From Arcobacter cloacae (GTDB lineage: Bacteria > Campylobacterota > Campylobacteria > Campylobacterales > Arcobacteraceae): a stretch of 64,000 nucleotides of DNA. The stretch spans positions 1,860,001-1,924,000 of the forward strand of contig NZ_CP053833.1 in assembly GCF_013201935.1 (NCBI RefSeq). The letters run 5' to 3'. Below the pieces are notes generated by a model. It was not told where the DNA came from, searched no databases, and saw only the letters and a list, made by a program, of their open reading frames with translations. How positions within the stretch are numbered: the stretch's first letter is position 1; every line of letters begins with the position of its first letter. Both the position numbers and the translations under genes were made by a program. This document shows, piece after piece, positions 1-64,000 of this stretch.

Positions 1-749
1 CTTTTTCCTAAATTTTCTATGTTTGGATGACTAATAACTTTTCCATAAGCATCTATAATTGTCCCATATCCTGAATCAAAAAGTTTAATTTCACTTGTTT
101 TTTTATTAAAAGATTCTAATGAAAAATCAACTCCCACAGCTCCAATAAATTTACCTTCAAAATAAACAGGCGAAGAAACTGTAGTTAAAAGAACTGTTTT
201 GCCATCAATATCATAGTTGTAAGGTTCTGTGATAGATACTTGTTTGTTTTTATAAGGAAGATTTATCCATTCAGAATTTAAATCAAACTCAGATGATGGC
301 TCAATTGTAAAAGAACCATTTGCATTTCTTACCACATAAGGTTGAAATACTCCATCTTTTGTGTAGTAGTTTTGTGTATCACTATCTGTTTTTTTCTCAT
401 AAAAAATAGAACCATCTTCAAAAGTAAACCAAATACCTAAAATAAAAGGATTGTGTTCAAGTAAAGATTTGAAATATTTAATTGTTCCCTCTTTTGACAA
501 TTTTTCTTTATGTTCAATAGCACTTGCATATTTATTTGCTATTGAATTAGAAATAACAATTGCTTTATCCAATGTATTTTTAGTTTCTAAAGCATTCTTT
601 TTAGCCAACTCATTTATATAATTTTGAGCATCAGTTCTAGAATTTGAATATGAATATGAAGATACGATATAAATCATCAAACCAAGAGATATTACAGTTA
701 CAGAAACTAAAATCAATAATAGTTTCGTTCCAAAGCTTAATTTTTTCAT
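1..749 (-). CDS. Methyl-accepting chemotaxis protein, N-terminal part (gene runs off the left edge)
   Basis: The open frame starts at the ATG at 749 and has no stop before the window edge. The protein opens with MKKLSFGTKLLLILVSVTVI, a basic stub and a transmembrane helix at about residues 8-30. A long extracytoplasmic region follows, with the feel of a double-Cache (dCache_1) ligand-binding domain: a GIWFTFEDG stretch, a YYTKDG stretch, then EWINLPYKNK and VSSPVYFEGKFIGAVGVDFS. The second helix and signalling domain lie outside the window, so chemoreceptor is inferred from the sensor type and from two MCP genes next door in the same direction. A dCache histidine kinase or cyclase remains possible. 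Confidence 0.75.
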   Translation of the reverse strand, partial: MKKLSFGTKLLLILVSVTVISLGLMIYIVSSYSYSNSRTDAQNYINELAKKNALETKNTLDKAIVISNSIANKYASAIEHKEKLSKEGTIKYFKSLLEHNPFILGIWFTFEDGSIFYEKKTDSDTQNYYTKDGVFQPYVVRNANGSFTIEPSSEFDLNSEWINLPYKNKQVSITEPYNYDIDGKTVLLTTVSSPVYFEGKFIGAVGVDFSLESFNKKTSEIKLFDSGYGTIIDAYGKVISHPNIENLGK

Positions 750-850
750 TAGGTTTCCCTTTTTATGTTATGTAAGTAATGATAACATTAAATTAAGGGT
801 TTTAGGAAGATTATTTATACTAAAAATTAGACAATTTAGCAGATTTTATT

Positions 851-882
851 AAAAATAAAAGGAAAGCTTTTAAAAGCTTTCC
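851..882 (-). terminator. Rho-independent terminator of the 4HB chemoreceptor gene
   Basis: A perfect 22-base palindrome (861-882, half-site GGAAAGCTTTT) overlaps the stop codon of the upstream reverse gene. On the minus strand it is followed by a T-rich run (TTTTATTTTT). This is a stem plus U-tract layout. It should separate this gene from the partial chemoreceptor downstream. Confidence 0.75.
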
Positions 883-2894
883 CATTCATCATCTTTAACT
901 TTAGAAGTTACGACTTTTGTCTCTTTTTTTACAGAAACATTTTCATTTGTTTTTGATTGAGTTTTTTTTGCAGGAGTAAAGTTCTCTTTTTTAGATTTAT
1001 TTAAATTCATCTCTTTAGCTTTAACTTCATTTTTTCCATTAAACTCTTTTTCATTTGCACTATTTACAACTAATTTTGCAATTTGATCAGTTATAACTGC
1101 AACATCATGAGTTTGACTTGCAACCATTGCATTTTGTTGTGTTTGTTGATCAAGTTGCGTTACTGCATCATTTATTTGTTCAATTCCTAATAATTGCTCT
1201 TTTGAAGCATTTTGAATATCTGAAATTAAATTTATAGTTTGAGCAATATTTCCATTTAATTGCTTATATCCATCTATCATATGGTCAGCAATTTGTTTAC
1301 CATGATTTGCTTTAGATGTTGCATTTTCAACTATTGCTTTTATCTCTTTTGCAGCTTCTGCACTTCTACTTGCCAAATTTCTAACCTCTTGAGCAACAAC
1401 TGCAAATCCTTTTCCAGCTTCTCCAGCAGTTGCTGCTTCAACAGCTGCATTTAATGAAAGAATATTTGTTTGGAATGCTATTTGATCAATTACTGTAATT
1501 GATTCATTTATTAATGTTACTTGATTATTTATCTCATCCATCGCTTGTGTTGTTTGATTTGCAAGTTTTTCACCATTTGTTGCTGAAGCTGTTACCTCAT
1601 TTGATAATTTAGCCATTTTTGCAATATTTTCTGTATTATTTCTTACATTTGATGTTATTTGCTCAATTGCTGCTGCTGTTTCTTCCAAACTTGCTGCTGC
1701 TTCATTTGAGCTTTGGTTTAATTTATCAACGTTCACAAGTAAAATATCAGAACTTGCATCTAATGTTAATCCATTTGTTTTATTATCAATTAACATATTT
1801 GTTATTGATTCTTGAAGTGCATTGATTCCTACAACTAATCTTTCAAATACTCCACCTCTTTCATCACTTGGTTTCATTTGTAAGCTTTTTCTATAGTCAA
1901 GTTTAGAGTAATCTTCAAGTACTGAATCAACCTCTTCAAATCTATCTTTCGTACTTTTTATCATTTGGTTTACATTATTTTTAAACTCTTCTAATGATGT
2001 ATTTGTAGTTGTTCTTTCTATCAATTGAGAATACCAACCATTATTAACTCTTGCCATTACAACTTTAGCATCTTCAATTAACAAATTATCTGCTTCAATT
2101 AATTTTTTTGTTTTTTCTATATTTTCATTTATAACTTTTGCCATCTCTCCAAATTCATCTTTTGAATTGATTTCAAGTAAAGTTACGCTTGAACTCTCTT
2201 TATTTAAAAATGCAAAGAAATTTAATAATTCAGTTTTGAAGCTATTTAATTTTCCAGTTATATCTGAAATAATCAAATAAGAAATTGAAAGAAGAATTAA
2301 AAAAGATACAATAACTACTGTTGTAACCATTAATTTTGCAGAATTATAAATATCTGTAGCAATTTGAGTCTCTTTTTTTGCTTCATCTAATTGAAGATTA
2401 ATCAATGCAGAAATTTTTTCACCTATTGGGTCTATACTAGGATAAAGTTCATTTTTAGTTATATTAATTAAGCTATCTATGTCTTGATTTTCACATGCTT
2501 TTTTGATTTTTTCAGCTAATTCATCACCTACTTTTTTTAATACATTTGTTTCATTAGCTAGTTTTTGTTCATCTACTGTTAATTTTGTAGACATATATTT
2601 TTGCCAATTATTAAAAATTTTTTCTTTGGCTCCATTTATATTCGATATACATTTTTGGAAATCAAAATTTCCATTTCTTGTTTGATGGGTTGTGACAACT
2701 ATATTTATTGCATACTCATCTGCAATAATTTTAAGTTGTTCAAGAGGAACTACACTATCGTTATAAACTGTTTCTAAGCCACTATTAACTTTTTTTAACT
2801 CAACTATACCAAATATTCCAAGTATTGCGATACTTAATAAAGCAATAAAAGCTAATAAAGATAATTTGAATTTAGTTTTTAAATTTTGCAACAT
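870..2894 (-). CDS. Methyl-accepting chemotaxis protein, four-helix-bundle sensor type, with C-terminal pentapeptide-like tail
   Basis: A transmembrane chemoreceptor of 674 residues that would signal to CheA/CheW. Layout: transmembrane helix at about 11-33, a periplasmic all-helical region to about 188 resembling a 4HB_MCP sensor, a second helix at about 188-210, a HAMP-like stretch, then a long methylation/signalling coiled coil. The hairpin tip reads [20 protein letters not shown], the hallmark of MCPs. The last residues are DDEWESF; EWESF fits the aromatic-x-x-aromatic pentapeptide that tethers CheR/CheB in enteric receptors (NWETF), here behind a lysine-rich linker of about 50 residues. 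The adjacent PAS chemoreceptor has a nearly identical signalling domain but lacks this tail. Confidence 0.95.
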
Positions 2895-3023
2895 ACTTTA
2901 CTCCTAAGTAGACTTATAAAATAATTTTTTTTATCCTATAATAATTTAATATTATATCACAAATATAAAAAAATCTACTTTATGTTTACATATTATACAG
3001 TTTTATTACAATTTAGATACATA

Positions 3024-4484
3024 TTAAAATTTATTTAAATTCATCTTTTTAGCTTTTACTTCATTTTTACCAATAAACTCTTTTGCATTTGCATTACTTA
3101 CGACTAATTTTGCTATTTCATCAGTTATTACAGCAACATCGTGAGTTTGTGAAGCAATTTGTGCATTTTGTTGAGTTTGTCTATCCAAACTTGTTACAGC
3201 ATCATTTATTTGTTCTATTCCCAAAAGTTGCTCTTTACTTGACATTTCAATATCAGAGATAAGATTTATTGTTTCTTGGATATTTTGGTTTAATTCTTTA
3301 TATCCTTCTATCATCTTATTTGCTATATCTTTCCCTTGATTTGCCTTAGATGTTGCATTTTCAACAATAGTTTTTATCTCTTTAGCAGCTTCAGCACTTC
3401 TACTTGCTAGATTTCGCACTTCTGCTGCAACAACTGCAAAACCACGTCCAGCTTCTCCAGCAGTTGCTGCTTCTACAGCCGCATTTAGTGAAAGAATATT
3501 TGTTTGAAATGCTATTTGGTCAATTACAGAAATAGCTTCATTTATAGCATTTACTTGAGTATTTATTTCATCCATTGAAGTTGTTGTTTGGTTTGCAAGT
3601 TTTTCACCATGACTTGCTGAAGTTGTAACACTCGATGAATATGTAGCCATTTTTTGAATATTTTGCGTATTATTTCTAATATTTGAAGTTATCTCTTCTA
3701 ACGCAGCTGCCGTTTCTTCAAGACTTGCTGCTGCTTCATTTGAACTTATATTTAATTTATCAACATTTGAAAGTAAAATATCTGAACTTGCATCTAATGT
3801 TAGTCCATTTGCTTTATTCTCTACTAACATATCATTTATAATATCAGCTAAATTATTTAATCCAACTGCTACTTCCCCCAAATCACCTGTAATTCTATGT
3901 GTAAAATCCAATTTTTGAAAAGAAGTTAGTGCATTTGATATTTTATTTAAATCCCCATCTACTTTTGAAGAAACAATTTTAAATAAATCATTAACTCCAT
4001 TTTTAAGCTCTTCTACTCCCTCATTTGAAGTTGATAGGCTTATAGTTTGTTTAAAAATACCTGTTTTTGCTAATTCAATGGCTTTTTTAACTGCATCTAT
4101 AACTTTTTTAGATTCAGTAATGTCTTGAGCAAATTTTACAACACTTGTTACTTTTCCATTTGCATTTTTTACAGGAGTATATGATGCTTGAATCCAAATA
4201 GAACTACCATCTTTTCTAAATCTTTCAAATTCATCTATTTGAGATACTCCATTTGCTAAATTATTCCAAAACTCTTTATAAGCTTGAGAATTTACATAAT
4301 TTTTGTCACAAAACATTCGATGATGATTACCTACTACTTCATTTGATTTATATCCTAATGCATTTAAAAAATTTTCATTTGCATTTAAAATAGTTCCATC
4401 TGGTCTAAATGATATAACAGCATAATTCTCTTCAAGTGCTTTTAATCGACCTATTTCTTCTTCCGTTTTCCCAAAATTAAACAT
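3024..4484 (-). CDS. Soluble PAS-domain chemoreceptor (Aer-like)
   Basis: 486 residues with no transmembrane segment, so a cytoplasmic receptor. Residues about 15-130 form a PAS domain ([22 protein letters not shown]; later [20 protein letters not shown], then DITESKK), a fold that often holds FAD or haem in redox/oxygen taxis receptors. The cofactor cannot be read from sequence. The rest is an MCP signalling domain with tip [20 protein letters not shown], almost identical to the neighbouring 4HB receptor, which suggests duplication with sensor swapping. It ends [10 protein letters not shown], without the pentapeptide tail. Confidence 0.93.
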
Positions 4485-4644
4485 TCCAACACCTCTTTTT
4501 AATATCTACTACTATTAATTGATTCTATCATAATCGTAACAGAAAACTCAAATATTTTTTATATGACAAATATACATTACAAACCGTCATTAAAATTGGA
4601 TAAAATTACTCTTATTTATTATTAATAAAACAAAAGGAATAATT

Positions 4645-5187
4645 ATGCTTAAAAAAATTCTATTTTTAGTGCTAATTTGTATTAGTTCACTATTAGCAAA
4701 GGAAAATAAAATGAGTATTTACGATTTTAATGTAAAAACTATTGATGGTGAAGAGATTTCTATGTCTAAATATAAAGGAAAAGTTCTTCTTATAGTAAAC
4801 GTTGCTAGTAAATGTGGATTTACAGGTCAATATGAAGGATTAGAAGCACTTTTTGAAAAATATAAAAATAAAGACTTTATGGTTTTAGGTTTTCCTTCAA
4901 ATCAATTTGCAAATCAAGAGCCTGAATCAAACGAAAAAATCAAAGAGTTTTGTAGTTTAACTTATGATGTTAAATTTGATATGTTTTCAAAAATTGATGT
5001 AAATGGTGAAAAAGAGTCACCTTTGTATACTTTTTTGAAAAATTCTCAAAAAGGAATTTTGGGAACTACTGATATAAAATGGAATTTTACAAAATTCTTA
5101 GTTGATAAGGATGGAAATGTTGTTGATAGATTTGGAAGTTCAACTTCACCTGAATCAATAGAAGATGATATTTTAAAACTATTATAG
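4645..5187 (+). CDS. gpx: Glutathione-peroxidase-family thiol peroxidase, probably exported
   Basis: Reduces hydroperoxides. The 180 residues contain the Cys-type GPx active site: C57 in NVASKCGFTGQY, Q91 in FPSNQFANQEP, and W146/N147 in IKWNFTKF. The first 20 residues (MLKKILFLVLICISSLLAKE) look like a signal peptide, which is unusual because most bacterial GPx are cytosolic. An internal ATG at 4711 (residue 23, preceded by AAGGAAAATAAA) would give a standard 158-residue cytosolic protein, so two forms are conceivable. A ribosome site AAAGGA precedes the annotated start. Family members without selenium usually use thioredoxin; the reductant here is inferred, not seen. Confidence 0.93.
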   Translation: MLKKILFLVLICISSLLAKENKMSIYDFNVKTIDGEEISMSKYKGKVLLIVNVASKCGFTGQYEGLEALFEKYKNKDFMVLGFPSNQFANQEPESNEKIKEFCSLTYDVKFDMFSKIDVNGEKESPLYTFLKNSQKGILGTTDIKWNFTKFLVDKDGNVVDRFGSSTSPESIEDDILKLL

Positions 5188-5232
5188 GAATTACAAATAG
5201 AAAATTTTATACATAATATCCAAGAAGCTTTT

Positions 5233-5811
5233 TTGTATATGACTTCTTGGGAGATTTTAGCTGTATTTTTATCAATTACTTATTTGTTGCTTGCAATAAA
5301 ACAAAATATCTGGTGTTGGGTTGCTGCGTTTTTTAGTACATTGATTTATAGTATTTTATTTTTTGACGCTTCTCTTTTAATGGATAGTTTTTTAAATGTA
5401 TTTTATTTAATAATGGCTGTTTATGGTTGGTACTCTTGGAAATATGGAAATGGTTTAAATAAAAATGAAGAGTTAAAAATCACCTCTTATAGCTTATTTG
5501 AAAATATAAAAATCATAATTTATTTGTCTATTATCTCTTTGATTTTAGGTTATTACATGGCAAATTATACAAGTGCTGATTTTGCATATTTAGATACTTT
5601 TACTACAGTATTTGCAATATTTGCTACATATATGCTTACAAAAAAAGTATTAGAAAATTGGCTTTATTGGGTTGTTATAGATTTTATTTCAATTTACATT
5701 TATATAAATAAAGGTTTTTATATAACTGCTATTTTATTTGGTCTATTTACTATTTTAGCTTGTGTTGCATATAGACAATGGAAAAAAGAGTATTTAAGTT
5801 TTGAATATTGA
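5233..5811 (+). CDS. pnuC: PnuC-family vitamin transporter (nicotinamide riboside or thiamine)
   Basis: An integral membrane protein of about 190 residues with about seven helices. It shows PnuC-type features: TSWEILAVFLSITYLLLA at the start, tryptophans in NIWCWVAAFF, and LMDSFLNVFYLIMAVYGWYSWKYG. The family moves vitamins by facilitated diffusion and relies on a cytosolic kinase to trap them; the kinase-like gene overlapping its 3' end fits this. The substrate is uncertain: PnuT variants carry thiamine. The start is doubtful. TTG at 5233 and ATG at 5239 have no good ribosome site, while the open frame continues upstream to 5188 with protein-like sequence (ENFIHNIQEAF) just after an AGGAA at 5186-5190. 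Confidence 0.85.
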   Translation: MYMTSWEILAVFLSITYLLLAIKQNIWCWVAAFFSTLIYSILFFDASLLMDSFLNVFYLIMAVYGWYSWKYGNGLNKNEELKITSYSLFENIKIIIYLSIISLILGYYMANYTSADFAYLDTFTTVFAIFATYMLTKKVLENWLYWVVIDFISIYIYINKGFYITAILFGLFTILACVAYRQWKKEYLSFEY

Positions 5812-6556
5812 ACAATTAAAAAAATATCATATTTTCAAAGATGAAGAGATTTTAAGCCTTGAACTTTTAAAAAATCAAGGCTTTAACAACATTAGTTATC
5901 TTCTTAAAACTTCAAAAAATTCATATGTTATTAGAGTCTTTAAATCAAATGATAGTGTAAATATTAGTAGGAGTTTTGAATTTGAAACTCAAAAAAAAGC
6001 TTACAAAAAAAATATTGCAACTAAACCAATTTTTTTTAATGAAAACTTTATGATTTATGAATATAAAAAAGGTATTCACAAAAAAAATCTATTATCTTTT
6101 GATATAAAAAATCTAGCTTTAAAAATAAAAAAACTTCACAACATAAGTGCTAAAACAAAAGTTTATGATATAAAAAAAGATTTACAATATTATAAAAAAA
6201 ATTTAAAAGATGAAAAAAATCAAAAACTTATAACTCAATGTTTTAAAAGTTTAAACAACTTAAAAAAATATAAAAAAGAGTTGGTCTTAACTCATCATGA
6301 TCTAAACCCTAAAAATATAATTTTTCATAACAATTCAATCAAAATTATTGATTGGGAATATTCTGGATTAAATGATAAGTTTTTTGATTTAGCTTCTGTT
6401 TGTGTAGAATTTAAATTTAATAAAACAAAAGAAAAACTTTTTTTAAAAAAATATTTATTAAATTATTCAAAAAAAGATAGAACAAAATTAAATCACTATA
6501 AAATAATCTATACAAATATATGTAAATTATGGTTTGAAACTATAAATAATTTGTAA
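5801..6556 (+). CDS. Aminoglycoside-phosphotransferase-fold small-molecule kinase (thiamine/choline kinase-like)
   Basis: 251 residues with a TTG start, overlapping the end of pnuC by 11 bases, so probably translationally coupled. The kinase signature is clear: catalytic loop LTHHDLNPKNIIF (H-x-D-x4-N) and metal-binding IIDWEY, with an N-terminal ATP-binding half containing YVIRVFK. This is the APH/choline-kinase/thiamine-kinase (YcfN-like) family. Coupling to a PnuC-type channel suggests it phosphorylates the imported vitamin to trap it; thiamine or a riboside is the best guess. Extremely lysine- and A-rich coding is in keeping with the region. Confidence 0.75.
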   Translation: MNIEQLKKYHIFKDEEILSLELLKNQGFNNISYLLKTSKNSYVIRVFKSNDSVNISRSFEFETQKKAYKKNIATKPIFFNENFMIYEYKKGIHKKNLLSFDIKNLALKIKKLHNISAKTKVYDIKKDLQYYKKNLKDEKNQKLITQCFKSLNNLKKYKKELVLTHHDLNPKNIIFHNNSIKIIDWEYSGLNDKFFDLASVCVEFKFNKTKEKLFLKKYLLNYSKKDRTKLNHYKIIYTNICKLWFETINNL

Positions 6557-6601
6557 TTTTCTATTTTTTTTAACAATTCGTAAGAATAAAAAAATTATTT
6601 T

Positions 6602-6611
6602 TTGTTATAAT
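6602..6611 (+). promoter_or_regulatory. Probable extended -10 promoter of the haem-sensing diguanylate cyclase
   Basis: TTGTTATAAT at 6602-6611 gives a perfect TATAAT box with upstream T/G, 30 bases before the ATG at 6641. The flanks are T-rich, as expected for Campylobacterota sigma-70 promoters, which often lack a -35 box. The ribosome site AAAGAG lies shortly upstream of the start. Confidence 0.5.
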
Positions 6612-6640
6612 TTAGTTTATAAAAAAGAGAAAAGAGTTAT

Positions 6641-7936
6641 ATGAAGAGTAAAAATTTTCTAATATACTTTACTGTTACTGTTATCTTTTGTTTTACGCTT
6701 TTTATACTTAAATATATAAGTGATACGAAAAATGACTATCAAAAATTCTCTGAAAAGATACTTTTTGAACAAGCTTCTACTTTATACAATAATTTAGTGA
6801 CTTTAAAACATTGGAATTCTCAAAAAGGCTCGATTTATATAAAAGCTTATGAAGAAATAGATGCAAATCAATTTATAAAAGATGGAATAATTCATATAAA
6901 TGATAAAGAGCTATTAATAAAAATGAATCCAGCTTGGATGATTAGAGAGTTGTCAGAAGTTTCAAATCTAAAACAAAACTACTATTTTAAAATCACAAGT
7001 TTATCGCCTATAAATCCTATTAATAAACCTGATAATTTTGAAAAAAGAGCATTAAAACAACTAAACTCAAATAAAGAGCAAAACTTTTACACAAGTTTAG
7101 AAGAAAATAGGTATAACTTTTTAGGAGCATTAAAAGTTCAACCCTCGTGTCTTTCTTGTCACAATACTCAAAATTATAAAGTTGGTGATGTTATTGGAGG
7201 ATTAAGAGTTAGTGTTCCTATAGAAAACTATAAAGAAAATATTAAAATCATAGAATCAAAAAGTGATATATTAAATATTATTACTATTTTTACTTCTATT
7301 ATTTTTATGGGAATTATTACTTATACAGTAACTTCTATTTATGCTAGAGAATTAAATATATTAAAATTAAATAAAACTCTTGAATTAAAAGTTAATAAAA
7401 GAACAAAAGAATTAAGAGAAGCAAATAAAAAACTACTTGAAACTTCTATTACTGATTATCTTACTAATCTTCCAAATAGAAGACACTTTTTTGAAGTTGG
7501 AATAAAAACTTTACATTTAGCAAAAAGAGAAAATATTCCTTTATCAATAATTTGTGTAGATATAGATTTCTTCAAAAAAATAAATGATACTTATGGACAT
7601 GATATCGGAGATGAAATATTAAAATTTGTTTCAAGAATTATGGAAAAAAGTATTAGAAAATCAGATATTCTAGCAAGAATGGGAGGTGAAGAATTCTCAA
7701 TTTTGCTATATAATACAAATGAAAATCAAGCTTACATTTTAGCTGAAAAGATAAGACAAAATATTGAAAACTCTTCTTTTAAAGATGGAAATCAAGAAGT
7801 AAAAGTAACGATTAGTTTAGGAATTAGTCAATTATTAGAAAATGATGAAGATTTAGATTCAGTTATTAAAAGAGCTGATAAAGCACTTTATATGGCAAAA
7901 GAGAAAAGTAGAAATATAAGCATTATTTATTCATAA
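6641..7936 (+). CDS. Diguanylate cyclase with periplasmic c-type haem sensor (Tll0287/DUF3365-like)
   Basis: Makes cyclic di-GMP. Of 431 residues, about 7-25 form a membrane anchor. Residues 35-200 form a periplasmic domain with a single c-type haem motif CLSCH (C170, C173, H174) in the context PSCLSCHNTQ...GDVIGGLRVSVP, typical of Tll0287-like/DUF3365 sensors. A second helix (about 208-230) and a short coiled coil lead to a GGDEF domain: DIDFFKKINDTYGHDIGD and GGEEF at 348-352. RKSD at 339-342 sits five residues before GGEEF, so the product-inhibition I-site is present. It should link periplasmic redox, oxygen or NO to the c-di-GMP pool; the ligand is inferred. Confidence 0.9.
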   Translation: MKSKNFLIYFTVTVIFCFTLFILKYISDTKNDYQKFSEKILFEQASTLYNNLVTLKHWNSQKGSIYIKAYEEIDANQFIKDGIIHINDKELLIKMNPAWMIRELSEVSNLKQNYYFKITSLSPINPINKPDNFEKRALKQLNSNKEQNFYTSLEENRYNFLGALKVQPSCLSCHNTQNYKVGDVIGGLRVSVPIENYKENIKIIESKSDILNIITIFTSIIFMGIITYTVTSIYARELNILKLNKTLELKVNKRTKELREANKKLLETSITDYLTNLPNRRHFFEVGIKTLHLAKRENIPLSIICVDIDFFKKINDTYGHDIGDEILKFVSRIMEKSIRKSDILARMGGEEFSILLYNTNENQAYILAEKIRQNIENSSFKDGNQEVKVTISLGISQLLENDEDLDSVIKRADKALYMAKEKSRNISIIYS

Positions 7937-7950
7937 AATTAAAAGCTTTT

Positions 7951-7958
7951 TTGATACA
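7951..7958 (+). promoter_or_regulatory. Probable -10 element placed to give an almost leaderless uvrC transcript
   Basis: TTGATACAAT at 7951-7960 contains a TGATACAAT-type extended -10. Only CCCAAA separates it from the uvrC ATG at 7967. Transcription started 6-8 bases after the box would begin at or next to the start codon. No Shine-Dalgarno sequence is seen, which fits a leaderless message. Confidence 0.4.
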
Positions 7959-7966
7959 ATCCCAAA

Positions 7967-9817
7967 ATGAATCTACTTGAAAAACTAAAACAACTCCCAC
8001 AAGATGCAGGAGTTTATCAATACTTTGACAAAAATGGACATCTTCTTTATATTGGAAAAGCAAAAGTTCTAAAAAATAGAGTTAAATCTTATTTTAAATT
8101 TACTCCAAAACTTCTTCCTTCTGATAAGTTAGGTCCACGAATTTATAAAATGATTAGTGAAGTTGTAAGTTTAGAATGGATTGTTGTTCCAAATGAACAT
8201 GATGCTTTAATTTTAGAAAACTCTTTAATCAAACAGTTAAAACCGAAATATAATATTTTACTTCGTGATGATAAAACCTATCCATATATTTTTATAGATT
8301 ATAATGAAGATTTCCCAAGACTTGAAATTACAAGAAGAGTATATAAAGAAAAAAATATAAAATATTTTGGACCATATTCAAGTGGTGCAAAAGATATGCT
8401 TGATAGTATTTATGAAATAGTTCCATTGGTACAAAAAAAATCTTGTGTTAAAAGCAAAACAGCCTGTTTATTCCATCAAATACAAAAATGCCTTGCTCCT
8501 TGTGAAAATAAAATTTCAAAAGAAGAGTACGCAAAAATTGTAGAAAATGCCCTAGAATATATCTATAATAAGACAAAACTTCTTTCAAAACTAAATGAAA
8601 AAATGATTCAATACTCAAATGATTTTAGATTTGAAGAAGCAATGACATTAAGGGATAGAATAAAAACCATAGAAAAATCTCAAATAAAATCAGGAATAGA
8701 TTTAGCAACAAATGAAGATATAGATATTTTTGCAATAACAGCCTCAAATAAAAAAGCTGTTGTTGTACGAATGTTTTTAAGAGATGGGAAATTAACCTCG
8801 TCAAGCCATGATTTTTTAAAGGTTGATAATTACGAAGAAGAGTTTGAGTTTGATTATGAAGAAGCTTATAAAAGAGCAATTATAAACTACTATGACAATG
8901 AAATCCCTCTTTTACCAAAAGAGATTTTAATAGGAATCGAACTAGATGATACAGCTGAACTTGAAGAGTTTTTACAAATAAGATTTAATAAAAAAATCAA
9001 AATTATAAATCCTAAAAAAGATAAGAAAAAAGATATTGTTCAAATTGCTCTTAGCAACTGCGATGAACTTTTACGAATTGATTCAAGTAAAAATCAAACA
9101 AATATTTATGAAGAGTTAAAAGAGTTATTTAATCTTCAAACACTACCTTTTAGAATTGAAAGCTTTGATAATTCTCATATGATGGGACAAGCAACTGTTG
9201 GAGCCATGATTGTATGGAGTGAAGAGTTAAATGCTTTTGATAAAAAAGCTTTTAGACACTATAATCTTGAATCAAAAGATGAATACTCTCAAATGAGAGA
9301 GATGTTAATACGAAGAGTTGAAAGTTTTCCCAAAAATCCAGCTCCTGATTTATGGATTATTGATGGAGGAGAGACACTTTTAAAACTTGCCTATGATATT
9401 GTGTTATCAGTTGGTGTAAATCTTGATATAATAGCAATCGCAAAAGAGAAAGTTGATGCCAAAGCCCATAGGGCAAAAGGTGCGGCTAAAGATATAGTTC
9501 ATTACAAAGACAAAAATGGTGAATTTAAAAACTTTAGATTATCAACTAGCGATAAAAGATTGCAATTTGTTCAAAGACAACGTGATGAAGCACATAGATT
9601 TGTAATAAATTTCCATAAAAAACAAAAAAGAACTCAAGATAAACAAATCTCACTTTTACAAATCAAAGGTATAGGTGAAGCAAAAATCAAAAAACTTCTT
9701 TTATATTTTGGAGAGTTTGAAAAGATAAAAACAGCTTCTATTGAAGAGTTAAAAAATGTCTTAAATGAAAAAGACGCAATTACGATATTAAATTATTTTA
9801 CAGAATCAAAGGATTAG
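7967..9817 (+). CDS. uvrC: UvrABC system protein C (excinuclease subunit)
   Basis: Cuts on both sides of bulky DNA lesions in nucleotide excision repair. The 616-residue length is normal. Domains in order: GIY-YIG nuclease ([20 protein letters not shown], about 12-95), a cysteine-rich segment ([22 protein letters not shown]), the UvrB-interacting UVR helix pair (about 198-233), the RNase-H-like second nuclease ([31 protein letters not shown]), and C-terminal helix-hairpin-helix DNA binding ([20 protein letters not shown]). It is followed after 2 bases by alr, so the two are probably cotranscribed. No Shine-Dalgarno sequence is visible before the ATG. Confidence 0.97.
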
Positions 9818-9819
9818 TT

Positions 9820-10842
9820 TTGCCAAAAATTTTACTAAATAAAGAGAATCTATTTTACAATTTAGAGCAAATTTCACAAAAAGCCACTTCAAAAGATAAG
9901 GTTGCAGTTGTGTTAAAAGACAATGCTTACGGACATGGTATTTTAGAAATAGGAAAACTTGCAAATGAATTTGGAATAAAAAAAGCAGTAGTTAGAACAC
10001 TTGATGATGCTTTAAAAATTGAGAAATTATTTGACTATATTTTAATCCTTGCAGAAAAATCTTTTCACACTTATTCACATACTTTTCACATAGCAATAAA
10101 CAGCCTAGAAGACATAAAAAATATCCCAGAAAATGCCAATGTTCACATCAAAGTTGATACAGGAATGCATCGAAATGGAATTTTACCAAACCAATTAGAA
10201 AAGGCTTTTTTAGGGCTTTTAGAGAAAAAAATAACAATAACTGGGGTTTTCACTCACCACAAAGGTGCCGATGAATTATCAACAAATTTCTTCTGGCAAA
10301 AAGCTGTTTTTTCTAGGGTAAAAGAGGATGTGAAAAGAATATGTGAAAAACTTTTACTCCCTCTTCCAGCACTTCATTCTTGTAATTCAGCAGCACTTTT
10401 TAGAACGTCACAATTTGATGAAGATTTTGCAAGAGTTGGAATCGCAACTTATGGTTATTTAGACAATGCAGGAGTATTTAATTTTCCAAAATTAAAACCT
10501 GTTATGTCACTTTGGGCTAATAAACTATCAACAAGAGAGTTAAAAAAAGGACAAAGTGTTGGATATGGAGGAACTTTTACTGCAAAAGAAAATATGATAG
10601 TTTCTACATATGATATTGGATATGGAGATGGTTTTTTAAGACTAAATGAGAAAGATTCATATACAACTCCAAAAGGTTATAGAGTTTTAGGTCGCGTTTC
10701 TATGGATAATCTATCTTTAGATACAGATGAAGAAAAAGTTTGTATTTTTGATGATGTTACAGCTTTATCAAAAGTTCATAATACAATAACATATGAAATC
10801 ACAACAACATTAAATCCAAATATAGAAAAAGAGATAATATGA
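9820..10842 (+). CDS. alr: Alanine racemase
   Basis: PLP enzyme converting L- to D-alanine for peptidoglycan. PLP lysine K33 is in [11 protein letters not shown]; the C-terminal beta domain carries the tyrosine motif [10 protein letters not shown] followed by [10 protein letters not shown] and [11 protein letters not shown]. The 340 residues are slightly shorter than typical (about 360) but no domain is missing. The start is TTG, two bases after the uvrC stop, so it relies on coupling. Its stop overlaps the next gene by four bases (ATGA). Confidence 0.95.
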
Positions 10843-11507
10843 AAAAAATAATCCTTGCCTTTTTTATAGTTATTAACTCTTTAAGTGCTATAACTTTTGA
10901 AGAGGTTTATACTATTCATAAAGTACAAGGTTCACTAAAAGCTTTGAAATATTATAGGGAATTAGAAAAACAAAATAATCCAAAAGCTATCTATGAATTA
11001 GGTGTTATTCATCTACAAGGTGATGGTATTGCAAAAAATATAAATAAAGCCTATGAATACTTTACAAAAGCTTCAGAACTAGGACATTTAGAATCTACTT
11101 ATGCTCTTGGAAAAATTCACCTTTCAAAATCGACTCACTATTATGACTTGACAAAAGCTTATAACTTTTTTGTTGATGCAGCAAATAAAGGTGATGCAAA
11201 ATCTCAACTTATGATAGGAAGATTTTTTCTAATGGGAGAGATTGTTGATAAAGATTATGAAAAAGCCATACACTATTTTAAACTTGCATCAAAACAAAAA
11301 GAGTATGAAGCAAACTGTTATATAGCATATATGTATGCTTCAGGAATGGGAGTTTTTCCAAACTTTGGTAGAGCCCATGTTTTTGCAAAAGACCAATATA
11401 AAAAAGGTGATAAACTTTGTATCAAAGTATGGAATGACTACAATTTAGGAAAATATCCTAAAGATGAATCTTGGAAAGTTGGAGATTATAATGAGCCTGT
11501 TAAGTAA
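10839..11507 (+). CDS. Exported Sel1-repeat protein
   Basis: 222 residues starting with a signal peptide ([20 protein letters not shown]). It then has consecutive Sel1-like TPR repeats ([68 protein letters not shown]), so a periplasmic scaffold with no catalytic signature. The start overlaps the alr stop by four bases. Related Sel1/Hcp-type proteins are common in Helicobacter and Campylobacter; a link to the cell envelope is inferred from export and neighbourhood only. Confidence 0.85.
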
Positions 11508-11542
11508 TTAAAATATAGCTTATTCTTTTATGGCTATTTTAA
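11508..11542. terminator. Imperfect bidirectional terminator between convergent genes
   Basis: TTAAAATATAGC (11508-11519) pairs with GCTATTTTAA (11533-11542) with a small bulge and a 13-base loop. It lies exactly where the Sel1 gene and the reverse Nudix gene converge. T-rich runs occur on both outward sides. Confidence 0.4.
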
Positions 11543-12195
11543 TACTTTTCAATAACATCTTTTATTAAAACCGAAGTAATTCCCCAAATTACTTCTCCTT
11601 CATATTCATAAACCCAGATTTTATGTTTTTTATTTCCCCAAGGTTTTTTATAAGTATCAGGAAGTCCTAACTCTTCAACTGGAAAAAAAATCTCTTTATT
11701 TCCATTTTCATCTATTTTATATGGTTGAATTTCATGAGCTAAAGTATACTCTTTTGGTTTATGTTCTTTAAAAAAAGATATAGGAATAACGATAGTTTTT
11801 TCAACCTCATTATGGTCTATTTTCATATTTTTATATGCTTTTTTCTTAACTCTTGCTACAAAAGATTCAATAACAGCACCAATGGGAGCTACATAAGTAT
11901 CAAGCTGTCCTAAAATTTTTATATCTTTTTTAGGAATTCCTAACTCTTCAAAAGTCTCTCTTAAAGCTGTATCTTTAAAGTCTTTATCAACTCCCTCTTC
12001 AAAACCACCACCAGGAAAACAAATATCTCCACCTTGTCTAATATGTGCTGCTCTTTTTTGAAATAAAAGATGATATTCTCCTTTTATTTTAACTATTGGT
12101 ATTAAAACCGCACTATTAAAAAATCTATGTCGTCCCAAAACATTTGGATGTTTTGGTAAGTTTGATACTAATTTTTTTAAATTGTCTTTTTTCAT
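11539..12195 (-). CDS. Nudix hydrolase of the CoA-pyrophosphatase (NudL/UPF0035) type
   Basis: 218 residues. The UPF0035 signature RAAHIRQGGDICFPGGGFE is followed by a Nudix box ending RETFEELGI, which has the acidic residues that bind the metal. The family typically hydrolyses CoA and derivatives to phosphopantetheine and 3',5'-ADP. The C-terminal half is longer than in E. coli NudL and contains VWGITSVLIKDVI. It begins 2 bases after the bioA stop, so it is cotranscribed with bioA. A functional tie to biotin synthesis is not apparent beyond pimeloyl/CoA chemistry, which is speculation. Confidence 0.85.
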   Translation of the reverse strand: MKKDNLKKLVSNLPKHPNVLGRHRFFNSAVLIPIVKIKGEYHLLFQKRAAHIRQGGDICFPGGGFEEGVDKDFKDTALRETFEELGIPKKDIKILGQLDTYVAPIGAVIESFVARVKKKAYKNMKIDHNEVEKTIVIPISFFKEHKPKEYTLAHEIQPYKIDENGNKEIFFPVEELGLPDTYKKPWGNKKHKIWVYEYEGEVIWGITSVLIKDVIEKY

Positions 12196-12197
12196 TT

Positions 12198-13463
12198 TTA
12201 TTTCTTTATTGACTTTATTGCATCAATCATTGTTCTTATTATTTTTATTAAATCTTTCTCTTCTATGGTGTATGCAACAATTGAATAAACAAGTTTTCCA
12301 AATGGTCTTATCCAAACTCCATTTTTTACACAATAATCTTGAACTTGTTGTGCATAACAATCATCTTTTAACTCAATAATTCCAATTGCTCCAATATTTC
12401 TTACATCTTTTACTAAATCAATATTTCTTGCACTTTCTAACTCTTTTGAAAAAATCTCTTCAATTTTTTTTACATTATTTTGCCAATTACTTTCAAGTAA
12501 TAAATCAATACTTGCATTTGCAACGCTACAAGCCAAAGGATTAGCCATAAATGTTGGTCCATGCATTAATACACCAATTTCGCTATTTGAAATAGTATCA
12601 CTCACATTTTTAGATGTAATCATAGCAGCCATAGTCATATAACCACCAGTTAAACCTTTTCCAACAGTTATAATATCAGGTTTTATATCTGCCCACTCAC
12701 AAGCAAACATTTTTCCCGTATGTCCAAAACCCGTTGCTATTTCATCTGCAATTAATAAAATATCGTATTTAGTACAAAGTTCTCTTGCTTTTTTTAGATA
12801 TAAAGGATTATAAATTCTCATTCCACCAGCTCCTTGAACTATTGGCTCAAGGATAAATCCAGCTATCTCTTTATGATGTTTTTCAAAATTTTCTTCTAAA
12901 TCTCTAATTGATTCTAAACAATCACTTTCAAATCCTAACGCTGGTGCTTTTGAAAAAATGTGTTCACTTAAATATGAACCATAAATACTATGCATAGAAT
13001 TTTGTGGATCACATACACTCATAGCTCCCAAAGTGTCACCATGATAAGCATTTTGTAAAGCTAAAAACTTATATTTTTTTAAACCCTTTGCTTTTTGATA
13101 AAGTATCGCTGTTTTCAATGCAACTTCAACTGATACAGAACCACTATCACATAAAAAAACAGAATTAAGTCCAGTTAATTCAACTAATTTTTTACTTAAA
13201 AGGGAAGCTTGTTCATGAGCTAAACCACCAAACATAATATGTGGCATGATCTCAACTTGCTTTTTTAAGGCTTCATTTAATTTTGAATGATTATAACCAT
13301 GAATTGCACTCCACCATGAACTCATAGCATCTATTAATTCTTCACCTGTTTCTAAGAAAATTGACGTTTTATTTGTACTTTTAACTGGAAGAATTTTTGT
13401 TTTTGAAGGAAGTGCATTATAAGGATGCCAAACGTGATATTTATCAATTTCTAACCAATTCAA
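12198..13463 (-). CDS. bioA: Adenosylmethionine-8-amino-7-oxononanoate aminotransferase
   Basis: Biotin pathway PLP enzyme that uses SAM as amino donor to make 7,8-diaminopelargonate. 421 residues, full length. Diagnostic features: N-terminal DKYHVWHPYNALPS, SSWWSAIHGYNH (the WW-x-x-x-HGY substrate loop of BioA), DEIATGFGHTGKMFACEWA, the PLP lysine in TVGKGLTGGYMTMAA, and HGPTFMANPLAC. The start is TTG (TTGAATTGG on the minus strand) preceded by GGAAAA. No other biotin gene is adjacent. Confidence 0.96.
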   Translation of the reverse strand: MNWLEIDKYHVWHPYNALPSKTKILPVKSTNKTSIFLETGEELIDAMSSWWSAIHGYNHSKLNEALKKQVEIMPHIMFGGLAHEQASLLSKKLVELTGLNSVFLCDSGSVSVEVALKTAILYQKAKGLKKYKFLALQNAYHGDTLGAMSVCDPQNSMHSIYGSYLSEHIFSKAPALGFESDCLESIRDLEENFEKHHKEIAGFILEPIVQGAGGMRIYNPLYLKKARELCTKYDILLIADEIATGFGHTGKMFACEWADIKPDIITVGKGLTGGYMTMAAMITSKNVSDTISNSEIGVLMHGPTFMANPLACSVANASIDLLLESNWQNNVKKIEEIFSKELESARNIDLVKDVRNIGAIGIIELKDDCYAQQVQDYCVKNGVWIRPFGKLVYSIVAYTIEEKDLIKIIRTMIDAIKSIKK

Positions 13464-13524
13464 TAATTTTCCTAATTTATTTATAAAAAAAATTATATCT
13501 AAAGATTATTACAAAATTGATAAA

Positions 13525-16134
13525 TTATATAGCAATATCAAGTGTTATTAAAACTAGAGCTCCTTTATATCTTCTATTTTTATATTCATACTCTACATTT
13601 GAAATTTCAATATTTCCGTTCATATGTTTGTGAATTATTTCTTGACACATATAAAGCCCTATACCTGTACCTTGATTTTGATGTTTTGTAGTAAAATAAG
13701 GTTCAAAAACTTTTTCTATAATGTCAAGATTTATCCCACCTGCATTATCTCTTATTTTGATATAGACTTTAGAACCAACTCTTTTAATATCAATAAATAT
13801 TAATTTTTCTTCATTTTCTAAAGATTCTAATGCATCTTTTGAATTATTTAGGATATTTATTAATACTTGAATTAACTCTGTTTCATAACCATCTATTTTA
13901 ACATTATCAAAATTCTGAATAATAGTTATTTTATTTTCTACAAAATTAGCACCCAATAAATCAATAGTTTTTTTAAAACACTCTTCTATATAAAATATCT
14001 CTTTTTCTCTTTGTGGTTTAAAGAAATATCTAAAATCATCTATTGTATTTGATAAATATTTTGAAGTATTTACAATTGAATCTATAGTTTTTACTAAGAA
14101 CTCATCATCTAAATCATTTAAATCTTTTTTTAATTTTAAGCCTGTTGCATTTGTTGTTATTAAAGATAAAGGTTGTCTCCACTGATGAGCAATATTTTCA
14201 ATCATTTGTCCCATTGAAACCATTTTTTGTTGTTGAGATAATAATCTATCTTTTTTGAGATTTTTTTCTACTTCTTCTTTTATTCTATTTTCTAATTTAC
14301 TATTCATTTCTTGTAAAGATTTAGTTTTTTCTTCAACTGCTATTTTTAAACTGTCATTCATCTTTGCAAGTAATCTTTGTCTATATAATATAGCTATAAA
14401 TATTATCAATAAAACTATTGCTATTTTCCAAAGAATTGAATAATCAAACTCTTTTTTATGTTCAGTAAAAATCCATTTATTTAAAATCTCATCTTTTACA
14501 TGAGAATCTATACTTAAAACAGCTTTTTGAAGTACACTAAATAATAAATTGTCTTCTTTATTAACAGCTATTGAAATATCAATATTCTCATCTAATTTAG
14601 ATGATATAGATAATTTTGAAAGATGTTTTGTTTGGATTTTATACCAAGTAGTCGATACGGTATCAACATGTCCAAAAGTTTCACCATCTAAAACTTTTTT
14701 CAATCCTTCATCTATATTTTTTACTTTAATAAATTCTATATTTTTATATTTTTCTTTTAGTTCATCGATTATTGCATACTCTTCAACTACAGATATTTTT
14801 TTATTTTTTAAAGTATTTAAATTATTTATAAATGAAACATCGCTTTTTGTTGAAAGAACAAATGGAATATTTAAATATGACTTTGTAAAAATAAAATTTT
14901 CTTCTCTTTCTTTTGTCCAAACCATTGATGGTAAAATATCACAATCACCTTTTTTTGCAAAATCAACTGACTCTTTCCAACTTGAAGTAGAAACTAATCT
15001 TATTGGTTTTTTTATTCTATTTTCAATCAAAGATACATAATCAGAAATAAATCCTATAAATTTATCATCTTTTATATCACTATAAGGCATGGCATTTGGA
15101 GTAACACACATATTTATAATATCTCTTTGTTCTAAATACTCTAATTCCGATTGAGAAAAAGTAAGATTTCTAAGATTATTTAAATCAAATACAAACTTCT
15201 CTAAATCAATTGGTTTTGGAACTAATCCCATTAAGTTATATAAGTCATGAATTCTTTGAATTTTATCTTTTTTTATTTCACCTAAATTTGAAGTATTAAA
15301 ATAAGAGAGTTTTCTTAACTCTTTTGCTTCATAAATTAGTTCATTTTTCTTTAAATTTTGATTATTATACTTATCAATTATAACATCAACACTCTCATTT
15401 ATATTTGAGTATGCATATTCCCAACCTTTTAAAGAGGCTTTTTTAAATAATAAAACTGTATTTAAATCATTATTTATAAGATTTTCACTTGTATATAACA
15501 TATCGCTATACATATCAAAACCAAACTTTTTTGGGTCAAAAACATTATATTCTATACCTCTTTTTTGAAGTTCATAAGGAGATTTTGATATATATGCTGA
15601 AATAACATCGGTGTTTTTATTTATTAAATCATCGATATTATGAGTGTGTTTAAGAAATTTGATATTATCAATTTTTACTTTATTAGAAATAATCATGGCT
15701 TTTAAAGATACTTCACTTGAATCATCTATAGTAGTCATAACCCTTTTATTTGAGAAATCATTTACACTATTTATACCTGACTCTTTTGTACTAACCAATA
15801 TCAAAGGTGTTGCTTGAAAAAGTGCATATAAAGCTACAATATTTCTATCTTTTGCCCTTTCTAAAATAAGAGTTTCTCTTCCAACAGCAAAATCAAACTT
15901 TCCTTCACTTACTTCTTTGGGAATATCAACATCAAAATTAAAAGGGATAATTTCTACATCAAAACCTAATTCTTCATAAAAACCTTTCTCTTTAGCCATA
16001 TAATATCCAGCAAATTGGAACTGATCAAACCAAGAAAGATGTAAAGTTATTTTTTTTAATTCCTTCGAAAAAGAAAAAGTAGAAATAAGTAAAAGGAATA
16101 AAATAATCGTATTTATTTTTTTTATTAATCTCAA
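13525..16134 (-). CDS. Sensor histidine kinase with tandem periplasmic binding-protein sensors (NMT1/THI5-like plus SBP_bac_3)
   Basis: 869 residues. A signal/anchor (about 5-24) precedes an NMT1/THI5-like solute-binding domain (LHLSWFDQFQFAGYYMAKEKGFYEELGFDVEI...) to about 240. A second binding-protein domain of the amino-acid type follows at about 325-560 (INMCVTPNAMPYSD; GFISDYVSLIENRI). Then come one transmembrane helix (about 570-590), a coiled coil, the phospho-acceptor H-box (QMIENIAHQWRQPLSLITTNATG) and an ATPase domain (INILNNSKDAL; DNAGGI; GTGIGLYMC). It should detect small periplasmic solutes, perhaps a thiamine-pyrimidine-like compound. No response regulator gene is adjacent, so the partner is unknown. 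Confidence 0.93.
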   Translation of the reverse strand: MRLIKKINTIILFLLLISTFSFSKELKKITLHLSWFDQFQFAGYYMAKEKGFYEELGFDVEIIPFNFDVDIPKEVSEGKFDFAVGRETLILERAKDRNIVALYALFQATPLILVSTKESGINSVNDFSNKRVMTTIDDSSEVSLKAMIISNKVKIDNIKFLKHTHNIDDLINKNTDVISAYISKSPYELQKRGIEYNVFDPKKFGFDMYSDMLYTSENLINNDLNTVLLFKKASLKGWEYAYSNINESVDVIIDKYNNQNLKKNELIYEAKELRKLSYFNTSNLGEIKKDKIQRIHDLYNLMGLVPKPIDLEKFVFDLNNLRNLTFSQSELEYLEQRDIINMCVTPNAMPYSDIKDDKFIGFISDYVSLIENRIKKPIRLVSTSSWKESVDFAKKGDCDILPSMVWTKEREENFIFTKSYLNIPFVLSTKSDVSFINNLNTLKNKKISVVEEYAIIDELKEKYKNIEFIKVKNIDEGLKKVLDGETFGHVDTVSTTWYKIQTKHLSKLSISSKLDENIDISIAVNKEDNLLFSVLQKAVLSIDSHVKDEILNKWIFTEHKKEFDYSILWKIAIVLLIIFIAILYRQRLLAKMNDSLKIAVEEKTKSLQEMNSKLENRIKEEVEKNLKKDRLLSQQQKMVSMGQMIENIAHQWRQPLSLITTNATGLKLKKDLNDLDDEFLVKTIDSIVNTSKYLSNTIDDFRYFFKPQREKEIFYIEECFKKTIDLLGANFVENKITIIQNFDNVKIDGYETELIQVLINILNNSKDALESLENEEKLIFIDIKRVGSKVYIKIRDNAGGINLDIIEKVFEPYFTTKHQNQGTGIGLYMCQEIIHKHMNGNIEISNVEYEYKNRRYKGALVLITLDIAI

Positions 16135-16202
16135 ACATATACCCCTATAAATAGTTACTGAGTATATCCAAAATAGTTTTAAAAAGTAAAGAAAAAAAGT
16201 GT

Positions 16203-16244
16203 AAAATTTATACCAAAAAAGTTATCCTTAATGGTATAAATTTT
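16203..16244 (-). terminator. Strong stem-loop terminator downstream of purH
   Basis: A 13-base inverted repeat (AAAATTTATACCA at 16203-16215 with its complement at 16232-16244) has a 16-base loop just past the purH stop. In the minus-strand direction a T-run (CTTTTTTTC) follows a few bases later. It also isolates the sensor-kinase promoter region. Confidence 0.6.
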
Positions 16245-16253
16245 ATTTATTTT

Positions 16254-17786
16254 CTAATGTAAGAAGTGTCTAATACCAGAAAAATATAATGCCATGTCAT
16301 GTTCGTTAGCAGCTTCAATGATTTCATCATCTCTAATACTTCCACCTGGCTCAATTACACATTTAACCCCTGCACTTGCAGCAGCATCAATACTATCTCT
16401 AAATGGAAAGAAAGCTTCACTAGCTAATACAGCACCAGTTACATCAAGTCCCATATCTTCAGCTTTTCTAAGTGCAGCTTTTGAAGCATCAACTCTTGAA
16501 GTCATACCCATACCAACAGCTACCATTGCAGAATTTTTAACATAAACAACACAGTTTGATTTTGTTAAACTTGCAATTTTATACGCTATTTCCATATCTT
16601 TTACTTCTTGTTCTGTTGCAATTCTTTTTGACATAAGTTTAGAATTTCGTACTTCATCTTCTGCAACTTTATCAGCATCTTGGAATACAAATCCACCATC
16701 AACTCTTTTGAAATCAATATCATCATTTGCAAGTTCTAAATATTGTGTTCCTTGTTCAAAAAGTTTGATTCTTTTTTTAGATTCAAATACTTTAACAGCA
16801 TCTTCAGTAAATCCTGCTGCAAATACTACTTCTAGGAAAATCTCATTCATTTTTTGTGCTAATTCTTCATCAACAATTCCATTAACAGCAACTACTCCAC
16901 CAAAAGCAGAAACTGGATCACATTTTAAAGCTTCAACATAAGACTCTAATAGTGTATCTTTAATTGCAAATCCACAAGGGTTTCCATGTTTTACAATACA
17001 AACAGCCTTATCTTTTCCAAATGCAGCAGCAATTTTTGCAGCTCCACTAATATCTCCCATATTATTAAATGATGCTTCACCTTTTATTGTTTTAAATTTA
17101 TTAGTAAATTGCGCATCAAACTCATATAAAGCACCTTTTTGATGTGGATTTTCACCATATCTTGTATCAAATACTTTAGTTCCTACTATAAATTGTTTAG
17201 CTCCAAATCCACCATTAAATCTTTTATTCATATAATTTGCAATCATAGAATCATAAGCAGCTGTGTGTTCATAAGCCTTAATCATCATATCTCTTCTAAA
17301 CTCAACTGTGTTTGTGTCATTTTTAAGATTATTTAATACTAAATCATAATCAGCAACATCTGTAACAATAATTACTGAATCAAAATTTTTAGCAGCACTT
17401 CTTACCATTGCTGGTCCACCAATATCAATATTTTCAATAATCTCTTCAAAATCATCAGTTTTTTCTATTGTTGCTTTAAATGGATATAAGTTTACACAAA
17501 CCAAATCAATTCCCTCAACACCTAACTCTTTAGCTTGGTCAAGGTGAGATTGTTTATCTCGTCTATGTAAAATTCCACCATGAATATAAGGATTTAAAGT
17601 CTTAACTCTTCCTTCAAAACATTCAGGAAATTTTGTAACTTCATTTGCTTCAATTACTGCAATTCCAGCATCTTTAAGTTTATTATATGTTCCACCTGTT
17701 GAAATTATTTCATAACCTAAATTTACTAACTCTTTAGCAAAATTTTCAACACCACTTTTATCGCTAACACTGATTAATGCTCTCAT
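16254..17786 (-). CDS. purH: Bifunctional AICAR transformylase / IMP cyclohydrolase
   Basis: Carries out the last two steps of IMP synthesis. 510 residues, normal length. The N-terminal MGS-like cyclohydrolase domain includes [18 protein letters not shown] and the STGGTYNKL loop; the C-terminal transformylase domain has [13 protein letters not shown] (KHxNPCG catalytic motif) and ends [32 protein letters not shown], the normal PurH terminus. It lies downstream of purL in the same direction, but a clear purL terminator lies between, so it probably has its own promoter in the roughly 35 bases after that hairpin or depends on read-through. Confidence 0.98.
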
Positions 17787-17820
17787 TTAGTTTTTCTCCC
17801 ACTATAAAATATTTAGAAAT

Positions 17821-17859
17821 AAAAAAAGCCAAACCTCTATATTTCAAGATGTTTGGCTT
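17821..17859 (-). terminator. Rho-independent terminator of purL
   Basis: AAGCCAAAC (17826-17834) pairs perfectly with GTTTGGCTT (17851-17859) around a 16-base loop. On the minus strand the stem is followed by seven T residues (17821-17827). It sits 15 bases after the purL stop. Confidence 0.85.
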
Positions 17860-17873
17860 AAAAATACTTTTTA

Positions 17874-20087
17874 TTATAAATCTTGTTCTATTACTTGCTT
17901 AAATCTATTGAAATAAACATCACTAGCTTTATCTAAATCTTTATAAATATCATTTATAGAGATTTTATCACCTTGAACAACACCTATTTTTGTACATTCA
18001 ATATTATTAGCTTTTGCAATTTTTTCAAATGCTTCACAATTTGATGGATTAACTTCAACTATTGCTCTACTTAAAGATTCTGCAAAAATATCTTTAGAAT
18101 CATTTAAAGAGATAGATACTTCAACACCTTTTTGTCCAACAACAGCCATTTTTGCTAATGCAATTGCAATTCCACCAACATTTACATCTTTTGCAGCTTT
18201 TAATAAACCTTGTTTATTAGCTTCAATTACTGTATTCCAAAGTGCCAACTCTTTTGAGAAATCAACTTCAGGATGAACACCAGCTACTTTTCCATACATT
18301 TTTTTAAGATATAAAGAAGCACCAAATTCATCTCTTGTTTCACCTAAAAGATATAATATATTCCCATTTTCTTGAACAGCTGATGGTAAAACTTTATTAG
18401 CATCTTCATTTACTCCAACCATTGCAATTGATGGAGTAGGAAATACACTTACACCATTAGTTTCATTGTATAAAGAAACATTTCCACCAATAACAGGAGT
18501 ATTTAACTCTTTACAAGCTTTTTTAATTCCTTCACAACAAGCAGCAAATTGCCACATTACTTCAGGATTTTGAGGATTACCAAAATTTAAACAATCTGTA
18601 ATAGCTTTTGGAACTGCTCCAGTCATTGCAACATTTCTTCCAGATTCCATAACAGCTGCTGCAGCTCCAAGTTCAGGATTAATATAACAAAGTCTTGTAT
18701 TACAATCAGCACTCATAGCTAATGCTTTTCCTGTCTCTTTGATTCTAATACTTGAACCATCTAAAGAACCTGGTCCTTTAATTGTGTTTGTTTGAACCAT
18801 AGAGTCATATTGAGAATAAACCCAAGATTTATCAACAACTTCCATATCAGAAAACAAATCATCAAAAGCAATTTGATTTGAAATCTCTTTGTCTAAAGAG
18901 ATATTTTCAATTCCATCTAAATAAGCTGGTTTCTTTGTTGGTCTATCTAAAACTGGAGCTTGCTCAGATACTGGTTGAACTGGAACTTCCGCAACTTTCT
19001 CACCATGCCAGAATAATTCCATATTTCCAGTTGCAGTTACTTCACCAATTACTGCTACATCTAATTCCCATTTTTCAAAAATATCAATAATTGCTTGCTC
19101 ACAACCTTTTTTAGCACAAATAAGCATTCTTTCTTGAGACTCTGAAAGCATGAAATCATAAGGAGTCATTCCCTCTTCTCTAGCTGGAACTTTATCTAAG
19201 TGCATAATCATTCCTGAACCACTTCGTCCAGCCATTTCAAATGAAGAAGAAGTAAGACCAGCTGCACCCATATCTTGAATACCAACAATTAGATCTGTTT
19301 TAAATAACTCTAAACAAGCTTCTAAAAGTAATTTTTCAGTAAATGGATCTCCAACTTGAACTGTTGGTCTTTTTGATTCAGAATCTTCATCAAATGAAGC
19401 AGAACTCATAACAGCTCCACCTAAACCATCACGTCCTGTTTTACTTCCAACATACATTACAGGATTTCCTATACCTTCTGCTCTTCCATAAAAAATCTCA
19501 TCAGTTTTAGCTAAACCTAAAGTAAATGCATTTACAAGATTATTTCCTGCGTAACACTCTTCAAATGTAGTTTCTCCACCAATTGTTGGAACACCCATAC
19601 AATTACCATATCCACCAATACCAGCAACAACACCTCTTAATAAATATCTATGTTTTTGCGCAGTTTCACTGTTTCCTTCAATTGAAGCAAATCTAATAGA
19701 GTTCATATTTGCAATAGGACGTGCTCCCATTGTAAATACATCCCTTAAAATTCCTCCAACTCCAGTTGCAGCACCTTGATAAGGCTCTATAAATGATGGA
19801 TGATTGTGTGATTCCATTTTAAATACAGCAGCATAACCATCACCAATATCAATAACACCAGCATTTTCACCTGGACCTTGAATAACCCAAGGAGCTTTTG
19901 TTGGAAAACCACTTAAATATTTTTTACTTGATTTATATGAGCAATGCTCAGACCACATAGCAGAGAAGATACCAATTTCTACATAGTTTGGTTCTCTTCC
20001 TAAAATTTCTTTGATATTTTCAAATTCTTCAAGTGTTAAAGAGTGAGCAAGTGCTATCTCTTGAAGGTTCATCTCTTGTTTTTGCAT
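17874..20087 (-). CDS. purL: Phosphoribosylformylglycinamidine synthase, small-type PurL
   Basis: ATP-dependent amidation of FGAR to FGAM in purine synthesis. 737 residues, matching the small PurL that works with separate PurQ and PurS, not the 1300-residue fused enzyme. Motifs: [17 protein letters not shown] (N-terminal catalytic histidine loop), [46 protein letters not shown], and [16 protein letters not shown]. The start ATG has GGCGAAAG before it. purQ and purS are not in this window. csd6 ends 63 bases upstream in the same direction. Confidence 0.98.
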
Positions 20088-20150
20088 CTTTCGCCTTAAA
20101 ATATGGTTGTTAATTGTGGCGATTATACCTAAAAAGAGTTAAATTTTATT

Positions 20151-21122
20151 TTAATCTTCAGTTAGAATTTGTACTTGATTATTTATTATTTCTAAAAACA
20201 ACTCTTTTTTTCCATAAAACTTAACTGTTGGACTTAAATACTCTTCATCCATTAATATTTTAAACATTCTCTTATTTAAAGAGTTAGGATATGGTGCAAT
20301 ATCAATATTCCAAAGATTTATAGTTTTAGTTTCATTTTTTGCAAAAATTCTTGTTTTTTGTTCTTTAAACAAATTAAAATCAGATCTATCTGCTCTTTTG
20401 AAATCTTTTGAATAAAAAGAGAGATATTCATTTATATCTGAATATTTCCAAGCATCTTTCCATTTATAAATAAAAGATAAAATTAAAGCAATTTCATCCT
20501 TTGTAGCTTTTTTAAACTCATCTTGACTTGTTAGTAATATTGTTTTAGTATAATCAATACTATTTTCTAAATTAACTAATTCATTGTTATCTAAAGCTAT
20601 GCAACCTCTTGTAAATTTTTCTCTATCTCCATTAAAAGGCATTCCATGAATCCAAATTCCTGAACCATTTTTATTTAAACTTTTATCAAAAGTATTTGGA
20701 TAATTTGTAACTAAAGCTAAGGGACCATAAAATTGATCTAATTGAAGTTTTTTTTCTATCAATTCATAAGCACCTTCTGGAGTTTTTTTATCTCCTTCAA
20801 GAATCTTATCTCCAGAGGCTTCTCCAACAATGATATTATTTCTTAAAATTAACTTATAATCATCTTCAACTTTTTCATATAACGAGATTTCTAATTGTTC
20901 TTTTTGTGTCAATAAAACATACTTTTTTGTTTCATAATAACCTAAGTCAACATTTTTATTTTCTAAGTAACTTTTCCAATAATTTATGTCTTTTAAACTT
21001 TTTTCCAACTCTTTTTCAACACCACTAATACCCTGTTGTCTATATATATTTACTAAATCAACTGCGAACAAATTGATAGCGATTATTAATAGGCTTATAA
21101 TTTTAAACAATACTTTCTCCAT
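20151..21122 (-). CDS. csd6: Csd6/Pgp2-type L,D-carboxypeptidase (YkuD fold with NTF2-like C-terminus)
   Basis: Trims peptidoglycan tetrapeptides to tripeptides; in Helicobacter and Campylobacter this enzyme sets helical cell shape. The active site is SGIWIHGMPFNGDREKFTRG then C (YkuD His...SRGC pattern). After it comes an NTF2-like domain (WKDAWKYSDINEYLSFYSKDF) that accompanies Csd6/Pgp2. I place the start at the ATG at 21122, giving 323 residues that begin with a signal peptide (MEKVLFKIISLLIIAINLFA); a GTG at 21155 would add 11 residues and bury it. It is divergent from csd3, about 70 bases away. The L,D-transpeptidase family fold alone does not prove carboxypeptidase activity. Confidence 0.85.
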   Translation of the reverse strand: MEKVLFKIISLLIIAINLFAVDLVNIYRQQGISGVEKELEKSLKDINYWKSYLENKNVDLGYYETKKYVLLTQKEQLEISLYEKVEDDYKLILRNNIIVGEASGDKILEGDKKTPEGAYELIEKKLQLDQFYGPLALVTNYPNTFDKSLNKNGSGIWIHGMPFNGDREKFTRGCIALDNNELVNLENSIDYTKTILLTSQDEFKKATKDEIALILSFIYKWKDAWKYSDINEYLSFYSKDFKRADRSDFNLFKEQKTRIFAKNETKTINLWNIDIAPYPNSLNKRMFKILMDEEYLSPTVKFYGKKELFLEIINNQVQILTED

Positions 21123-21189
21123 GTTATCTTTAAGTTGCGCTATTGTACAATGCACATCCTAATTATTTAATAAAAAAAGTGACAAAACT

Positions 21190-22380
21190 ATGAAAAAAAT
21201 TATTTTATCCATTATTATTTTTATAAATTTTTTATATTCTGCACAAGTTGAAGAACTTCTTTGGCCAAGAGGTGAGAGTTTTTTAACATTTTTAGATAAA
21301 CACAAAATACCACAAAAATTATATTTTGATTTAGAAAAAGAGGATAAAGAGCTTTGTTCTGAAATTACAGCGGACAAAAGGTTTTATCTTTACACAGAGG
21401 ATGATGGTAGTTTAAATCAAGTTTTGATTCCAGTATCTGATGATATTCAATTACATGTTTATAAAGATAGTAATAATGAATATAAATTTCAAACTCTTCC
21501 TATTAACTACACAGAAAAAACAGAGTTAATAGCTATTCAAATTACAGAATCTGTATCACATGATATTTTAAAGGCAACAGGTGATGTAACATTAGCAGCT
21601 ATTTTAAAATCACTTTTTCAAGACAATAGTGTAAACTTTAGAAAAATGCAAAAAGGTGATTTTATAGCTTTAGAATATACGCAAAAATCATATCTTGGAA
21701 GACCTCATGGTCTTCCTGATTTAAAATCAGCTATGGTTCAAATTTCAGGAAAACCTTTTTATAGATTTAAAAATCAAAAAGATGATAAATATTATGATGA
21801 AAAAGGTATTGGCTTTACAAAGACTTACTTTTTTCAAATTCCCCTTTCATATACAAGAATTTCAAGCGTATTTACAAATAAAAGATGGCATCCTGTATTA
21901 AAAAGGTATAGAGCACATCTAGGAACAGATTTTGCAGCACCTACAGGAAGAAATATATACGCTGCAGGTGATGGGAGAATTGAATTTGTAGGAGACAAAG
22001 GTGGTTATGGTAAAACTATTATAATAAACCATCAAAATGGTTATAAAACTCTTTACGCACATCAAAATGCTTTTGCAAAAGGTATAAGACAAGGGAAAAA
22101 TATAAAAAAAGGTGAACATATAGGATATGTTGGAAATACTGGTCTTAGTTCAGGTCCACACTTACATTTAGGACTTTATAGAAATGGTACTGCTATTGAC
22201 CCTATGACTGTAATAAATAAACCAAAACTAGAAGGTTTAGATCCAAAAGACAAAAAAGCTTTTTTAGCAAATACTCAAAACATTATAAATAAATTTGAAA
22301 ATGAAATAAAAAATGAAAATAGAACTCTTCCACTTAAATTTGATAGAACAGCTGATAGAAGTGAAATAAACATATTATAA
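21190..22380 (+). CDS. csd3: Csd3/Pgp3-like M23 peptidoglycan endopeptidase/carboxypeptidase
   Basis: 396 residues with a signal peptide (MKKIILSIIIFINFLYSAQ). The C-terminal M23 LytM domain has the zinc ligands HLGTDFAAPTGRNIYAAGDG (H-x3-D) and GPHLHLGLY (H-x-H). The N-terminal 230 residues resemble the inhibitory and linker domains of Csd3/HdpA (403 residues in H. pylori), with SVSHDILKATGDVTLA and FRKMQKGDFIALEY. It cuts D,D-crosslinks and pentapeptides, working with Csd6 in cell-shape trimming. The divergent csd6 neighbour strengthens the assignment. A MerR-type regulator follows after 9 bases. Confidence 0.87.
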   Translation: MKKIILSIIIFINFLYSAQVEELLWPRGESFLTFLDKHKIPQKLYFDLEKEDKELCSEITADKRFYLYTEDDGSLNQVLIPVSDDIQLHVYKDSNNEYKFQTLPINYTEKTELIAIQITESVSHDILKATGDVTLAAILKSLFQDNSVNFRKMQKGDFIALEYTQKSYLGRPHGLPDLKSAMVQISGKPFYRFKNQKDDKYYDEKGIGFTKTYFFQIPLSYTRISSVFTNKRWHPVLKRYRAHLGTDFAAPTGRNIYAAGDGRIEFVGDKGGYGKTIIINHQNGYKTLYAHQNAFAKGIRQGKNIKKGEHIGYVGNTGLSSGPHLHLGLYRNGTAIDPMTVINKPKLEGLDPKDKKAFLANTQNIINKFENEIKNENRTLPLKFDRTADRSEINIL

Positions 22381-22389
22381 AGGTTAGAA

Positions 22390-22731
22390 ATGGCTTTACT
22401 TAACAATGATAAAGATGTACTTCCTCTTAGTAGTATTTCTGAACTTTTAAGTGCAAAAATTAGAACTTTAAAAATGTATGAAGAAAAAGGTTTATTACCT
22501 CAAAAAAATCATAAAATCAAAAAACTTTACTCTATAAATGATGTTAAAATAATTGCATTTGTACACTATCTTGCAAATATAAAAAAAATCAATGCTAATG
22601 GTATTAAATATATACTAGAAATCATAAATGAAAACATGGATGAACAAAACAGAAATGCTTTTTTAGAAATAATTGAAACAAAACTTGAAAATATTTCTGA
22701 AAATGAAATTCAAGATTTAGATACTTTTTAA
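22390..22731 (+). CDS. MerR-family transcriptional regulator
   Basis: 113 residues. An N-terminal winged helix reads LPLSSISELLSAKIRTLKMYEEKGLLPQ, followed by KKLYSINDVKIIAFVHYLANIKKINANGIKYIL, the MerR recognition and wing pattern. A short acidic C-terminal helix follows and no effector cysteines are seen. The size suggests an HspR-like or small MerR regulator. It starts 9 bases after csd3 with an AGG-type ribosome site, so cotranscription is likely; whether it controls the cell-wall genes or the ectoine operon downstream is not shown by the sequence. Confidence 0.8.
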   Translation: MALLNNDKDVLPLSSISELLSAKIRTLKMYEEKGLLPQKNHKIKKLYSINDVKIIAFVHYLANIKKINANGIKYILEIINENMDEQNRNAFLEIIETKLENISENEIQDLDTF

Positions 22732-22939
22732 ACTGCAATCATCTTACTCTTTCTTATAAATTATAAAATTTAATAAAAACTCCCTTCTTATCACATCTAT
22801 AGCTCTACTCTTATTAACTTTCTTAAACTTACTTTAAGCTTAATTTAATTTTTATATGTTATAAATTTACAACTTATTTGTAATATTAATACATTAAATA
22901 TGTAATATTTTTACATAAAATAAGTAAAAAAGGAGCAAA
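22732..22939 (+). promoter_or_regulatory. Upstream regulatory region of the hydroxyectoine operon
   Basis: A 208-base gap of extreme A+T content before ectA. It contains an imperfect inverted repeat TATGTAATATTTTTACATA near 22900 and a related TTTGTAATATTAAT at about 22880, plausible operator or -10 material. AAGGAGC precedes the ectA ATG. No convincing -35 box and no EctR gene are visible. Confidence 0.4.
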
Positions 22940-23422
22940 ATGAGTGAAATTTTATTTTCAAAACCATTAAAAAATAATGCTAAAGATATTTATAATTTAA
23001 TAAAAAGAGGTGGAGTTTTAGATTTAAATTCTGAATATCTTTATTTATTACAATGTACACATTTTAGTGAAACTTGTAGTGTAGCAACTTTTAATGATGA
23101 AATAATAGGTTTTGTTTCAGGATATTTACTTCCAAATAAAAATGACACACTTTTTATATGGCAAGTAGCTGTTGATGAAAGATTTAGAGGTCAAAATATA
23201 GCTTTTAAAACTATTATGAATATATTTAATTCAAATGAAAATATTAAATATATTTTATCAACTGTCTCTCCTAGCAATAAATCATCTCAAAGAGTTTTTG
23301 AGAAATTAGCAAATCATTTTAATACAAAAATAGAAAATGAAACTACTTTTTCTTTAGAAGACTTTTTAAATTCCCACGAAATTGAAGTCCAATATTTAAT
23401 TGGACCAATAAACAACAAATAA
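22940..23422 (+). CDS. ectA: L-2,4-diaminobutyrate N-gamma-acetyltransferase
   Basis: GNAT acetyltransferase making N-gamma-acetyl-diaminobutyrate, the second ectoine step. 160 residues. Motifs: DLNSEYLYLLQCTHFSETC (EctA N-terminal pattern), IGFVSGYLLP, FIWQVAVDERFRGQNIAFKT (acetyl-CoA loop) and STVSPSNKSSQRVFEKLA. It is the first gene of the ectABCD-ask operon, with a good AAGGAG ribosome site. Confidence 0.95.
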   Translation: MSEILFSKPLKNNAKDIYNLIKRGGVLDLNSEYLYLLQCTHFSETCSVATFNDEIIGFVSGYLLPNKNDTLFIWQVAVDERFRGQNIAFKTIMNIFNSNENIKYILSTVSPSNKSSQRVFEKLANHFNTKIENETTFSLEDFLNSHEIEVQYLIGPINNK

Positions 23423-23432
23423 AAGGTAAAAA

Positions 23433-24713
23433 ATGAGAATATTTGAAAATTTAGAATCCGAAGTAAGAGGATATATAAGAAGCTTTCCAACAATATTTAA
23501 AAAAGCGAAAGGTGCAATTTTAACAGATGAGCAAGGAGTTGAATATATCGACTTTTTTGCAGGAGCTGGAACTTTAAATTATGGACACAATAATGAACAT
23601 ATAAGTAAAGCCTTGATTGAATATCTACAAGAAGACGGAATAGTTCATGGTTTAGATATGGCAACATCTGCAAAAAAAGAGTTTTTACAAACTTTTGAAA
23701 GTTTAATTTTGAAACCAAGAAATCTTGAATATAAACTTCAATTTACAGGACCCACAGGAACAAATGCCGTTGAAACTGCCTTGAAATTAGCAAGACTTGT
23801 AAAAGGAAGAAGTAATGTTGTTGCTTTTACAAATGGTTATCACGGTCTTTCTCAAGGCTCACTAGCAGTTACAGGAAATAACGAATATAGAGATGAAAGT
23901 TATATAAGTAGAACAAATGCTACTTTTATGCCATTTGATGGCTATTTTGGAGATATGAATACTTTAACTTATTTTAGAAAGTTTTTGGAAGATGGAAGTA
24001 GTGGTGTTGATTTACCAGCTGCTGTTATACTTGAAACTATTCAAGGTGAAGGTGGAATAAATGTAGCTTCAAAAGAGTGGTTACAAGAACTTGAAGCCAT
24101 TTGTAGAGAGTTTGATATTTTATTAATTATTGATGATATTCAAGTTGGAAATGGAAGAAGTGGAGAGTTTTTCTCTTTTGAATTTGCAGGGATAAATCCT
24201 GATATGGTAACCTTATCAAAATCAATAGGTGGTGGTTTACCAATGGCGTTATTATTATTCAAGCCACATTTAGACCAATGGAAACCAGGAGAACATACAG
24301 GAACTTTTAGAGGAAATAATCTGGCATTCGTTGCTTCAAAAGTTTCACTAGATCATTATTGGCAAAATGACAATATCTCAAAAGCTGTTTTTTATAAAGA
24401 AAAAATTTTAAGAGAAGCTTTAGAAAAAATTGCAACTAAATATAAAGATGATTATGAAATTGAAATAAGAGGAAGAGGATTAGCTTATGGTTTTGAAATA
24501 AAAAATGATAAATCAATGGCAAGTGATATTTCAGCTTATGCATTTCAAGAACAACTAATAATCGAAACTTGTGGTAGTGAAAGCCAAGTTGTAAAATTTT
24601 TACCTCCATTGTTAATAGATGAAGAGTTACTTATTGAAGGACTTAAAAGATTTGAAAATGCTGTTGATAGATTAATTATTGAAAGAAAGAATAACTTAAA
24701 AGGGGAGTTTTAA
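23433..24713 (+). CDS. ectB: L-2,4-diaminobutyrate:2-oxoglutarate transaminase
   Basis: PLP class III aminotransferase converting aspartate semialdehyde to diaminobutyrate. 426 residues. It opens IFENLESEVRGYIRSFPTIFKKAKGA, typical of EctB, with FTGPTGTNAVETALKLAR, the aspartate in LLIIDDIQVGNGRSGEFFSFE, and PLP lysine in VTLSKSIGGGLPMAL. It overlaps ectC by one base (TAATG). Confidence 0.96.
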   Translation: MRIFENLESEVRGYIRSFPTIFKKAKGAILTDEQGVEYIDFFAGAGTLNYGHNNEHISKALIEYLQEDGIVHGLDMATSAKKEFLQTFESLILKPRNLEYKLQFTGPTGTNAVETALKLARLVKGRSNVVAFTNGYHGLSQGSLAVTGNNEYRDESYISRTNATFMPFDGYFGDMNTLTYFRKFLEDGSSGVDLPAAVILETIQGEGGINVASKEWLQELEAICREFDILLIIDDIQVGNGRSGEFFSFEFAGINPDMVTLSKSIGGGLPMALLLFKPHLDQWKPGEHTGTFRGNNLAFVASKVSLDHYWQNDNISKAVFYKEKILREALEKIATKYKDDYEIEIRGRGLAYGFEIKNDKSMASDISAYAFQEQLIIETCGSESQVVKFLPPLLIDEELLIEGLKRFENAVDRLIIERKNNLKGEF

Positions 24714-25108
24714 TGATAGTTAGAGATATAAAAAAAGATGTAATTGGAACTTCAAAAGAGGTATTTGCAAAAGATAATCAATGGGTTAGTAGAAGAATGC
24801 TTTTAAAAGATGACGCAATGGGATTCTCTTTTCATGAAACAATCATAAAAGCCCACACAAAAACCCATATACACTATCAAAATCATCTTGAAGCTGTTTA
24901 TTGTGTAGCAGGTGATGGAAAAATTGAAGATTTAAAAACAGGAAAAATTCACGATATTTATGATGGAGTTATGTATGCTTTAAATAATCATGATGAACAC
25001 TATTTATATGGTGGAAATGTTGATATGAGATTGATTTGTGTTTTTAATCCACCAATTAAGGGAACTGAAAACCACGATGAAAATGGCGTTTATCCATTAG
25101 AAGATTAA
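24713..25108 (+). CDS. ectC: L-ectoine synthase
   Basis: Cupin-fold cyclase turning N-gamma-acetyl-diaminobutyrate into ectoine. 131 residues, standard size. MIVRDIKKDVIGTSKEV and KAHTKTHIHYQNHLEAVYCVAGDGKIEDL (cupin metal and substrate residues) are diagnostic, as is HDEHYLYGGNVDMRLICVFNPP near the end. Translationally coupled to ectB. Confidence 0.97.
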   Translation: MIVRDIKKDVIGTSKEVFAKDNQWVSRRMLLKDDAMGFSFHETIIKAHTKTHIHYQNHLEAVYCVAGDGKIEDLKTGKIHDIYDGVMYALNNHDEHYLYGGNVDMRLICVFNPPIKGTENHDENGVYPLED

Positions 25109-25117
25109 GGAGCAAAA

Positions 25118-26017
25118 GTGAAAGATTTATACCCATCAAGAACAAAAGAAGAAAAAATAATAAAAAGAGCTGATAAAGTAGTTTACTCAAAAGAAAAAGT
25201 TGGTAATTATTCATTAAATGATAAAGAACTAGAATTATACGAAAAAGATGGATTTATCATAATTCCAAATGTTTTTTCACAAAAAGAGATAAAAAAATTT
25301 GCACAAGAATTAAAAATTTTAGAAGCAAATGAAAAACTAAGAAAAAATGAAGAGTTCATAAGTGAACCAAATAGCAATAAAATTAGAACCATATTTAATC
25401 AACATCTTTTTAGTGAAATTTATAAAAAATTATCAAAAGATTCTCGAATTTTAGATAAAGTAAAACAAATTTTAGGAAGTGATGTTTATATTCATCATGG
25501 AAGAATAAATGTAAAAAGAGCATATCAAGGAAAATCTTTTCCATGGCATAGTGACTTTGAAACATGGCATAGTGAAGATGGAATGCCAAACTGTAGATGT
25601 TTATCAGCTTGGTTGATGCTAAGTGATAATACAGAGTTTAATGGTCCTTTGTATCTAATCAAAGAGAGTCATAAAAAGTTTGTATCTTGCCAAGGTGTTA
25701 CACCAAAAGATAACTATAAAAAATCATTAAAAAAACAAGAGTATGGCGTTCCAAGTATTAATGCTATAAAAGAGCTTTCAAAAGGTGATAAATTAGTTTC
25801 TGCTATTGGAAAAGCTGGAACTTTAGTATTACATGATGGAAATATTTTACATGGAAGTAGTGATAATATTTCTCCAAATGATAGAACAAATATCTTTTTT
25901 GTTTATAACAGTGTAAAAAATATACCTGTTAAACCTTTTGCTTCAAAGAAACCAAGAGCTGCTTTTTTATCTCTCAAAAACTTCAAACCAATAAAGGCAA
26001 GTAAGGAAATAGCTTGA
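25118..26017 (+). CDS. ectD: Ectoine 5-hydroxylase
   Basis: Non-haem Fe(II)/2-oxoglutarate dioxygenase converting ectoine to 5-hydroxyectoine; requires oxygen. 299 residues with a GTG start after AAGGAG. The signature FPWHSDFETWHSEDGMPNCR supplies H-x-D iron ligands and the EctD loop; the distal histidine is in LVLHDGNILHGSSDNISPNDR. Its presence means the cell can make the hydroxylated, heat- and desiccation-protective form, so an aerobic or microaerobic lifestyle. Confidence 0.96.
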   Translation: MKDLYPSRTKEEKIIKRADKVVYSKEKVGNYSLNDKELELYEKDGFIIIPNVFSQKEIKKFAQELKILEANEKLRKNEEFISEPNSNKIRTIFNQHLFSEIYKKLSKDSRILDKVKQILGSDVYIHHGRINVKRAYQGKSFPWHSDFETWHSEDGMPNCRCLSAWLMLSDNTEFNGPLYLIKESHKKFVSCQGVTPKDNYKKSLKKQEYGVPSINAIKELSKGDKLVSAIGKAGTLVLHDGNILHGSSDNISPNDRTNIFFVYNSVKNIPVKPFASKKPRAAFLSLKNFKPIKASKEIA

Positions 26018-27378
26018 TAAAAGTATGTAAATTTGGAGGTAGTTCTGTAAAAAATGCTTCTCAAATTAAAAAGATAATAGAGATAATCAAAGAAGATAAA
26101 AAAAGAAAAGTAATTGTAGTTTCAGCCCCAGGTAGAGATGAAAAATATGATGAAAAAATTACAGACCATTTACTAAATATCGCCACAAATGGAAATCATT
26201 TTTTTGAACAAAAAATAGATATAAGTAAAGAAGAGTCTTTAAAAACTACTATTAATAAATATAAAACTTTATGCAAAGATTTAAATATTGATGAAAAATT
26301 TATTATTAATGATTTGAAAAAAGATTTAGAAAATAGTAGTTTAAAAGATGAAGAAAAAATAGCTTTTTTCCTCTCAAGGGGAGAACACTTTAACGCAAAA
26401 TTAATTTGTCAATATATGAATAAAATGGGAATAAAAACAAAACTTATGCTTCCTGAAAAGTTTGAATTTTTACTTAGTGATAATTTTATTGATGGAAAAA
26501 TTCTAATAGATTCCTATGAAAATATAAAAAATAGTTTTGATTTAAAAAGTGACACAAGATATTTAGTTCCAGGTTTTTATGGGATTAATAAAGATAAAAA
26601 AATAGTTGTTATGAGTAGAGGTGGAAGTGATTTAACAGGTGGAGAATTAGCTTATGCACTTGATGTTGATATTTATGAAAACTGGACAGATACAAATGGT
26701 GTTTATGAAGTGGATCCCCGAATTATAAATGATGCAAATGTTATTTCAAGACTCACTTTTAAAGAGCTTCGATTATTAAGTGCAAAAGGTTTTAATGTCT
26801 TTCATTTTAATGCTATGCTAAATTGCAAAAAAGGAAAAATTCCTATAAATATCAGAAATACAAATAATCCAAACCATCAAGGAACTATGATTTTAAGCGA
26901 AAGAGTTCCAATGGAAGATGTGGTAGGAATCGCAAAACTTGACAATATGGCATTAATTCACATTCAAAAAGATATGTTAGGAGAAGAGATAGGATTTAGT
27001 GCAAAACTTCTAAAAATTTTTAGCGAATTTAAAATAAATACTTATCACTATCCAACAGACAAAGATGATATTGCAATTTTAGTTGAACAAGAGGATTTAA
27101 AAGGAAAAATAAATAACCTAAGAAGACAAATAGAAAAAGAGTTAAATACAGACCATTTACATGTAACTTATAATTTATCAATTCTAACATTAGTGGGAAT
27201 TGGACTTAAAGAAAACTCATTTATAATTGTAGATGCAATAACTGCTCTAAAAGAAAATAATATTCCCTTTGAAATGTTTGATATGAGTCCATCAAAAATA
27301 TCATTTCATATAGGAATCTCTCAAAATGTATCTGATGTGGCTTTAAAAACTCTTCAAAAAAAGTTATTAAACAAATAA
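26014..27378 (+). CDS. ask: Ectoine-specific aspartate kinase (Ask_Ect type)
   Basis: Phosphorylates aspartate to feed ectoine synthesis. 454 residues. The N-terminal kinase motif is KVCKFGGSSVKNASQIKKI, with VMSRGGSDLTGGELAYALDVDIYENWTDTNGVYEVDPR. Two ACT-like domains form the C-terminal third. It starts with TTG overlapping the ectD stop (TTGA), so translation is coupled. A dedicated kinase in the operon is the known way to bypass lysine/threonine feedback control. Confidence 0.94.
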   Translation: MIKVCKFGGSSVKNASQIKKIIEIIKEDKKRKVIVVSAPGRDEKYDEKITDHLLNIATNGNHFFEQKIDISKEESLKTTINKYKTLCKDLNIDEKFIINDLKKDLENSSLKDEEKIAFFLSRGEHFNAKLICQYMNKMGIKTKLMLPEKFEFLLSDNFIDGKILIDSYENIKNSFDLKSDTRYLVPGFYGINKDKKIVVMSRGGSDLTGGELAYALDVDIYENWTDTNGVYEVDPRIINDANVISRLTFKELRLLSAKGFNVFHFNAMLNCKKGKIPINIRNTNNPNHQGTMILSERVPMEDVVGIAKLDNMALIHIQKDMLGEEIGFSAKLLKIFSEFKINTYHYPTDKDDIAILVEQEDLKGKINNLRRQIEKELNTDHLHVTYNLSILTLVGIGLKENSFIIVDAITALKENNIPFEMFDMSPSKISFHIGISQNVSDVALKTLQKKLLNK

Positions 27379-27407
27379 ATCAATAGAAAATTTCTATTGA
27401 TTTATTT
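27373..27407. terminator. Perfect palindrome spanning both stop codons of convergent ask and folE
   Basis: A 17-base arm (AAATAAATCAATAGAAA, 27373-27389) has a perfect complement at 27391-27407 around one base. The arms contain the TAA of ask (27376-27378) and the TAA of folE (27402-27404). It is A/U-rich with T-ended arms on both strands. It probably acts as a two-way terminator, though it is weak in G+C. Confidence 0.55.
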
Positions 27408-27974
27408 ATGAAGTGATTGGGCAACTATTGATAAAAACTCATCTTTAGTTCCCTTATTTGACTTAAATAGTCCTCTAAGTGCTGAAGTTACAGTAGTTGA
27501 ACAAATCTTTTCAACTCCTCTCATTTCCATACACATATGACGTGCATCAATCATAACTGCAACACCTTTTGGTTTTAAGTGTTCATTTAAAGCATCACAA
27601 ATTTGCTCTGTTAATTGCTCTTGAATTTGTAATCTTCTTGCAAATACATCCACAACCCTTGGAATTTTTGATAAACCAATAACTTTTCCATTTGGAATAT
27701 ATGCCACATGAGCTTTTCCAATAATTGGTAACATATGGTGTTCACAAAAAGAGTAAAACTCTATATCTTTTACAACAACCATTTCATCATTTGTTGAAGT
27801 AAATAAAGCTTTTTGAATAATCTCTTTTGGGTCTTGTTTATAACCACTACACATAAACTCATAAGCTTTTCTTACTCTTTTTGGAGTATCAAGTAAACCT
27901 TCACGATTTACATCTTCTCCAATATGTTCCAACATAGTTTTTATAGCGTTTTCAAATTCTATTTCACTTTGCAT
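27402..27974 (-). CDS. folE: GTP cyclohydrolase I
   Basis: First step of folate (dihydroneopterin triphosphate) synthesis. 190 residues. Zinc and active-site motifs: [20 protein letters not shown] (C-E-H-H), [33 protein letters not shown] and [13 protein letters not shown]. Full length and typical. It converges with the ectoine operon. Confidence 0.97.
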
Positions 27975-28018
27975 TAAATTTTTTTCCTTTAAAATTATTA
28001 TAATTATTTATTAATATA

Positions 28019-28972
28019 CTAAATCCAACCCTTCTTTTTAAAAATTAAAAGAGGAGTAACTGAAGATAAAATCATAAATGCTATTGAGAATAAATAACCA
28101 TATTCCCAATGTAATTCTGGCATAAAATCGAAGTTCATACCATAAATACTAGCAATCATTGTTGGAGGGAGGAATATCACATTTACAATTGTAAATATTT
28201 TAATTACCTTATTTTGTTCAATACTTAAAATACCAATAAAGATATTTTGTAAATATTCTAATCTTTCAAAATTAAAATTTGTATGTTCAATCAAAGATTT
28301 AATATCTTTTAACATTATTGGTAATTCTTGTTTATCATCTAGAAATTTTTGCGATTTTAATAAAGAGTTCAAAATTCTTTGTTTATCTGTTAAATTTTCT
28401 CTAATTTTCATATTTAAATCTTCAAAAGTAGAGATTTTTTCAAGAATCTCTTCATCATCATTTGAATAATCTGTAAATACGTGTTTTCTAATCTTTGTTA
28501 TCTCTTTTGATAAATTTTCAATTGTATCAGCATCAGCATCAATTCTAATATCAATTATTTGACAAAAAATCGAATAACCTGTTCTAAATTCTCGAGGAGA
28601 TATTAAAAGTTTTTTAGTAAAGGTATCAAAACTCTGTAATTTTTTATATCGTACCGAAATTAAAAGTGTTCCTTGCAAAATAAATGATACTGTTTCATTT
28701 GATGCTTGATTATTTTCATTAACTAAAAAGTAACTATTTATTTCTATTCTATTATTTTCTTCCCAATACCTAGAACTAAGCTCAATCTCCTCACTCTCTT
28801 GTTTTGTAGGAAATTTCATATCAAACATATGCTCAACTGCTTTTATTTCATCTATTGTTGGTAAAAGCATATCTATCCATATTACGCTATTTTTATCCTC
28901 ATTTGTATCAAGAAACTCTATTCCTTCAACAATCGTAAGTTTATTACCTTTTTTTACATAACAATTAATCAA
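28019..28972 (-). CDS. corA: CorA-family magnesium/divalent cation channel
   Basis: Pentameric inner-membrane Mg2+ channel. Best start is TTG at 28972, five bases after a strong AAGGAG, giving 317 residues starting (M)INCYVKKGNKLTIVEG. An ATG at 29044 would add 24 residues, but they only translate the 3' end of the upstream gene. A long cytoplasmic alpha/beta and helical domain is followed by two C-terminal helices with the selectivity motif YGMNFDFMPEL (GMN signature; MPEL loop) and a basic tail KKKGWI. It lies 11 bases after the GspF-like gene, so may be expressed with that operon. Confidence 0.93.
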   Translation of the reverse strand: MINCYVKKGNKLTIVEGIEFLDTNEDKNSVIWIDMLLPTIDEIKAVEHMFDMKFPTKQESEEIELSSRYWEENNRIEINSYFLVNENNQASNETVSFILQGTLLISVRYKKLQSFDTFTKKLLISPREFRTGYSIFCQIIDIRIDADADTIENLSKEITKIRKHVFTDYSNDDEEILEKISTFEDLNMKIRENLTDKQRILNSLLKSQKFLDDKQELPIMLKDIKSLIEHTNFNFERLEYLQNIFIGILSIEQNKVIKIFTIVNVIFLPPTMIASIYGMNFDFMPELHWEYGYLFSIAFMILSSVTPLLIFKKKGWI

Positions 28973-28983
28973 GATTACTCCTT

Positions 28984-30177
28984 TTAAAGGTTTATCATAT
29001 TTCCCATATCCCAAATTGGCATAAAAATAGCCAATACAATCCAAAGAATCAAACCCATGATTATTATTAGAAATATGGGTTGAATCAGTGATGTTAGTAA
29101 ATTCATTTTATCATTAAATCTATTTTTATAAATCTTTTTTATTTCATCTATTGTAATACCTAAAGAGTTTGAAACCTCTCCTGTATTTATAAGATTTAAA
29201 ACTATATCATCAAATATTTTTGTTTTTAAAAAAGAGTCATTGATACTTTTACCATTTTGTAATAAGTTATCAATTATATATATTTTATCCAATAGATATT
29301 TGTTTTTTAATAAAATTTTGGAAGAAATAAAAGCTTTATGAAATTCATAGTTTGATTTAAGCATGATATCAATAAGTAAAAAAAGTTTATAAAGTTCCTT
29401 ATTTAAATATATATCTTTGATTAAAATAAAATTATTAATTAAAAATTTATCTACAAAATATTCAAATCGGCTATTTTTTATATATAAATTAGAAAAAAAG
29501 AGAATCAATAAAATAATTAAACTCAATAAATACAAAAAATAGTTTTCAAAAAAACTTTCTGAAGCTAATAAAATTTTTGTTGCCATTGGAAGTTCATTTT
29601 GTGTTTGAGAAAAAATTACTTTAAATTTTGGAACAACAAAACTAAAAATAGTAAAAAGAGAAATCATTAAAGTTATTGTTAAAACAATTGGATAAGAGAT
29701 TGCTTTATAAAAACTCTTTTTTATCTCCTCACTTTGTTTTAATAATTCGCTTAAAGCTCTCATATTTAAAGCTATATTTCCACTATCTTGAGAGATTTTC
29801 AAAAAAGAGATTACTAAACTATTTATTTTGAATTTATCTAAATTTTCATCTATACTTTTTCCTTTTGACAAAGAGTATTTTATAGTCTTCAAAAAATCAA
29901 CTATATTTTTATCTTTTTTATTTTTAATCAAAATATCTAAAGCATCAGAGATATTTATATTTGCTTGAAGCATTAAATTAAATTCATAAAAAAGAAGATT
30001 TAAATCTTTATTATTAATTCTTTTTTTTCTTTTAAAATCAAACTTATAATTTGTTTTATATTCAATTATTTCAATAATATTTTTAGGTAATTTTTCACTA
30101 GATAAATTTGTAGTTTCAATAATTATCTCTTCAATTTTATCAATATTTTGATATCTAATTTTATATTTTTTCATCAA
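28984..30177 (-). CDS. GspF/PilC/CtsF-like inner-membrane platform protein
   Basis: 397 residues with duplicated T2SSF domains. Cytoplasmic helical bundles alternate with membrane helices near 170-190, 210-235 and 365-390 (SYPIVLTITLMISLFTIFSFVVPKFKVIF; LIQPIFLIIIMGLILWIVLAIFMPIWDMGN, the classic C-terminus). It acts with the ATPase encoded just upstream. TTG at 30177 or ATG at 30174 could be the start; the latter overlaps the gspE stop by one base (TGATG). In Campylobacter the equivalent pair is CtsE/CtsF of the natural-transformation apparatus. Confidence 0.9.
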   Translation of the reverse strand: MMKKYKIRYQNIDKIEEIIIETTNLSSEKLPKNIIEIIEYKTNYKFDFKRKKRINNKDLNLLFYEFNLMLQANINISDALDILIKNKKDKNIVDFLKTIKYSLSKGKSIDENLDKFKINSLVISFLKISQDSGNIALNMRALSELLKQSEEIKKSFYKAISYPIVLTITLMISLFTIFSFVVPKFKVIFSQTQNELPMATKILLASESFFENYFLYLLSLIILLILFFSNLYIKNSRFEYFVDKFLINNFILIKDIYLNKELYKLFLLIDIMLKSNYEFHKAFISSKILLKNKYLLDKIYIIDNLLQNGKSINDSFLKTKIFDDIVLNLINTGEVSNSLGITIDEIKKIYKNRFNDKMNLLTSLIQPIFLIIIMGLILWIVLAIFMPIWDMGNMINL

Positions 30178-31535
30178 TAAGAAACCACTTTATAAACCTC
30201 TTCTAAAGAGGTAAGATTATCTTTTACTTTGTCTTTTCCATCATCTAAAAGTGTTTTAAAATTCAGAGTTTTTAAATATTCATTAAACTCATTTATTGAT
30301 GCTTTTTTAAAAATTAATGATGAGATTTTTTCATCAACCTTTAAAATTTCTCCAATACAAGACCTATCATAAAATCTTGTGAAATTACATTTTTTACAAC
30401 CAATAGCGCCACAAAATTTACAAAAAGTCAATACTAATCTTTGTGCCATAACAAGTTTTAAAGTTGTTGAAATCAAAAAAGGATCTGCTTGTAAATCTAT
30501 AAGTCTTGAAATTGTTTCAACTGAAGAGTTAGCATGAATACTTGCAATTACTAAATGACCTGTTAAAGAGGCTTGTAAAGCTATATCTAAAGAGAATTTA
30601 TCTCTTATTTCTCCAATGAAAATTATGTCAGGATCTTGTCTTAAAATATTTTTTAAAACAACTTCAAAGCTAAGACCAATTTTTGTGTTTATAGGCACTT
30701 GACAAATAGAATCAATTTTATATTCAATTGGGTCTTCAACTGTAATAATCTTTTGTTCTTCATTATTTAACTCTTTTAGTATTGAGTATAAAGTGGTAGT
30801 TTTTCCACTTCCTGTTGGTCCAGATATTAAAATCAATCCTTGAGTTAATTTCAAAGTTTGATTTAAGATTTCAAATAAATCTTTTGATAAACCTAAAGTT
30901 TGAAGATTTTTATCTACATTTTTATTATCTAAAATTCTTAAAACTATTGATTCAGCTTCAATTGTTGGCATACAAGAGACTCTAAAATCGTATTTTTTAT
31001 CATCATAAATTAAACTAAATCTACCATCTTGAGGAAGTCTTATTTGAGTCATATCTAAATTAGAGATTAATTTTATATGAGAAGAGATAAATTTAAAAAA
31101 TTCTGCTTTAAATGCAAAAAAAGTTTTTAATCTTCCATCAACTCTAAATTTAAATAAAACTAACTCTTTATATTTTTCAATATGTATATCACTTGTTCTT
31201 GATTCTATAGCAAAAAAAATCAACTCTTCCAAAAATTTATCTATGTATTTATCAAAGCTATTTTGCAAGATTGATTTTGAAGCATAATTAAATAAAGAAA
31301 TCTTTTTTTCTAAATTATTTAAAATAAAAAGTAACTCTAACTCTTCTATTTCTTCAAAAGAAATCAATTTATTAAAATCATTTTTTATACTCTCTAAATT
31401 TGAATTTTTACAAACTAATACTTTTAAATGTATATTATCTTCATAAAAAAGAACTATCTTGTTTTCTATAAAATAATTTTTCTCATATCTTTCAAACAAT
31501 GAATAATCAATTAGTTTCTTTAAAATATTCTTCAT
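30174..31535 (-). CDS. GspE/PilB/CtsE-like secretion or pseudopilus ATPase
   Basis: Hexameric traffic ATPase of 453 residues. Motifs in order: RLPQDGRFS (GspE N2 linker), Walker A GPTGSGKTTTLYSIL, Asp box ITVEDPIEYKID, Walker B PDIIFIGEIRD, His box LTGHLVIASIHA, and the zinc tetracysteine module CKFCGAIGCKKC (CxxC-x4-CxxC). The N-terminal GspL-binding domain is short. It overlaps the upstream PilO/PilP-like gene by 29 bases. Domain structure supports a T2SS/T4P/Cts system; which one is not settled. Confidence 0.93.
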   Translation of the reverse strand: MKNILKKLIDYSLFERYEKNYFIENKIVLFYEDNIHLKVLVCKNSNLESIKNDFNKLISFEEIEELELLFILNNLEKKISLFNYASKSILQNSFDKYIDKFLEELIFFAIESRTSDIHIEKYKELVLFKFRVDGRLKTFFAFKAEFFKFISSHIKLISNLDMTQIRLPQDGRFSLIYDDKKYDFRVSCMPTIEAESIVLRILDNKNVDKNLQTLGLSKDLFEILNQTLKLTQGLILISGPTGSGKTTTLYSILKELNNEEQKIITVEDPIEYKIDSICQVPINTKIGLSFEVVLKNILRQDPDIIFIGEIRDKFSLDIALQASLTGHLVIASIHANSSVETISRLIDLQADPFLISTTLKLVMAQRLVLTFCKFCGAIGCKKCNFTRFYDRSCIGEILKVDEKISSLIFKKASINEFNEYLKTLNFKTLLDDGKDKVKDNLTSLEEVYKVVSY

Positions 31536-32202
31536 TTAATAACTCCAATTTTATTTCATTTAATTCATTGCTTAAAACAACAAAATCTCTATTTATTTTT
31601 ATTAATTTATAGTTTTCTATCTTTTCATTTTTTTTAATCCAAGTCTCATTTATAAAAGCATAATCATCAACTATGGCATTTATTTTAAATTCTTTATTTT
31701 GGTTATTCTGCGTAACAAAAACTTTTTCATGATTTTTTTCATATTCAATATTTTTTAGATTTTTAATGTAGTATTTATTCAAATTTATTTTTAATTCAAA
31801 GGTATAAATTTTCGTTTCTTCATTTTTATTCATATTTAAAAAATCTATTTTTGTAAAATTATTTAAATTTTCTATGTCTTTAATAAAATCAAAAATAGAT
31901 TGTTTATTTCCAACTGCTTTTAATAAAATAATATTTTCATTTTTTTCATTTTTAAGAATTGATATTTCATATTTTTTTGCCAGTTTTTCTAAAGATGAAA
32001 AAAGTTCTAAAAAAGAACTTTCAAATTTTTTATTATAAAACTCTTCATAATTTAACTTTGATGAAATTTCAACATCTTTATTTTTATCTTTTTCAAGAAG
32101 AAATAAATAAAGAAGTAAATAAATCAAAAGTGGTAAAACATAAAGTTCTATTTTTGTTTTTTTACTACTTTTTAAAAAGTTATTATTAAAATAATTTAAC
32201 AT
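31507..32202 (-). CDS. PilO/GspM-like membrane protein with PilP/GspC-like C-terminal region
   Basis: 231 residues: a short basic cytoplasmic tail (NNNFLKSSKKTKIELY), one transmembrane helix (about 22-37), a ferredoxin-like GspM/PilO-type region, and a C-terminal stretch INAIVDDYAFINETWIKKNE...VVLSNELNEIKLEL that resembles the beta module of PilP/GspC. It overlaps neighbours on both sides, so it belongs to the same operon. Assignment rests on layout and context; similarity is weak. It probably corresponds to a Cts accessory protein (CtsR/CtsX-like). Confidence 0.6.
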   Translation of the reverse strand: MLNYFNNNFLKSSKKTKIELYVLPLLIYLLLYLFLLEKDKNKDVEISSKLNYEEFYNKKFESSFLELFSSLEKLAKKYEISILKNEKNENIILLKAVGNKQSIFDFIKDIENLNNFTKIDFLNMNKNEETKIYTFELKINLNKYYIKNLKNIEYEKNHEKVFVTQNNQNKEFKINAIVDDYAFINETWIKKNEKIENYKLIKINRDFVVLSNELNEIKLELLNEEYFKETN

Positions 32203-33067
32203 TAACCACTACTTCATATAAATTTTTATTTTCTAAAAAATTTATTGATGAAGATAAAAAAATAGCTTTATTTTCTTCTAAAAAAGAATAAATACTCTCT
32301 TTATTACTACTATTTAAAACTATTTTGAGTCTATTTTGATTAAATTCTAAAGAAGTTAAATCTAAATTATTTGAATCTATTTTTTTTAATAACAAAGATA
32401 TTTTCTCTTCAAAACTTAAAAATTGATGCTCTTTTTTTAGTATTTCGATTTGAAAATTAGCATCAATATTATTAGTTTTTTCTTCAACATTAAAATCAAA
32501 AAGAAAAAATAAAACCACTACCTTTATCAATATAAATATATATAATATATAGAAATAAAAGCCGTAATTCTTTTTTAAAGTAGTTAGCTTCAACTCTTTT
32601 TTATTGGAGTTATTTAGGTATTTTTCTCTTAATTGAAGAATTTCATCTTCAGAGATAAACTTATATTCATTTATTTTATTATCAAATTTATTATTGATAT
32701 ATTCAAATAATTCATCATTTGATATTTCTAAAATAATTTTTTGTAAATAGTAAAACTCTCCATTTTTATACAAACAAAAAAAATTATTACAAATATATAA
32801 ATCAATAGAATTTTCAACTCTTATTTCTTTATAATATTCTTCAAAAAGTTGAAAATCAAAATATCTCTTTTCTTCACTAAAAATCAACAATTGATATATT
32901 TTTAATTCATCTATATAACTTAAAAATATTTTATCTGTATCTTTATATGTAAAATTTTGGATTTTGAAAAAACTTAAAAGAAAATTTCTGATATTACTAT
33001 CAGAAATTTTTTGAGTTACCTCTATTTCGAATAGAGTTAAATTTTCTAAAGAAGAGAAGTCATTCAT
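32186..33067 (-). CDS. GspL/PilN-like membrane protein of the same secretion operon
   Basis: 293 residues. A cytoplasmic N-terminal half without enzyme motifs, one transmembrane helix at about 168-190 (YGFYFYILYIFILIKVVVLFFLF), then a coiled coil and a small alpha/beta domain, the layout of GspL/PilN assembly-platform proteins. First gene of the four-gene set; overlaps the next by 17 bases. Very low sequence conservation. Campylobacter CtsX is a candidate equivalent by gene order. The promoter lies in the 78-base gap after era. Confidence 0.55.
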   Translation of the reverse strand: MNDFSSLENLTLFEIEVTQKISDSNIRNFLLSFFKIQNFTYKDTDKIFLSYIDELKIYQLLIFSEEKRYFDFQLFEEYYKEIRVENSIDLYICNNFFCLYKNGEFYYLQKIILEISNDELFEYINNKFDNKINEYKFISEDEILQLREKYLNNSNKKELKLTTLKKNYGFYFYILYIFILIKVVVLFFLFDFNVEEKTNNIDANFQIEILKKEHQFLSFEEKISLLLKKIDSNNLDLTSLEFNQNRLKIVLNSSNKESIYSFLEENKAIFLSSSINFLENKNLYEVVVNVKLF

Positions 33068-33145
33068 TTTAAGCTCTTTTATATAACTTTTTTAATTATT
33101 AAAGTATATAAAAATGAAGCTTAATTTAAATAATAATTTATATTA

Positions 33146-34030
33146 TTAAGAGTTTATATCATATCCTAATGCTTTTAAACCCTCTTTATTTTTTGTCCAA
33201 CCTTTTTTAATTGAAACAAATAGTTCAAGGAAACATTTTTTTCCTGTTAATTTTTCTATTTTTGTTCTTGCATCTTTCCCTATTCTTTTAATAGCTGTTG
33301 CACCTTTTCCTATTATCATTCCTTTTTGAGTATCTTTTTGTACAATAATAGTTGCTTTTATAACATCAACATTTGGTTTTTCTTCTACTTTATTTATAAG
33401 TACATCTGCTTCATAAGGTATTTCATCACTAATATTTTCAAAAATTGCTTCTCTTATAAACTCTTTAAAAATATCTCTTAAATGTTCAGTTGTGATAATT
33501 TCGGGGTCAAATAAATATGGATGTACAGGAAGATGTTTCACAACATTATTTAAAATATCAGCTGGTTTTGTCTGTTTTTTTATAGAAACTGGAATCACGC
33601 ACTCATATTTATCACTGTATTTTTCATACTCTTTTATTTTTTCAATAATCTGAGCATTTGTTACAAAATCTATCTTTGTAAGAAGTAAAATATGTTTTAC
33701 ATTTTTTTTATTTTTTTCTAAAAAATCTTCATAATAAGAGATTTTGTCAGTTACAGGAGCTAAATATAAAATTAAATCACAATCTCCCATAGCTTTTAAA
33801 GCCTCTTCTAACATATATTGATTTAACAATTTTTCTGTCTCATGAATTCCTGGAGTATCTACAAATATAATCTGGTCACTATTGTGCATAACTATTATAT
33901 TTGATCTTTTTCTTGTAGCATTTGCCTTATGTGAAACCATTGCAATTTTTTCACCAACAAGCCAATTTAAAAGTGAACTTTTTCCAGCATTTGGACGACC
34001 AACAACTGAAACATATCCGCATTTTGTCAT
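33146..34030 (-). CDS. era: GTPase Era
   Basis: Ribosome small-subunit maturation GTPase that binds 16S rRNA. 294 residues. G motifs: GRPNAGKSSLLNWLVG (G1), DTPGIHE (G3), LLTKID (G4), then a C-terminal KH domain with IIGKGATAIKRIGKDARTKIEKL (GxxG RNA-binding loop). Normal length. Transcribed in the same direction as the comM-like gene upstream, with a 70-base gap. Confidence 0.97.
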   Translation of the reverse strand: MTKCGYVSVVGRPNAGKSSLLNWLVGEKIAMVSHKANATRKRSNIIVMHNSDQIIFVDTPGIHETEKLLNQYMLEEALKAMGDCDLILYLAPVTDKISYYEDFLEKNKKNVKHILLLTKIDFVTNAQIIEKIKEYEKYSDKYECVIPVSIKKQTKPADILNNVVKHLPVHPYLFDPEIITTEHLRDIFKEFIREAIFENISDEIPYEADVLINKVEEKPNVDVIKATIIVQKDTQKGMIIGKGATAIKRIGKDARTKIEKLTGKKCFLELFVSIKKGWTKNKEGLKALGYDINS

Positions 34031-34100
34031 TATTTACCTTTGTTTATTAATAGCTGGGATTTTACCATATTTTTACTCCAAAGGGCTTTAATTTTATGCC

Positions 34101-35612
34101 TTATCTTCTCCTAAAATTCAAACTTTGTAATAAATCATTTTTAGTGATTATTTCATTGTCATTTAAATCAGCAATTGTTCTTGCAACCTTTAAAACTTTG
34201 TTGATACTTCTAAAGGATAATTGATAATTAAATCTTGCTTTTTCTAAAATATTAAGACTCTCTTCATCTAAAATACAATATTTTTTTATCTCTTCATCAC
34301 TTAATTTACCATTTAACTCTTTTTGTCCTCTTTGTTTTTGTTTGATAAAAGCTTTTATTATATTTTCGTGTAACTCTTTTGAACTAACTTTATTTTTATT
34401 ATCTTTAAAACTATCGTTCATAACTAAGTATAAATCTATTCTATCCAAAAAAGGTTCGCTTAATTTGTTTTTATATCTTTGAATTTCAATTTCATTACAT
34501 CTACACTCTTTAACACTTGAGAGTAAATTACCGCATGGACATGGATTCATAGCAGCAACAAAAATAAATTTTGTTTCATATAAAATTTTATTATTAACCC
34601 TTGATATTAAAATTTTATTATCTTCAAGAGGTTCTCTTAATGCTTCTAATATGGATTTAGAAAAATGTGGCAATTCATCAAAAAATAAAATTCCTCCATT
34701 ACTTAAAGCAATTTCTCCCATTTTTGCATTGGAACTTCCTCCACCAAAAATTGAAGATTTTGTACTTGAATGATGAGGAGAACGAAATGCTCTAATTGGA
34801 AAGAAATCAACCTCTTTAAAATCTAAAGCTAAAAGTTTTGCTTTTTCTAAAATTTCTTCAAGATTCATAGGTGGCATAATATATTGTAATCTTTTAGAAA
34901 TCATTGATTTTCCACAACCAGGACTACCTTCCATAATAAGATTATGGTTACCAGCAGCACATATCATTGCGGCATATTTAGCCATATCTTGACCTATTAC
35001 ATCTTTAAAATCTTCTAAATAATTTGTATCATAAAAATATTGTTCATCATTAATAATCAAAGTTTTATACTCTAACTTTTTTTTCTCATATAAATAGTTT
35101 TCTTTTTTATCTGTTTTAATAAACTCAATTGCTTGATCTAAATTTTTCACACAATAAATTTCAAGATTAGGAATATTTACTAGTTTTTGAGCTGTTTGAG
35201 TACAAACTAAAACCTTATTTATTGAGTCTTTTTTACTCAAAGATAAAATAATTGGAAAAATAGAATTTGTATCTTTTATATTTCCATCAAGAGCCAATTC
35301 ACCAAAAATAAATATATCACTAAAATCAACCTTTTTATCCTCATAAAAAGCAATTTGTAATGCAATTGCCAAATCAAAATGTGTTCCTTTTTTTGCGATT
35401 TCAGAAGGAGATAAATTAACAGTTATTTTTAGTGGTGGAAATTTAAAACCATTTGTTAGAAGTGCGGATTTAACTCTATCTTTTGATTCACTAATACTTG
35501 TGCTTATCATTCCAACAATTGTAAAAGTGGGAAGTCCTTTTGTAAATGTTGATTCCACATCAATAGCTATTGCTTCTATTGAGTCTAAAGATGCTGATTT
35601 GATTATTTTCAT
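34101..35612 (-). CDS. comM: YifB/ComM-family Mg-chelatase-like AAA+ ATPase
   Basis: 503 residues. An N-terminal Lon-S5-like domain (residues 1-165; NLSPSEIAKKGTHFDLAIAL) precedes the AAA+ Mg-chelatase core: Walker A MEGSPGCGKSMISKRLQ, Walker B GGILFFDELPHF, and the zinc-type insert AAMNPCPCGN...CRCNEIEIQRYKNKLSEPFLDRIDL. A C-terminal chelatase domain follows. ComM is a branch-migration helicase that helps recombine transforming DNA in other bacteria, which would suit the Cts-like genes nearby. The start ATG is at 35612. Confidence 0.93.
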   Translation of the reverse strand: MKIIKSASLDSIEAIAIDVESTFTKGLPTFTIVGMISTSISESKDRVKSALLTNGFKFPPLKITVNLSPSEIAKKGTHFDLAIALQIAFYEDKKVDFSDIFIFGELALDGNIKDTNSIFPIILSLSKKDSINKVLVCTQTAQKLVNIPNLEIYCVKNLDQAIEFIKTDKKENYLYEKKKLEYKTLIINDEQYFYDTNYLEDFKDVIGQDMAKYAAMICAAGNHNLIMEGSPGCGKSMISKRLQYIMPPMNLEEILEKAKLLALDFKEVDFFPIRAFRSPHHSSTKSSIFGGGSSNAKMGEIALSNGGILFFDELPHFSKSILEALREPLEDNKILISRVNNKILYETKFIFVAAMNPCPCGNLLSSVKECRCNEIEIQRYKNKLSEPFLDRIDLYLVMNDSFKDNKNKVSSKELHENIIKAFIKQKQRGQKELNGKLSDEEIKKYCILDEESLNILEKARFNYQLSFRSINKVLKVARTIADLNDNEIITKNDLLQSLNFRRR

Positions 35613-35685
35613 ATGTTGCTCTAATATAATAATTTTATTTATTATATTTACTTTTCTTTAATCCTAACTTTTATTTTAACTTTAC

Positions 35686-35695
35686 TTGCTATAAT
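35686..35695 (+). promoter_or_regulatory. Extended -10 promoter for the zinc-ribbon membrane protein
   Basis: TTGCTATAAT at 35686-35695 gives a perfect extended -10. It sits 25 bases before the ATG at 35721 and is followed by AGGAATT as ribosome site. It lies between divergent genes. Confidence 0.5.
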
Positions 35696-35720
35696 TGTCA
35701 AAAAATCTAGGAATTATTAA

Positions 35721-36101
35721 ATGTCAACACTTATGAACTGTCCTGAATGTAACCACGAAATACTATCACGAATGGGTACTATTTGTCCAAATTGTGGTTT
35801 TACTGTTGGTTATTTTAATGGAGATAAAAGAAGAAAAATATATGGTAAATTTTTTGCATTAACTGTTTTTGCTCCATTTATATCATTTATAACAATAATA
35901 TTTGCATCAGTAAATAAATACACTATGATGATTGCTATTGCTCTGTTTTTTTACTTTGCAATAAAATCTTGTCCATTATTATTTAAAGATCTTTTTGTAA
36001 CAAAATTTGAGAAAATCTTTTTTTGGTTTGTTTGGATTTTAGTAAATAGTATGCTTTTTACGATGATTTTTAACATATTAAGAAAAGGCTTTGAAGCATA
36101 A
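35721..36101 (+). CDS. Small membrane protein with N-terminal zinc ribbon, function unknown
   Basis: 126 residues. The N-terminus is a double CxxC zinc ribbon (MNCPECNHEILSRMGTICPNCG; cysteines at about 8, 11, 22 and 25). About three hydrophobic helices follow (residues about 48-70, 75-92, 98-120). Zinc-ribbon plus membrane proteins of this kind are widespread but uncharacterised. It stands alone between divergent comM and convergent def, with its own promoter and a strong terminator. Confidence 0.75.
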   Translation: MSTLMNCPECNHEILSRMGTICPNCGFTVGYFNGDKRRKIYGKFFALTVFAPFISFITIIFASVNKYTMMIAIALFFYFAIKSCPLLFKDLFVTKFEKIFFWFVWILVNSMLFTMIFNILRKGFEA

Positions 36102-36102
36102 A

Positions 36103-36147
36103 AAAGATAAGAGGTAATTTTTACTTCTTATCTTTTAATTTTTTTTT
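36103..36147 (+). terminator. Strong terminator after the zinc-ribbon gene, overlapping the end of def
   Basis: AAAAGATAAGAGGTAA (36103-36118) pairs with TTACTTCTTATCTTTT (36121-36136), with one G-U pair and a 2-base spacer. It is followed by AATTTTTTTTT. The stem includes the stop codon of the convergent def gene and can serve both strands. Confidence 0.8.
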
Positions 36148-36636
36148 CCACTCTTTTTCAAACTTTTTTCGTTTGATTATAGATAAATTTTCAATAAAAA
36201 GATGTCCTGAAAGATGTTCCATTTCATGTTGCCAAGCAACAGCTAAAAAATCTTCACACTCCATAGTTTTTTTATTTCCATTTCTATCAAAATATTCAAC
36301 TATTATATGTTTTGCTCTTGTTACATCTTCAGAAAATCCAGGAACACTAAGACAACCTTCTGTAAAAACTTGAGTTCCATCTTTATGTGTAATAACTGGA
36401 TTAATAGCTTCAATTAAATCATTTTTATCTTGAATATCTTCTTCATTTGGAAGATTTATAATCAAAACATTTAATGGAATAGCAACTTGAATTGCTGCAA
36501 GTCCTACTCCATTTTGAGCCATCATAGTATCATACATATCATCTAAAAGAGTATGAAGTTCACTATCAAACTTCTCTACATCTTGCGATTTTAATCGAAG
36601 TAATTTGTTTGGATAAGTTATAACTTCTCTAACCAT
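36121..36636 (-). CDS. def: Peptide deformylase
   Basis: Removes the formyl group from nascent proteins. 171 residues. All three motifs are present: NGVGLAAIQVAI (GxGxAAxQ), EGCLSVPGF (EGCLS) and QHEMEHLSGHLF (HExxH metal site). The C-terminus is lysine-rich. It lies 9 bases after clpP, forming the reverse operon tig-clpP-def that couples nascent-chain folding, proteolysis and deformylation. Confidence 0.97.
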   Translation of the reverse strand: MVREVITYPNKLLRLKSQDVEKFDSELHTLLDDMYDTMMAQNGVGLAAIQVAIPLNVLIINLPNEEDIQDKNDLIEAINPVITHKDGTQVFTEGCLSVPGFSEDVTRAKHIIVEYFDRNGNKKTMECEDFLAVAWQHEMEHLSGHLFIENLSIIKRKKFEKEWKKKLKDKK

Positions 36637-36645
36637 AATAAATTC

Positions 36646-37230
36646 TTATTTGTGTTTTGTTATAACTTCGTCAATTAAACCATAAGCACAAGCTTCATCA
36701 GCACTCATGAAATTATCTCTATCTGTATCTTTTTCAACTTTTGAGATATCTTGTCCTGTTTGCTCTGAAATAATAGCATTTAAACTATCTTTCATTCTTT
36801 GAATCTCTTTAGCTTGAATTTGAATATCAGTAGCTTGACCTCTTGCTCCACCTAAAGGTTGATGAATCATTATTCTAGAATTTGGTAAAGAGTATCTTTT
36901 ACCTTTTGTTCCAGAAGATAATAAAAATGCTCCCATAGATGCAGCTTGTCCTATACAAATAGTACAAACATCAGGTTTGATATAATTCATAGTATCATAA
37001 ATAGACATACCACTTGTAATTACTCCACCTGGAGAGTTGATATATAAATAGATATCTTTATCTGGATCTTCTGCTTCTAAGAAAAGTAATTGAGCAACAA
37101 CCGTTGAAGCTACTGCATCATTTATTTCACCACTTAACATAATAATTCTATCTTTAAGAAGTCTTGAATAAATATCGTAACTTCTCTCTCCTCTACCTGT
37201 TTTCTCAACTACATATGGTATATAACTCAT
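36646..37230 (-). CDS. clpP: ATP-dependent Clp protease proteolytic subunit
   Basis: Serine protease barrel that works with ClpX or ClpA. 194 residues, normal. Catalytic serine in [16 protein letters not shown], histidine in [21 protein letters not shown], aspartate in [38 protein letters not shown] is the standard N-terminus. It is nine bases from tig and from def. Confidence 0.98.
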
Positions 37231-37239
37231 AATAACCTA

Positions 37240-38541
37240 CTACTTTCCTAATTTTTCATCTAATAATTTAGATATAACTTTTTCTTCAATCATAGACATT
37301 TTAATAGCTGGTAAATATCCAGCTTCTTGATATTGTTTTAATACTTCTTGAGGATTTTGTCCCATTTGCATTGCTTCGTAATATAATACTTGCATTACTT
37401 CTTGATCACTTACTTGAACATTTTCAGCTTTTGCTAAAGCATCAACAATAAATGTTGCTTTTACTGAATTTGTTGCATCTTCTTTTAATTCATTTCTAAT
37501 CTCTTCAACTTTTGAAGCATTCTCTTTTAATTCATTGATTTCTGCTTCACTCATTGTTCTGATTTTGTTATTTAATGCATAATTAACTTCTTGCTCAACA
37601 ACTGAACTTGGTAATGCAAATTGAACTTTTTCTACTAAAGCTTCTAAATACGCAGGTTTTAACTCTTCTCTGTAGTATTTAGATTTAATTTCTGCTGACA
37701 TTTGCTCTTTTACTCTATCTTTTAATGTATCAATAGTTACATTTTCTTGACCTGGTAACATTCTTTGTGCAAACTCATCATTTAATTCAGGTGCAGCTTT
37801 TTCTTGAATTTCATGTAAAGTTACTTTAAAAGTTGCTTCTTTTCCTGCTAAATTTTTTGCTTGATAAGATTCAGGGAAATTTACAACGATATCTTTTTGC
37901 TCTTCATATTTCATTCCAATAACTTGCTCTTCAAATCCTGGGATAAATGAACCTGAACCAATTTCTAATGGATATTTTTCAGCTTTTCCGCCTTCAAATG
38001 CAACACCATCAACAAATCCTTCAAAATCAATAACAGCAAAATCACCCTCTTTTACAGCTCTTTTTCTTGCAATTTTCGCAAGTGGTGCTGAAGATTTAGC
38101 AATCTCTTCTAATCTTGCTTCAACATCTTTAATATCTGCTTCTTTATTTTCAACAGCTGGAATTAATGATTTATAATCACCTAAATCAACATTTGGTTTA
38201 GTAGCAACTGATAACTCAACTTCAATTGAACCATCTTCTTTTTTCTCAAATTTACTTACAGTTGGCTCACCAATTAAATCTTCATTTTTAATTTCTAATT
38301 GTTTTAAACCATCTTTTAAAATTTTTCTAATTGCATCAGCTTCTGCATCTTCTGCTAATTTATCTGCAAATCTTTGTTTAACAACAGCTACTGGAACTTT
38401 ACCTTTTCTAAAACCTTGAATATTCATAGTTTTAGAAGCTTGTTTTGCAACTTTATCTAAGTTTGCTTCTAAAATCTCTTTTGTTACTGTAGCAGATATA
38501 ACTGCATTTGCTTCATCAACTCTGTTTGCGTTAAATTCCAT
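37240..38541 (-). CDS. tig: Trigger factor
   Basis: Ribosome-associated chaperone and peptidyl-prolyl isomerase. 433 residues. N-terminal ribosome-binding domain with MNIQGFRKGKVPVAVVKQRF (the GFRxGKxP signature), FKBP-like domain around residues 150-245 (GDFAVIDFEGFVDGVAFEGGKAE), and a C-terminal helical chaperone domain. First gene of the tig-clpP-def operon. Confidence 0.98.
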   Translation of the reverse strand: MEFNANRVDEANAVISATVTKEILEANLDKVAKQASKTMNIQGFRKGKVPVAVVKQRFADKLAEDAEADAIRKILKDGLKQLEIKNEDLIGEPTVSKFEKKEDGSIEVELSVATKPNVDLGDYKSLIPAVENKEADIKDVEARLEEIAKSSAPLAKIARKRAVKEGDFAVIDFEGFVDGVAFEGGKAEKYPLEIGSGSFIPGFEEQVIGMKYEEQKDIVVNFPESYQAKNLAGKEATFKVTLHEIQEKAAPELNDEFAQRMLPGQENVTIDTLKDRVKEQMSAEIKSKYYREELKPAYLEALVEKVQFALPSSVVEQEVNYALNNKIRTMSEAEINELKENASKVEEIRNELKEDATNSVKATFIVDALAKAENVQVSDQEVMQVLYYEAMQMGQNPQEVLKQYQEAGYLPAIKMSMIEEKVISKLLDEKLGK

Positions 38542-38628
38542 TAAATTTACTCCGATTGTTATAATTTTAGCGCTGATTTTATCTAAAAATTACTAAGGCT
38601 TTACTAAAATAGCTTTTTTAAAGGAGTT

Positions 38629-40242
38629 ATGTTGAGTTTTATATATTATAAAGTGCTTTTTTTGATGTTAATTCCTAGTTTTTTATTGATATATTTGTTA
38701 ATCACTAAACAAAACAAAATAGAAAACTATTTTTCTAAAAAGGCATTAAAAAAATTAAGTATCTCAAATCAATATCTTTCTACTAAAACAAGAAATCTTT
38801 TACTTTTTTTATCTTTGATATTTATGATTATAGCTCTTGCGAGACCTGTTAGTAATGAAAAGACAAAAGAAATTGAATCAAATTTAATACCAATTATAAT
38901 TGCTATAGATGTTTCTAAATCTATGAAAGCAAATGATTTATATCCAAATAGAGTTGATTTTGCAAAAAGAAAACTTTTAAATATTTTAGAAATTAGTAGC
39001 AATAACACTATTGGAGTAATTTTATTTGCAAAATCATCATTTTTACTTTCTCCTTTAACTCAAGATTTTAACTCTTTAAAAATTTTGTTAAACAATCTTG
39101 ATACAACTATAAACTTTGATAATGGAACAAATATTTATTCTACTATTGAAACAAGTCTAAAATTACTCAAAAACTATTCAAATAAAAATCTGATTTTATT
39201 AACAGATGGAGGGGATAATGAAGATTTTGAAAAAGAGATAAAATTTGCAAAACAAAATAGTATAAAAATCTATACAATAGCTCTTGCTACAAAAGAAGGT
39301 TCTGTAATACAAGAAGAAAATGGAAATTATCTAACTGATAAAAAAGGAAATATTGTAAATTTAAAATTAAATGAAAAAATAAAAGATTTAAGTTTGAAAA
39401 CAGATGGGGGATATATAGAATACTCTTTAAATAATAGCGATATTAATCAAATAATTAATGATATAAATAATAAGTCCACAGAAGGTAAACTTGAAAAAAA
39501 AGAGTATAAAACATATACTGAGCTTTTTTATTACCCTTTATTTATTGCAATTGTTTTATTATTGTTTGCTTTTTCCTCTTTTCCAAATTTAAAAAATCTA
39601 AAACTTTCAATTTTTATAATCTTTGTATCTTTTAATTTTTTAAAAACAGACCTTTTAGCTTTTTCAATTTTTGATTTTAAAACCATAGAAGAAGCCAATA
39701 AAGCCTATGAAAAAAGAGATTTTCAAAAAGCTTCAAAAGAGTTTGATAAACTAGATACAAATGAATTTAGAGATTATAATCTAGCAAATAGTTTATATAA
39801 AAATAACAATTTTGAAGAGGCTATAAAACTGTATGAAAACATAAAAACAACTTCTTCTGATTTAGAGTTTAAAAGGCTTCATAATTTAGGAAATTCTTAT
39901 GCACAAATCAATGATTTTAATAATGCTTTAAAAAATTATGAAGAAGCTTTGAAATTAAAAAATGATTCTAAAACAAGAGATAATCTAGAACTTGTAAAAT
40001 CTATCTTAGAGAAAAAAGAAGATAATCAAAATAATAAATCTCGAAGTAATCAAGAAGAAAAGCAGACTAATCCACAAAAAAACAACAATATCAAAGAAGA
40101 AGAATCAGAATCTAAACAGAGTGAAATGATTCAAGATATACAAGAAGAAAAATGGCTAAAAGAAATTGAAAATCAAAAAACAAATTCTTTACTAAAAAAA
40201 ATGGAATCTTCAGATGAAGATTCCATAATAAATCCTTGGTAA
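38629..40242 (+). CDS. BatA/BatB-like VWA membrane protein fused to a TPR region
   Basis: 537 residues. Two transmembrane helices at about 5-25 and 54-72, then a von Willebrand A domain with a MIDAS motif (IIAIDVSKSMKANDLYPNRVDFAKRKL: D-x-S-x-S) and LLTDGGDNED. A further helix pair lies at about 300-340, then TPR repeats (FQKASKEFDKL; FEEAIKLYENIK; FNNALKNYEEALKLK) and an acidic, low-complexity tail ending SIINPW. This joins BatB-like and BatC-like halves in one chain. Bat proteins in Bacteroides and Leptospira relate to oxidative stress. Strong AAAGGAG ribosome site. Confidence 0.85.
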   Translation: MLSFIYYKVLFLMLIPSFLLIYLLITKQNKIENYFSKKALKKLSISNQYLSTKTRNLLLFLSLIFMIIALARPVSNEKTKEIESNLIPIIIAIDVSKSMKANDLYPNRVDFAKRKLLNILEISSNNTIGVILFAKSSFLLSPLTQDFNSLKILLNNLDTTINFDNGTNIYSTIETSLKLLKNYSNKNLILLTDGGDNEDFEKEIKFAKQNSIKIYTIALATKEGSVIQEENGNYLTDKKGNIVNLKLNEKIKDLSLKTDGGYIEYSLNNSDINQIINDINNKSTEGKLEKKEYKTYTELFYYPLFIAIVLLLFAFSSFPNLKNLKLSIFIIFVSFNFLKTDLLAFSIFDFKTIEEANKAYEKRDFQKASKEFDKLDTNEFRDYNLANSLYKNNNFEEAIKLYENIKTTSSDLEFKRLHNLGNSYAQINDFNNALKNYEEALKLKNDSKTRDNLELVKSILEKKEDNQNNKSRSNQEEKQTNPQKNNNIKEEESESKQSEMIQDIQEEKWLKEIENQKTNSLLKKMESSDEDSIINPW

Positions 40243-40245
40243 AAT

Positions 40246-40269
40246 AAAAGATTAATAATCTTTTGTTTT
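40246..40269 (+). terminator. Short terminator between convergent VWA and PPK2 genes
   Basis: AAAAGATT (40246-40253) pairs with AATCTTTT (40257-40264) across a three-base loop, followed by GTTTTTC. It overlaps the reverse PPK2 stop codon. Confidence 0.5.
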
Positions 40270-41370
40270 TCTCATTTGTAAAAGTTCTCTTTGAACAGAA
40301 ATATTTATCTCTTCATTTTCATCAAAATCTAAAGAGTAATTTCTTCCATCATAATCAACTGAATTTAGGATAATTTTCATAGCTTCAAGACGTGCAAGAT
40401 GTTTGTTATCACTTCTTACTATATGCCAAGGAGCACTTCTTGAAGTTGTACGTCTAAGCATTTCGTATTTTTTTTCTGAAAATTCATCCCATAAATCTTG
40501 GGCTTGCATATCAACTTCTGAGAATTTCCATTGTCTTAGGGGATCTTGTATTCTTCTATCAAATCTTCTTTTTTGTTCTTCTTTAGAAACTGAAAAATAT
40601 AGTTTGATTAAAATCATTCCTTGTCTTACTAAATCTTGCTCAAAATTTACAATATCTTCCATAAAAATTTCATGCTCTTCAGGTGTACAAAATCCAAAAA
40701 TTGGCTCAACCATAGCTCTATTATACCAACTTCTATCAAATAAAACTATCTCTCCACCTGTTGGAAAATGCTCAATATATCTTTGTAAAAACCATTGATT
40801 TCTTTGAGTTTCAGTTGGTTTTCCAAGAGCAACAACTCTATAATGTTTGTTGTTCATATATCTAGTAATTCTTCTAATAGCTCCACCTTTTCCTGAAGCA
40901 TCTCTTCCTTCAAAAAGAATAATCATTCTTTTATTCTCTTTTTCAAGCCAATTTTGAAGTTTTATAAGTTCTATTTGATACTTTTTTAAAGCTTCTAAAT
41001 CATAAATTTTTTGAATACCTTCACTTAAAACTTGTGGATTTAAATTTTTATAATCACCTAATATTGACTTTAAGAAGTCGTTTTCTTCCTTTAACTTAAT
41101 TAAAGTTTCATTATCTTTTGTTGACAATTTATCTTCCTGTTTAGTTATTTTTTCTTCTACTTTTGGAATAACAGAGTCTTTAAAAGACTGCATCAATTCA
41201 ATAGCAGTTTTTATACTTAGGTTATCTCTTTTTGTATAACCTAAAACTTTTACATATCTTTTTTTATCATGCTGAAATCTAGCAATATATTTTTGTCCAA
41301 ATTTAGGATGAGAATCTTTTGATATATATAAACCACTGTGAGTTGTTTTTTCAAAATCATTTAAATTCAT
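40252..41370 (-). CDS. ppk2: Polyphosphate kinase 2 family protein with N-terminal extension
   Basis: 372 residues from the ATG at 41370, two bases after the upstream PPK2 stop; the ATG at 41400 would only add residues inside that gene. The first 60 residues (THSGLYISKDSHPKFGQKYIARFQHDKKRYVKVLGYTKRD) look like an arm-type, AP2-like module of the kind seen in integrases, odd for a kinase. A coiled linker precedes the PPK2 domain: Walker A FEGRDASGKGGAIRRITRYMN, lid YIEHFPTGGEIVLFDRSWYNRA, and FDRRIQDPLRQWKFSEVD. PPK2 uses polyphosphate to phosphorylate nucleotides. Confidence 0.92.
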   Translation of the reverse strand: MNLNDFEKTTHSGLYISKDSHPKFGQKYIARFQHDKKRYVKVLGYTKRDNLSIKTAIELMQSFKDSVIPKVEEKITKQEDKLSTKDNETLIKLKEENDFLKSILGDYKNLNPQVLSEGIQKIYDLEALKKYQIELIKLQNWLEKENKRMIILFEGRDASGKGGAIRRITRYMNNKHYRVVALGKPTETQRNQWFLQRYIEHFPTGGEIVLFDRSWYNRAMVEPIFGFCTPEEHEIFMEDIVNFEQDLVRQGMILIKLYFSVSKEEQKRRFDRRIQDPLRQWKFSEVDMQAQDLWDEFSEKKYEMLRRTTSRSAPWHIVRSDNKHLARLEAMKIILNSVDYDGRNYSLDFDENEEINISVQRELLQMRKTKDY

Positions 41371-41371
41371 A

Positions 41372-42316
41372 TTAGTATAACCTCGCAAATTTATTATCAT
41401 GTTCCATGTTTTCTATTTCTTGAGTACCACTAATTATGATATCTTCATCAAAACTAAAAATATCCTCTTTAGTTTTATTTGCATAATCAATATTTAACAA
41501 TATATGACTAATACAATTTAATCTAGCTTTTTTCTTATTATCACTTTTTATTATTGTCCAAGGAGCAATATCTGTATTTGAAGCCATTAACATTGAAAAT
41601 TTAGCTATAGTATATTTTTCCCACAAATTTTGAGATTCTTTATCTACAGGAGATAATTTATACTGTTTTAAAGGATCAAATTCTCTCTTTTTAAATCTTT
41701 TAGCTTGTTCTTTTTTTGAAACAGAAAAATAGAATTTAAATAAAATTATTCCTGATTTAACTAACATCTTTTCAAATTCAGGAACTTCTCTTAAAAATTC
41801 ATGATGTTCTTCAGTTGTACAAAATCCCATTACAGGCTCAACACCTGCTCTGTTATACCAACTTCTATCAAAGAAAACCATTTCTCCAGCACTTGGAAGG
41901 TGTTGTGTATATCTTTGAAAATACCATTGAGTTCTTTCTAAATCACTTGGTTTTTCCAAAGCTACTACTCTTGCACCTCTTGGGTTTAGATGCTCAGTTA
42001 TTCTCTTGATTGTTCCACCCTTTCCAGCTGCGTCTCTTCCTTCAAACAACATAAGCACTTTTAGACCTTTTTCTTTTACATAATTTTGTAATTTTAAAAG
42101 TTCTATTTGTAACTTTATTAATCTCTTTTCATATTCTAAAGTCTCTTTTTTTACCCAAATCTGGACTTTTTTTACACCCTCTTCTTCTTTTTCTTCTAAA
42201 TGTTCTCTTTTTCTCTCTTTGTTCTTATAATCATGCTTCACAGATTCTTTTGTATCAATTGCTTCCATATCTGAAAATTCATTGTTTATAATGTTTCTCT
42301 CTTGTCCTTGCATCAA
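41372..42316 (-). CDS. ppk2: Polyphosphate kinase 2
   Basis: 314 residues. A charged N-terminal coil of about 85 residues is followed by one PPK2 domain: Walker A FEGRDAAGKGGTIKRITEHLNPRG, lid FQRYTQHLPSAGEMVFFDRSWYNRAGVEPVMGFC (Walker B FFDRSWYNR), and KKREFDPLKQYKLSPVDKES. It transfers phosphate between polyphosphate and GDP/ADP. The second PPK2 gene follows directly; their cores are similar but not near-identical, so an old duplication. It starts 17 bases after nspC in the polyamine operon. Confidence 0.94.
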   Translation of the reverse strand: MMQGQERNIINNEFSDMEAIDTKESVKHDYKNKERKREHLEEKEEEGVKKVQIWVKKETLEYEKRLIKLQIELLKLQNYVKEKGLKVLMLFEGRDAAGKGGTIKRITEHLNPRGARVVALEKPSDLERTQWYFQRYTQHLPSAGEMVFFDRSWYNRAGVEPVMGFCTTEEHHEFLREVPEFEKMLVKSGIILFKFYFSVSKKEQAKRFKKREFDPLKQYKLSPVDKESQNLWEKYTIAKFSMLMASNTDIAPWTIIKSDNKKKARLNCISHILLNIDYANKTKEDIFSFDEDIIISGTQEIENMEHDNKFARLY

Positions 42317-42333
42317 TCTTCCCCTAATGACTT

Positions 42334-43482
42334 TTAAGAAAGTCTTTGTTTATAGTCATTGTACCCAAAGTTTTTTATTATTTCATAATTATTTTCATCT
42401 TTTTTTATTATTAATGAAGGTAATTTAATTCCATTAAAAGTGGTAGTTTTAACCATAGTATAGTGAATCATATCTTCTAAAACAATCTTATCACCTACTT
42501 TTAATGGTTCATCAAAAGAGTAATCACCAATTATATCCCCTGATAAACAAGTATTTCCACCAAGTCTATATGTATATTTTTTTTCACCTGCAAACGCACT
42601 ATTTCTAATCATTGCTCTATATGGCATAGCTAAAGTATCAGGCATATGAGCTTCTGCACTTGTGTCTAAAATAACTAAATCCATTCCATTATTAAAAATA
42701 TCTAAAACAGTTGCTACTAAATAACCTGTTTGCCAACCTATTGCTTCACCTGGTTCCATATAAACTTTTAAGTGTGGATATCTTGATTTAAAATCTTTTA
42801 AAAGTTTGATTAATCCTTCAACATCATAATCAGCTCTTGTAATATGATGACCACCACCAAAATTTACCCATTTTAATCTATCAAAATATTGACCAAAGTT
42901 TTTTTCAAAAGCTTCTAGCGCACCTTCAAGTGCATCAACATTTTGTTCACAAAGAGCATGAAAATGAAAACCATCTAAATATTCTAATAAAGATTCATCA
43001 AAATTTGCTTTTGTAGTTCCCATTCTTGAAAATGGTGCACAAGGATTATACAAATCAACCTCAACAGATGAATATTCAGGATTTAATCTAATACCTAAAG
43101 ACACTTTTCCATAAGCTTTATCTTTAAACCTTTTTAATTGAGAAAAAGAGTTAAAAACAAGATGATTTGAAATAGAAATAATTTCATCTATCTCTTCATC
43201 TTTAAATCCTGGTGAGTAAGTATGAACTTCTCCACCAAATTCCTCTTTTGCTAAAATTGCTTCATGAAGTCCTGATGCACAACAACCTTTAAGATATTTT
43301 TTACATAAATCAAAAGTTGAATGCATAGCAAAACCTTTTAATGCTAAAAGAATACTAATATCTGCCTCATCTTGAACTTTTTTTAAAAGTTTCAAATTTT
43401 TTTCAAGTAAAACTTCTTCGCAAACAAAAGCTGGACTTGGCAATTTATCAAAACTATCTACTATTTCATAATTATTCTTCAT
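42334..43482 (-). CDS. nspC: Carboxynorspermidine/carboxyspermidine decarboxylase
   Basis: PLP enzyme of the alanine-racemase fold that decarboxylates carboxyspermidine to spermidine. 382 residues from ATG 43482 ([23 protein letters not shown]). Motifs: [10 protein letters not shown] (PLP lysine), [44 protein letters not shown], and [15 protein letters not shown] with the catalytic cysteine. A longer frame back to 43584 exists but is the rubredoxin gene in another frame. Its start overlaps the rubredoxin 3' end by 11 bases. Confidence 0.95.
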
Positions 43483-43636
43483 ATGGTTCAAAATCTTCTT
43501 TCCCAGCAGCACAATCAGGGCAAACCCAATCCTGCGGTAAATCTTCAAATGCAGTTCCAGATTCAACACCTGAATCTGCATCACCTATTTGTGGATCATA
43601 AACATAATCACATACATTGCAAATATATTTTTTCAT
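43472..43636 (-). CDS. Rubredoxin
   Basis: A 54-residue electron-transfer protein with an Fe(Cys)4 site. It starts [19 protein letters not shown] and later has [18 protein letters not shown]: two C-x2-C pairs, the conserved aromatic residues and the GxxFxxLPxxWxCPxCG-type core (here [16 protein letters not shown]). ATG at 43636 follows AGGAG. It is too short for many gene finders and overlaps nspC by 11 bases in another frame. The acidic protein is coupled between carboxynorspermidine dehydrogenase and decarboxylase, an unexpected place for a redox carrier. Confidence 0.95.
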
Positions 43637-43678
43637 TGCAAACTCCTCATTATGAATTAAATTATGAAAAAAATCAAT

Positions 43679-44872
43679 TTATAATTCTAATATTTTCCAA
43701 GGTAAACCTTGAGTCATTAACTCATCCATAAATGGTTTAGCATCAAACTCTTCGATATTAAATACCCCTGTATTTTTCCAAATACCTTTGTAAAGTAACT
43801 TAGAACCAATCATAGCTGGAACTCCTGTAGTATAACTTACAGCTTGTGCTCCTGTTTCTTTATAACACTCTTGGTGGTCACAAACATTATAGATGTAAAC
43901 TTTTCTTGGTTTTCCATCTTTTATACCTTCAATAATACATCCAATATTTGTTTGTCCTACTGTTCTAGGTCCTAAACTTGCAGGATCTGGTAATAAAGTT
44001 TTTAAGAACTCTATTGGAATAATTTTTTGTCCTTGGTGTTCAACTGGCTCAATACCTAACATACCCACATTTTGTAAACAATTCATATGTTGAATATAAG
44101 AATCTCCAAATGTCATAAAGAATCTAATTCTTTTTAAACCTTTAATATTTTTAGCTAATGACTCTAACTCTTCATGATATAAAAGATATGAAGCTTTTAC
44201 TCCAATTTCTGGATAATCATGGTCTACTCTAATTTCAAGAGGTTTTGTTTCAATCCATTGACCATTTTCCCAATATCTACCATTTGCAGATACTTCTCTT
44301 AAATTAATTTCTGGATTAAAGTTTGTAGCAAATTTATACCCATGGTCACCTGCATTACAATCCATAATATCTATATAGTGAATTTCATCAAAAAGATTTT
44401 GTTGAGCATATGCACAAAATACTCCTGTAACACCTGGGTCAAATCCTGAACCTAAAAGTGCCATGATTCCAGCTTCTTTGAATTGAGCATCTCTTTCCCA
44501 TTGAAGTTTATATTCAAACTTTGCTTCATCTGGATGTTCATAATTTGCAGTATCTACATAATCAACTTTACACTTTGTACAAGCATCCATAATTGTCAAA
44601 TCTTGATATGGTAAAGCTACATTTAATACTAATTTAGGATTTACTTTTTCAATAAGTTTCACTAATTCATCAACATTATCTGCATCAACACTAGCTACAT
44701 CAATTTGTACACCTTGATTTTTTAAAATATCAGCGGCAATTGACTCACACTTTGAAACTGTTCTTGAAGCTAAAGTAATCTTCTCAAAAGTGTCAATATT
44801 CATAGCACACTTAACAGTAGCTACTCTACTTACACCACCTGCCCCAATAATTAAAATACCTTTTTTACTCAT
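43679..44872 (-). CDS. Carboxynorspermidine/carboxyspermidine dehydrogenase (saccharopine dehydrogenase family)
   Basis: NAD(P)H-dependent enzyme that condenses aspartate semialdehyde with putrescine (or diaminopropane) to carboxyspermidine. 397 residues. Rossmann start KKGILIIGAGGVSRVATVKCAM, LNVALPYQDLTIMDACTKCKVDYVDTANYEHPDEAKF, and GSGFDPGVTGVFCAYA are typical. With nspC downstream it forms the alternative spermidine pathway usual in Campylobacterota. First gene of a five-gene reverse operon ending with two PPK2 genes. Confidence 0.93.
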   Translation of the reverse strand: MSKKGILIIGAGGVSRVATVKCAMNIDTFEKITLASRTVSKCESIAADILKNQGVQIDVASVDADNVDELVKLIEKVNPKLVLNVALPYQDLTIMDACTKCKVDYVDTANYEHPDEAKFEYKLQWERDAQFKEAGIMALLGSGFDPGVTGVFCAYAQQNLFDEIHYIDIMDCNAGDHGYKFATNFNPEINLREVSANGRYWENGQWIETKPLEIRVDHDYPEIGVKASYLLYHEELESLAKNIKGLKRIRFFMTFGDSYIQHMNCLQNVGMLGIEPVEHQGQKIIPIEFLKTLLPDPASLGPRTVGQTNIGCIIEGIKDGKPRKVYIYNVCDHQECYKETGAQAVSYTTGVPAMIGSKLLYKGIWKNTGVFNIEEFDAKPFMDELMTQGLPWKILEL

Positions 44873-45022
44873 TATTCACTCCGATATATTTTTATGTAAA
44901 TATTATACAATTTTAAAGTATAAGAAAGAATGAAACAAATAAATATTTATTATAAAATAACATTTTGATTACAATTAACAAGCTTTTAATAATTGCTTAT
45001 GTAAACTTCGTTTTTAAGTTAT

Positions 45023-45419
45023 GGGGATGACTTGGTATCGATTAGAGCAGTGAGTATAAGTTGCATGTCGGCCTGAACATGCCGTTACGCGGTTCATTTT
45101 TTTTAGACGCAAACAATACAAATTACGCTCCAGCTTACGCAAAAGCTGCGTAAGTTTAACAACTTACTGACTCGCCTAACGGCTTGAGTCTTTGGAGGCT
45201 GGCACTACAGATTCTATCTATGTAGATAATTGCTGGTTCACCCTAGATAGATTATCTTTGAGGAGTTGATTGAAACTCAAAGAGAAATTTTAAATCTTAG
45301 CTTTATGATTGCTTCGGGAGTTGAGCTGTTGTAAAGTGAAATTTTTCAACTCTGCTAAGCATGTAGACGCTTATATGATCTGTTTTAAGACTGCGGTTCG
45401 ATCCCGCACATCTCCACCA
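45023..45419 (+). ncRNA. ssrA: tmRNA
   Basis: Rescues stalled ribosomes. The 5' end GGGGATG pairs with CATCTCC just before ACCA at the 3' end (7-bp acceptor stem with one G-U), and GGTTCGATCCCGC forms the T-arm. The resume frame near 45106 encodes ANNTNYAPAYAKAA then TAA, a typical Campylobacterota-type proteolysis tag. Pseudoknot-like pairs lie in between (GGCCTGAACATGCC; TCGCCTAACGGCTTGAG). Length 397 bases with an encoded CCA. The 3' end is the probable target of the downstream integrase. Confidence 0.97.
45395..45419 (+). other. Probable attachment site (attL) in the 3' end of ssrA
   Basis: The T-arm and acceptor end of tmRNA is a classic target of P4-type integrases, and such an integrase starts 165 bases downstream, reading away from ssrA. 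The sequence would be retained as the crossover copy. I found no second copy of the last 15-25 bases anywhere to 64000, so attR must lie beyond the window or be degenerate. Confidence 0.6.
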
Positions 45420-45533
45420 ATACTTAAAATCATAACTTCTAAATTCATCTAAAAAGTCCGATAAAATAGAAACTTCTCATTCTAAATTGTTCTATACCAT
45501 TCTTATCAAATTTAATACTTTCTAAGATTTTTT

Positions 45534-45580
45534 ACGGTAATCTTAACGGTACTAAAGAATTTACTTAAAAGTGATACCGT
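45534..45580. promoter_or_regulatory. ACGGTA repeat cluster upstream of the integrase
   Basis: Three copies of ACGGTA occur in 47 bases: direct at 45534 and 45546, inverted (TACCGT) at 45575, the last running into the integrase ribosome-site region. The outer two form TTTACGGTA...TACCGTAAA. Such spaced repeats next to an integrase gene suggest arm-type binding sites or an autoregulatory operator. Confidence 0.45.
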
Positions 45581-45584
45581 AAAA

Positions 45585-46862
45585 ATGCCAAAAGTCGTAA
45601 AACCTCTTACTGATAAAGAAATTAAAAATACTAAATATACATCCAAAGAAGAATTTGAGCAATTAAAAAAAATTGCTAAACTAAACAATAATCCTGAACC
45701 AAAACTCAATAATAAATTATCTGATGGACAAGGTCTTTATTTAATTATAAAAGAAAATGGTACAAAATTTTTTCAATATGACTTTACTTTTGAAAATAAA
45801 AGAAAATCTATGAGCTTTGGTGTTTATCCTGAAACATCATTAAGTGAAGCTAGAATTTTAAGAGAAAAAACTAAAGAACTTTTAAAACAAAAAATAAATC
45901 CTATTATCGACAAAAATATTTCAAGTATAAACAGTGATAATACTTTCAAAAGTATTTCTGAAAAATGGTTATCTAAAATGAAAAATGAATGGGGAAATTC
46001 TACTTTAAAAAAAGTTGTAAGTGTAATAGAGAATCATGCTTATCCCTACATTGGAAATAAGCCTATTGAAAATATAATAAGAACTGATATTTTAAATATT
46101 CTAGATAGAATGAATAAAAAAGAATTATTTGGAAGTGCTGAAAAACTTATTTCAAATATCAATAGAATATATAAATTTGCTGTTACTTACAATTATGTTG
46201 AACACAATATTATTGCAGATATTGACAAAAAGAATGTAATTGTTTCAACTAGACATAATCACTATTCAGCAATTACAAATGAAGATGAAGTAAAAGAACT
46301 AATAAGTGATATTCAATCTTTTGAAGATTTATTTAAAGCAGATATAACAACTATAATTGCTTTAAAATTAGCTCCATTAGTTGCATTAAGACCTTTTAAT
46401 TTGTGTTCACTTGAATGGAGTGAAATAAACTTTGAAAAGAAATACTTAGATATTCCAGAAAGTAAAATGAAAACTAAAAAAGATTTTGTTTTACCATTAT
46501 CAAAACAAGCAATTGAGATTCTAAAATCTATTGAACCATTTTCAGCTCACAAAAGTAAATATGTATTTCCCTCTCCTACTTCTAATCTTAAGAATATAAA
46601 TAATGCAACAATAAATCATGCACTAAAAAAACTAGGCTACAAAGATAGACATTGCAATCATGGATTTAGAAGTACATTTTCTACAATTTGCCATGAAAAA
46701 GTAAAAGAACATGGATTTAGTAGTGACATTATAGAATCTTGCTTAGCTCATGAAGAACAAAATCAAGTTAAAGCTTCTTATAATAGAAGCTCTAAAATGA
46801 AATATTTTGATGAGAAAAGAGAGTTAATGCAATGGTGGGCTGATTGGTTAAATAATCTATAA
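45585..46862 (+). CDS. P4-type tyrosine recombinase (island integrase)
   Basis: 425 residues. N-terminal arm-binding DUF4102-like domain (LSDGQGLYLIIKENGTKFFQYDFTFENKRKSMSFGVYP), a SAM-like core-binding domain (about 120-215), then the catalytic domain with R269 in ALRPFNLCSLEW, H359/R362 in NHGFRSTFST, H389 in LAHE and nucleophile Y399 in KASYNR. All catalytic residues are present, so it is likely active. Oriented away from ssrA and 165 bases from it, the usual arrangement for integrases using tmRNA as target. Confidence 0.95.
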   Translation: MPKVVKPLTDKEIKNTKYTSKEEFEQLKKIAKLNNNPEPKLNNKLSDGQGLYLIIKENGTKFFQYDFTFENKRKSMSFGVYPETSLSEARILREKTKELLKQKINPIIDKNISSINSDNTFKSISEKWLSKMKNEWGNSTLKKVVSVIENHAYPYIGNKPIENIIRTDILNILDRMNKKELFGSAEKLISNINRIYKFAVTYNYVEHNIIADIDKKNVIVSTRHNHYSAITNEDEVKELISDIQSFEDLFKADITTIIALKLAPLVALRPFNLCSLEWSEINFEKKYLDIPESKMKTKKDFVLPLSKQAIEILKSIEPFSAHKSKYVFPSPTSNLKNINNATINHALKKLGYKDRHCNHGFRSTFSTICHEKVKEHGFSSDIIESCLAHEEQNQVKASYNRSSKMKYFDEKRELMQWWADWLNNL

Positions 46863-46943
46863 TAAATACCATTTAACTATTTAAAGAATAATATTAAAAC
46901 TTAATTATTTACTAAAATACTTAACTTTCTAATATATTTCTTA

Positions 46944-48257
46944 TTATAATAAAACATGACATTTCTTGTATTTTTTACCACTACCACAAAAACAAGAATC
47001 ATTTCTTGATATTTTCCTTGTTCTATCTTTTTCTAAAGATAATTTATTAGCTCGCTTAATTAATACTTCTACTAGGTCTTTTGAATTTAAATCTATTCTT
47101 TTCATTTCATTATATTGAACTTTTGCATGTTCATGTAAACCCATGTTTTCAGAAAGAAAATTTCCATAACCAAATCTAGCTTCAAAGAAATCAGCTTTTA
47201 AAGATATTGCTTTTTCATAAAGTTGACATATTTTTTCATTATTTTCTTTACTTCTTGGCTGTGACTTATAATAATTAGTTAAATTAGAATATGCTCTATA
47301 TTCTGTAGGGTCATAAGAGATAATTTTTTCATATTGTTCTTTTGCCTTTTCATAATCATTAAAATGTCCTGAAAATAACACACCTAAATTTAATCTAGCT
47401 TGATTTAATTCGGGAGAAAGTTCAATAGCTTTTTCAAATAATTCTTTTGCTTTTTCAAGGTCTTCCTTTAATTGCAATAATAAAAAGCCATAATTATTTA
47501 ATGATACAAAATTTTTATTATTTAATTCTATTGATTTCTCATAATTATATTTTGCTTTAGGGATGTTTTTTCTATCTTCTGCAATTGATGCTCTTATCCC
47601 ATAAGCTTCTGAAACAGGTTTATTTTCATCAAACCATTTGTCTAACATTGCTTCTTTTTTATCAATATCTTCTTGTAATGCTATTGCTAATAATGAAATA
47701 TAATGAGAAACATCTACTCCACCTAATGATTCTAAAATGGACTTATAATTTTCATTTTTAAGTTCATCAAATTTTATATTCTTTATATCACTAATATATG
47801 ATAGAAATTCATTTATAGTTGAAGCTATATTTTCGATTGCTTTTAATTCTTCAATTTCTTTTATAATAGATGTTGCAGGGAAAGAAGATATTAAAGCTTC
47901 TAATTTTTGTTTTTCATTCTGCCAGTAAGTGGTATATCCTAATCTACCCTCTGAAGTATATATTGAAACCTTATCCACTATAATAGGTAATATTTTATCT
48001 TTAAAATCTTTTTCTTTTAAAATATGTAAAACTTCTTTCATACAATTTTTTGATTTCAAATAACTATCACTTATTAAGATTAATGCAAAATCTGAATTTC
48101 TAATTTCTTCCATAAAACTAGATATACTTGATTTATAATCAATATCGTGAACATCTCTTTTAAAATTAAATTGAACTAGTTCTAAATCTTTTTCAATTTC
48201 ATTTGCTATTTCCATATTTTTCCATGAATATGAAATAAATATATTTTTCTTATTCAT
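46944..48257 (-). CDS. TIR domain - TPR - SEC-C protein
   Basis: 437 residues. The TIR domain (1-150) begins KNIFISYSWKNMEIANEIEKDL and includes SDSYLKSKNCMKEVLHIL, where E75 sits in the S-x-x-C-x-x-E position used by NAD-cleaving TIR enzymes. Residues about 200-390 are TPR repeats (PKAKYNYEKSIELNNKN; EKAKELFEKAIELSPELNQ; EKAKEQYEKIISYDPTE). The last 25 residues form a SEC-C zinc finger (RNDSCFCGSGKKYKKCH). The start overlaps the P1 stop by 8 bases, so it is translated with the precursors. It could be an NAD-consuming effector, or a TIR scaffold; sequence favours the former. Confidence 0.88.
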   Translation of the reverse strand: MNKKNIFISYSWKNMEIANEIEKDLELVQFNFKRDVHDIDYKSSISSFMEEIRNSDFALILISDSYLKSKNCMKEVLHILKEKDFKDKILPIIVDKVSIYTSEGRLGYTTYWQNEKQKLEALISSFPATSIIKEIEELKAIENIASTINEFLSYISDIKNIKFDELKNENYKSILESLGGVDVSHYISLLAIALQEDIDKKEAMLDKWFDENKPVSEAYGIRASIAEDRKNIPKAKYNYEKSIELNNKNFVSLNNYGFLLLQLKEDLEKAKELFEKAIELSPELNQARLNLGVLFSGHFNDYEKAKEQYEKIISYDPTEYRAYSNLTNYYKSQPRSKENNEKICQLYEKAISLKADFFEARFGYGNFLSENMGLHEHAKVQYNEMKRIDLNSKDLVEVLIKRANKLSLEKDRTRKISRNDSCFCGSGKKYKKCHVLL

Positions 48258-48441
48258 TTATAAAAATACCATTATCATAGTCACTATCTTCAATAGTCCT
48301 AGTATTTGTTGTTCCAATTGATTCAATTATAAAATTATCAGTATCTGTATCTTCCATAGTTTTTGTTATAGTTCTTCCATATATCTCTAAATCTTTTTCT
48401 AAATTATTTTCAAAAATAGAAAGAAATGGTTTATTGTTCAT
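48250..48441 (-). CDS. Graspetide precursor P1
   Basis: 63 residues from the ATG at 48441, chosen because MNNKPFLSIFEN then aligns with the starts of the other three precursors; a TTG at 48459 would add six residues. Leader KPFLSIFE resembles the PFFARFL recognition helix of microviridin leaders. Two cores: A, GRTITKTMEDTDTDN, and B, GTTNTRTIEDSDYDN, 21 residues apart. Both fit G-x3-T-x-[TS]-x-E-x2-D-x-D, and both also have Thr six before the Glu. The start overlaps P2 by 11 bases. Confidence 0.8.
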   Translation of the reverse strand: MNNKPFLSIFENNLEKDLEIYGRTITKTMEDTDTDNFIIESIGTTNTRTIEDSDYDNGIFINE

Positions 48442-48640
48442 TATTATATACTTTATCAATTTGGAATAGATTGTCTAAATCTGCATCTTCTAGTGTATTT
48501 GTATACTTTTTCCCTCCAACATCAAAGTTAAGACTAATATCACAATCTGTAACCTCTACTGAATCTGTAAAAGTTCTACCATCAATAGAAATATTATTTT
48601 TAAAGCTCATCTCATAAGATGATAAATAAGGTTTCTTCAT
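48431..48640 (-). CDS. Graspetide precursor P2
   Basis: 69 residues, ATG preceded by AAGGA. Leader MKKPYLSSYEMS. Core A is GRTFTDSVEVTDCDI (Ser replaces one Thr; Val follows Glu) and core B is GKKYTNTLEDADLDN, 22 residues apart. The C-terminal tail (LFQIDKVYNNEQ) is longer than in its paralogues. It starts 5 bases after the P3 stop. Confidence 0.8.
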   Translation of the reverse strand: MKKPYLSSYEMSFKNNISIDGRTFTDSVEVTDCDISLNFDVGGKKYTNTLEDADLDNLFQIDKVYNNEQ

Positions 48641-48645
48641 ACTTT

Positions 48646-48825
48646 TTATTCCTTAATTAAATTATTATCATAATCACTGCCTTCAACTGTTGCTGTACTT
48701 GCCATTCCAAAATCCATAATTATAATATCATTATCTGTATCTTCTATAGTTTCAGTAATTGTTTTTCCATTACAGTTTGATTCATAATTTATCACTTCAT
48801 AGTCTGATAAATAAGGTTTTTTCAT
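48646..48825 (-). CDS. Graspetide precursor P3 (short, easily missed)
   Basis: 59 residues, below the usual cut-off for gene calling. Leader MKKPYLSDYEVIN is identical to P2 and P4 through residue 7. Core A is GKTITETIEDTDND and core B is GMASTATVEGSDYDN, 20 residues apart. GAGGAG precedes its ATG, which overlaps the P4 stop (ATGA). Conservation of the leader and of both cores shows it is a real gene. Confidence 0.82.
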   Translation of the reverse strand: MKKPYLSDYEVINYESNCNGKTITETIEDTDNDIIIMDFGMASTATVEGSDYDNNLIKE

Positions 48826-49022
48826 TTATGTAACTCCTCATTAATAAAATTATTAGGGTCAGTATCTTCTTTAGTAAAAGTATACATTGTTCCTGATACA
48901 ATAATTTGACAATCATAATCTGTATCTTCTAATGATTCAGTATCAGTTCCACCATGAAGTTCTTGATTTTTCTTTAACTGATTAGATTCAATTTCATAAA
49001 ATGAAAGATAAGGCTTTTTCAT
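48822..49022 (-). CDS. Graspetide precursor P4
   Basis: 66 residues. Leader MKKPYLSFYEIES, then a lysine/glutamine linker, core A GGTDTESLEDTDYDC (Ser at the second nucleophile position) and core B GTMYTFTKEDTDPNN (Asn in place of the final Asp). AGGAG precedes the ATG, which overlaps the stop of the upstream membrane-protein gene by four bases. First of the four paralogues in transcription order. Confidence 0.82.
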   Translation of the reverse strand: MKKPYLSFYEIESNQLKKNQELHGGTDTESLEDTDYDCQIIVSGTMYTFTKEDTDPNNFINEELHK

Positions 49023-49867
49023 AAATTACTCCTAAATAAATAAAAACATATAAGAATTGTTGAAAAAATAAGATTCTTAACTAAATAAAACTCTATATTT
49101 TTTATATAACCTATACTTTTCCAAGATTCATAAGAATACCATTTTGAATTCAAATAATAATATTTTAATCTCTTTTTACTTATTTCATCTGAAGTAAAAT
49201 CTTCAAATGTTTCTTTATAAGAACCTTTAACAGTTATAAAATGAATATTAATCAATACAAAATTAATAAAAAGTAGAACTAAATACCAAAATAAAATTTG
49301 CATTAAGATATGTTTTTGAATTGAATCAAGATATAATGATTCTATATTATTTATTTGTGAAAATATTACGGAAGTTATAGCTGCTAATATTGTTATATAA
49401 AAAGTAGCTTTGATAGAAGCAAGATTTTTTGTTTCTTTATATGATTGAATTTCATCTTTTAAAACTTCAACTTGTTTAGATTTTTTTTGATTATTCAAAC
49501 TTTCAACTTCGTTCAAAGTTTTTTCTTTTATAGAAAGAAATTGTTTTTTTGTCACACTTTCATAAGAAATTATTTTAATAAAATTAAATTCTAAATCTTT
49601 TAAAGAGAAAATATAAACTTTATATTGACCAAAAGGAATAAAAAATAAAGAGTATCTATACTTCCCTTTTTCTGATAAATTGATATCTAAATCCATAGTA
49701 TGAAACCTACTATCATCAGATATTTGTAAAAATGGTATATCGGCAATTATATATTTTTTTATAAATTTACAAATTGAATGATTGCATTCATAAATAAATA
49801 GTAACACTATAAGGTATATAGTAAAAATTAATATAAATAAAATGCTATTATAAAATAAGCTATCCAT
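49019..49867 (-). CDS. Membrane protein between graspetide ligase and precursors, function unknown
   Basis: 282 residues. N-terminal helix at about 6-27 (LFILIFTIYLIVLLFIYEC), a roughly 120-residue soluble domain with beta-rich stretch (KGKYRYSLFFIPFGQYKVYIFSL), a coiled coil (EKTLNEVESLNNQKKSKQVE), two further helices at about 150-170 and 185-210, and one near the C-terminus (NLIFSTILICFYLF). No ABC, MFS or protease motif. It overlaps the ligase by 8 bases and P4 by 4. It could export, anchor or sense the peptides; that is inferred from position alone. Confidence 0.6.
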   Translation of the reverse strand: MDSLFYNSILFILIFTIYLIVLLFIYECNHSICKFIKKYIIADIPFLQISDDSRFHTMDLDINLSEKGKYRYSLFFIPFGQYKVYIFSLKDLEFNFIKIISYESVTKKQFLSIKEKTLNEVESLNNQKKSKQVEVLKDEIQSYKETKNLASIKATFYITILAAITSVIFSQINNIESLYLDSIQKHILMQILFWYLVLLFINFVLINIHFITVKGSYKETFEDFTSDEISKKRLKYYYLNSKWYSYESWKSIGYIKNIEFYLVKNLIFSTILICFYLFRSNL

Positions 49868-50756
49868 TCAAATATTCCAATATTTTATTTGATATATCTA
49901 AATTTAATTCATTTTCAAGCCATAACCATTGTCCATTAGGATTACATTCTAGAAAATAATATTGATTATTTTTTACCATATAATCAAAAGCTCCAAAAAT
50001 TAATCCTGTATACTCTAAAAATTCAATACATTCTTTTTTTACAATATCTGGTGTATCAACTAATGTATATTTAACGGACATATCATCTCTCCAATCAACT
50101 TTACTAGAATCAATTCTTACACAATAAAAGAATCCATTAATGTATGTAACTCTTAATTCATAATCCTTTTCAATTTTAGATTGAAAATAAGTAGGACTAA
50201 ACTCTATGTTATTTACTTTTGATGTTAACACATTTGTTAGAATCTTTTTATTTTCTGTAATTTTGCCCATAGACAAAGGTTTTACAATCCACTTATTTAG
50301 CTCTAGCTTATTATTTATGTAGTTTTCATCATTTGTTATAATACTTTTTGGTATTAAAAAGTTAAATTTTTTAGCCAAATGCAACTGATAAACTTTATTT
50401 TCAACTTGTCTAAGTAAAGATGGTTTAGATAAAACTTTCCCATCAAAAGAATCTGCTAGCCCAACTATGAAATTATAAATTTCTTTATGCATAAAATTTC
50501 TATAATTTTCATCATAATCTAGTAAATCAGGCAAAAATATTTTTCTGAAATAAATAGATTTTATACTCTCAAATAGATTGATTAATTTAAAATCATATTC
50601 ATAAAAAATACCATCATCTGTGATTGAGATTTTATATTTATTAATATTATCTAAATTAATTCTAATAAAGAAATATTTACTTTTATATTTATCAATAAGA
50701 ATATCTACAGTTTTATCAAAAGAAGAGGTAATAATCAATATAAACTTTTTTTCCAT
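49860..50756 (-). CDS. Graspetide-type ATP-grasp ligase (MvdC/MvdD-like)
   Basis: 298 residues. Enzymes of this family activate Asp/Glu side chains with ATP and join them to Thr/Ser (ester) or Lys (amide) in a precursor peptide. Family features in order: FILIITSSFDKTVDIL, IYFRK (69-72), ENKVYQLHLAKKFNFLIPKS with N120/K121/Q124, IVKPL (K159), YFQSKIEKDYELRVTYI (R202), VDWRDD (221-225), GAFDYM and FLECNPNGQWLWL (E270, N272, N274, Q276, W277). DWR and NPNGQW are hallmarks of graspetide ligases as opposed to RimK or glutathione synthetase. It shares one base with the TPR gene. Confidence 0.92.
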   Translation of the reverse strand: MEKKFILIITSSFDKTVDILIDKYKSKYFFIRINLDNINKYKISITDDGIFYEYDFKLINLFESIKSIYFRKIFLPDLLDYDENYRNFMHKEIYNFIVGLADSFDGKVLSKPSLLRQVENKVYQLHLAKKFNFLIPKSIITNDENYINNKLELNKWIVKPLSMGKITENKKILTNVLTSKVNNIEFSPTYFQSKIEKDYELRVTYINGFFYCVRIDSSKVDWRDDMSVKYTLVDTPDIVKKECIEFLEYTGLIFGAFDYMVKNNQYYFLECNPNGQWLWLENELNLDISNKILEYLNG

Positions 50757-53700
50757 TATTTACTTAATAACCTTTTCTTATCATTATTTTCTAGTATTTG
50801 TAAAATAAATTCTATATTCATATCAAAATTATTTTCAACTGGTAAATTTACTTTAAGATATTTACCACCAAATTTATTGAAATAATATCTTTTAATTTCT
50901 TTTAACCATCCATAATTATCCATGATTCTAATCAGTTCACATTCTTTTTTTACTAATTGAGAAATATCATTTTTCTTCATAAAATCAATAAGATTTAACA
51001 CATCTTGCTCAGATAAAACATATTTATACTTTTTTGAAAACAAACTAATTTTTAAATCTCTTAATTCATCATAACTTAATATATTTCCAAGTAGTGCTAA
51101 AGAATTACTTATAAAAACTTTATTGTACTTGAACACATCAAACATCATATTATATATTGTATCTTCTGTAATAATTTGAAATTTTTTATTGATTGCAAAA
51201 GAAAAAGCTTGAAATTCTTGACTACCTATATGTTTTGCTAATATTTCATATGAACCTTTTATTGGTAAAATTTCCAAATGGTCATCAATTATTCTCTCAG
51301 CACAATTTTCAAGAATTAATTTTATTAATTTTTGAATTGATATTTTAAACTCTTCAATTTCTTCTTTTGTATTACCATAAAATACAGGTTTAGAATTTTC
51401 TATGTAATCAAATTTTATTGGCATTTTTGTTACATCTAAAGATATTAAATATTCTCTTAACCAATTAATTAGTGTTCTTTGTATAAATACATCTTTTCTT
51501 TCTAATACTTTTTCTAAATATCCAATATGATTCAAAAAAACAATAGATGAAAATGTTAAAATTGTATTAATAGATTCTTCTTTGTAATGTATTTTTCCTG
51601 CATTAAAATTATGTATATTACTTTTAAGTAAAAAAGGTATCAACTCAAAATAATTTTTATAATTACTTTGAGACAAAGGAAATAATCCAATTTCTTTGCC
51701 ATCACTATATCTTTGAAATAAATCTTTTGTATTATCTGTTTGATTTTTCATAAATTTAAATAAATCTTCTAGTGGTTCTTTTTTTGTTTCATCAATTGTT
51801 ATTGGTATGAACATAGGATTATCACATCTAAAAGCAAAAGGACCAACTATTCTATGAAAAAGAGAACTTTTTACAAAATTATCATCCGAAATTTTTAAAA
51901 AGAAATCATTATCATCTATTATTCTAAAACCATAATTTTTTTGATTTTCTTCTAAAATATTATAATTATCTTTTACATAAGTTATGCCATCTTTTTCAAG
52001 ACATAAATTATCATTACATAAAAAAATACATTGATAATTTGTTTTATTAAATTCAGTTTGCATAAAAATATTAGATAAATTAATTTTTAAATTTTTATCT
52101 AATTTATTAATATCTTGTTCTAAAAGCTTTTGATTTAATATTGGTAAAATATTTGAAGCACTTTGCAATAATGTAATTTCATAACCTAATAAAAATAATA
52201 AGTTCTGAATCTCAAAATTATAAACTTCACCAAGTATAGAAGTAAACACTTCTTTTTGTTTTTGGTATTCAAACTTTTCACCTGAATTTGAATAGATAAA
52301 ATGTGCAGTATTTAATACTTCAAACATTGCATTAATATTTTTACTATTTTTATATTCATTATAAAAATAGTTAAAAGCAATATTCAACTTATTATATTTA
52401 GAATAAATTCTTCCTAATATAAAATTCAAGTTATCTTTATTTTGTATTTGTTCTACAAATTGATGAAATGTATCAAATAATAAATCTTTATCATTTTCAC
52501 AAATTTTTAAAGTTTTATATATAATTCCTTCAAATTCATTTTCTTTAAATAAAGCTAATTGTAGATATTCAGTCCGTCTAACTCTTAATAAAAATTTTAT
52601 TGCATCTATCAATCGAGGATAAATACAGTCATTACAAAATTCTAACAACTTGTTTATATCTTTAGAATCAATTTGTTTACTTAAATATAATTGATATTCC
52701 ATATAAGCTAATAATGAATCTATCCCTTTATGTTTATTTTCTTCTAAATATTTTTCGACAGAAATATCAAGTTTTTTATTTGTTGAAATATATCCTGATA
52801 CAAAACAATACAGAACAAATGCATTCTCATATATATAATTTTCATTATTGTTTAAAAAATTTATTACTTGTTTTATTTCCTCTATACTCTTGTTTTTTAC
52901 GAATGAACAATATATTAGCAAATCTTGTAAATCAAATTTTGATTTTAAATGTTCTTGTATATCTGCATGTGAACAGACAATATTTTTTACTTCACAATAT
53001 TGAAAATAATTTCTTATTGGCAATTGTTCTTTATATTGTCCATATATCTCAAAATATTTTTCTTGTTTATCTAAAATTAATAAAATATTTATATAACTTT
53101 CCACTAAACTAAAAATATATTCTTCGCTAAAATATTCTTTATTTCCAAAAATATTGATTAGAAAGTTTTCATATTCTCTTAAAACTTCAAAATCTACACA
53201 ACTTTTCTTCATTAAAAAATGATTTATATTATCCGTTCCATAAAATGTTTGAATAATAAATTTATCAAGATAATTTATTTCACTTTCTTCTAATGCTTTT
53301 TTATAATAGTAGTCTGCTTTTTCAAAACTTTCTTCATCTCCATATTTGTACAATATTGAATAAATATGTCCACCTAATAAATAAAGTTGTTTTTCATAGT
53401 CTTTATTTTTTATTTCTTCATCAAAAATTTCTTTTGCTTTTTGCAAATCCCCACTATTCATATAAAAAACTAAATCAAAATGTCCCTGAGGTTTGCTGTT
53501 TGGTGTATCTATTCTTAATTGTCTAGAAAGCTCAAAAAAAGATATATCTTGTTTCATTGAAAGTAATGTTAATTTTAATTCTTTTAATTTATTATCATGA
53601 TAAGGTTTATAATCATCACTTCTTTCTATAAAAATTAAATTTTCTTCAAATTCTTCATAACATCTAAATTGTCGTAAGAAATCAATTTTTAATAAAAGTA

Positions 53701-53905
53701 AATAATACTTATTTTGTTTGATTTTTTCATTTTCTATTATTAATTTATCTAAAAAAATTATTGCTTCTTCAAATTTGCCTTCATTAAAATCATTTGTTAT
53801 GTGTTCAATAGAAGCTTGGATTTTAGCATTAACTGTAATATTGTTAATTTGTGTATTATTTCCTACTTGAAAAAAATTTTTTATTAAATTAATCATCTGA
53901 TTCAT
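50756..53905 (-). CDS. Large TPR-rich protein, possible C-terminal PIN-like segment, function unknown
   Basis: 1049 residues, mostly helical repeats (NEGKFEEAIIFLDKLIIENEK; FEKADYYYKKALEESE; YNKLNIAFNYFYNEYKN). The N-terminus carries VGNNTQINNITVNAKIQ, an alternating N/Q/hydrophobic stretch like those found at the start of many bacterial multidomain TPR/STAND proteins. Near 900-960, AKHIGSQEFQAFSFAINKKFQIITEDTIYNMMFD faintly resembles a PIN nuclease core; weak evidence. No Walker motif. It ends one base into the ATP-grasp start, so it is an integral part of the graspetide operon. No homologue in known graspetide clusters comes to mind. Confidence 0.7.
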   Translation of the reverse strand: MNQMINLIKNFFQVGNNTQINNITVNAKIQASIEHITNDFNEGKFEEAIIFLDKLIIENEKIKQNKYYLLLLKIDFLRQFRCYEEFEENLIFIERSDDYKPYHDNKLKELKLTLLSMKQDISFFELSRQLRIDTPNSKPQGHFDLVFYMNSGDLQKAKEIFDEEIKNKDYEKQLYLLGGHIYSILYKYGDEESFEKADYYYKKALEESEINYLDKFIIQTFYGTDNINHFLMKKSCVDFEVLREYENFLINIFGNKEYFSEEYIFSLVESYINILLILDKQEKYFEIYGQYKEQLPIRNYFQYCEVKNIVCSHADIQEHLKSKFDLQDLLIYCSFVKNKSIEEIKQVINFLNNNENYIYENAFVLYCFVSGYISTNKKLDISVEKYLEENKHKGIDSLLAYMEYQLYLSKQIDSKDINKLLEFCNDCIYPRLIDAIKFLLRVRRTEYLQLALFKENEFEGIIYKTLKICENDKDLLFDTFHQFVEQIQNKDNLNFILGRIYSKYNKLNIAFNYFYNEYKNSKNINAMFEVLNTAHFIYSNSGEKFEYQKQKEVFTSILGEVYNFEIQNLLFLLGYEITLLQSASNILPILNQKLLEQDINKLDKNLKINLSNIFMQTEFNKTNYQCIFLCNDNLCLEKDGITYVKDNYNILEENQKNYGFRIIDDNDFFLKISDDNFVKSSLFHRIVGPFAFRCDNPMFIPITIDETKKEPLEDLFKFMKNQTDNTKDLFQRYSDGKEIGLFPLSQSNYKNYFELIPFLLKSNIHNFNAGKIHYKEESINTILTFSSIVFLNHIGYLEKVLERKDVFIQRTLINWLREYLISLDVTKMPIKFDYIENSKPVFYGNTKEEIEEFKISIQKLIKLILENCAERIIDDHLEILPIKGSYEILAKHIGSQEFQAFSFAINKKFQIITEDTIYNMMFDVFKYNKVFISNSLALLGNILSYDELRDLKISLFSKKYKYVLSEQDVLNLIDFMKKNDISQLVKKECELIRIMDNYGWLKEIKRYYFNKFGGKYLKVNLPVENNFDMNIEFILQILENNDKKRLLSK

Positions 53906-54089
53906 TATTCATACTATTTTTTTGTTCAGTATTACCTAATTTAAAAAAAGAACTATCACTATTTTCCTGTCTATTTGATTTATCAATTTTTACACTAATT
54001 TTATAAACTTTATTGGCAACAAATACTGTGATTATTAAACCTATAATACTTGCCCAACTTCCTATATCTGATAATGAAATATTTTCCAA
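53889..54089 (-). CDS. Small single-pass membrane protein, first gene of the graspetide operon
   Basis: 66 residues with a TTG start six bases after AGGAG. One transmembrane helix at about 10-30 (GSWASIIGLIITVFVANKVYKI), then a polar Asn/Ser/Asp-rich tail. It overlaps the TPR gene by 17 bases. No known family recognised. It could anchor the TPR protein to the membrane, an inference from coupling only. Confidence 0.6.
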   Translation of the reverse strand: MENISLSDIGSWASIIGLIITVFVANKVYKISVKIDKSNRQENSDSSFFKLGNTEQKNSMNNESDD

Positions 54090-54112
54090 TTATTACTCCT
54101 TGATTTTTATTT

Positions 54113-54145
54113 TTTATACTCTTTATTCTCATATTCAATTAACTT
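54113..54145 (-). promoter_or_regulatory. Candidate promoter of the graspetide operon
   Basis: On the minus strand TATAAA (54118-54113) precedes the TTG start at 54089 by about 24 bases, with TTGAAT further upstream at a rather short spacing. The 54090-54257 gap holds no gene and is the only upstream room for a promoter of the tightly packed operon. Confidence 0.35.
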
Positions 54146-54257
54146 GATGAGAAAAATAAGAGTTCAATTTTAATCTTTCTTAAAATTAATAGTTTTAAAA
54201 TTTATTTTCTACATTTAGCAAATTCTATCGCAATATTTATAATATCAAATTAGTATA

Positions 54258-54755
54258 TTAATCCAATATATTATTTACATCATTTATTGTATTATCAAAA
54301 TTTTTTTCTATATTATTCATTTCAAATCTATAATGTTCATTTATCGCATTTTTATATAACACATAATAAATAATTATACATAAAACAAAAATAATACTAG
54401 AACAAAGGGAATAAATAGAAATTAATAATGCTATACTTAAAATAAAACTAATAACTGATATGAAAAATATGATAGCATATTTTGATTCATTAAACCATTT
54501 TAGAAAAGCTCTTCCATTTTCTAAATCTTTACTACTTGAAAAAATAAATGCACTTGCTGTATTTGAGACTAAACTAATTGAAAAAGTTATAATACAAAGT
54601 GTGGAAATTTTTGATTCCATGAATACTTGTTCCGCACCAATTAAAGCTATAAAAAAAGTCATTGAAACTACTGTTAATGCACTGTAAATCAAAAATTGAT
54701 GTTCTGTAAAACTTTTGCTACTTAATAATGAATTTTTAAGTTCTTCTGTTGTCAT
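54258..54755 (-). CDS. Four-helix membrane protein, function unknown
   Basis: 165 residues with about four transmembrane helices (near 24-42, 50-70, 93-112, 115-135) between charged ends (MTTEELKNSLLSSKSFTEHQ and NNIEKNFDNTINDVNNILD). No family recognised. It lies in the same direction upstream of the graspetide operon but is separated from it by 168 bases, so probably an independent unit. Confidence 0.65.
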   Translation of the reverse strand: MTTEELKNSLLSSKSFTEHQFLIYSALTVVSMTFFIALIGAEQVFMESKISTLCIITFSISLVSNTASAFIFSSSKDLENGRAFLKWFNESKYAIIFFISVISFILSIALLISIYSLCSSIIFVLCIIIYYVLYKNAINEHYRFEMNNIEKNFDNTINDVNNILD

Positions 54756-54841
54756 ATCCTTACACTCCTCTAATAATTTTAATATTATTTTATACTCTAA
54801 ATTTAAAATAAATATTGTAACATTTTTATAGAAATAGTTAT

Positions 54842-56104
54842 TTACTCATTTTTCTTTTTTTTGATTATTTCAAAATAATTACTTTTCAGCTCATCTTTTA
54901 TTTTATAATCAATGTTTCTTATTAATTTTAATTTTTCTTTTGATAAAACATCTTTTAAATAATATGAATAAATTTCTGAAAATGGCATTTCTCTTGAATC
55001 GTATTCATCGTTATTAAATTTAATGAATTTTTTCATTAATTCTTCATCAATATATTTTTTATCGTAATAATATGTATATGTATTATCATAACCAATTAAT
55101 AATACATCTTTTTCATCAATATTTAATTCTTTTATTTTGACAAAAGCTGGAAATTTTGAAAACTCAAAATATTTTTCTATAATCTTTCCTGTAAGATTCA
55201 AATTATTTTTTATGTTTGCTTCAGAAACAATAGAAAATAAAGGTGTAAAAATTAATAATGTTAAAAGAAACACCGTAAAGATAGAATATATAAGAAAATT
55301 AATATCATAAAAAATTGCTTTTATATTTGCTTTCATATTTAAAGAAATTTTCATCAATTCTATCTTTGTATGTAAATTATTTTCATTACAAAAAATAATT
55401 TTTTCTAATATTAATTTACAACTAATGAAAAAGAACATAAAAAAGTTTAAAAGAAATATTGATAATAAAGAAAATAATATTAGAATTAATAAGATTGAAC
55501 CAATTTTTAGGAAGAAATCTTCATAAAAATATAAAATAATACTGTTTGAAATACTAAGATTATTTAATAAATTATCTACAAAACCATAATTATCAATTAA
55601 TTTATTTATTATATTTATTTGCAATAATGAAAAAGATAATGAGAAAATTAAAATTATCGTAGAAATAATTTCTAATTTATTATTTAAAATAAAATTCTTA
55701 CTTTTGCCTATTTCTGGATTATAAAATATTTTAATTAAATTTGATAATAGTCCTTCTTTTTCTTTAATTATAGGTAAAACAGAAATTAAAAAATAATATT
55801 CTTCTAGAACTTCTTTGTTTTCTATACCTATAATATTAAAATTAATTTCATCAGATTTAAAATGTTTAGTAAAAACTCTAGTTTCTAATATTTTGTCATT
55901 TCTTTTATTTAATATAACTACAAATATAGAGTAATACTCATAATCACTAATTTCATTAATTTTAAATACTTCATTATTGAATTTCAAATCATATATATCG
56001 TGTACCATAATTTTAGAAGAATTATTAATAATGTAATCCATATCAATTTTTATAAATAATTCTCTATTTCTTTTTAGATAAGTTTGTATTTCTAGATTAT
56101 TCAT
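54842..56104 (-). CDS. Multi-pass membrane protein, function unknown
   Basis: 420 residues. A soluble N-terminal domain of about 145 residues precedes four hydrophobic segments (about 152-170, 200-235, 270-300) and a charged C-terminal domain with LIGYDNTYTYYYDKKYIDEELMK. The coding is very A+T rich. I do not recognise the family. It sits with the 165-residue membrane protein in the same direction, with 86 bases between. Confidence 0.6.
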   Translation of the reverse strand: MNNLEIQTYLKRNRELFIKIDMDYIINNSSKIMVHDIYDLKFNNEVFKINEISDYEYYSIFVVILNKRNDKILETRVFTKHFKSDEINFNIIGIENKEVLEEYYFLISVLPIIKEKEGLLSNLIKIFYNPEIGKSKNFILNNKLEIISTIILIFSLSFSLLQINIINKLIDNYGFVDNLLNNLSISNSIILYFYEDFFLKIGSILLILILFSLLSIFLLNFFMFFFISCKLILEKIIFCNENNLHTKIELMKISLNMKANIKAIFYDINFLIYSIFTVFLLTLLIFTPLFSIVSEANIKNNLNLTGKIIEKYFEFSKFPAFVKIKELNIDEKDVLLIGYDNTYTYYYDKKYIDEELMKKFIKFNNDEYDSREMPFSEIYSYYLKDVLSKEKLKLIRNIDYKIKDELKSNYFEIIKKKKNE

Positions 56105-56180
56105 ATATTCCTTTCAGTTCTTAATTTTTATGATAATATTCTTTTGAGAAAGAAATTTTTAATCCAAAATATCATACATT

Positions 56181-56205
56181 TTTTGCGTCACAGATAGTGT
56201 CACAT
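56181..56205. repeat. GTCAC repeat pair in the intergenic gap
   Basis: GCGTCACAGATAGTGTCACA carries two direct GTCACA copies and a partial palindrome, and is more G+C rich than its surroundings. It lies between the 420-residue membrane-protein gene and the small helix-turn-helix-like gene, in a 206-base gap with no gene. It may be an operator or replication/partition site; nothing more can be said. Confidence 0.3.
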
Positions 56206-56310
56206 TTTATATTTTTATCTTAAATCATCAATTAAATTGAATAAATATAGTTCAATGGAACTTTCACCAATTATAATATTTCCATTTTTTTTAAAATTTA
56301 TAAAACATTT

Positions 56311-56622
56311 TTATGATTTCAAATTAGCAAAAATATCAATAGGCTTTTTCTCAATATTCTCTTTTAGTATATTTTTTTCTGAATTATCTTTATCAACATT
56401 TTTTACTTTTGGAGTAATCTTATTTTTTGATTTTTTCAAATAAAAAGAAAGATTTTGTTCACTCAATCCAGTTCTATTTTTACACTTTGCTTTTAAAAAT
56501 TCTATCACTTGTTTTTGAGAATAATTTAGTTCAAGAAGTTTATTTATATCATCAATATGTTCATCAAACACAGATGTTTTTTTCTTTGGTAAGTTATTTT
56601 GAATAAAATCATCAATATTCAT
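56311..56622 (-). CDS. Small helix-turn-helix-like accessory protein, divergent from the HUH-type gene
   Basis: 103 residues from ATG 56622, seven bases after AAAGG; a TTG at 56640 adds six. The core DINKLLELNYSQKQVIEFLKAKCKNRTGLSEQNLSFYLKKSK looks like a helix-turn-helix of the kind found in small plasmid or MobC-like accessory proteins; the tail is lysine-rich and disordered. It is transcribed away from the HUH-like gene, sharing the repeat-rich 56641-56857 gap. A role in mobilisation or in repressing that gene is inferred. Confidence 0.5.
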   Translation of the reverse strand: MNIDDFIQNNLPKKKTSVFDEHIDDINKLLELNYSQKQVIEFLKAKCKNRTGLSEQNLSFYLKKSKNKITPKVKNVDKDNSEKNILKENIEKKPIDIFANLKS

Positions 56623-56689
56623 CAATTTGCCTTTAATCAATTATTATCACATATAATCTAGCTTATATAAAATATATTCAATAATTATA

Positions 56690-56824
56690 TAGTATTATCA
56701 AAGTTAAATCAATTAATATATAGTATTTCTCTAGTATTAATAAAAAATACATAATCAGGTAATGTCATAAAAAATATTAAGCAATAAATTGCTAAAATAT
56801 TTTCAATGACTAAGCTATATGCTT
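56690..56824. other. Repeat-rich region upstream of the HUH-like gene; candidate oriT or replication origin
   Basis: TATAGTATT occurs near 56688 and 56719, with a related CTAGTATTA near 56733. Then comes an imperfect long inverted repeat around AGCAAT-AA-ATTGCT (56780-56793, flanked by AAAATATT and its complement), followed by AAGC-TATAT-GCTT (56812-56824). Spaced repeats plus hairpins directly before a HUH nuclease gene suggest a nicking or origin region. Function not demonstrated. Confidence 0.4.
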
Positions 56825-57696
56825 AACTATCGTCAAGCTTTTTTATAAAGGATTTCTATGAGCAAGAATGAATCATCATATAGGGTTGATTTACATATTT
56901 TAGACCATGCAGAAACTATTTATAACACTCTTGGGCAATACAATCCTTTAAAACACAAAGCTCATTTTAAATGCTCTATTGATACAAGCCAGTTAATTGC
57001 AAATGGATTTAATTCAAAAGATAAAATAAACAATGTAATGAAATTAATGTTAGATGAGATAATCAATACCAAATATACATTTAGAGTAAAAACTAGAGAA
57101 TACATTGATAAAAATGGAAATAAAAAAGAGTATTTTTCAAATAAGAGTTTTGATTTAGCAAGTGATACATTAAGTGCATATCACAATAGAGCTTTTAGTA
57201 GTGAAATTGATTTTGATAATATTGAACCACATTTTCATTTTTTATTAGACTCTTCAAAACAAACTGGTTTAAACTATTACCATTTAAAAAAGCATTTACA
57301 AACTGTTGCAAGTAAATATAGTTTAGTATTTCACTTTGATGAAGAAAAAGAAAGAAGTGTAAATAAATATCAAGGTTTAATGGAAAAGTGTTCTAGGTTT
57401 TCTTGGTTCACACAAAAGATGACTGATAAACAAGTAGTAAACTATGTTAATTCAAAAGGTGATGATTTAACTAAGAACTTAGAGCTTTTATATGATTATG
57501 CAACAGCAACTGGTAATTTACAGTTTTATATTAAAGCTATGAACAATATCAAAAAAAGATTAAATAGATTAGATTTAGACTTTGAGTTTAGAGGTAATAA
57601 TATAAGACACATCTACCCTATTCCAATTGATGAGATTACAAATGAAACTTTAATTGCAATTGCAAATAAAGATAAAGAAAAATTAAAAGAGCTAAT

Positions 57697-57702
57697 GACT
57701 AG
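57697..57702. repeat. Target-site duplication, left copy
   Basis: GACTAG immediately left of the IS21 element, matched by GACTAG at 60239-60244 immediately right of it. Six bases is within the range for the family. Confidence 0.75.
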
Positions 57703-57818
57703 TGAATTTTTTGACTGAAAATTGACCCACTATTTTGAAAACTTTTGACCCACCTGTAAACTAAAAAAACATACTCTTTTCTCATAAAAATAATAATTAT
57801 GAAGAAAGGTAAAAGGAG

Positions 57819-59330
57819 ATGATTAGTATGGAGGATTGGGTAACTATTCGTAATCTAAAAAAGAAAGATCCAAACTTAGGAACTAGAACAATTGCTTTAA
57901 TGTTAGGTATTAGTAGAAATACTGTAAAAAAAGCATTATTAAATGATGAATTACCTTTATATAACAGAGGTGAGAAAAAAATAAATGAAGCAGTTGAACC
58001 ATTTATTGATTTTATCAAAGAGTCATTTTTAAAGAAAAATTTAAAAGCTAGTAGAATTTTAAAAGATATAAAATCAAAAGGATATAGAGGAAGTCAATAT
58101 GCTTTATATGCTTACATAAGAGAAATTTTAAAACCAATAGCAAACGATGTAAGTAAAAATTCACCTCATGCTTACATGAGATATGAAACAAAACCAGCTG
58201 AACAGATGCAATATGATTGGAGTCCATATACAGTTACTATTGGTGAAAATCTTGTAAAAATAAATATACATCAAACAATCTTAGGATTTAGTAGATATAA
58301 ATTTTATGATGTAAGTTTAAATGTATCAGGAAGTGATGTATATACAGCATTAGAAGAGAGTTTTATCTTCTTTGGAGGAGTTTGTGAAAGAATACAAGTT
58401 GATAATGCAACAGTATTTATAACAAATGCTTCTAAAGATAATCTTATTTGGAATCCAAGATTTTTATCATTGTGTGGATTGTATGGAATAAAACCAACAA
58501 GAAGTATGCCATCACATCCATGGAGTAAAGGTAAAGTTGAATCACCTTTTAGTTATCTTGAAACACATTTTATTAGTGGTAATGAATTTAAAAGCTTTGA
58601 AGATTTAAGAGAACGATTAAAACAATTTCAAGATGAGCATAATTTAGAGATTCATGGCACAACTAAACAAATTTCAAAAATACTCTTTGAAAAAGAGGAA
58701 CAAAGTTTTTTAAAACCACTACCAATAAATCCAATAACTGGGGAATTAAAACGATATGTTGGATTTAAAGAAGAGTTTAGAAAGGCAAATTCTGAATGTT
58801 TAGTCTCTTACAAAGGTAATAAATATTCAGTTCCACATTACTTTGCAAGTAAAGAGGTTTGGTTAAGAGTATTATATGGAACAACTTTGCAAATATACTC
58901 AAGTAAAAATAAACTAATAGCAACTCATACAATTAGCCTTAAAAAAGGTGAAGTCCTTGTTAATAAAGAGCATTTCAATGGATATAGAAAAGAAAATCAG
59001 TTTGATTCAATTGCAATTTCAATATCAAGACTTATAAAAAGATTTGCTAACTACATAAATATTCATAAATTCATTGAAAATATTAAAGTTCAAAAAAGAA
59101 TTAGCCCAGCTTATCACCTTTATAAAATAGCAAACTTGTTTGAATACTACGATGAGGCTGATTGTATTATGGCAATGGAAGAAGCAATTAGTTTAAATAT
59201 TTATAGCTTCTCTTTTATCAAAGGAACAATTACACATCAAACCAAGCCAAAAAATGAACAGTTAAATCTGTTTAATATCAAATTACCCCAAGCAAATATA
59301 AAAAGAGATTTAGGAGATTATAAAATATGA
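57819..59330 (+). CDS. istA: IS21-family transposase IstA
   Basis: 503 residues. N-terminal helix-turn-helix (LGTRTIALMLGISRNTVKKAL), then an RNase-H DDE core: D in MQYDWSPYTVTI, D in RIQVDNATVFIT, and E in WSKGKVESPFSYLETHF. The C-terminal beta-rich and helical regions are typical of IstA. AAAGGAG precedes the start. The stop overlaps istB (ATGA). All catalytic acids are present, so it is probably functional. Confidence 0.95.
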   Translation: MISMEDWVTIRNLKKKDPNLGTRTIALMLGISRNTVKKALLNDELPLYNRGEKKINEAVEPFIDFIKESFLKKNLKASRILKDIKSKGYRGSQYALYAYIREILKPIANDVSKNSPHAYMRYETKPAEQMQYDWSPYTVTIGENLVKINIHQTILGFSRYKFYDVSLNVSGSDVYTALEESFIFFGGVCERIQVDNATVFITNASKDNLIWNPRFLSLCGLYGIKPTRSMPSHPWSKGKVESPFSYLETHFISGNEFKSFEDLRERLKQFQDEHNLEIHGTTKQISKILFEKEEQSFLKPLPINPITGELKRYVGFKEEFRKANSECLVSYKGNKYSVPHYFASKEVWLRVLYGTTLQIYSSKNKLIATHTISLKKGEVLVNKEHFNGYRKENQFDSIAISISRLIKRFANYINIHKFIENIKVQKRISPAYHLYKIANLFEYYDEADCIMAMEEAISLNIYSFSFIKGTITHQTKPKNEQLNLFNIKLPQANIKRDLGDYKI

Positions 59331-60166
59331 GAAATAAAAATACTACAAACTTAAGAAACAGTGGACCAGTTAATTTAGAGAATGGTTCACTAAAAGCAAA
59401 TATAGAGAGTTATTGTAAACTTTTATCTCTTTCATCAGTGGCAGATAATTATGAAAGTGCAGCACTTGATGCTGCTAAAGCAAAACTATCATATCAAGAT
59501 TATCTGTATAAACTATTGCAACAACAAATAGTTGATAGAGTAGATAGAAGTGTAAATGCTAGAATTAAAAAAGCAGGATTCAAATATATGGCAACTTTGG
59601 ATGAGTTTGATTTTAGCTTTCAACCTCAAATAGATGAAAAACTAATACGAGAATTAGCAACTCTAAGCTTTTTAGATAGTGCTACAAATGTACTTTTAGT
59701 TGGTGCTCCAGGAGTTGGAAAAACTCATCTTTCAATAGCATTAGGACTTGAAGCCACCAAACAAAGAAGAAGAGTAAAATTTATAAGTGCTGAAGATTTA
59801 ACCAATGAACTAATAGCTGCAAATCACTCTAATACTATAACAGATTATCTTGAAAGTATGAGTAGAATAGAGTTACTAATAATTGATGAAATTGGATACT
59901 TAGACCTTTCAAGAGAAGTAGCATCACTTTTTTTTAGACTTATTTCAAAGAGATATGAAAAATCTTCAACAATAATTACATCAAATAAAGAATTTCAAGA
60001 ATGGGGACAGATATTTAATGATGATGTGATAGCAACAGCAATACTAGATAGACTTTTACATCATTCACATCCATTTTTAATAAATGGTCCAAGTTATAGA
60101 ATGAAAGATTTATTGCCAAAAAGTAAAAAGAAACAAAATTTAGAGAATAAAAATAACGAAATTTAA
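59327..60166 (+). CDS. istB: IS21-family ATP-binding transposition helper IstB
   Basis: 279 residues, DnaC-like AAA+ ATPase that selects target DNA and activates IstA. Walker A VGAPGVGKTHLSIAL, Walker B LLIIDEIGYLDL, sensor ITSNKEFQEWG, and C-terminal DRLLHHSHPFLINGPSYRMKDL. Coupled to istA by a four-base overlap. It ends a few bases before the right terminal repeat. Confidence 0.95.
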   Translation: MRNKNTTNLRNSGPVNLENGSLKANIESYCKLLSLSSVADNYESAALDAAKAKLSYQDYLYKLLQQQIVDRVDRSVNARIKKAGFKYMATLDEFDFSFQPQIDEKLIRELATLSFLDSATNVLLVGAPGVGKTHLSIALGLEATKQRRRVKFISAEDLTNELIAANHSNTITDYLESMSRIELLIIDEIGYLDLSREVASLFFRLISKRYEKSSTIITSNKEFQEWGQIFNDDVIATAILDRLLHHSHPFLINGPSYRMKDLLPKSKKKQNLENKNNEI

Positions 60167-60238
60167 TGTTATAATTTCAATCTGCAGGTGGGTCATTTTT
60201 AATCAAAAAAGTGGGTCAAATTTCAATCAAAATTTTCA

Positions 60239-60244
60239 GACTAG
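60239..60244. repeat. Target-site duplication, right copy
   Basis: GACTAG directly after the right end of the IS21 element, identical to 57697-57702. Removing one copy rejoins codons ATG ACT AGA GAT in frame. Confidence 0.75.
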
Positions 60245-61098
60245 AGATAACTTTTTAGCTAGAGATTACATCAAATATACAAATGGTTTTCAATCTACAA
60301 TAATTGATGAGTTAAAACAAAGAGATTATATTTTTCCAATAATCTCTTCAAATGATTTAATACTAGAGAATATGAAAGGTAGAAGTAAAACAGAGTTTAG
60401 AAATAGTGATAAATTTTTATCTTTTAACAATGCTGTTAAAAATGATATTTTAGAAGCTTTAAAATATGCAAAAAATGAAATTGAGTTAAAAGATATACTT
60501 TTAAAATTTGGATATAAAGATTTAGGATTTAGAAATCAAAATATTCAAGGTAAAAGAAAAAAAACTGGATTAAAATTCAGTTATGAAGATAAAAATTACT
60601 CTGTATATTTTAATCAAATTGGACTAGATGAAAGTACTATTTTATTTCATTTACAAAATAATGCAAAATCAAATGTATCTAATACTTTAGATTTAAAACA
60701 AAAATCAAATATTCAAAATCTAAAATTCTTTGATTCATTCCAAAATAAAATCTATAAAGATATTTACAATCTTGAAAGTGATATTGATTTATCAAGATAC
60801 TATATTAAAAAAGAGAATGATTCTGTAAAAATTACTTCTAAATCAAAAGATAAAGATATTGAAATTATTGATTCTATAAATGAGATTTTAAGTAGTGGAG
60901 AAATTAGTGAACAAGAAGCTAAATTGATTGTTCAACTTATGAAACAAAAAGGATGGACGGATATTAATAAACTTGATTTTAACGAATCAAGTAAAGAATT
61001 TATTTCTAAGATTAGGGATGAGTTTAATAATGAGAAATAATATATTTTTGATATAATTATTAATCAATAAGATATTTTTAAATTAAAAAAAAGGTAAC

Positions 61099-62700
61099 AT
61101 GATAAGAATTATAAAAAAAATTTTCAATTCTTTAGATGGAAATAAAAATCTAACAAAAAATACAAATAAAGAATCAACATCCGCAGATTATAGTGAAAAA
61201 GTTATAACATTCAAAGATAAAAAATTTTCTAATATTAAAAATGAAATAAAAAATGATTTAAAAGAAGTTGAAAAAATTAAATTTATTGATTGTACTTTTA
61301 CTAATTGCTTTTCAGATGATTTAATAATAAATAAAAATTGTGAGGTGATTTTCGAAAAATGTACTATTCAAGGAGAATTTAAACACATATTTTGTGAATC
61401 AATTATTTTTAAAGATTCTGAAATTGAGAAATATTATTTTAATAATCCTGCAGAAGATAAAATTGAAATAAAAGATTTATTATTTTTTAATTCAAAAATA
61501 GACAGTTTAGAATTAGAAGGTGTTATTCTTAAAAAACAACTTATAAAAAATAACAATAATATTAAAGAAAAATTTAAAGAGATTAAATCTCTAATATTAA
61601 AAAATTGTTCAATAGAAAAAAATTTCATAATAGATTCATCGGAAAGAAAAAAAGAAAATGATTCTAAGCGATTCAAAATTACTAAATTAGATTTAACTAA
61701 TTCAACATTTGAAGAAAATACAAAAGTAAAAATCCAATTTTGTGATATTAATAAAGGTATATTTTATAATACAAAATTTAAAGATTTAGCAGACTTTTAT
61801 CAAAGTAAATTTGAAGAAGTAGATTTTGAAAGAACTGATTTTGAGAAAGTATCAGTTTTTAGTGAATCTGAATTTAATTGTACTTTAAATTTTAAATATA
61901 CTAAATTCTTAGGAAAAGCGATTTTTAGGGATACAGTAGTTTCAGGAGAATTAGATTTAAGAAATTCTATTTTTGATGATGAAGCAAATTTCTTAGATAT
62001 TACATCAAAATCAAGAAAAAAATATGATGAAAAATCAGAAGATTATAAATTTGTTGGAGAACCAACAGATATAATTGTAGCTAATAGAGAAACTGCAAGA
62101 ATAATTAAAAATTTCTATGATAATTCAAATAATATAATTGAAGCTAATAGATTTTATAAATTAGAAATGAATAAAAGAATGGAAGAATATAAACTTTTAG
62201 AAAAAAGTGATTATCGTACATTTGAAAGATTAATATTTATTTTTCATGAATATAGCTCTAATCATTCTCAAAATTGGTTTTTAGCTTTTTTTTGGATTAT
62301 TTCAATTACATTTTTTTATTCATATATTAATTATGATTTTTTACTTTACAAGAATGAGTATAATTTTATTAACAATGAAATACTAGAAATGACTTATGTT
62401 AAAATAGTTATATTAGTTGGTAGTTTTATTATGCTATCCTATCTCATTCTTTGGAAAATAGGAGAAGAAAAACAAATTTCTCATTCATTAATAGTTTTTT
62501 TACTAATTAATTTTTATATTATTTATACATACATGACACATGATGCATATTTGAAATGTTTTTCAAATTCATTAAATCCTTTCTCTATTATGACAGGAAA
62601 TGAAAAACTTACATTTTTAGGATTAATATATAAAACAACTATTGCTTATTTAATTTATCAATTAATTATTTCAATAAGACAAAATACAAGAAGAAAATAA
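61099..62700 (+). CDS. Pentapeptide-repeat-like membrane protein
   Basis: 533 residues. Residues about 60-330 are beta-helix-like repeats with regularly spaced F/L (KFIDCTFTNCFSDDLI; DLTNSTFEENTKVKIQFCDI; DFERTDFEKVSVFSESEF; ELDLRNSIFDDEANF), in the style of pentapeptide-repeat proteins. A helical linker (about 355-400) leads to three or four transmembrane helices (about 408-425, 438-455, 465-480, 505-525). This repeat-plus-channel-like layout recurs in uncharacterised bacterial proteins. It starts 58 bases after the HUH-gene remnant, with AAAAGG before the ATG. Confidence 0.75.
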   Translation: MIRIIKKIFNSLDGNKNLTKNTNKESTSADYSEKVITFKDKKFSNIKNEIKNDLKEVEKIKFIDCTFTNCFSDDLIINKNCEVIFEKCTIQGEFKHIFCESIIFKDSEIEKYYFNNPAEDKIEIKDLLFFNSKIDSLELEGVILKKQLIKNNNNIKEKFKEIKSLILKNCSIEKNFIIDSSERKKENDSKRFKITKLDLTNSTFEENTKVKIQFCDINKGIFYNTKFKDLADFYQSKFEEVDFERTDFEKVSVFSESEFNCTLNFKYTKFLGKAIFRDTVVSGELDLRNSIFDDEANFLDITSKSRKKYDEKSEDYKFVGEPTDIIVANRETARIIKNFYDNSNNIIEANRFYKLEMNKRMEEYKLLEKSDYRTFERLIFIFHEYSSNHSQNWFLAFFWIISITFFYSYINYDFLLYKNEYNFINNEILEMTYVKIVILVGSFIMLSYLILWKIGEEKQISHSLIVFLLINFYIIYTYMTHDAYLKCFSNSLNPFSIMTGNEKLTFLGLIYKTTIAYLIYQLIISIRQNTRRK

Positions 62701-62705
62701 ACTTT

Positions 62706-62740
62706 ATAAGAAAGATGTTAAATCATCTTTCTTATTTATT
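62706..62740 (+). terminator. Terminator after the pentapeptide-repeat gene
   Basis: ATAAGAAAGATG (62706-62717) pairs perfectly with CATCTTTCTTAT (62724-62735) around a six-base loop, followed by TTATTATAAAATTTTT. It lies directly after the stop codon. Confidence 0.75.
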
Positions 62741-62780
62741 ATAAAATTTTTATTGCTATTTCAATAGCATCATATGTTGT

Positions 62781-63455
62781 TTAATTGTATATTATAAAGT
62801 TTAATACCACTAAAATTGGACTAAGCACTAAGACATAAAACATAACTCTTTTTTTCCAAAATAATTCAGTTTTATCTCTTTTAAAATATTTTTGTTCATA
62901 ATAATCATAACCTGCTATTAAAAAAAGACTTAATATTGAAGCTAAATAATGAAATTGATACATAACATTAAATATAAATATATATGCTAAAACAAAAAAT
63001 ACAGCAAAAATAGTTCTAAATTTTATTTTATTTTTACGATTTTCAGCATCATTATCTATATTTTGAATAGCTATGATATTTTTTAGTTCTTCTTCTGTAG
63101 GAGTATATTCTTTACCCTCTGTTGCAAATAAATGCCCGTAATTCAATTGAAGTTTCCAAATAAGATACAAAAATCCATAAACAAATACTAAAGTCATGAG
63201 TGCATATTCTGTCCTAAAATAATAAACTGCCCATAAAATTAAATACATTAATAAAATAAAAATAAAATATATTTTTGCTCTTTTTATCCAAAATACATTA
63301 TTATGTACGAGCTTATTAAGATATATATCATTTAACACCATCATATATGGTGCAAATATAATAGTAAAAAACAAGAATTTATCTATAACAAATATAGACT
63401 TCTCAAAAAATCCTTCTTCAACATATACTTTTGTTAATGGGTCTTTTTCTCTCAT
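62781..63455 (-). CDS. Multi-pass membrane protein, function unknown
   Basis: 224 residues with about six hydrophobic segments in two groups separated by a charged cytoplasmic loop (GKEYTPTEEELKNIIAIQNIDNDAENRKNKIKF). Paired aromatic-rich helices (YFIFILLMYLILWAVYYF; FRTIFAVFFVLAYIFIFNVMY). No family recognised. AAAGGA precedes the ATG. It lies downstream of small genes in the same direction. Confidence 0.6.
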   Translation of the reverse strand: MREKDPLTKVYVEEGFFEKSIFVIDKFLFFTIIFAPYMMVLNDIYLNKLVHNNVFWIKRAKIYFIFILLMYLILWAVYYFRTEYALMTLVFVYGFLYLIWKLQLNYGHLFATEGKEYTPTEEELKNIIAIQNIDNDAENRKNKIKFRTIFAVFFVLAYIFIFNVMYQFHYLASILSLFLIAGYDYYEQKYFKRDKTELFWKKRVMFYVLVLSPILVVLNFIIYN

Positions 63456-63516
63456 TGATATTCCTTTGTTTTAGGTATTCTAAAATATAATAGAATAATT
63501 ATTAATTTACTATAAA

Positions 63517-63654
63517 TTAAACATATAAAATTATTTTTCTTAAAACTTGTAACCAACTGTTTCTTGTTTTTTTAACTTTTAACTTATTTTTTGCTAAGTC
63601 TTGTTCTAAATATTTGATTGATTTATTTAGTTCATTTCTTATTATTTTTCTCAT
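63517..63654 (-). CDS. Possible 45-residue basic small protein
   Basis: ATG at 63654 is preceded by AAAGGA at good spacing. The product, MRKIIRNELNKSIKYLEQDL then a lysine-rich helix, is strongly basic and amphipathic, ending VLRKIILYV. It fills most of the gap between flanking reverse genes. Short and without recognised family, so only a candidate. Confidence 0.4.
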   Translation of the reverse strand: MRKIIRNELNKSIKYLEQDLAKNKLKVKKTRNSWLQVLRKIILYV

Positions 63655-63680
63655 TTTTAATCCTTTGTAAAACTTATAAA

Positions 63681-63709
63681 ATAAAAGAGCAAGAATTAAA
63701 TTCTTGCTC
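63681..63709 (-). terminator. Terminator overlapping the end of the last small membrane gene
   Basis: GAGCAAGAATT (63687-63697) pairs with AATTCTTGCTC (63699-63709) around one base; on the minus strand TTTTATTTT follows. The stem includes the stop codon at 63696-63698. Confidence 0.75.
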
Positions 63710-64000
63710 CTCCTAATGTTTGAATTCTCTCACCAAGTAAATTTGTTAATCCACTATCACTCTCATCTTTATATTTGAATTTAGCTAGTACCATGTCATC
63801 ACCTTTTAAGATGATTACATAAGCTAAAATCATTCCAATGAAATAAACAAATATATCTGCAAATCCTCTAATTACACTTTGTGTAACAGTTGAAGTTGCA
63901 ATGCTAGAATCTTCATATAACGAATTGGATAAATTTAACATTGATTGAATAACATCAAATAAAAGGGAATAAAGTGCAATAAGTATCTCGTAGCTAACTA
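63696..64000 (-). CDS. Small membrane protein, probably continuing past the right edge
   Basis: An ATG at 63941 would give 81 residues, but the same frame is open back to the window edge with protein-like sequence (VSYEILIALYSLLFDVIQS), so the true start may lie outside. One clear transmembrane helix (FADIFVYFIGMILAYVIILK) is followed by a charged tail ending LLGERIQTLGGARI. No family recognised; the tail resembles nothing I can name. Confidence 0.5.
   Translation of the reverse strand, partial: VSYEILIALYSLLFDVIQSMLNLSNSLYEDSSIATSTVTQSVIRGFADIFVYFIGMILAYVIILKGDDMVLAKFKYKDESDSGLTNLLGERIQTLGGARI

Follow-up and report, generated by a model that had tools for sequence, protein, structure and literature searches.

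At the head of a graspetide operon in the window (the whole 64,000-nucleotide stretch of DNA analysed here), overlapping genes encode a 66-residue single-pass membrane protein and a 1049-residue protein, with matching short motifs at the tail of the small protein and the head of the large one. We put at roughly 0.55 the probability that the two form a portable, membrane-tethered sensor/scaffold module of defence, coupled through these tags and independent of the neighbouring ATP-grasp ligase.

Read along the minus strand, the operon runs from the 66-aa membrane protein through the 1049-aa TPR protein, the ATP-grasp ligase, a 282-aa membrane protein and four precursors to a TIR-TPR-SEC-C protein (Table 1); between 54089 and 46944 neighbouring genes overlap or almost touch, and are therefore probably carried on a single transcript. 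The stop codon of the large gene shares one base with the start of the ligase (TAATG; stop TAA, ligase ATG), and its 5' end overlaps the small gene by 17 bp; both reading frames and both overlaps stand as the first-pass annotation gave them. There is an 8-bp overlap between the last precursor gene and the gene for the TIR + TPR + SEC-C protein at the far end of the operon. With a TIR effector placed after its graspetide precursors, this arrangement may in its own right be a conflict system of an unusual kind.

The island holding the operon adjoins a tmRNA gene (45023-45419), whose tag (ANNTNYAPAYAKAA) is of the Campylobacterota type, and an integrase (45585-46862). Two membrane proteins of 165 and 420 aa, both without a family match, are encoded upstream of the operon (54258-56104, minus strand), and an IS21-type transposase pair, istA/istB-like by eye, lies in the same island (57819-60166, plus strand).

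Table 1. Features of the operon (positions are those of the window)
Feature	Position	Strand	Remarks
Small single-pass membrane protein, 66 aa	53889..54089	-	TTG start, AAGGAG upstream
TPR protein, 1049 aa, helical-repeat, N-terminal motif KNFFQVGNNTQINN	50756..53905	-	C-terminal degenerate PIN-TPR-GreABC-like domain
N-terminal motif of TPR protein, residues ~10-26	53828..53878	-	Matches tail of 66-aa protein
Degenerate PIN-like domain of TPR protein, residues ~776-936	51098..51580	-	PF20698 match and alignment
MvdC/MvdD-like ATP-grasp ligase	49860..50756	-	NCBIfam TIGR04185 3.9e-42, TIGR04187 4.2e-42
282-aa membrane protein of ligase cassette	49019..49867	-	39% identical to counterpart after G442 ligase
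Four graspetide-type precursor peptides	48250..49022	-	Leader M..P[YF]LS..[YF]E, repeats like T.[ST].ED[TS]D.D
TIR + TPR + SEC-C protein, operon end	46944..48257	-	Pfam TIR_2 2.6e-16, TPR, SEC-C 8.8e-8

Matched motifs at the tail of the small protein and the head of the large

The 66-aa protein begins with a hydrophobic stretch (residues ~6-24), followed by Lys/Arg and then by a tail carrying SSFFKLGNTEQKN. A corresponding small ORF is found at the same place in five other genomes, and this conservation of the pair shows both frames to be real genes. Indeed, at every TPR locus with an intact 5' end (6/6) a small membrane ORF overlaps the start of the large gene, by 17 bp in the window, 26 bp in G078 and G413, 4 bp in G192 and G587 and 1 bp in G583. 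The products, 52-66 residues long, follow one plan: an N-terminal hydrophobic helix, then basic residues, then a tail similar to the N-terminus of the TPR protein. All are simple one-helix anchors of no recognised family, with no Bell/HeLo domain.

Setting tail against head (small protein/TPR protein), we see SSFFKLGNTEQKN/NFFQVGNNTQINN in the window, SSFIKIGDTEQSN/TWFQIGNNTQNN in G587 and SIIKVGDTKQEN/LLHIGNTIQTN in G583, and in G192 a stretch of 15 identical residues, KLSSFFNFGSIKQEN, in both proteins. The core may be written as [IVL]G[ND][TN]xQxN, a G/N/Q-rich pattern that we take to resemble RHIM/PP-like motifs. The tags are Asn/Lys-rich, and the controls were of like composition; the summed tail/head local alignment score is 270, as against a mean of 137 and a maximum of 188 over 2000 shuffles. 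In five of the six pairs the head of the TPR protein outscores every other 40-residue segment tested of its own protein, the exception being G413 (36 for tail/head, 38 for another segment of the same protein). The true tail/head pairing is the best of 720, with one tie, the related loci being non-independent and G192 contributing most; and when 157 adjacent same-strand gene pairs on the same contigs were ranked, the four tail/head pairs known at that stage took places 1, 3, 4 and 6, with two duplicated precursor genes in second place. At the level of DNA, the two G192 tags are nearly identical, with two synonymous differences in the shared block, which indicates recent copying. The tags of the window retain the protein motif on diverged codons.

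Bacterial amyloid signalling pairs (BASS; Bell effectors/NLR receptors) are recognised through similar C-terminal and N-terminal motifs in neighbouring genes (PMC8086366); among their motifs, BASS3 shares homology with RHIM and the fungal PP motif (PMC12261475). Here too the genes are adjacent, with one matched motif C-terminal in the upstream product and the other N-terminal in the larger partner; unlike the BASS pairs, this one has no Bell domain and no NLR-type NTPase receptor (no ATPase/NTPase family is matched by the TPR protein in Pfam, NCBIfam or PADLOC), and its partner is TPR/PIN-like.

Following this parallel to its end, the small protein could be a killing effector: its tail motif would be templated by the TPR protein upon infection, the small proteins would polymerise, and the inner membrane would be permeabilised. 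Bell/HeLo-type effectors are thought to permeabilise the membrane likewise with NLR receptors. The resemblance of the tag core to RHIM/PP-like motifs suits such a scheme, as does a geometry shared with the known pairs, with the effector motif C-terminal and that of the neighbouring receptor N-terminal (PMC8086366); set against these, anchors of a single helix without a Bell/HeLo domain, and a receptor without an NTPase, make the scheme doubtful, and we favour a version in which the motif tethers over one in which the receptor templates an effector.

The pair and the graspetide ligase as separate modules

Searching 104 genomes of the taxonomic family, together with samples of 397 (phylum) and 389 (order), we found the TPR family in seven further genomes of the phylum, its members 26-48% identical to the window protein (G442 48%, G583 46%, G587 44%, G078 and G040 30%, G413 28%, G192 26%). 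The G040 member is a contig-end fragment and that of G583 is split over two contigs; in G442 there is a remnant of the gene, frameshifted and internally deleted, at a contig end (L018:9399-9919). Searches for homologues among viral, plasmid and genome contigs returned one Arcobacter contig and no other.

For the ligase, we searched the genome sets of the family and phylum, and also six of the TPR hosts directly, with a positive control included. None is detectable in those six, and in the seventh, G442, the ligase and the broken TPR gene lie on different contigs, such that the window is the only one of the eight genomes with the TPR family in which the two genes stand side by side. The first-pass annotation had proposed that the TPR protein may define the graspetide system, and had itself named a gene found mostly without the ligase as the outcome that would speak against this; with six genomes lacking the ligase and one having it unlinked, that is what we see, and the proposal fails. 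The protein does not co-occur with the ATP-grasp ligase across genomes as a graspetide component should, and the ligase is a module separate from the TPR pair.

Approached from the side of the ligase, no TPR gene adjoins its relatives in G442, G029, G318, G361 or G430, the last four of which have precursor-like ORFs; the G442 enzyme begins ~240 bp past an unrelated gene. The window shares with MvdC/MvdD-type graspetide clusters a neighbouring ligase, precursors and a membrane protein, whereas the related clusters examined do not have the TPR pair as a component.

Several of these loci have features of their own. The nearest relative of the ligase cassette (G442, L026:2848-4926; ligase 65% and membrane protein 39% identical) has a 109-aa precursor in which T..SLED[ST]D occurs four times and the repeats of the window precursors recur, and then a DUF2971 gene. 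At the G029 locus (L008:2850-10851), a diverged ligase is accompanied by a 268-aa membrane protein and a 70-aa precursor-like ORF; beside them is an operon of four genes, one of them for an SMC-like protein of 1232 aa. The order and sizes of the genes in this operon recall Wadjet/MksBEFG. In G446 (L030:9148-10048) and G178 (L023), the ligase homologue is split into separate frames, with stops within the match.

It might still be argued that in this lineage the TPR protein has become a dedicated partner of the ligase, binding leaders and delivering precursors to the membrane, a role that the TAATG overlap and the apparent single transcript would allow; given six genomes that have the family without the ligase, a seventh in which they are unlinked, and a 65%-identical ligase in G442 without an adjacent TPR gene, we think this unlikely.

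In G413 (hsdM, hsdS, pair, DUF6088/AbiEii, hsdR) and G192 (EcoEI-type R, AAA_21, RloB, pair, hsdS, hsdM) the pair is embedded in a type I R-M operon; in G078 its neighbours are an integrase gene and DNA methylase genes, and in G587 and G583 it is solitary, with ordinary genes around it. The TPR gene of G040 adjoins a Schlafen-type SLFN_AlbA_2/HATPase gene. From this pattern we infer a mobile accessory of defence, the link to defence coming from the neighbourhood in a minority of the loci. In G413 and G192, where it lies between hsd genes (and in G192 next to RloB), the pair is like the rlo-type accessory genes of epsilonproteobacterial type I R-M loci; unlike these, it also occurs without any R-M genes and is not of a Pfam-recognised Rlo family.

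The C-terminal domain of the large protein

Compared directly with Pfam, NCBIfam, PADLOC, PHROGs and PDB sequences, the window TPR protein gives nothing above chance. Matches to repeat models are weak, both for the window protein (Pfam TPR_2, E 0.17) and for its relatives (TPR_19, E 0.022; PPR, E 0.0036); of the first-pass description, the 1049-aa frame and the N-terminal GNNTQINNITVN are sound and the TPR identity is weakly backed. Its remaining suggestions, that the protein has no ATPase motif, has a PIN-like segment and recalls multidomain conflict proteins, agree with what we find: no ATPase family is matched, a distant match to PF20698 lies at the C-terminus, and we retain the conflict-type multidomain reading.

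The PF20698 matches (E 7.6e-4 in G078, 1.7e-3 in G040, 0.038 in G587 and 0.11 for a fragment of the window protein) all fall under the 27.8-bit cut-off; they span nearly the whole model, and in several members they fall on the same part of the protein, with none in the G413 and G192 proteins. PF20698 matches in G273 were rejected as family members, being ordinary PIN toxins. Where the DUF3368-like PINs (L031/L032) carry DSSALVAL, the seven-sequence alignment has LTFSSIVFL; the first PIN Asp is Phe/Leu in all seven members (Phe785 in the window) and the motif-2 Glu is Trp/Tyr in six of the seven (Trp815), so that, with those PINs as reference, most of the catalytic acids expected of a PF20698 member are lacking. 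Glu897 and Glu914-Asp915 are retained in the window; Glu897 and the motif-4 Glu/Asp are retained in most members, the motif-4 Asp being Asn in G587 and G583. Profile comparison with the DUF3368-like PINs was not significant, with just 32 columns aligned, in the same register, and AlphaFold with two-row alignments gave unusable models (pLDDT 36 and 43). With moderate confidence, and judging by the alignment, we read the domain as a probable inactive pseudo-PIN.

With the first Asp and the motif-2 Glu replaced as described and the motif-4 Asp lost in two members, it is highly improbable that the TPR protein works as a PIN RNase, with the small protein as its membrane-bound regulator or localiser, even if the PF20698 match and the acids retained in most members would accord with it.

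The known system closest to the large protein is PIN-TPR-GreABC (PF20698, the TPR-GreAB-C-PIN system), in which a long protein of helical repeats likewise has a PIN-type domain at its C-terminus. The window family differs in falling under the curated cut-off, in the loss of the catalytic Asp/Glu, in having no detected GreAB-C domain (no GreA/GreB model matched between repeats and PIN, a region that is strongly diverged) and possibly in pairing with a motif-bearing membrane protein.

A tether/scaffold model and its meaning

In the model that we favour, the small protein would sit in the inner membrane with its tail facing the cytosol, and the short motif that this tail shares with the large protein's N-terminus would bind the two together, possibly as a cross-beta, RHIM-like assembly; by analogy with the known pairs, the tags would hold the solenoid to the small membrane protein. 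Binding of the tags may thus tether or recruit the large alpha-solenoid, a putative sensor/scaffold, to the membrane, and the C-terminal PIN-like domain, its catalytic acids lost, probably binds RNA or a partner instead of cutting. The module may be an accessory of defence loci that, in the window island, would have become the head of an operon also holding a graspetide cassette and a TIR effector.

A broader claim, which we offer tentatively as a possibility suggested by sequence, is of an immune module that has not been described before and has no NTPase. In it, matched amyloid motifs of a RHIM-like kind would connect a minimal membrane protein of one helix to a giant TPR/pseudo-PIN sensor, and the module would move between R-M loci, a graspetide/TIR operon and solitary sites. 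Both the PIN-TPR-GreABC family and matched-motif signalling are already known; in the searchable literature, itself incomplete, we found no account of the two combined in a system that has a minimal membrane anchor and no NTPase. Novelty with respect to the original TPR-GreAB-C-PIN description is uncertain, the literature search having found no open paper on that system.

If the reading is right, matched-motif signalling in bacteria would extend beyond NTPase receptors, and the pair would be a small two-gene system whose tag specificity is directly testable. The separation of ligase and TPR protein into two modules, for its part, redirects the search for the function of the peptides.
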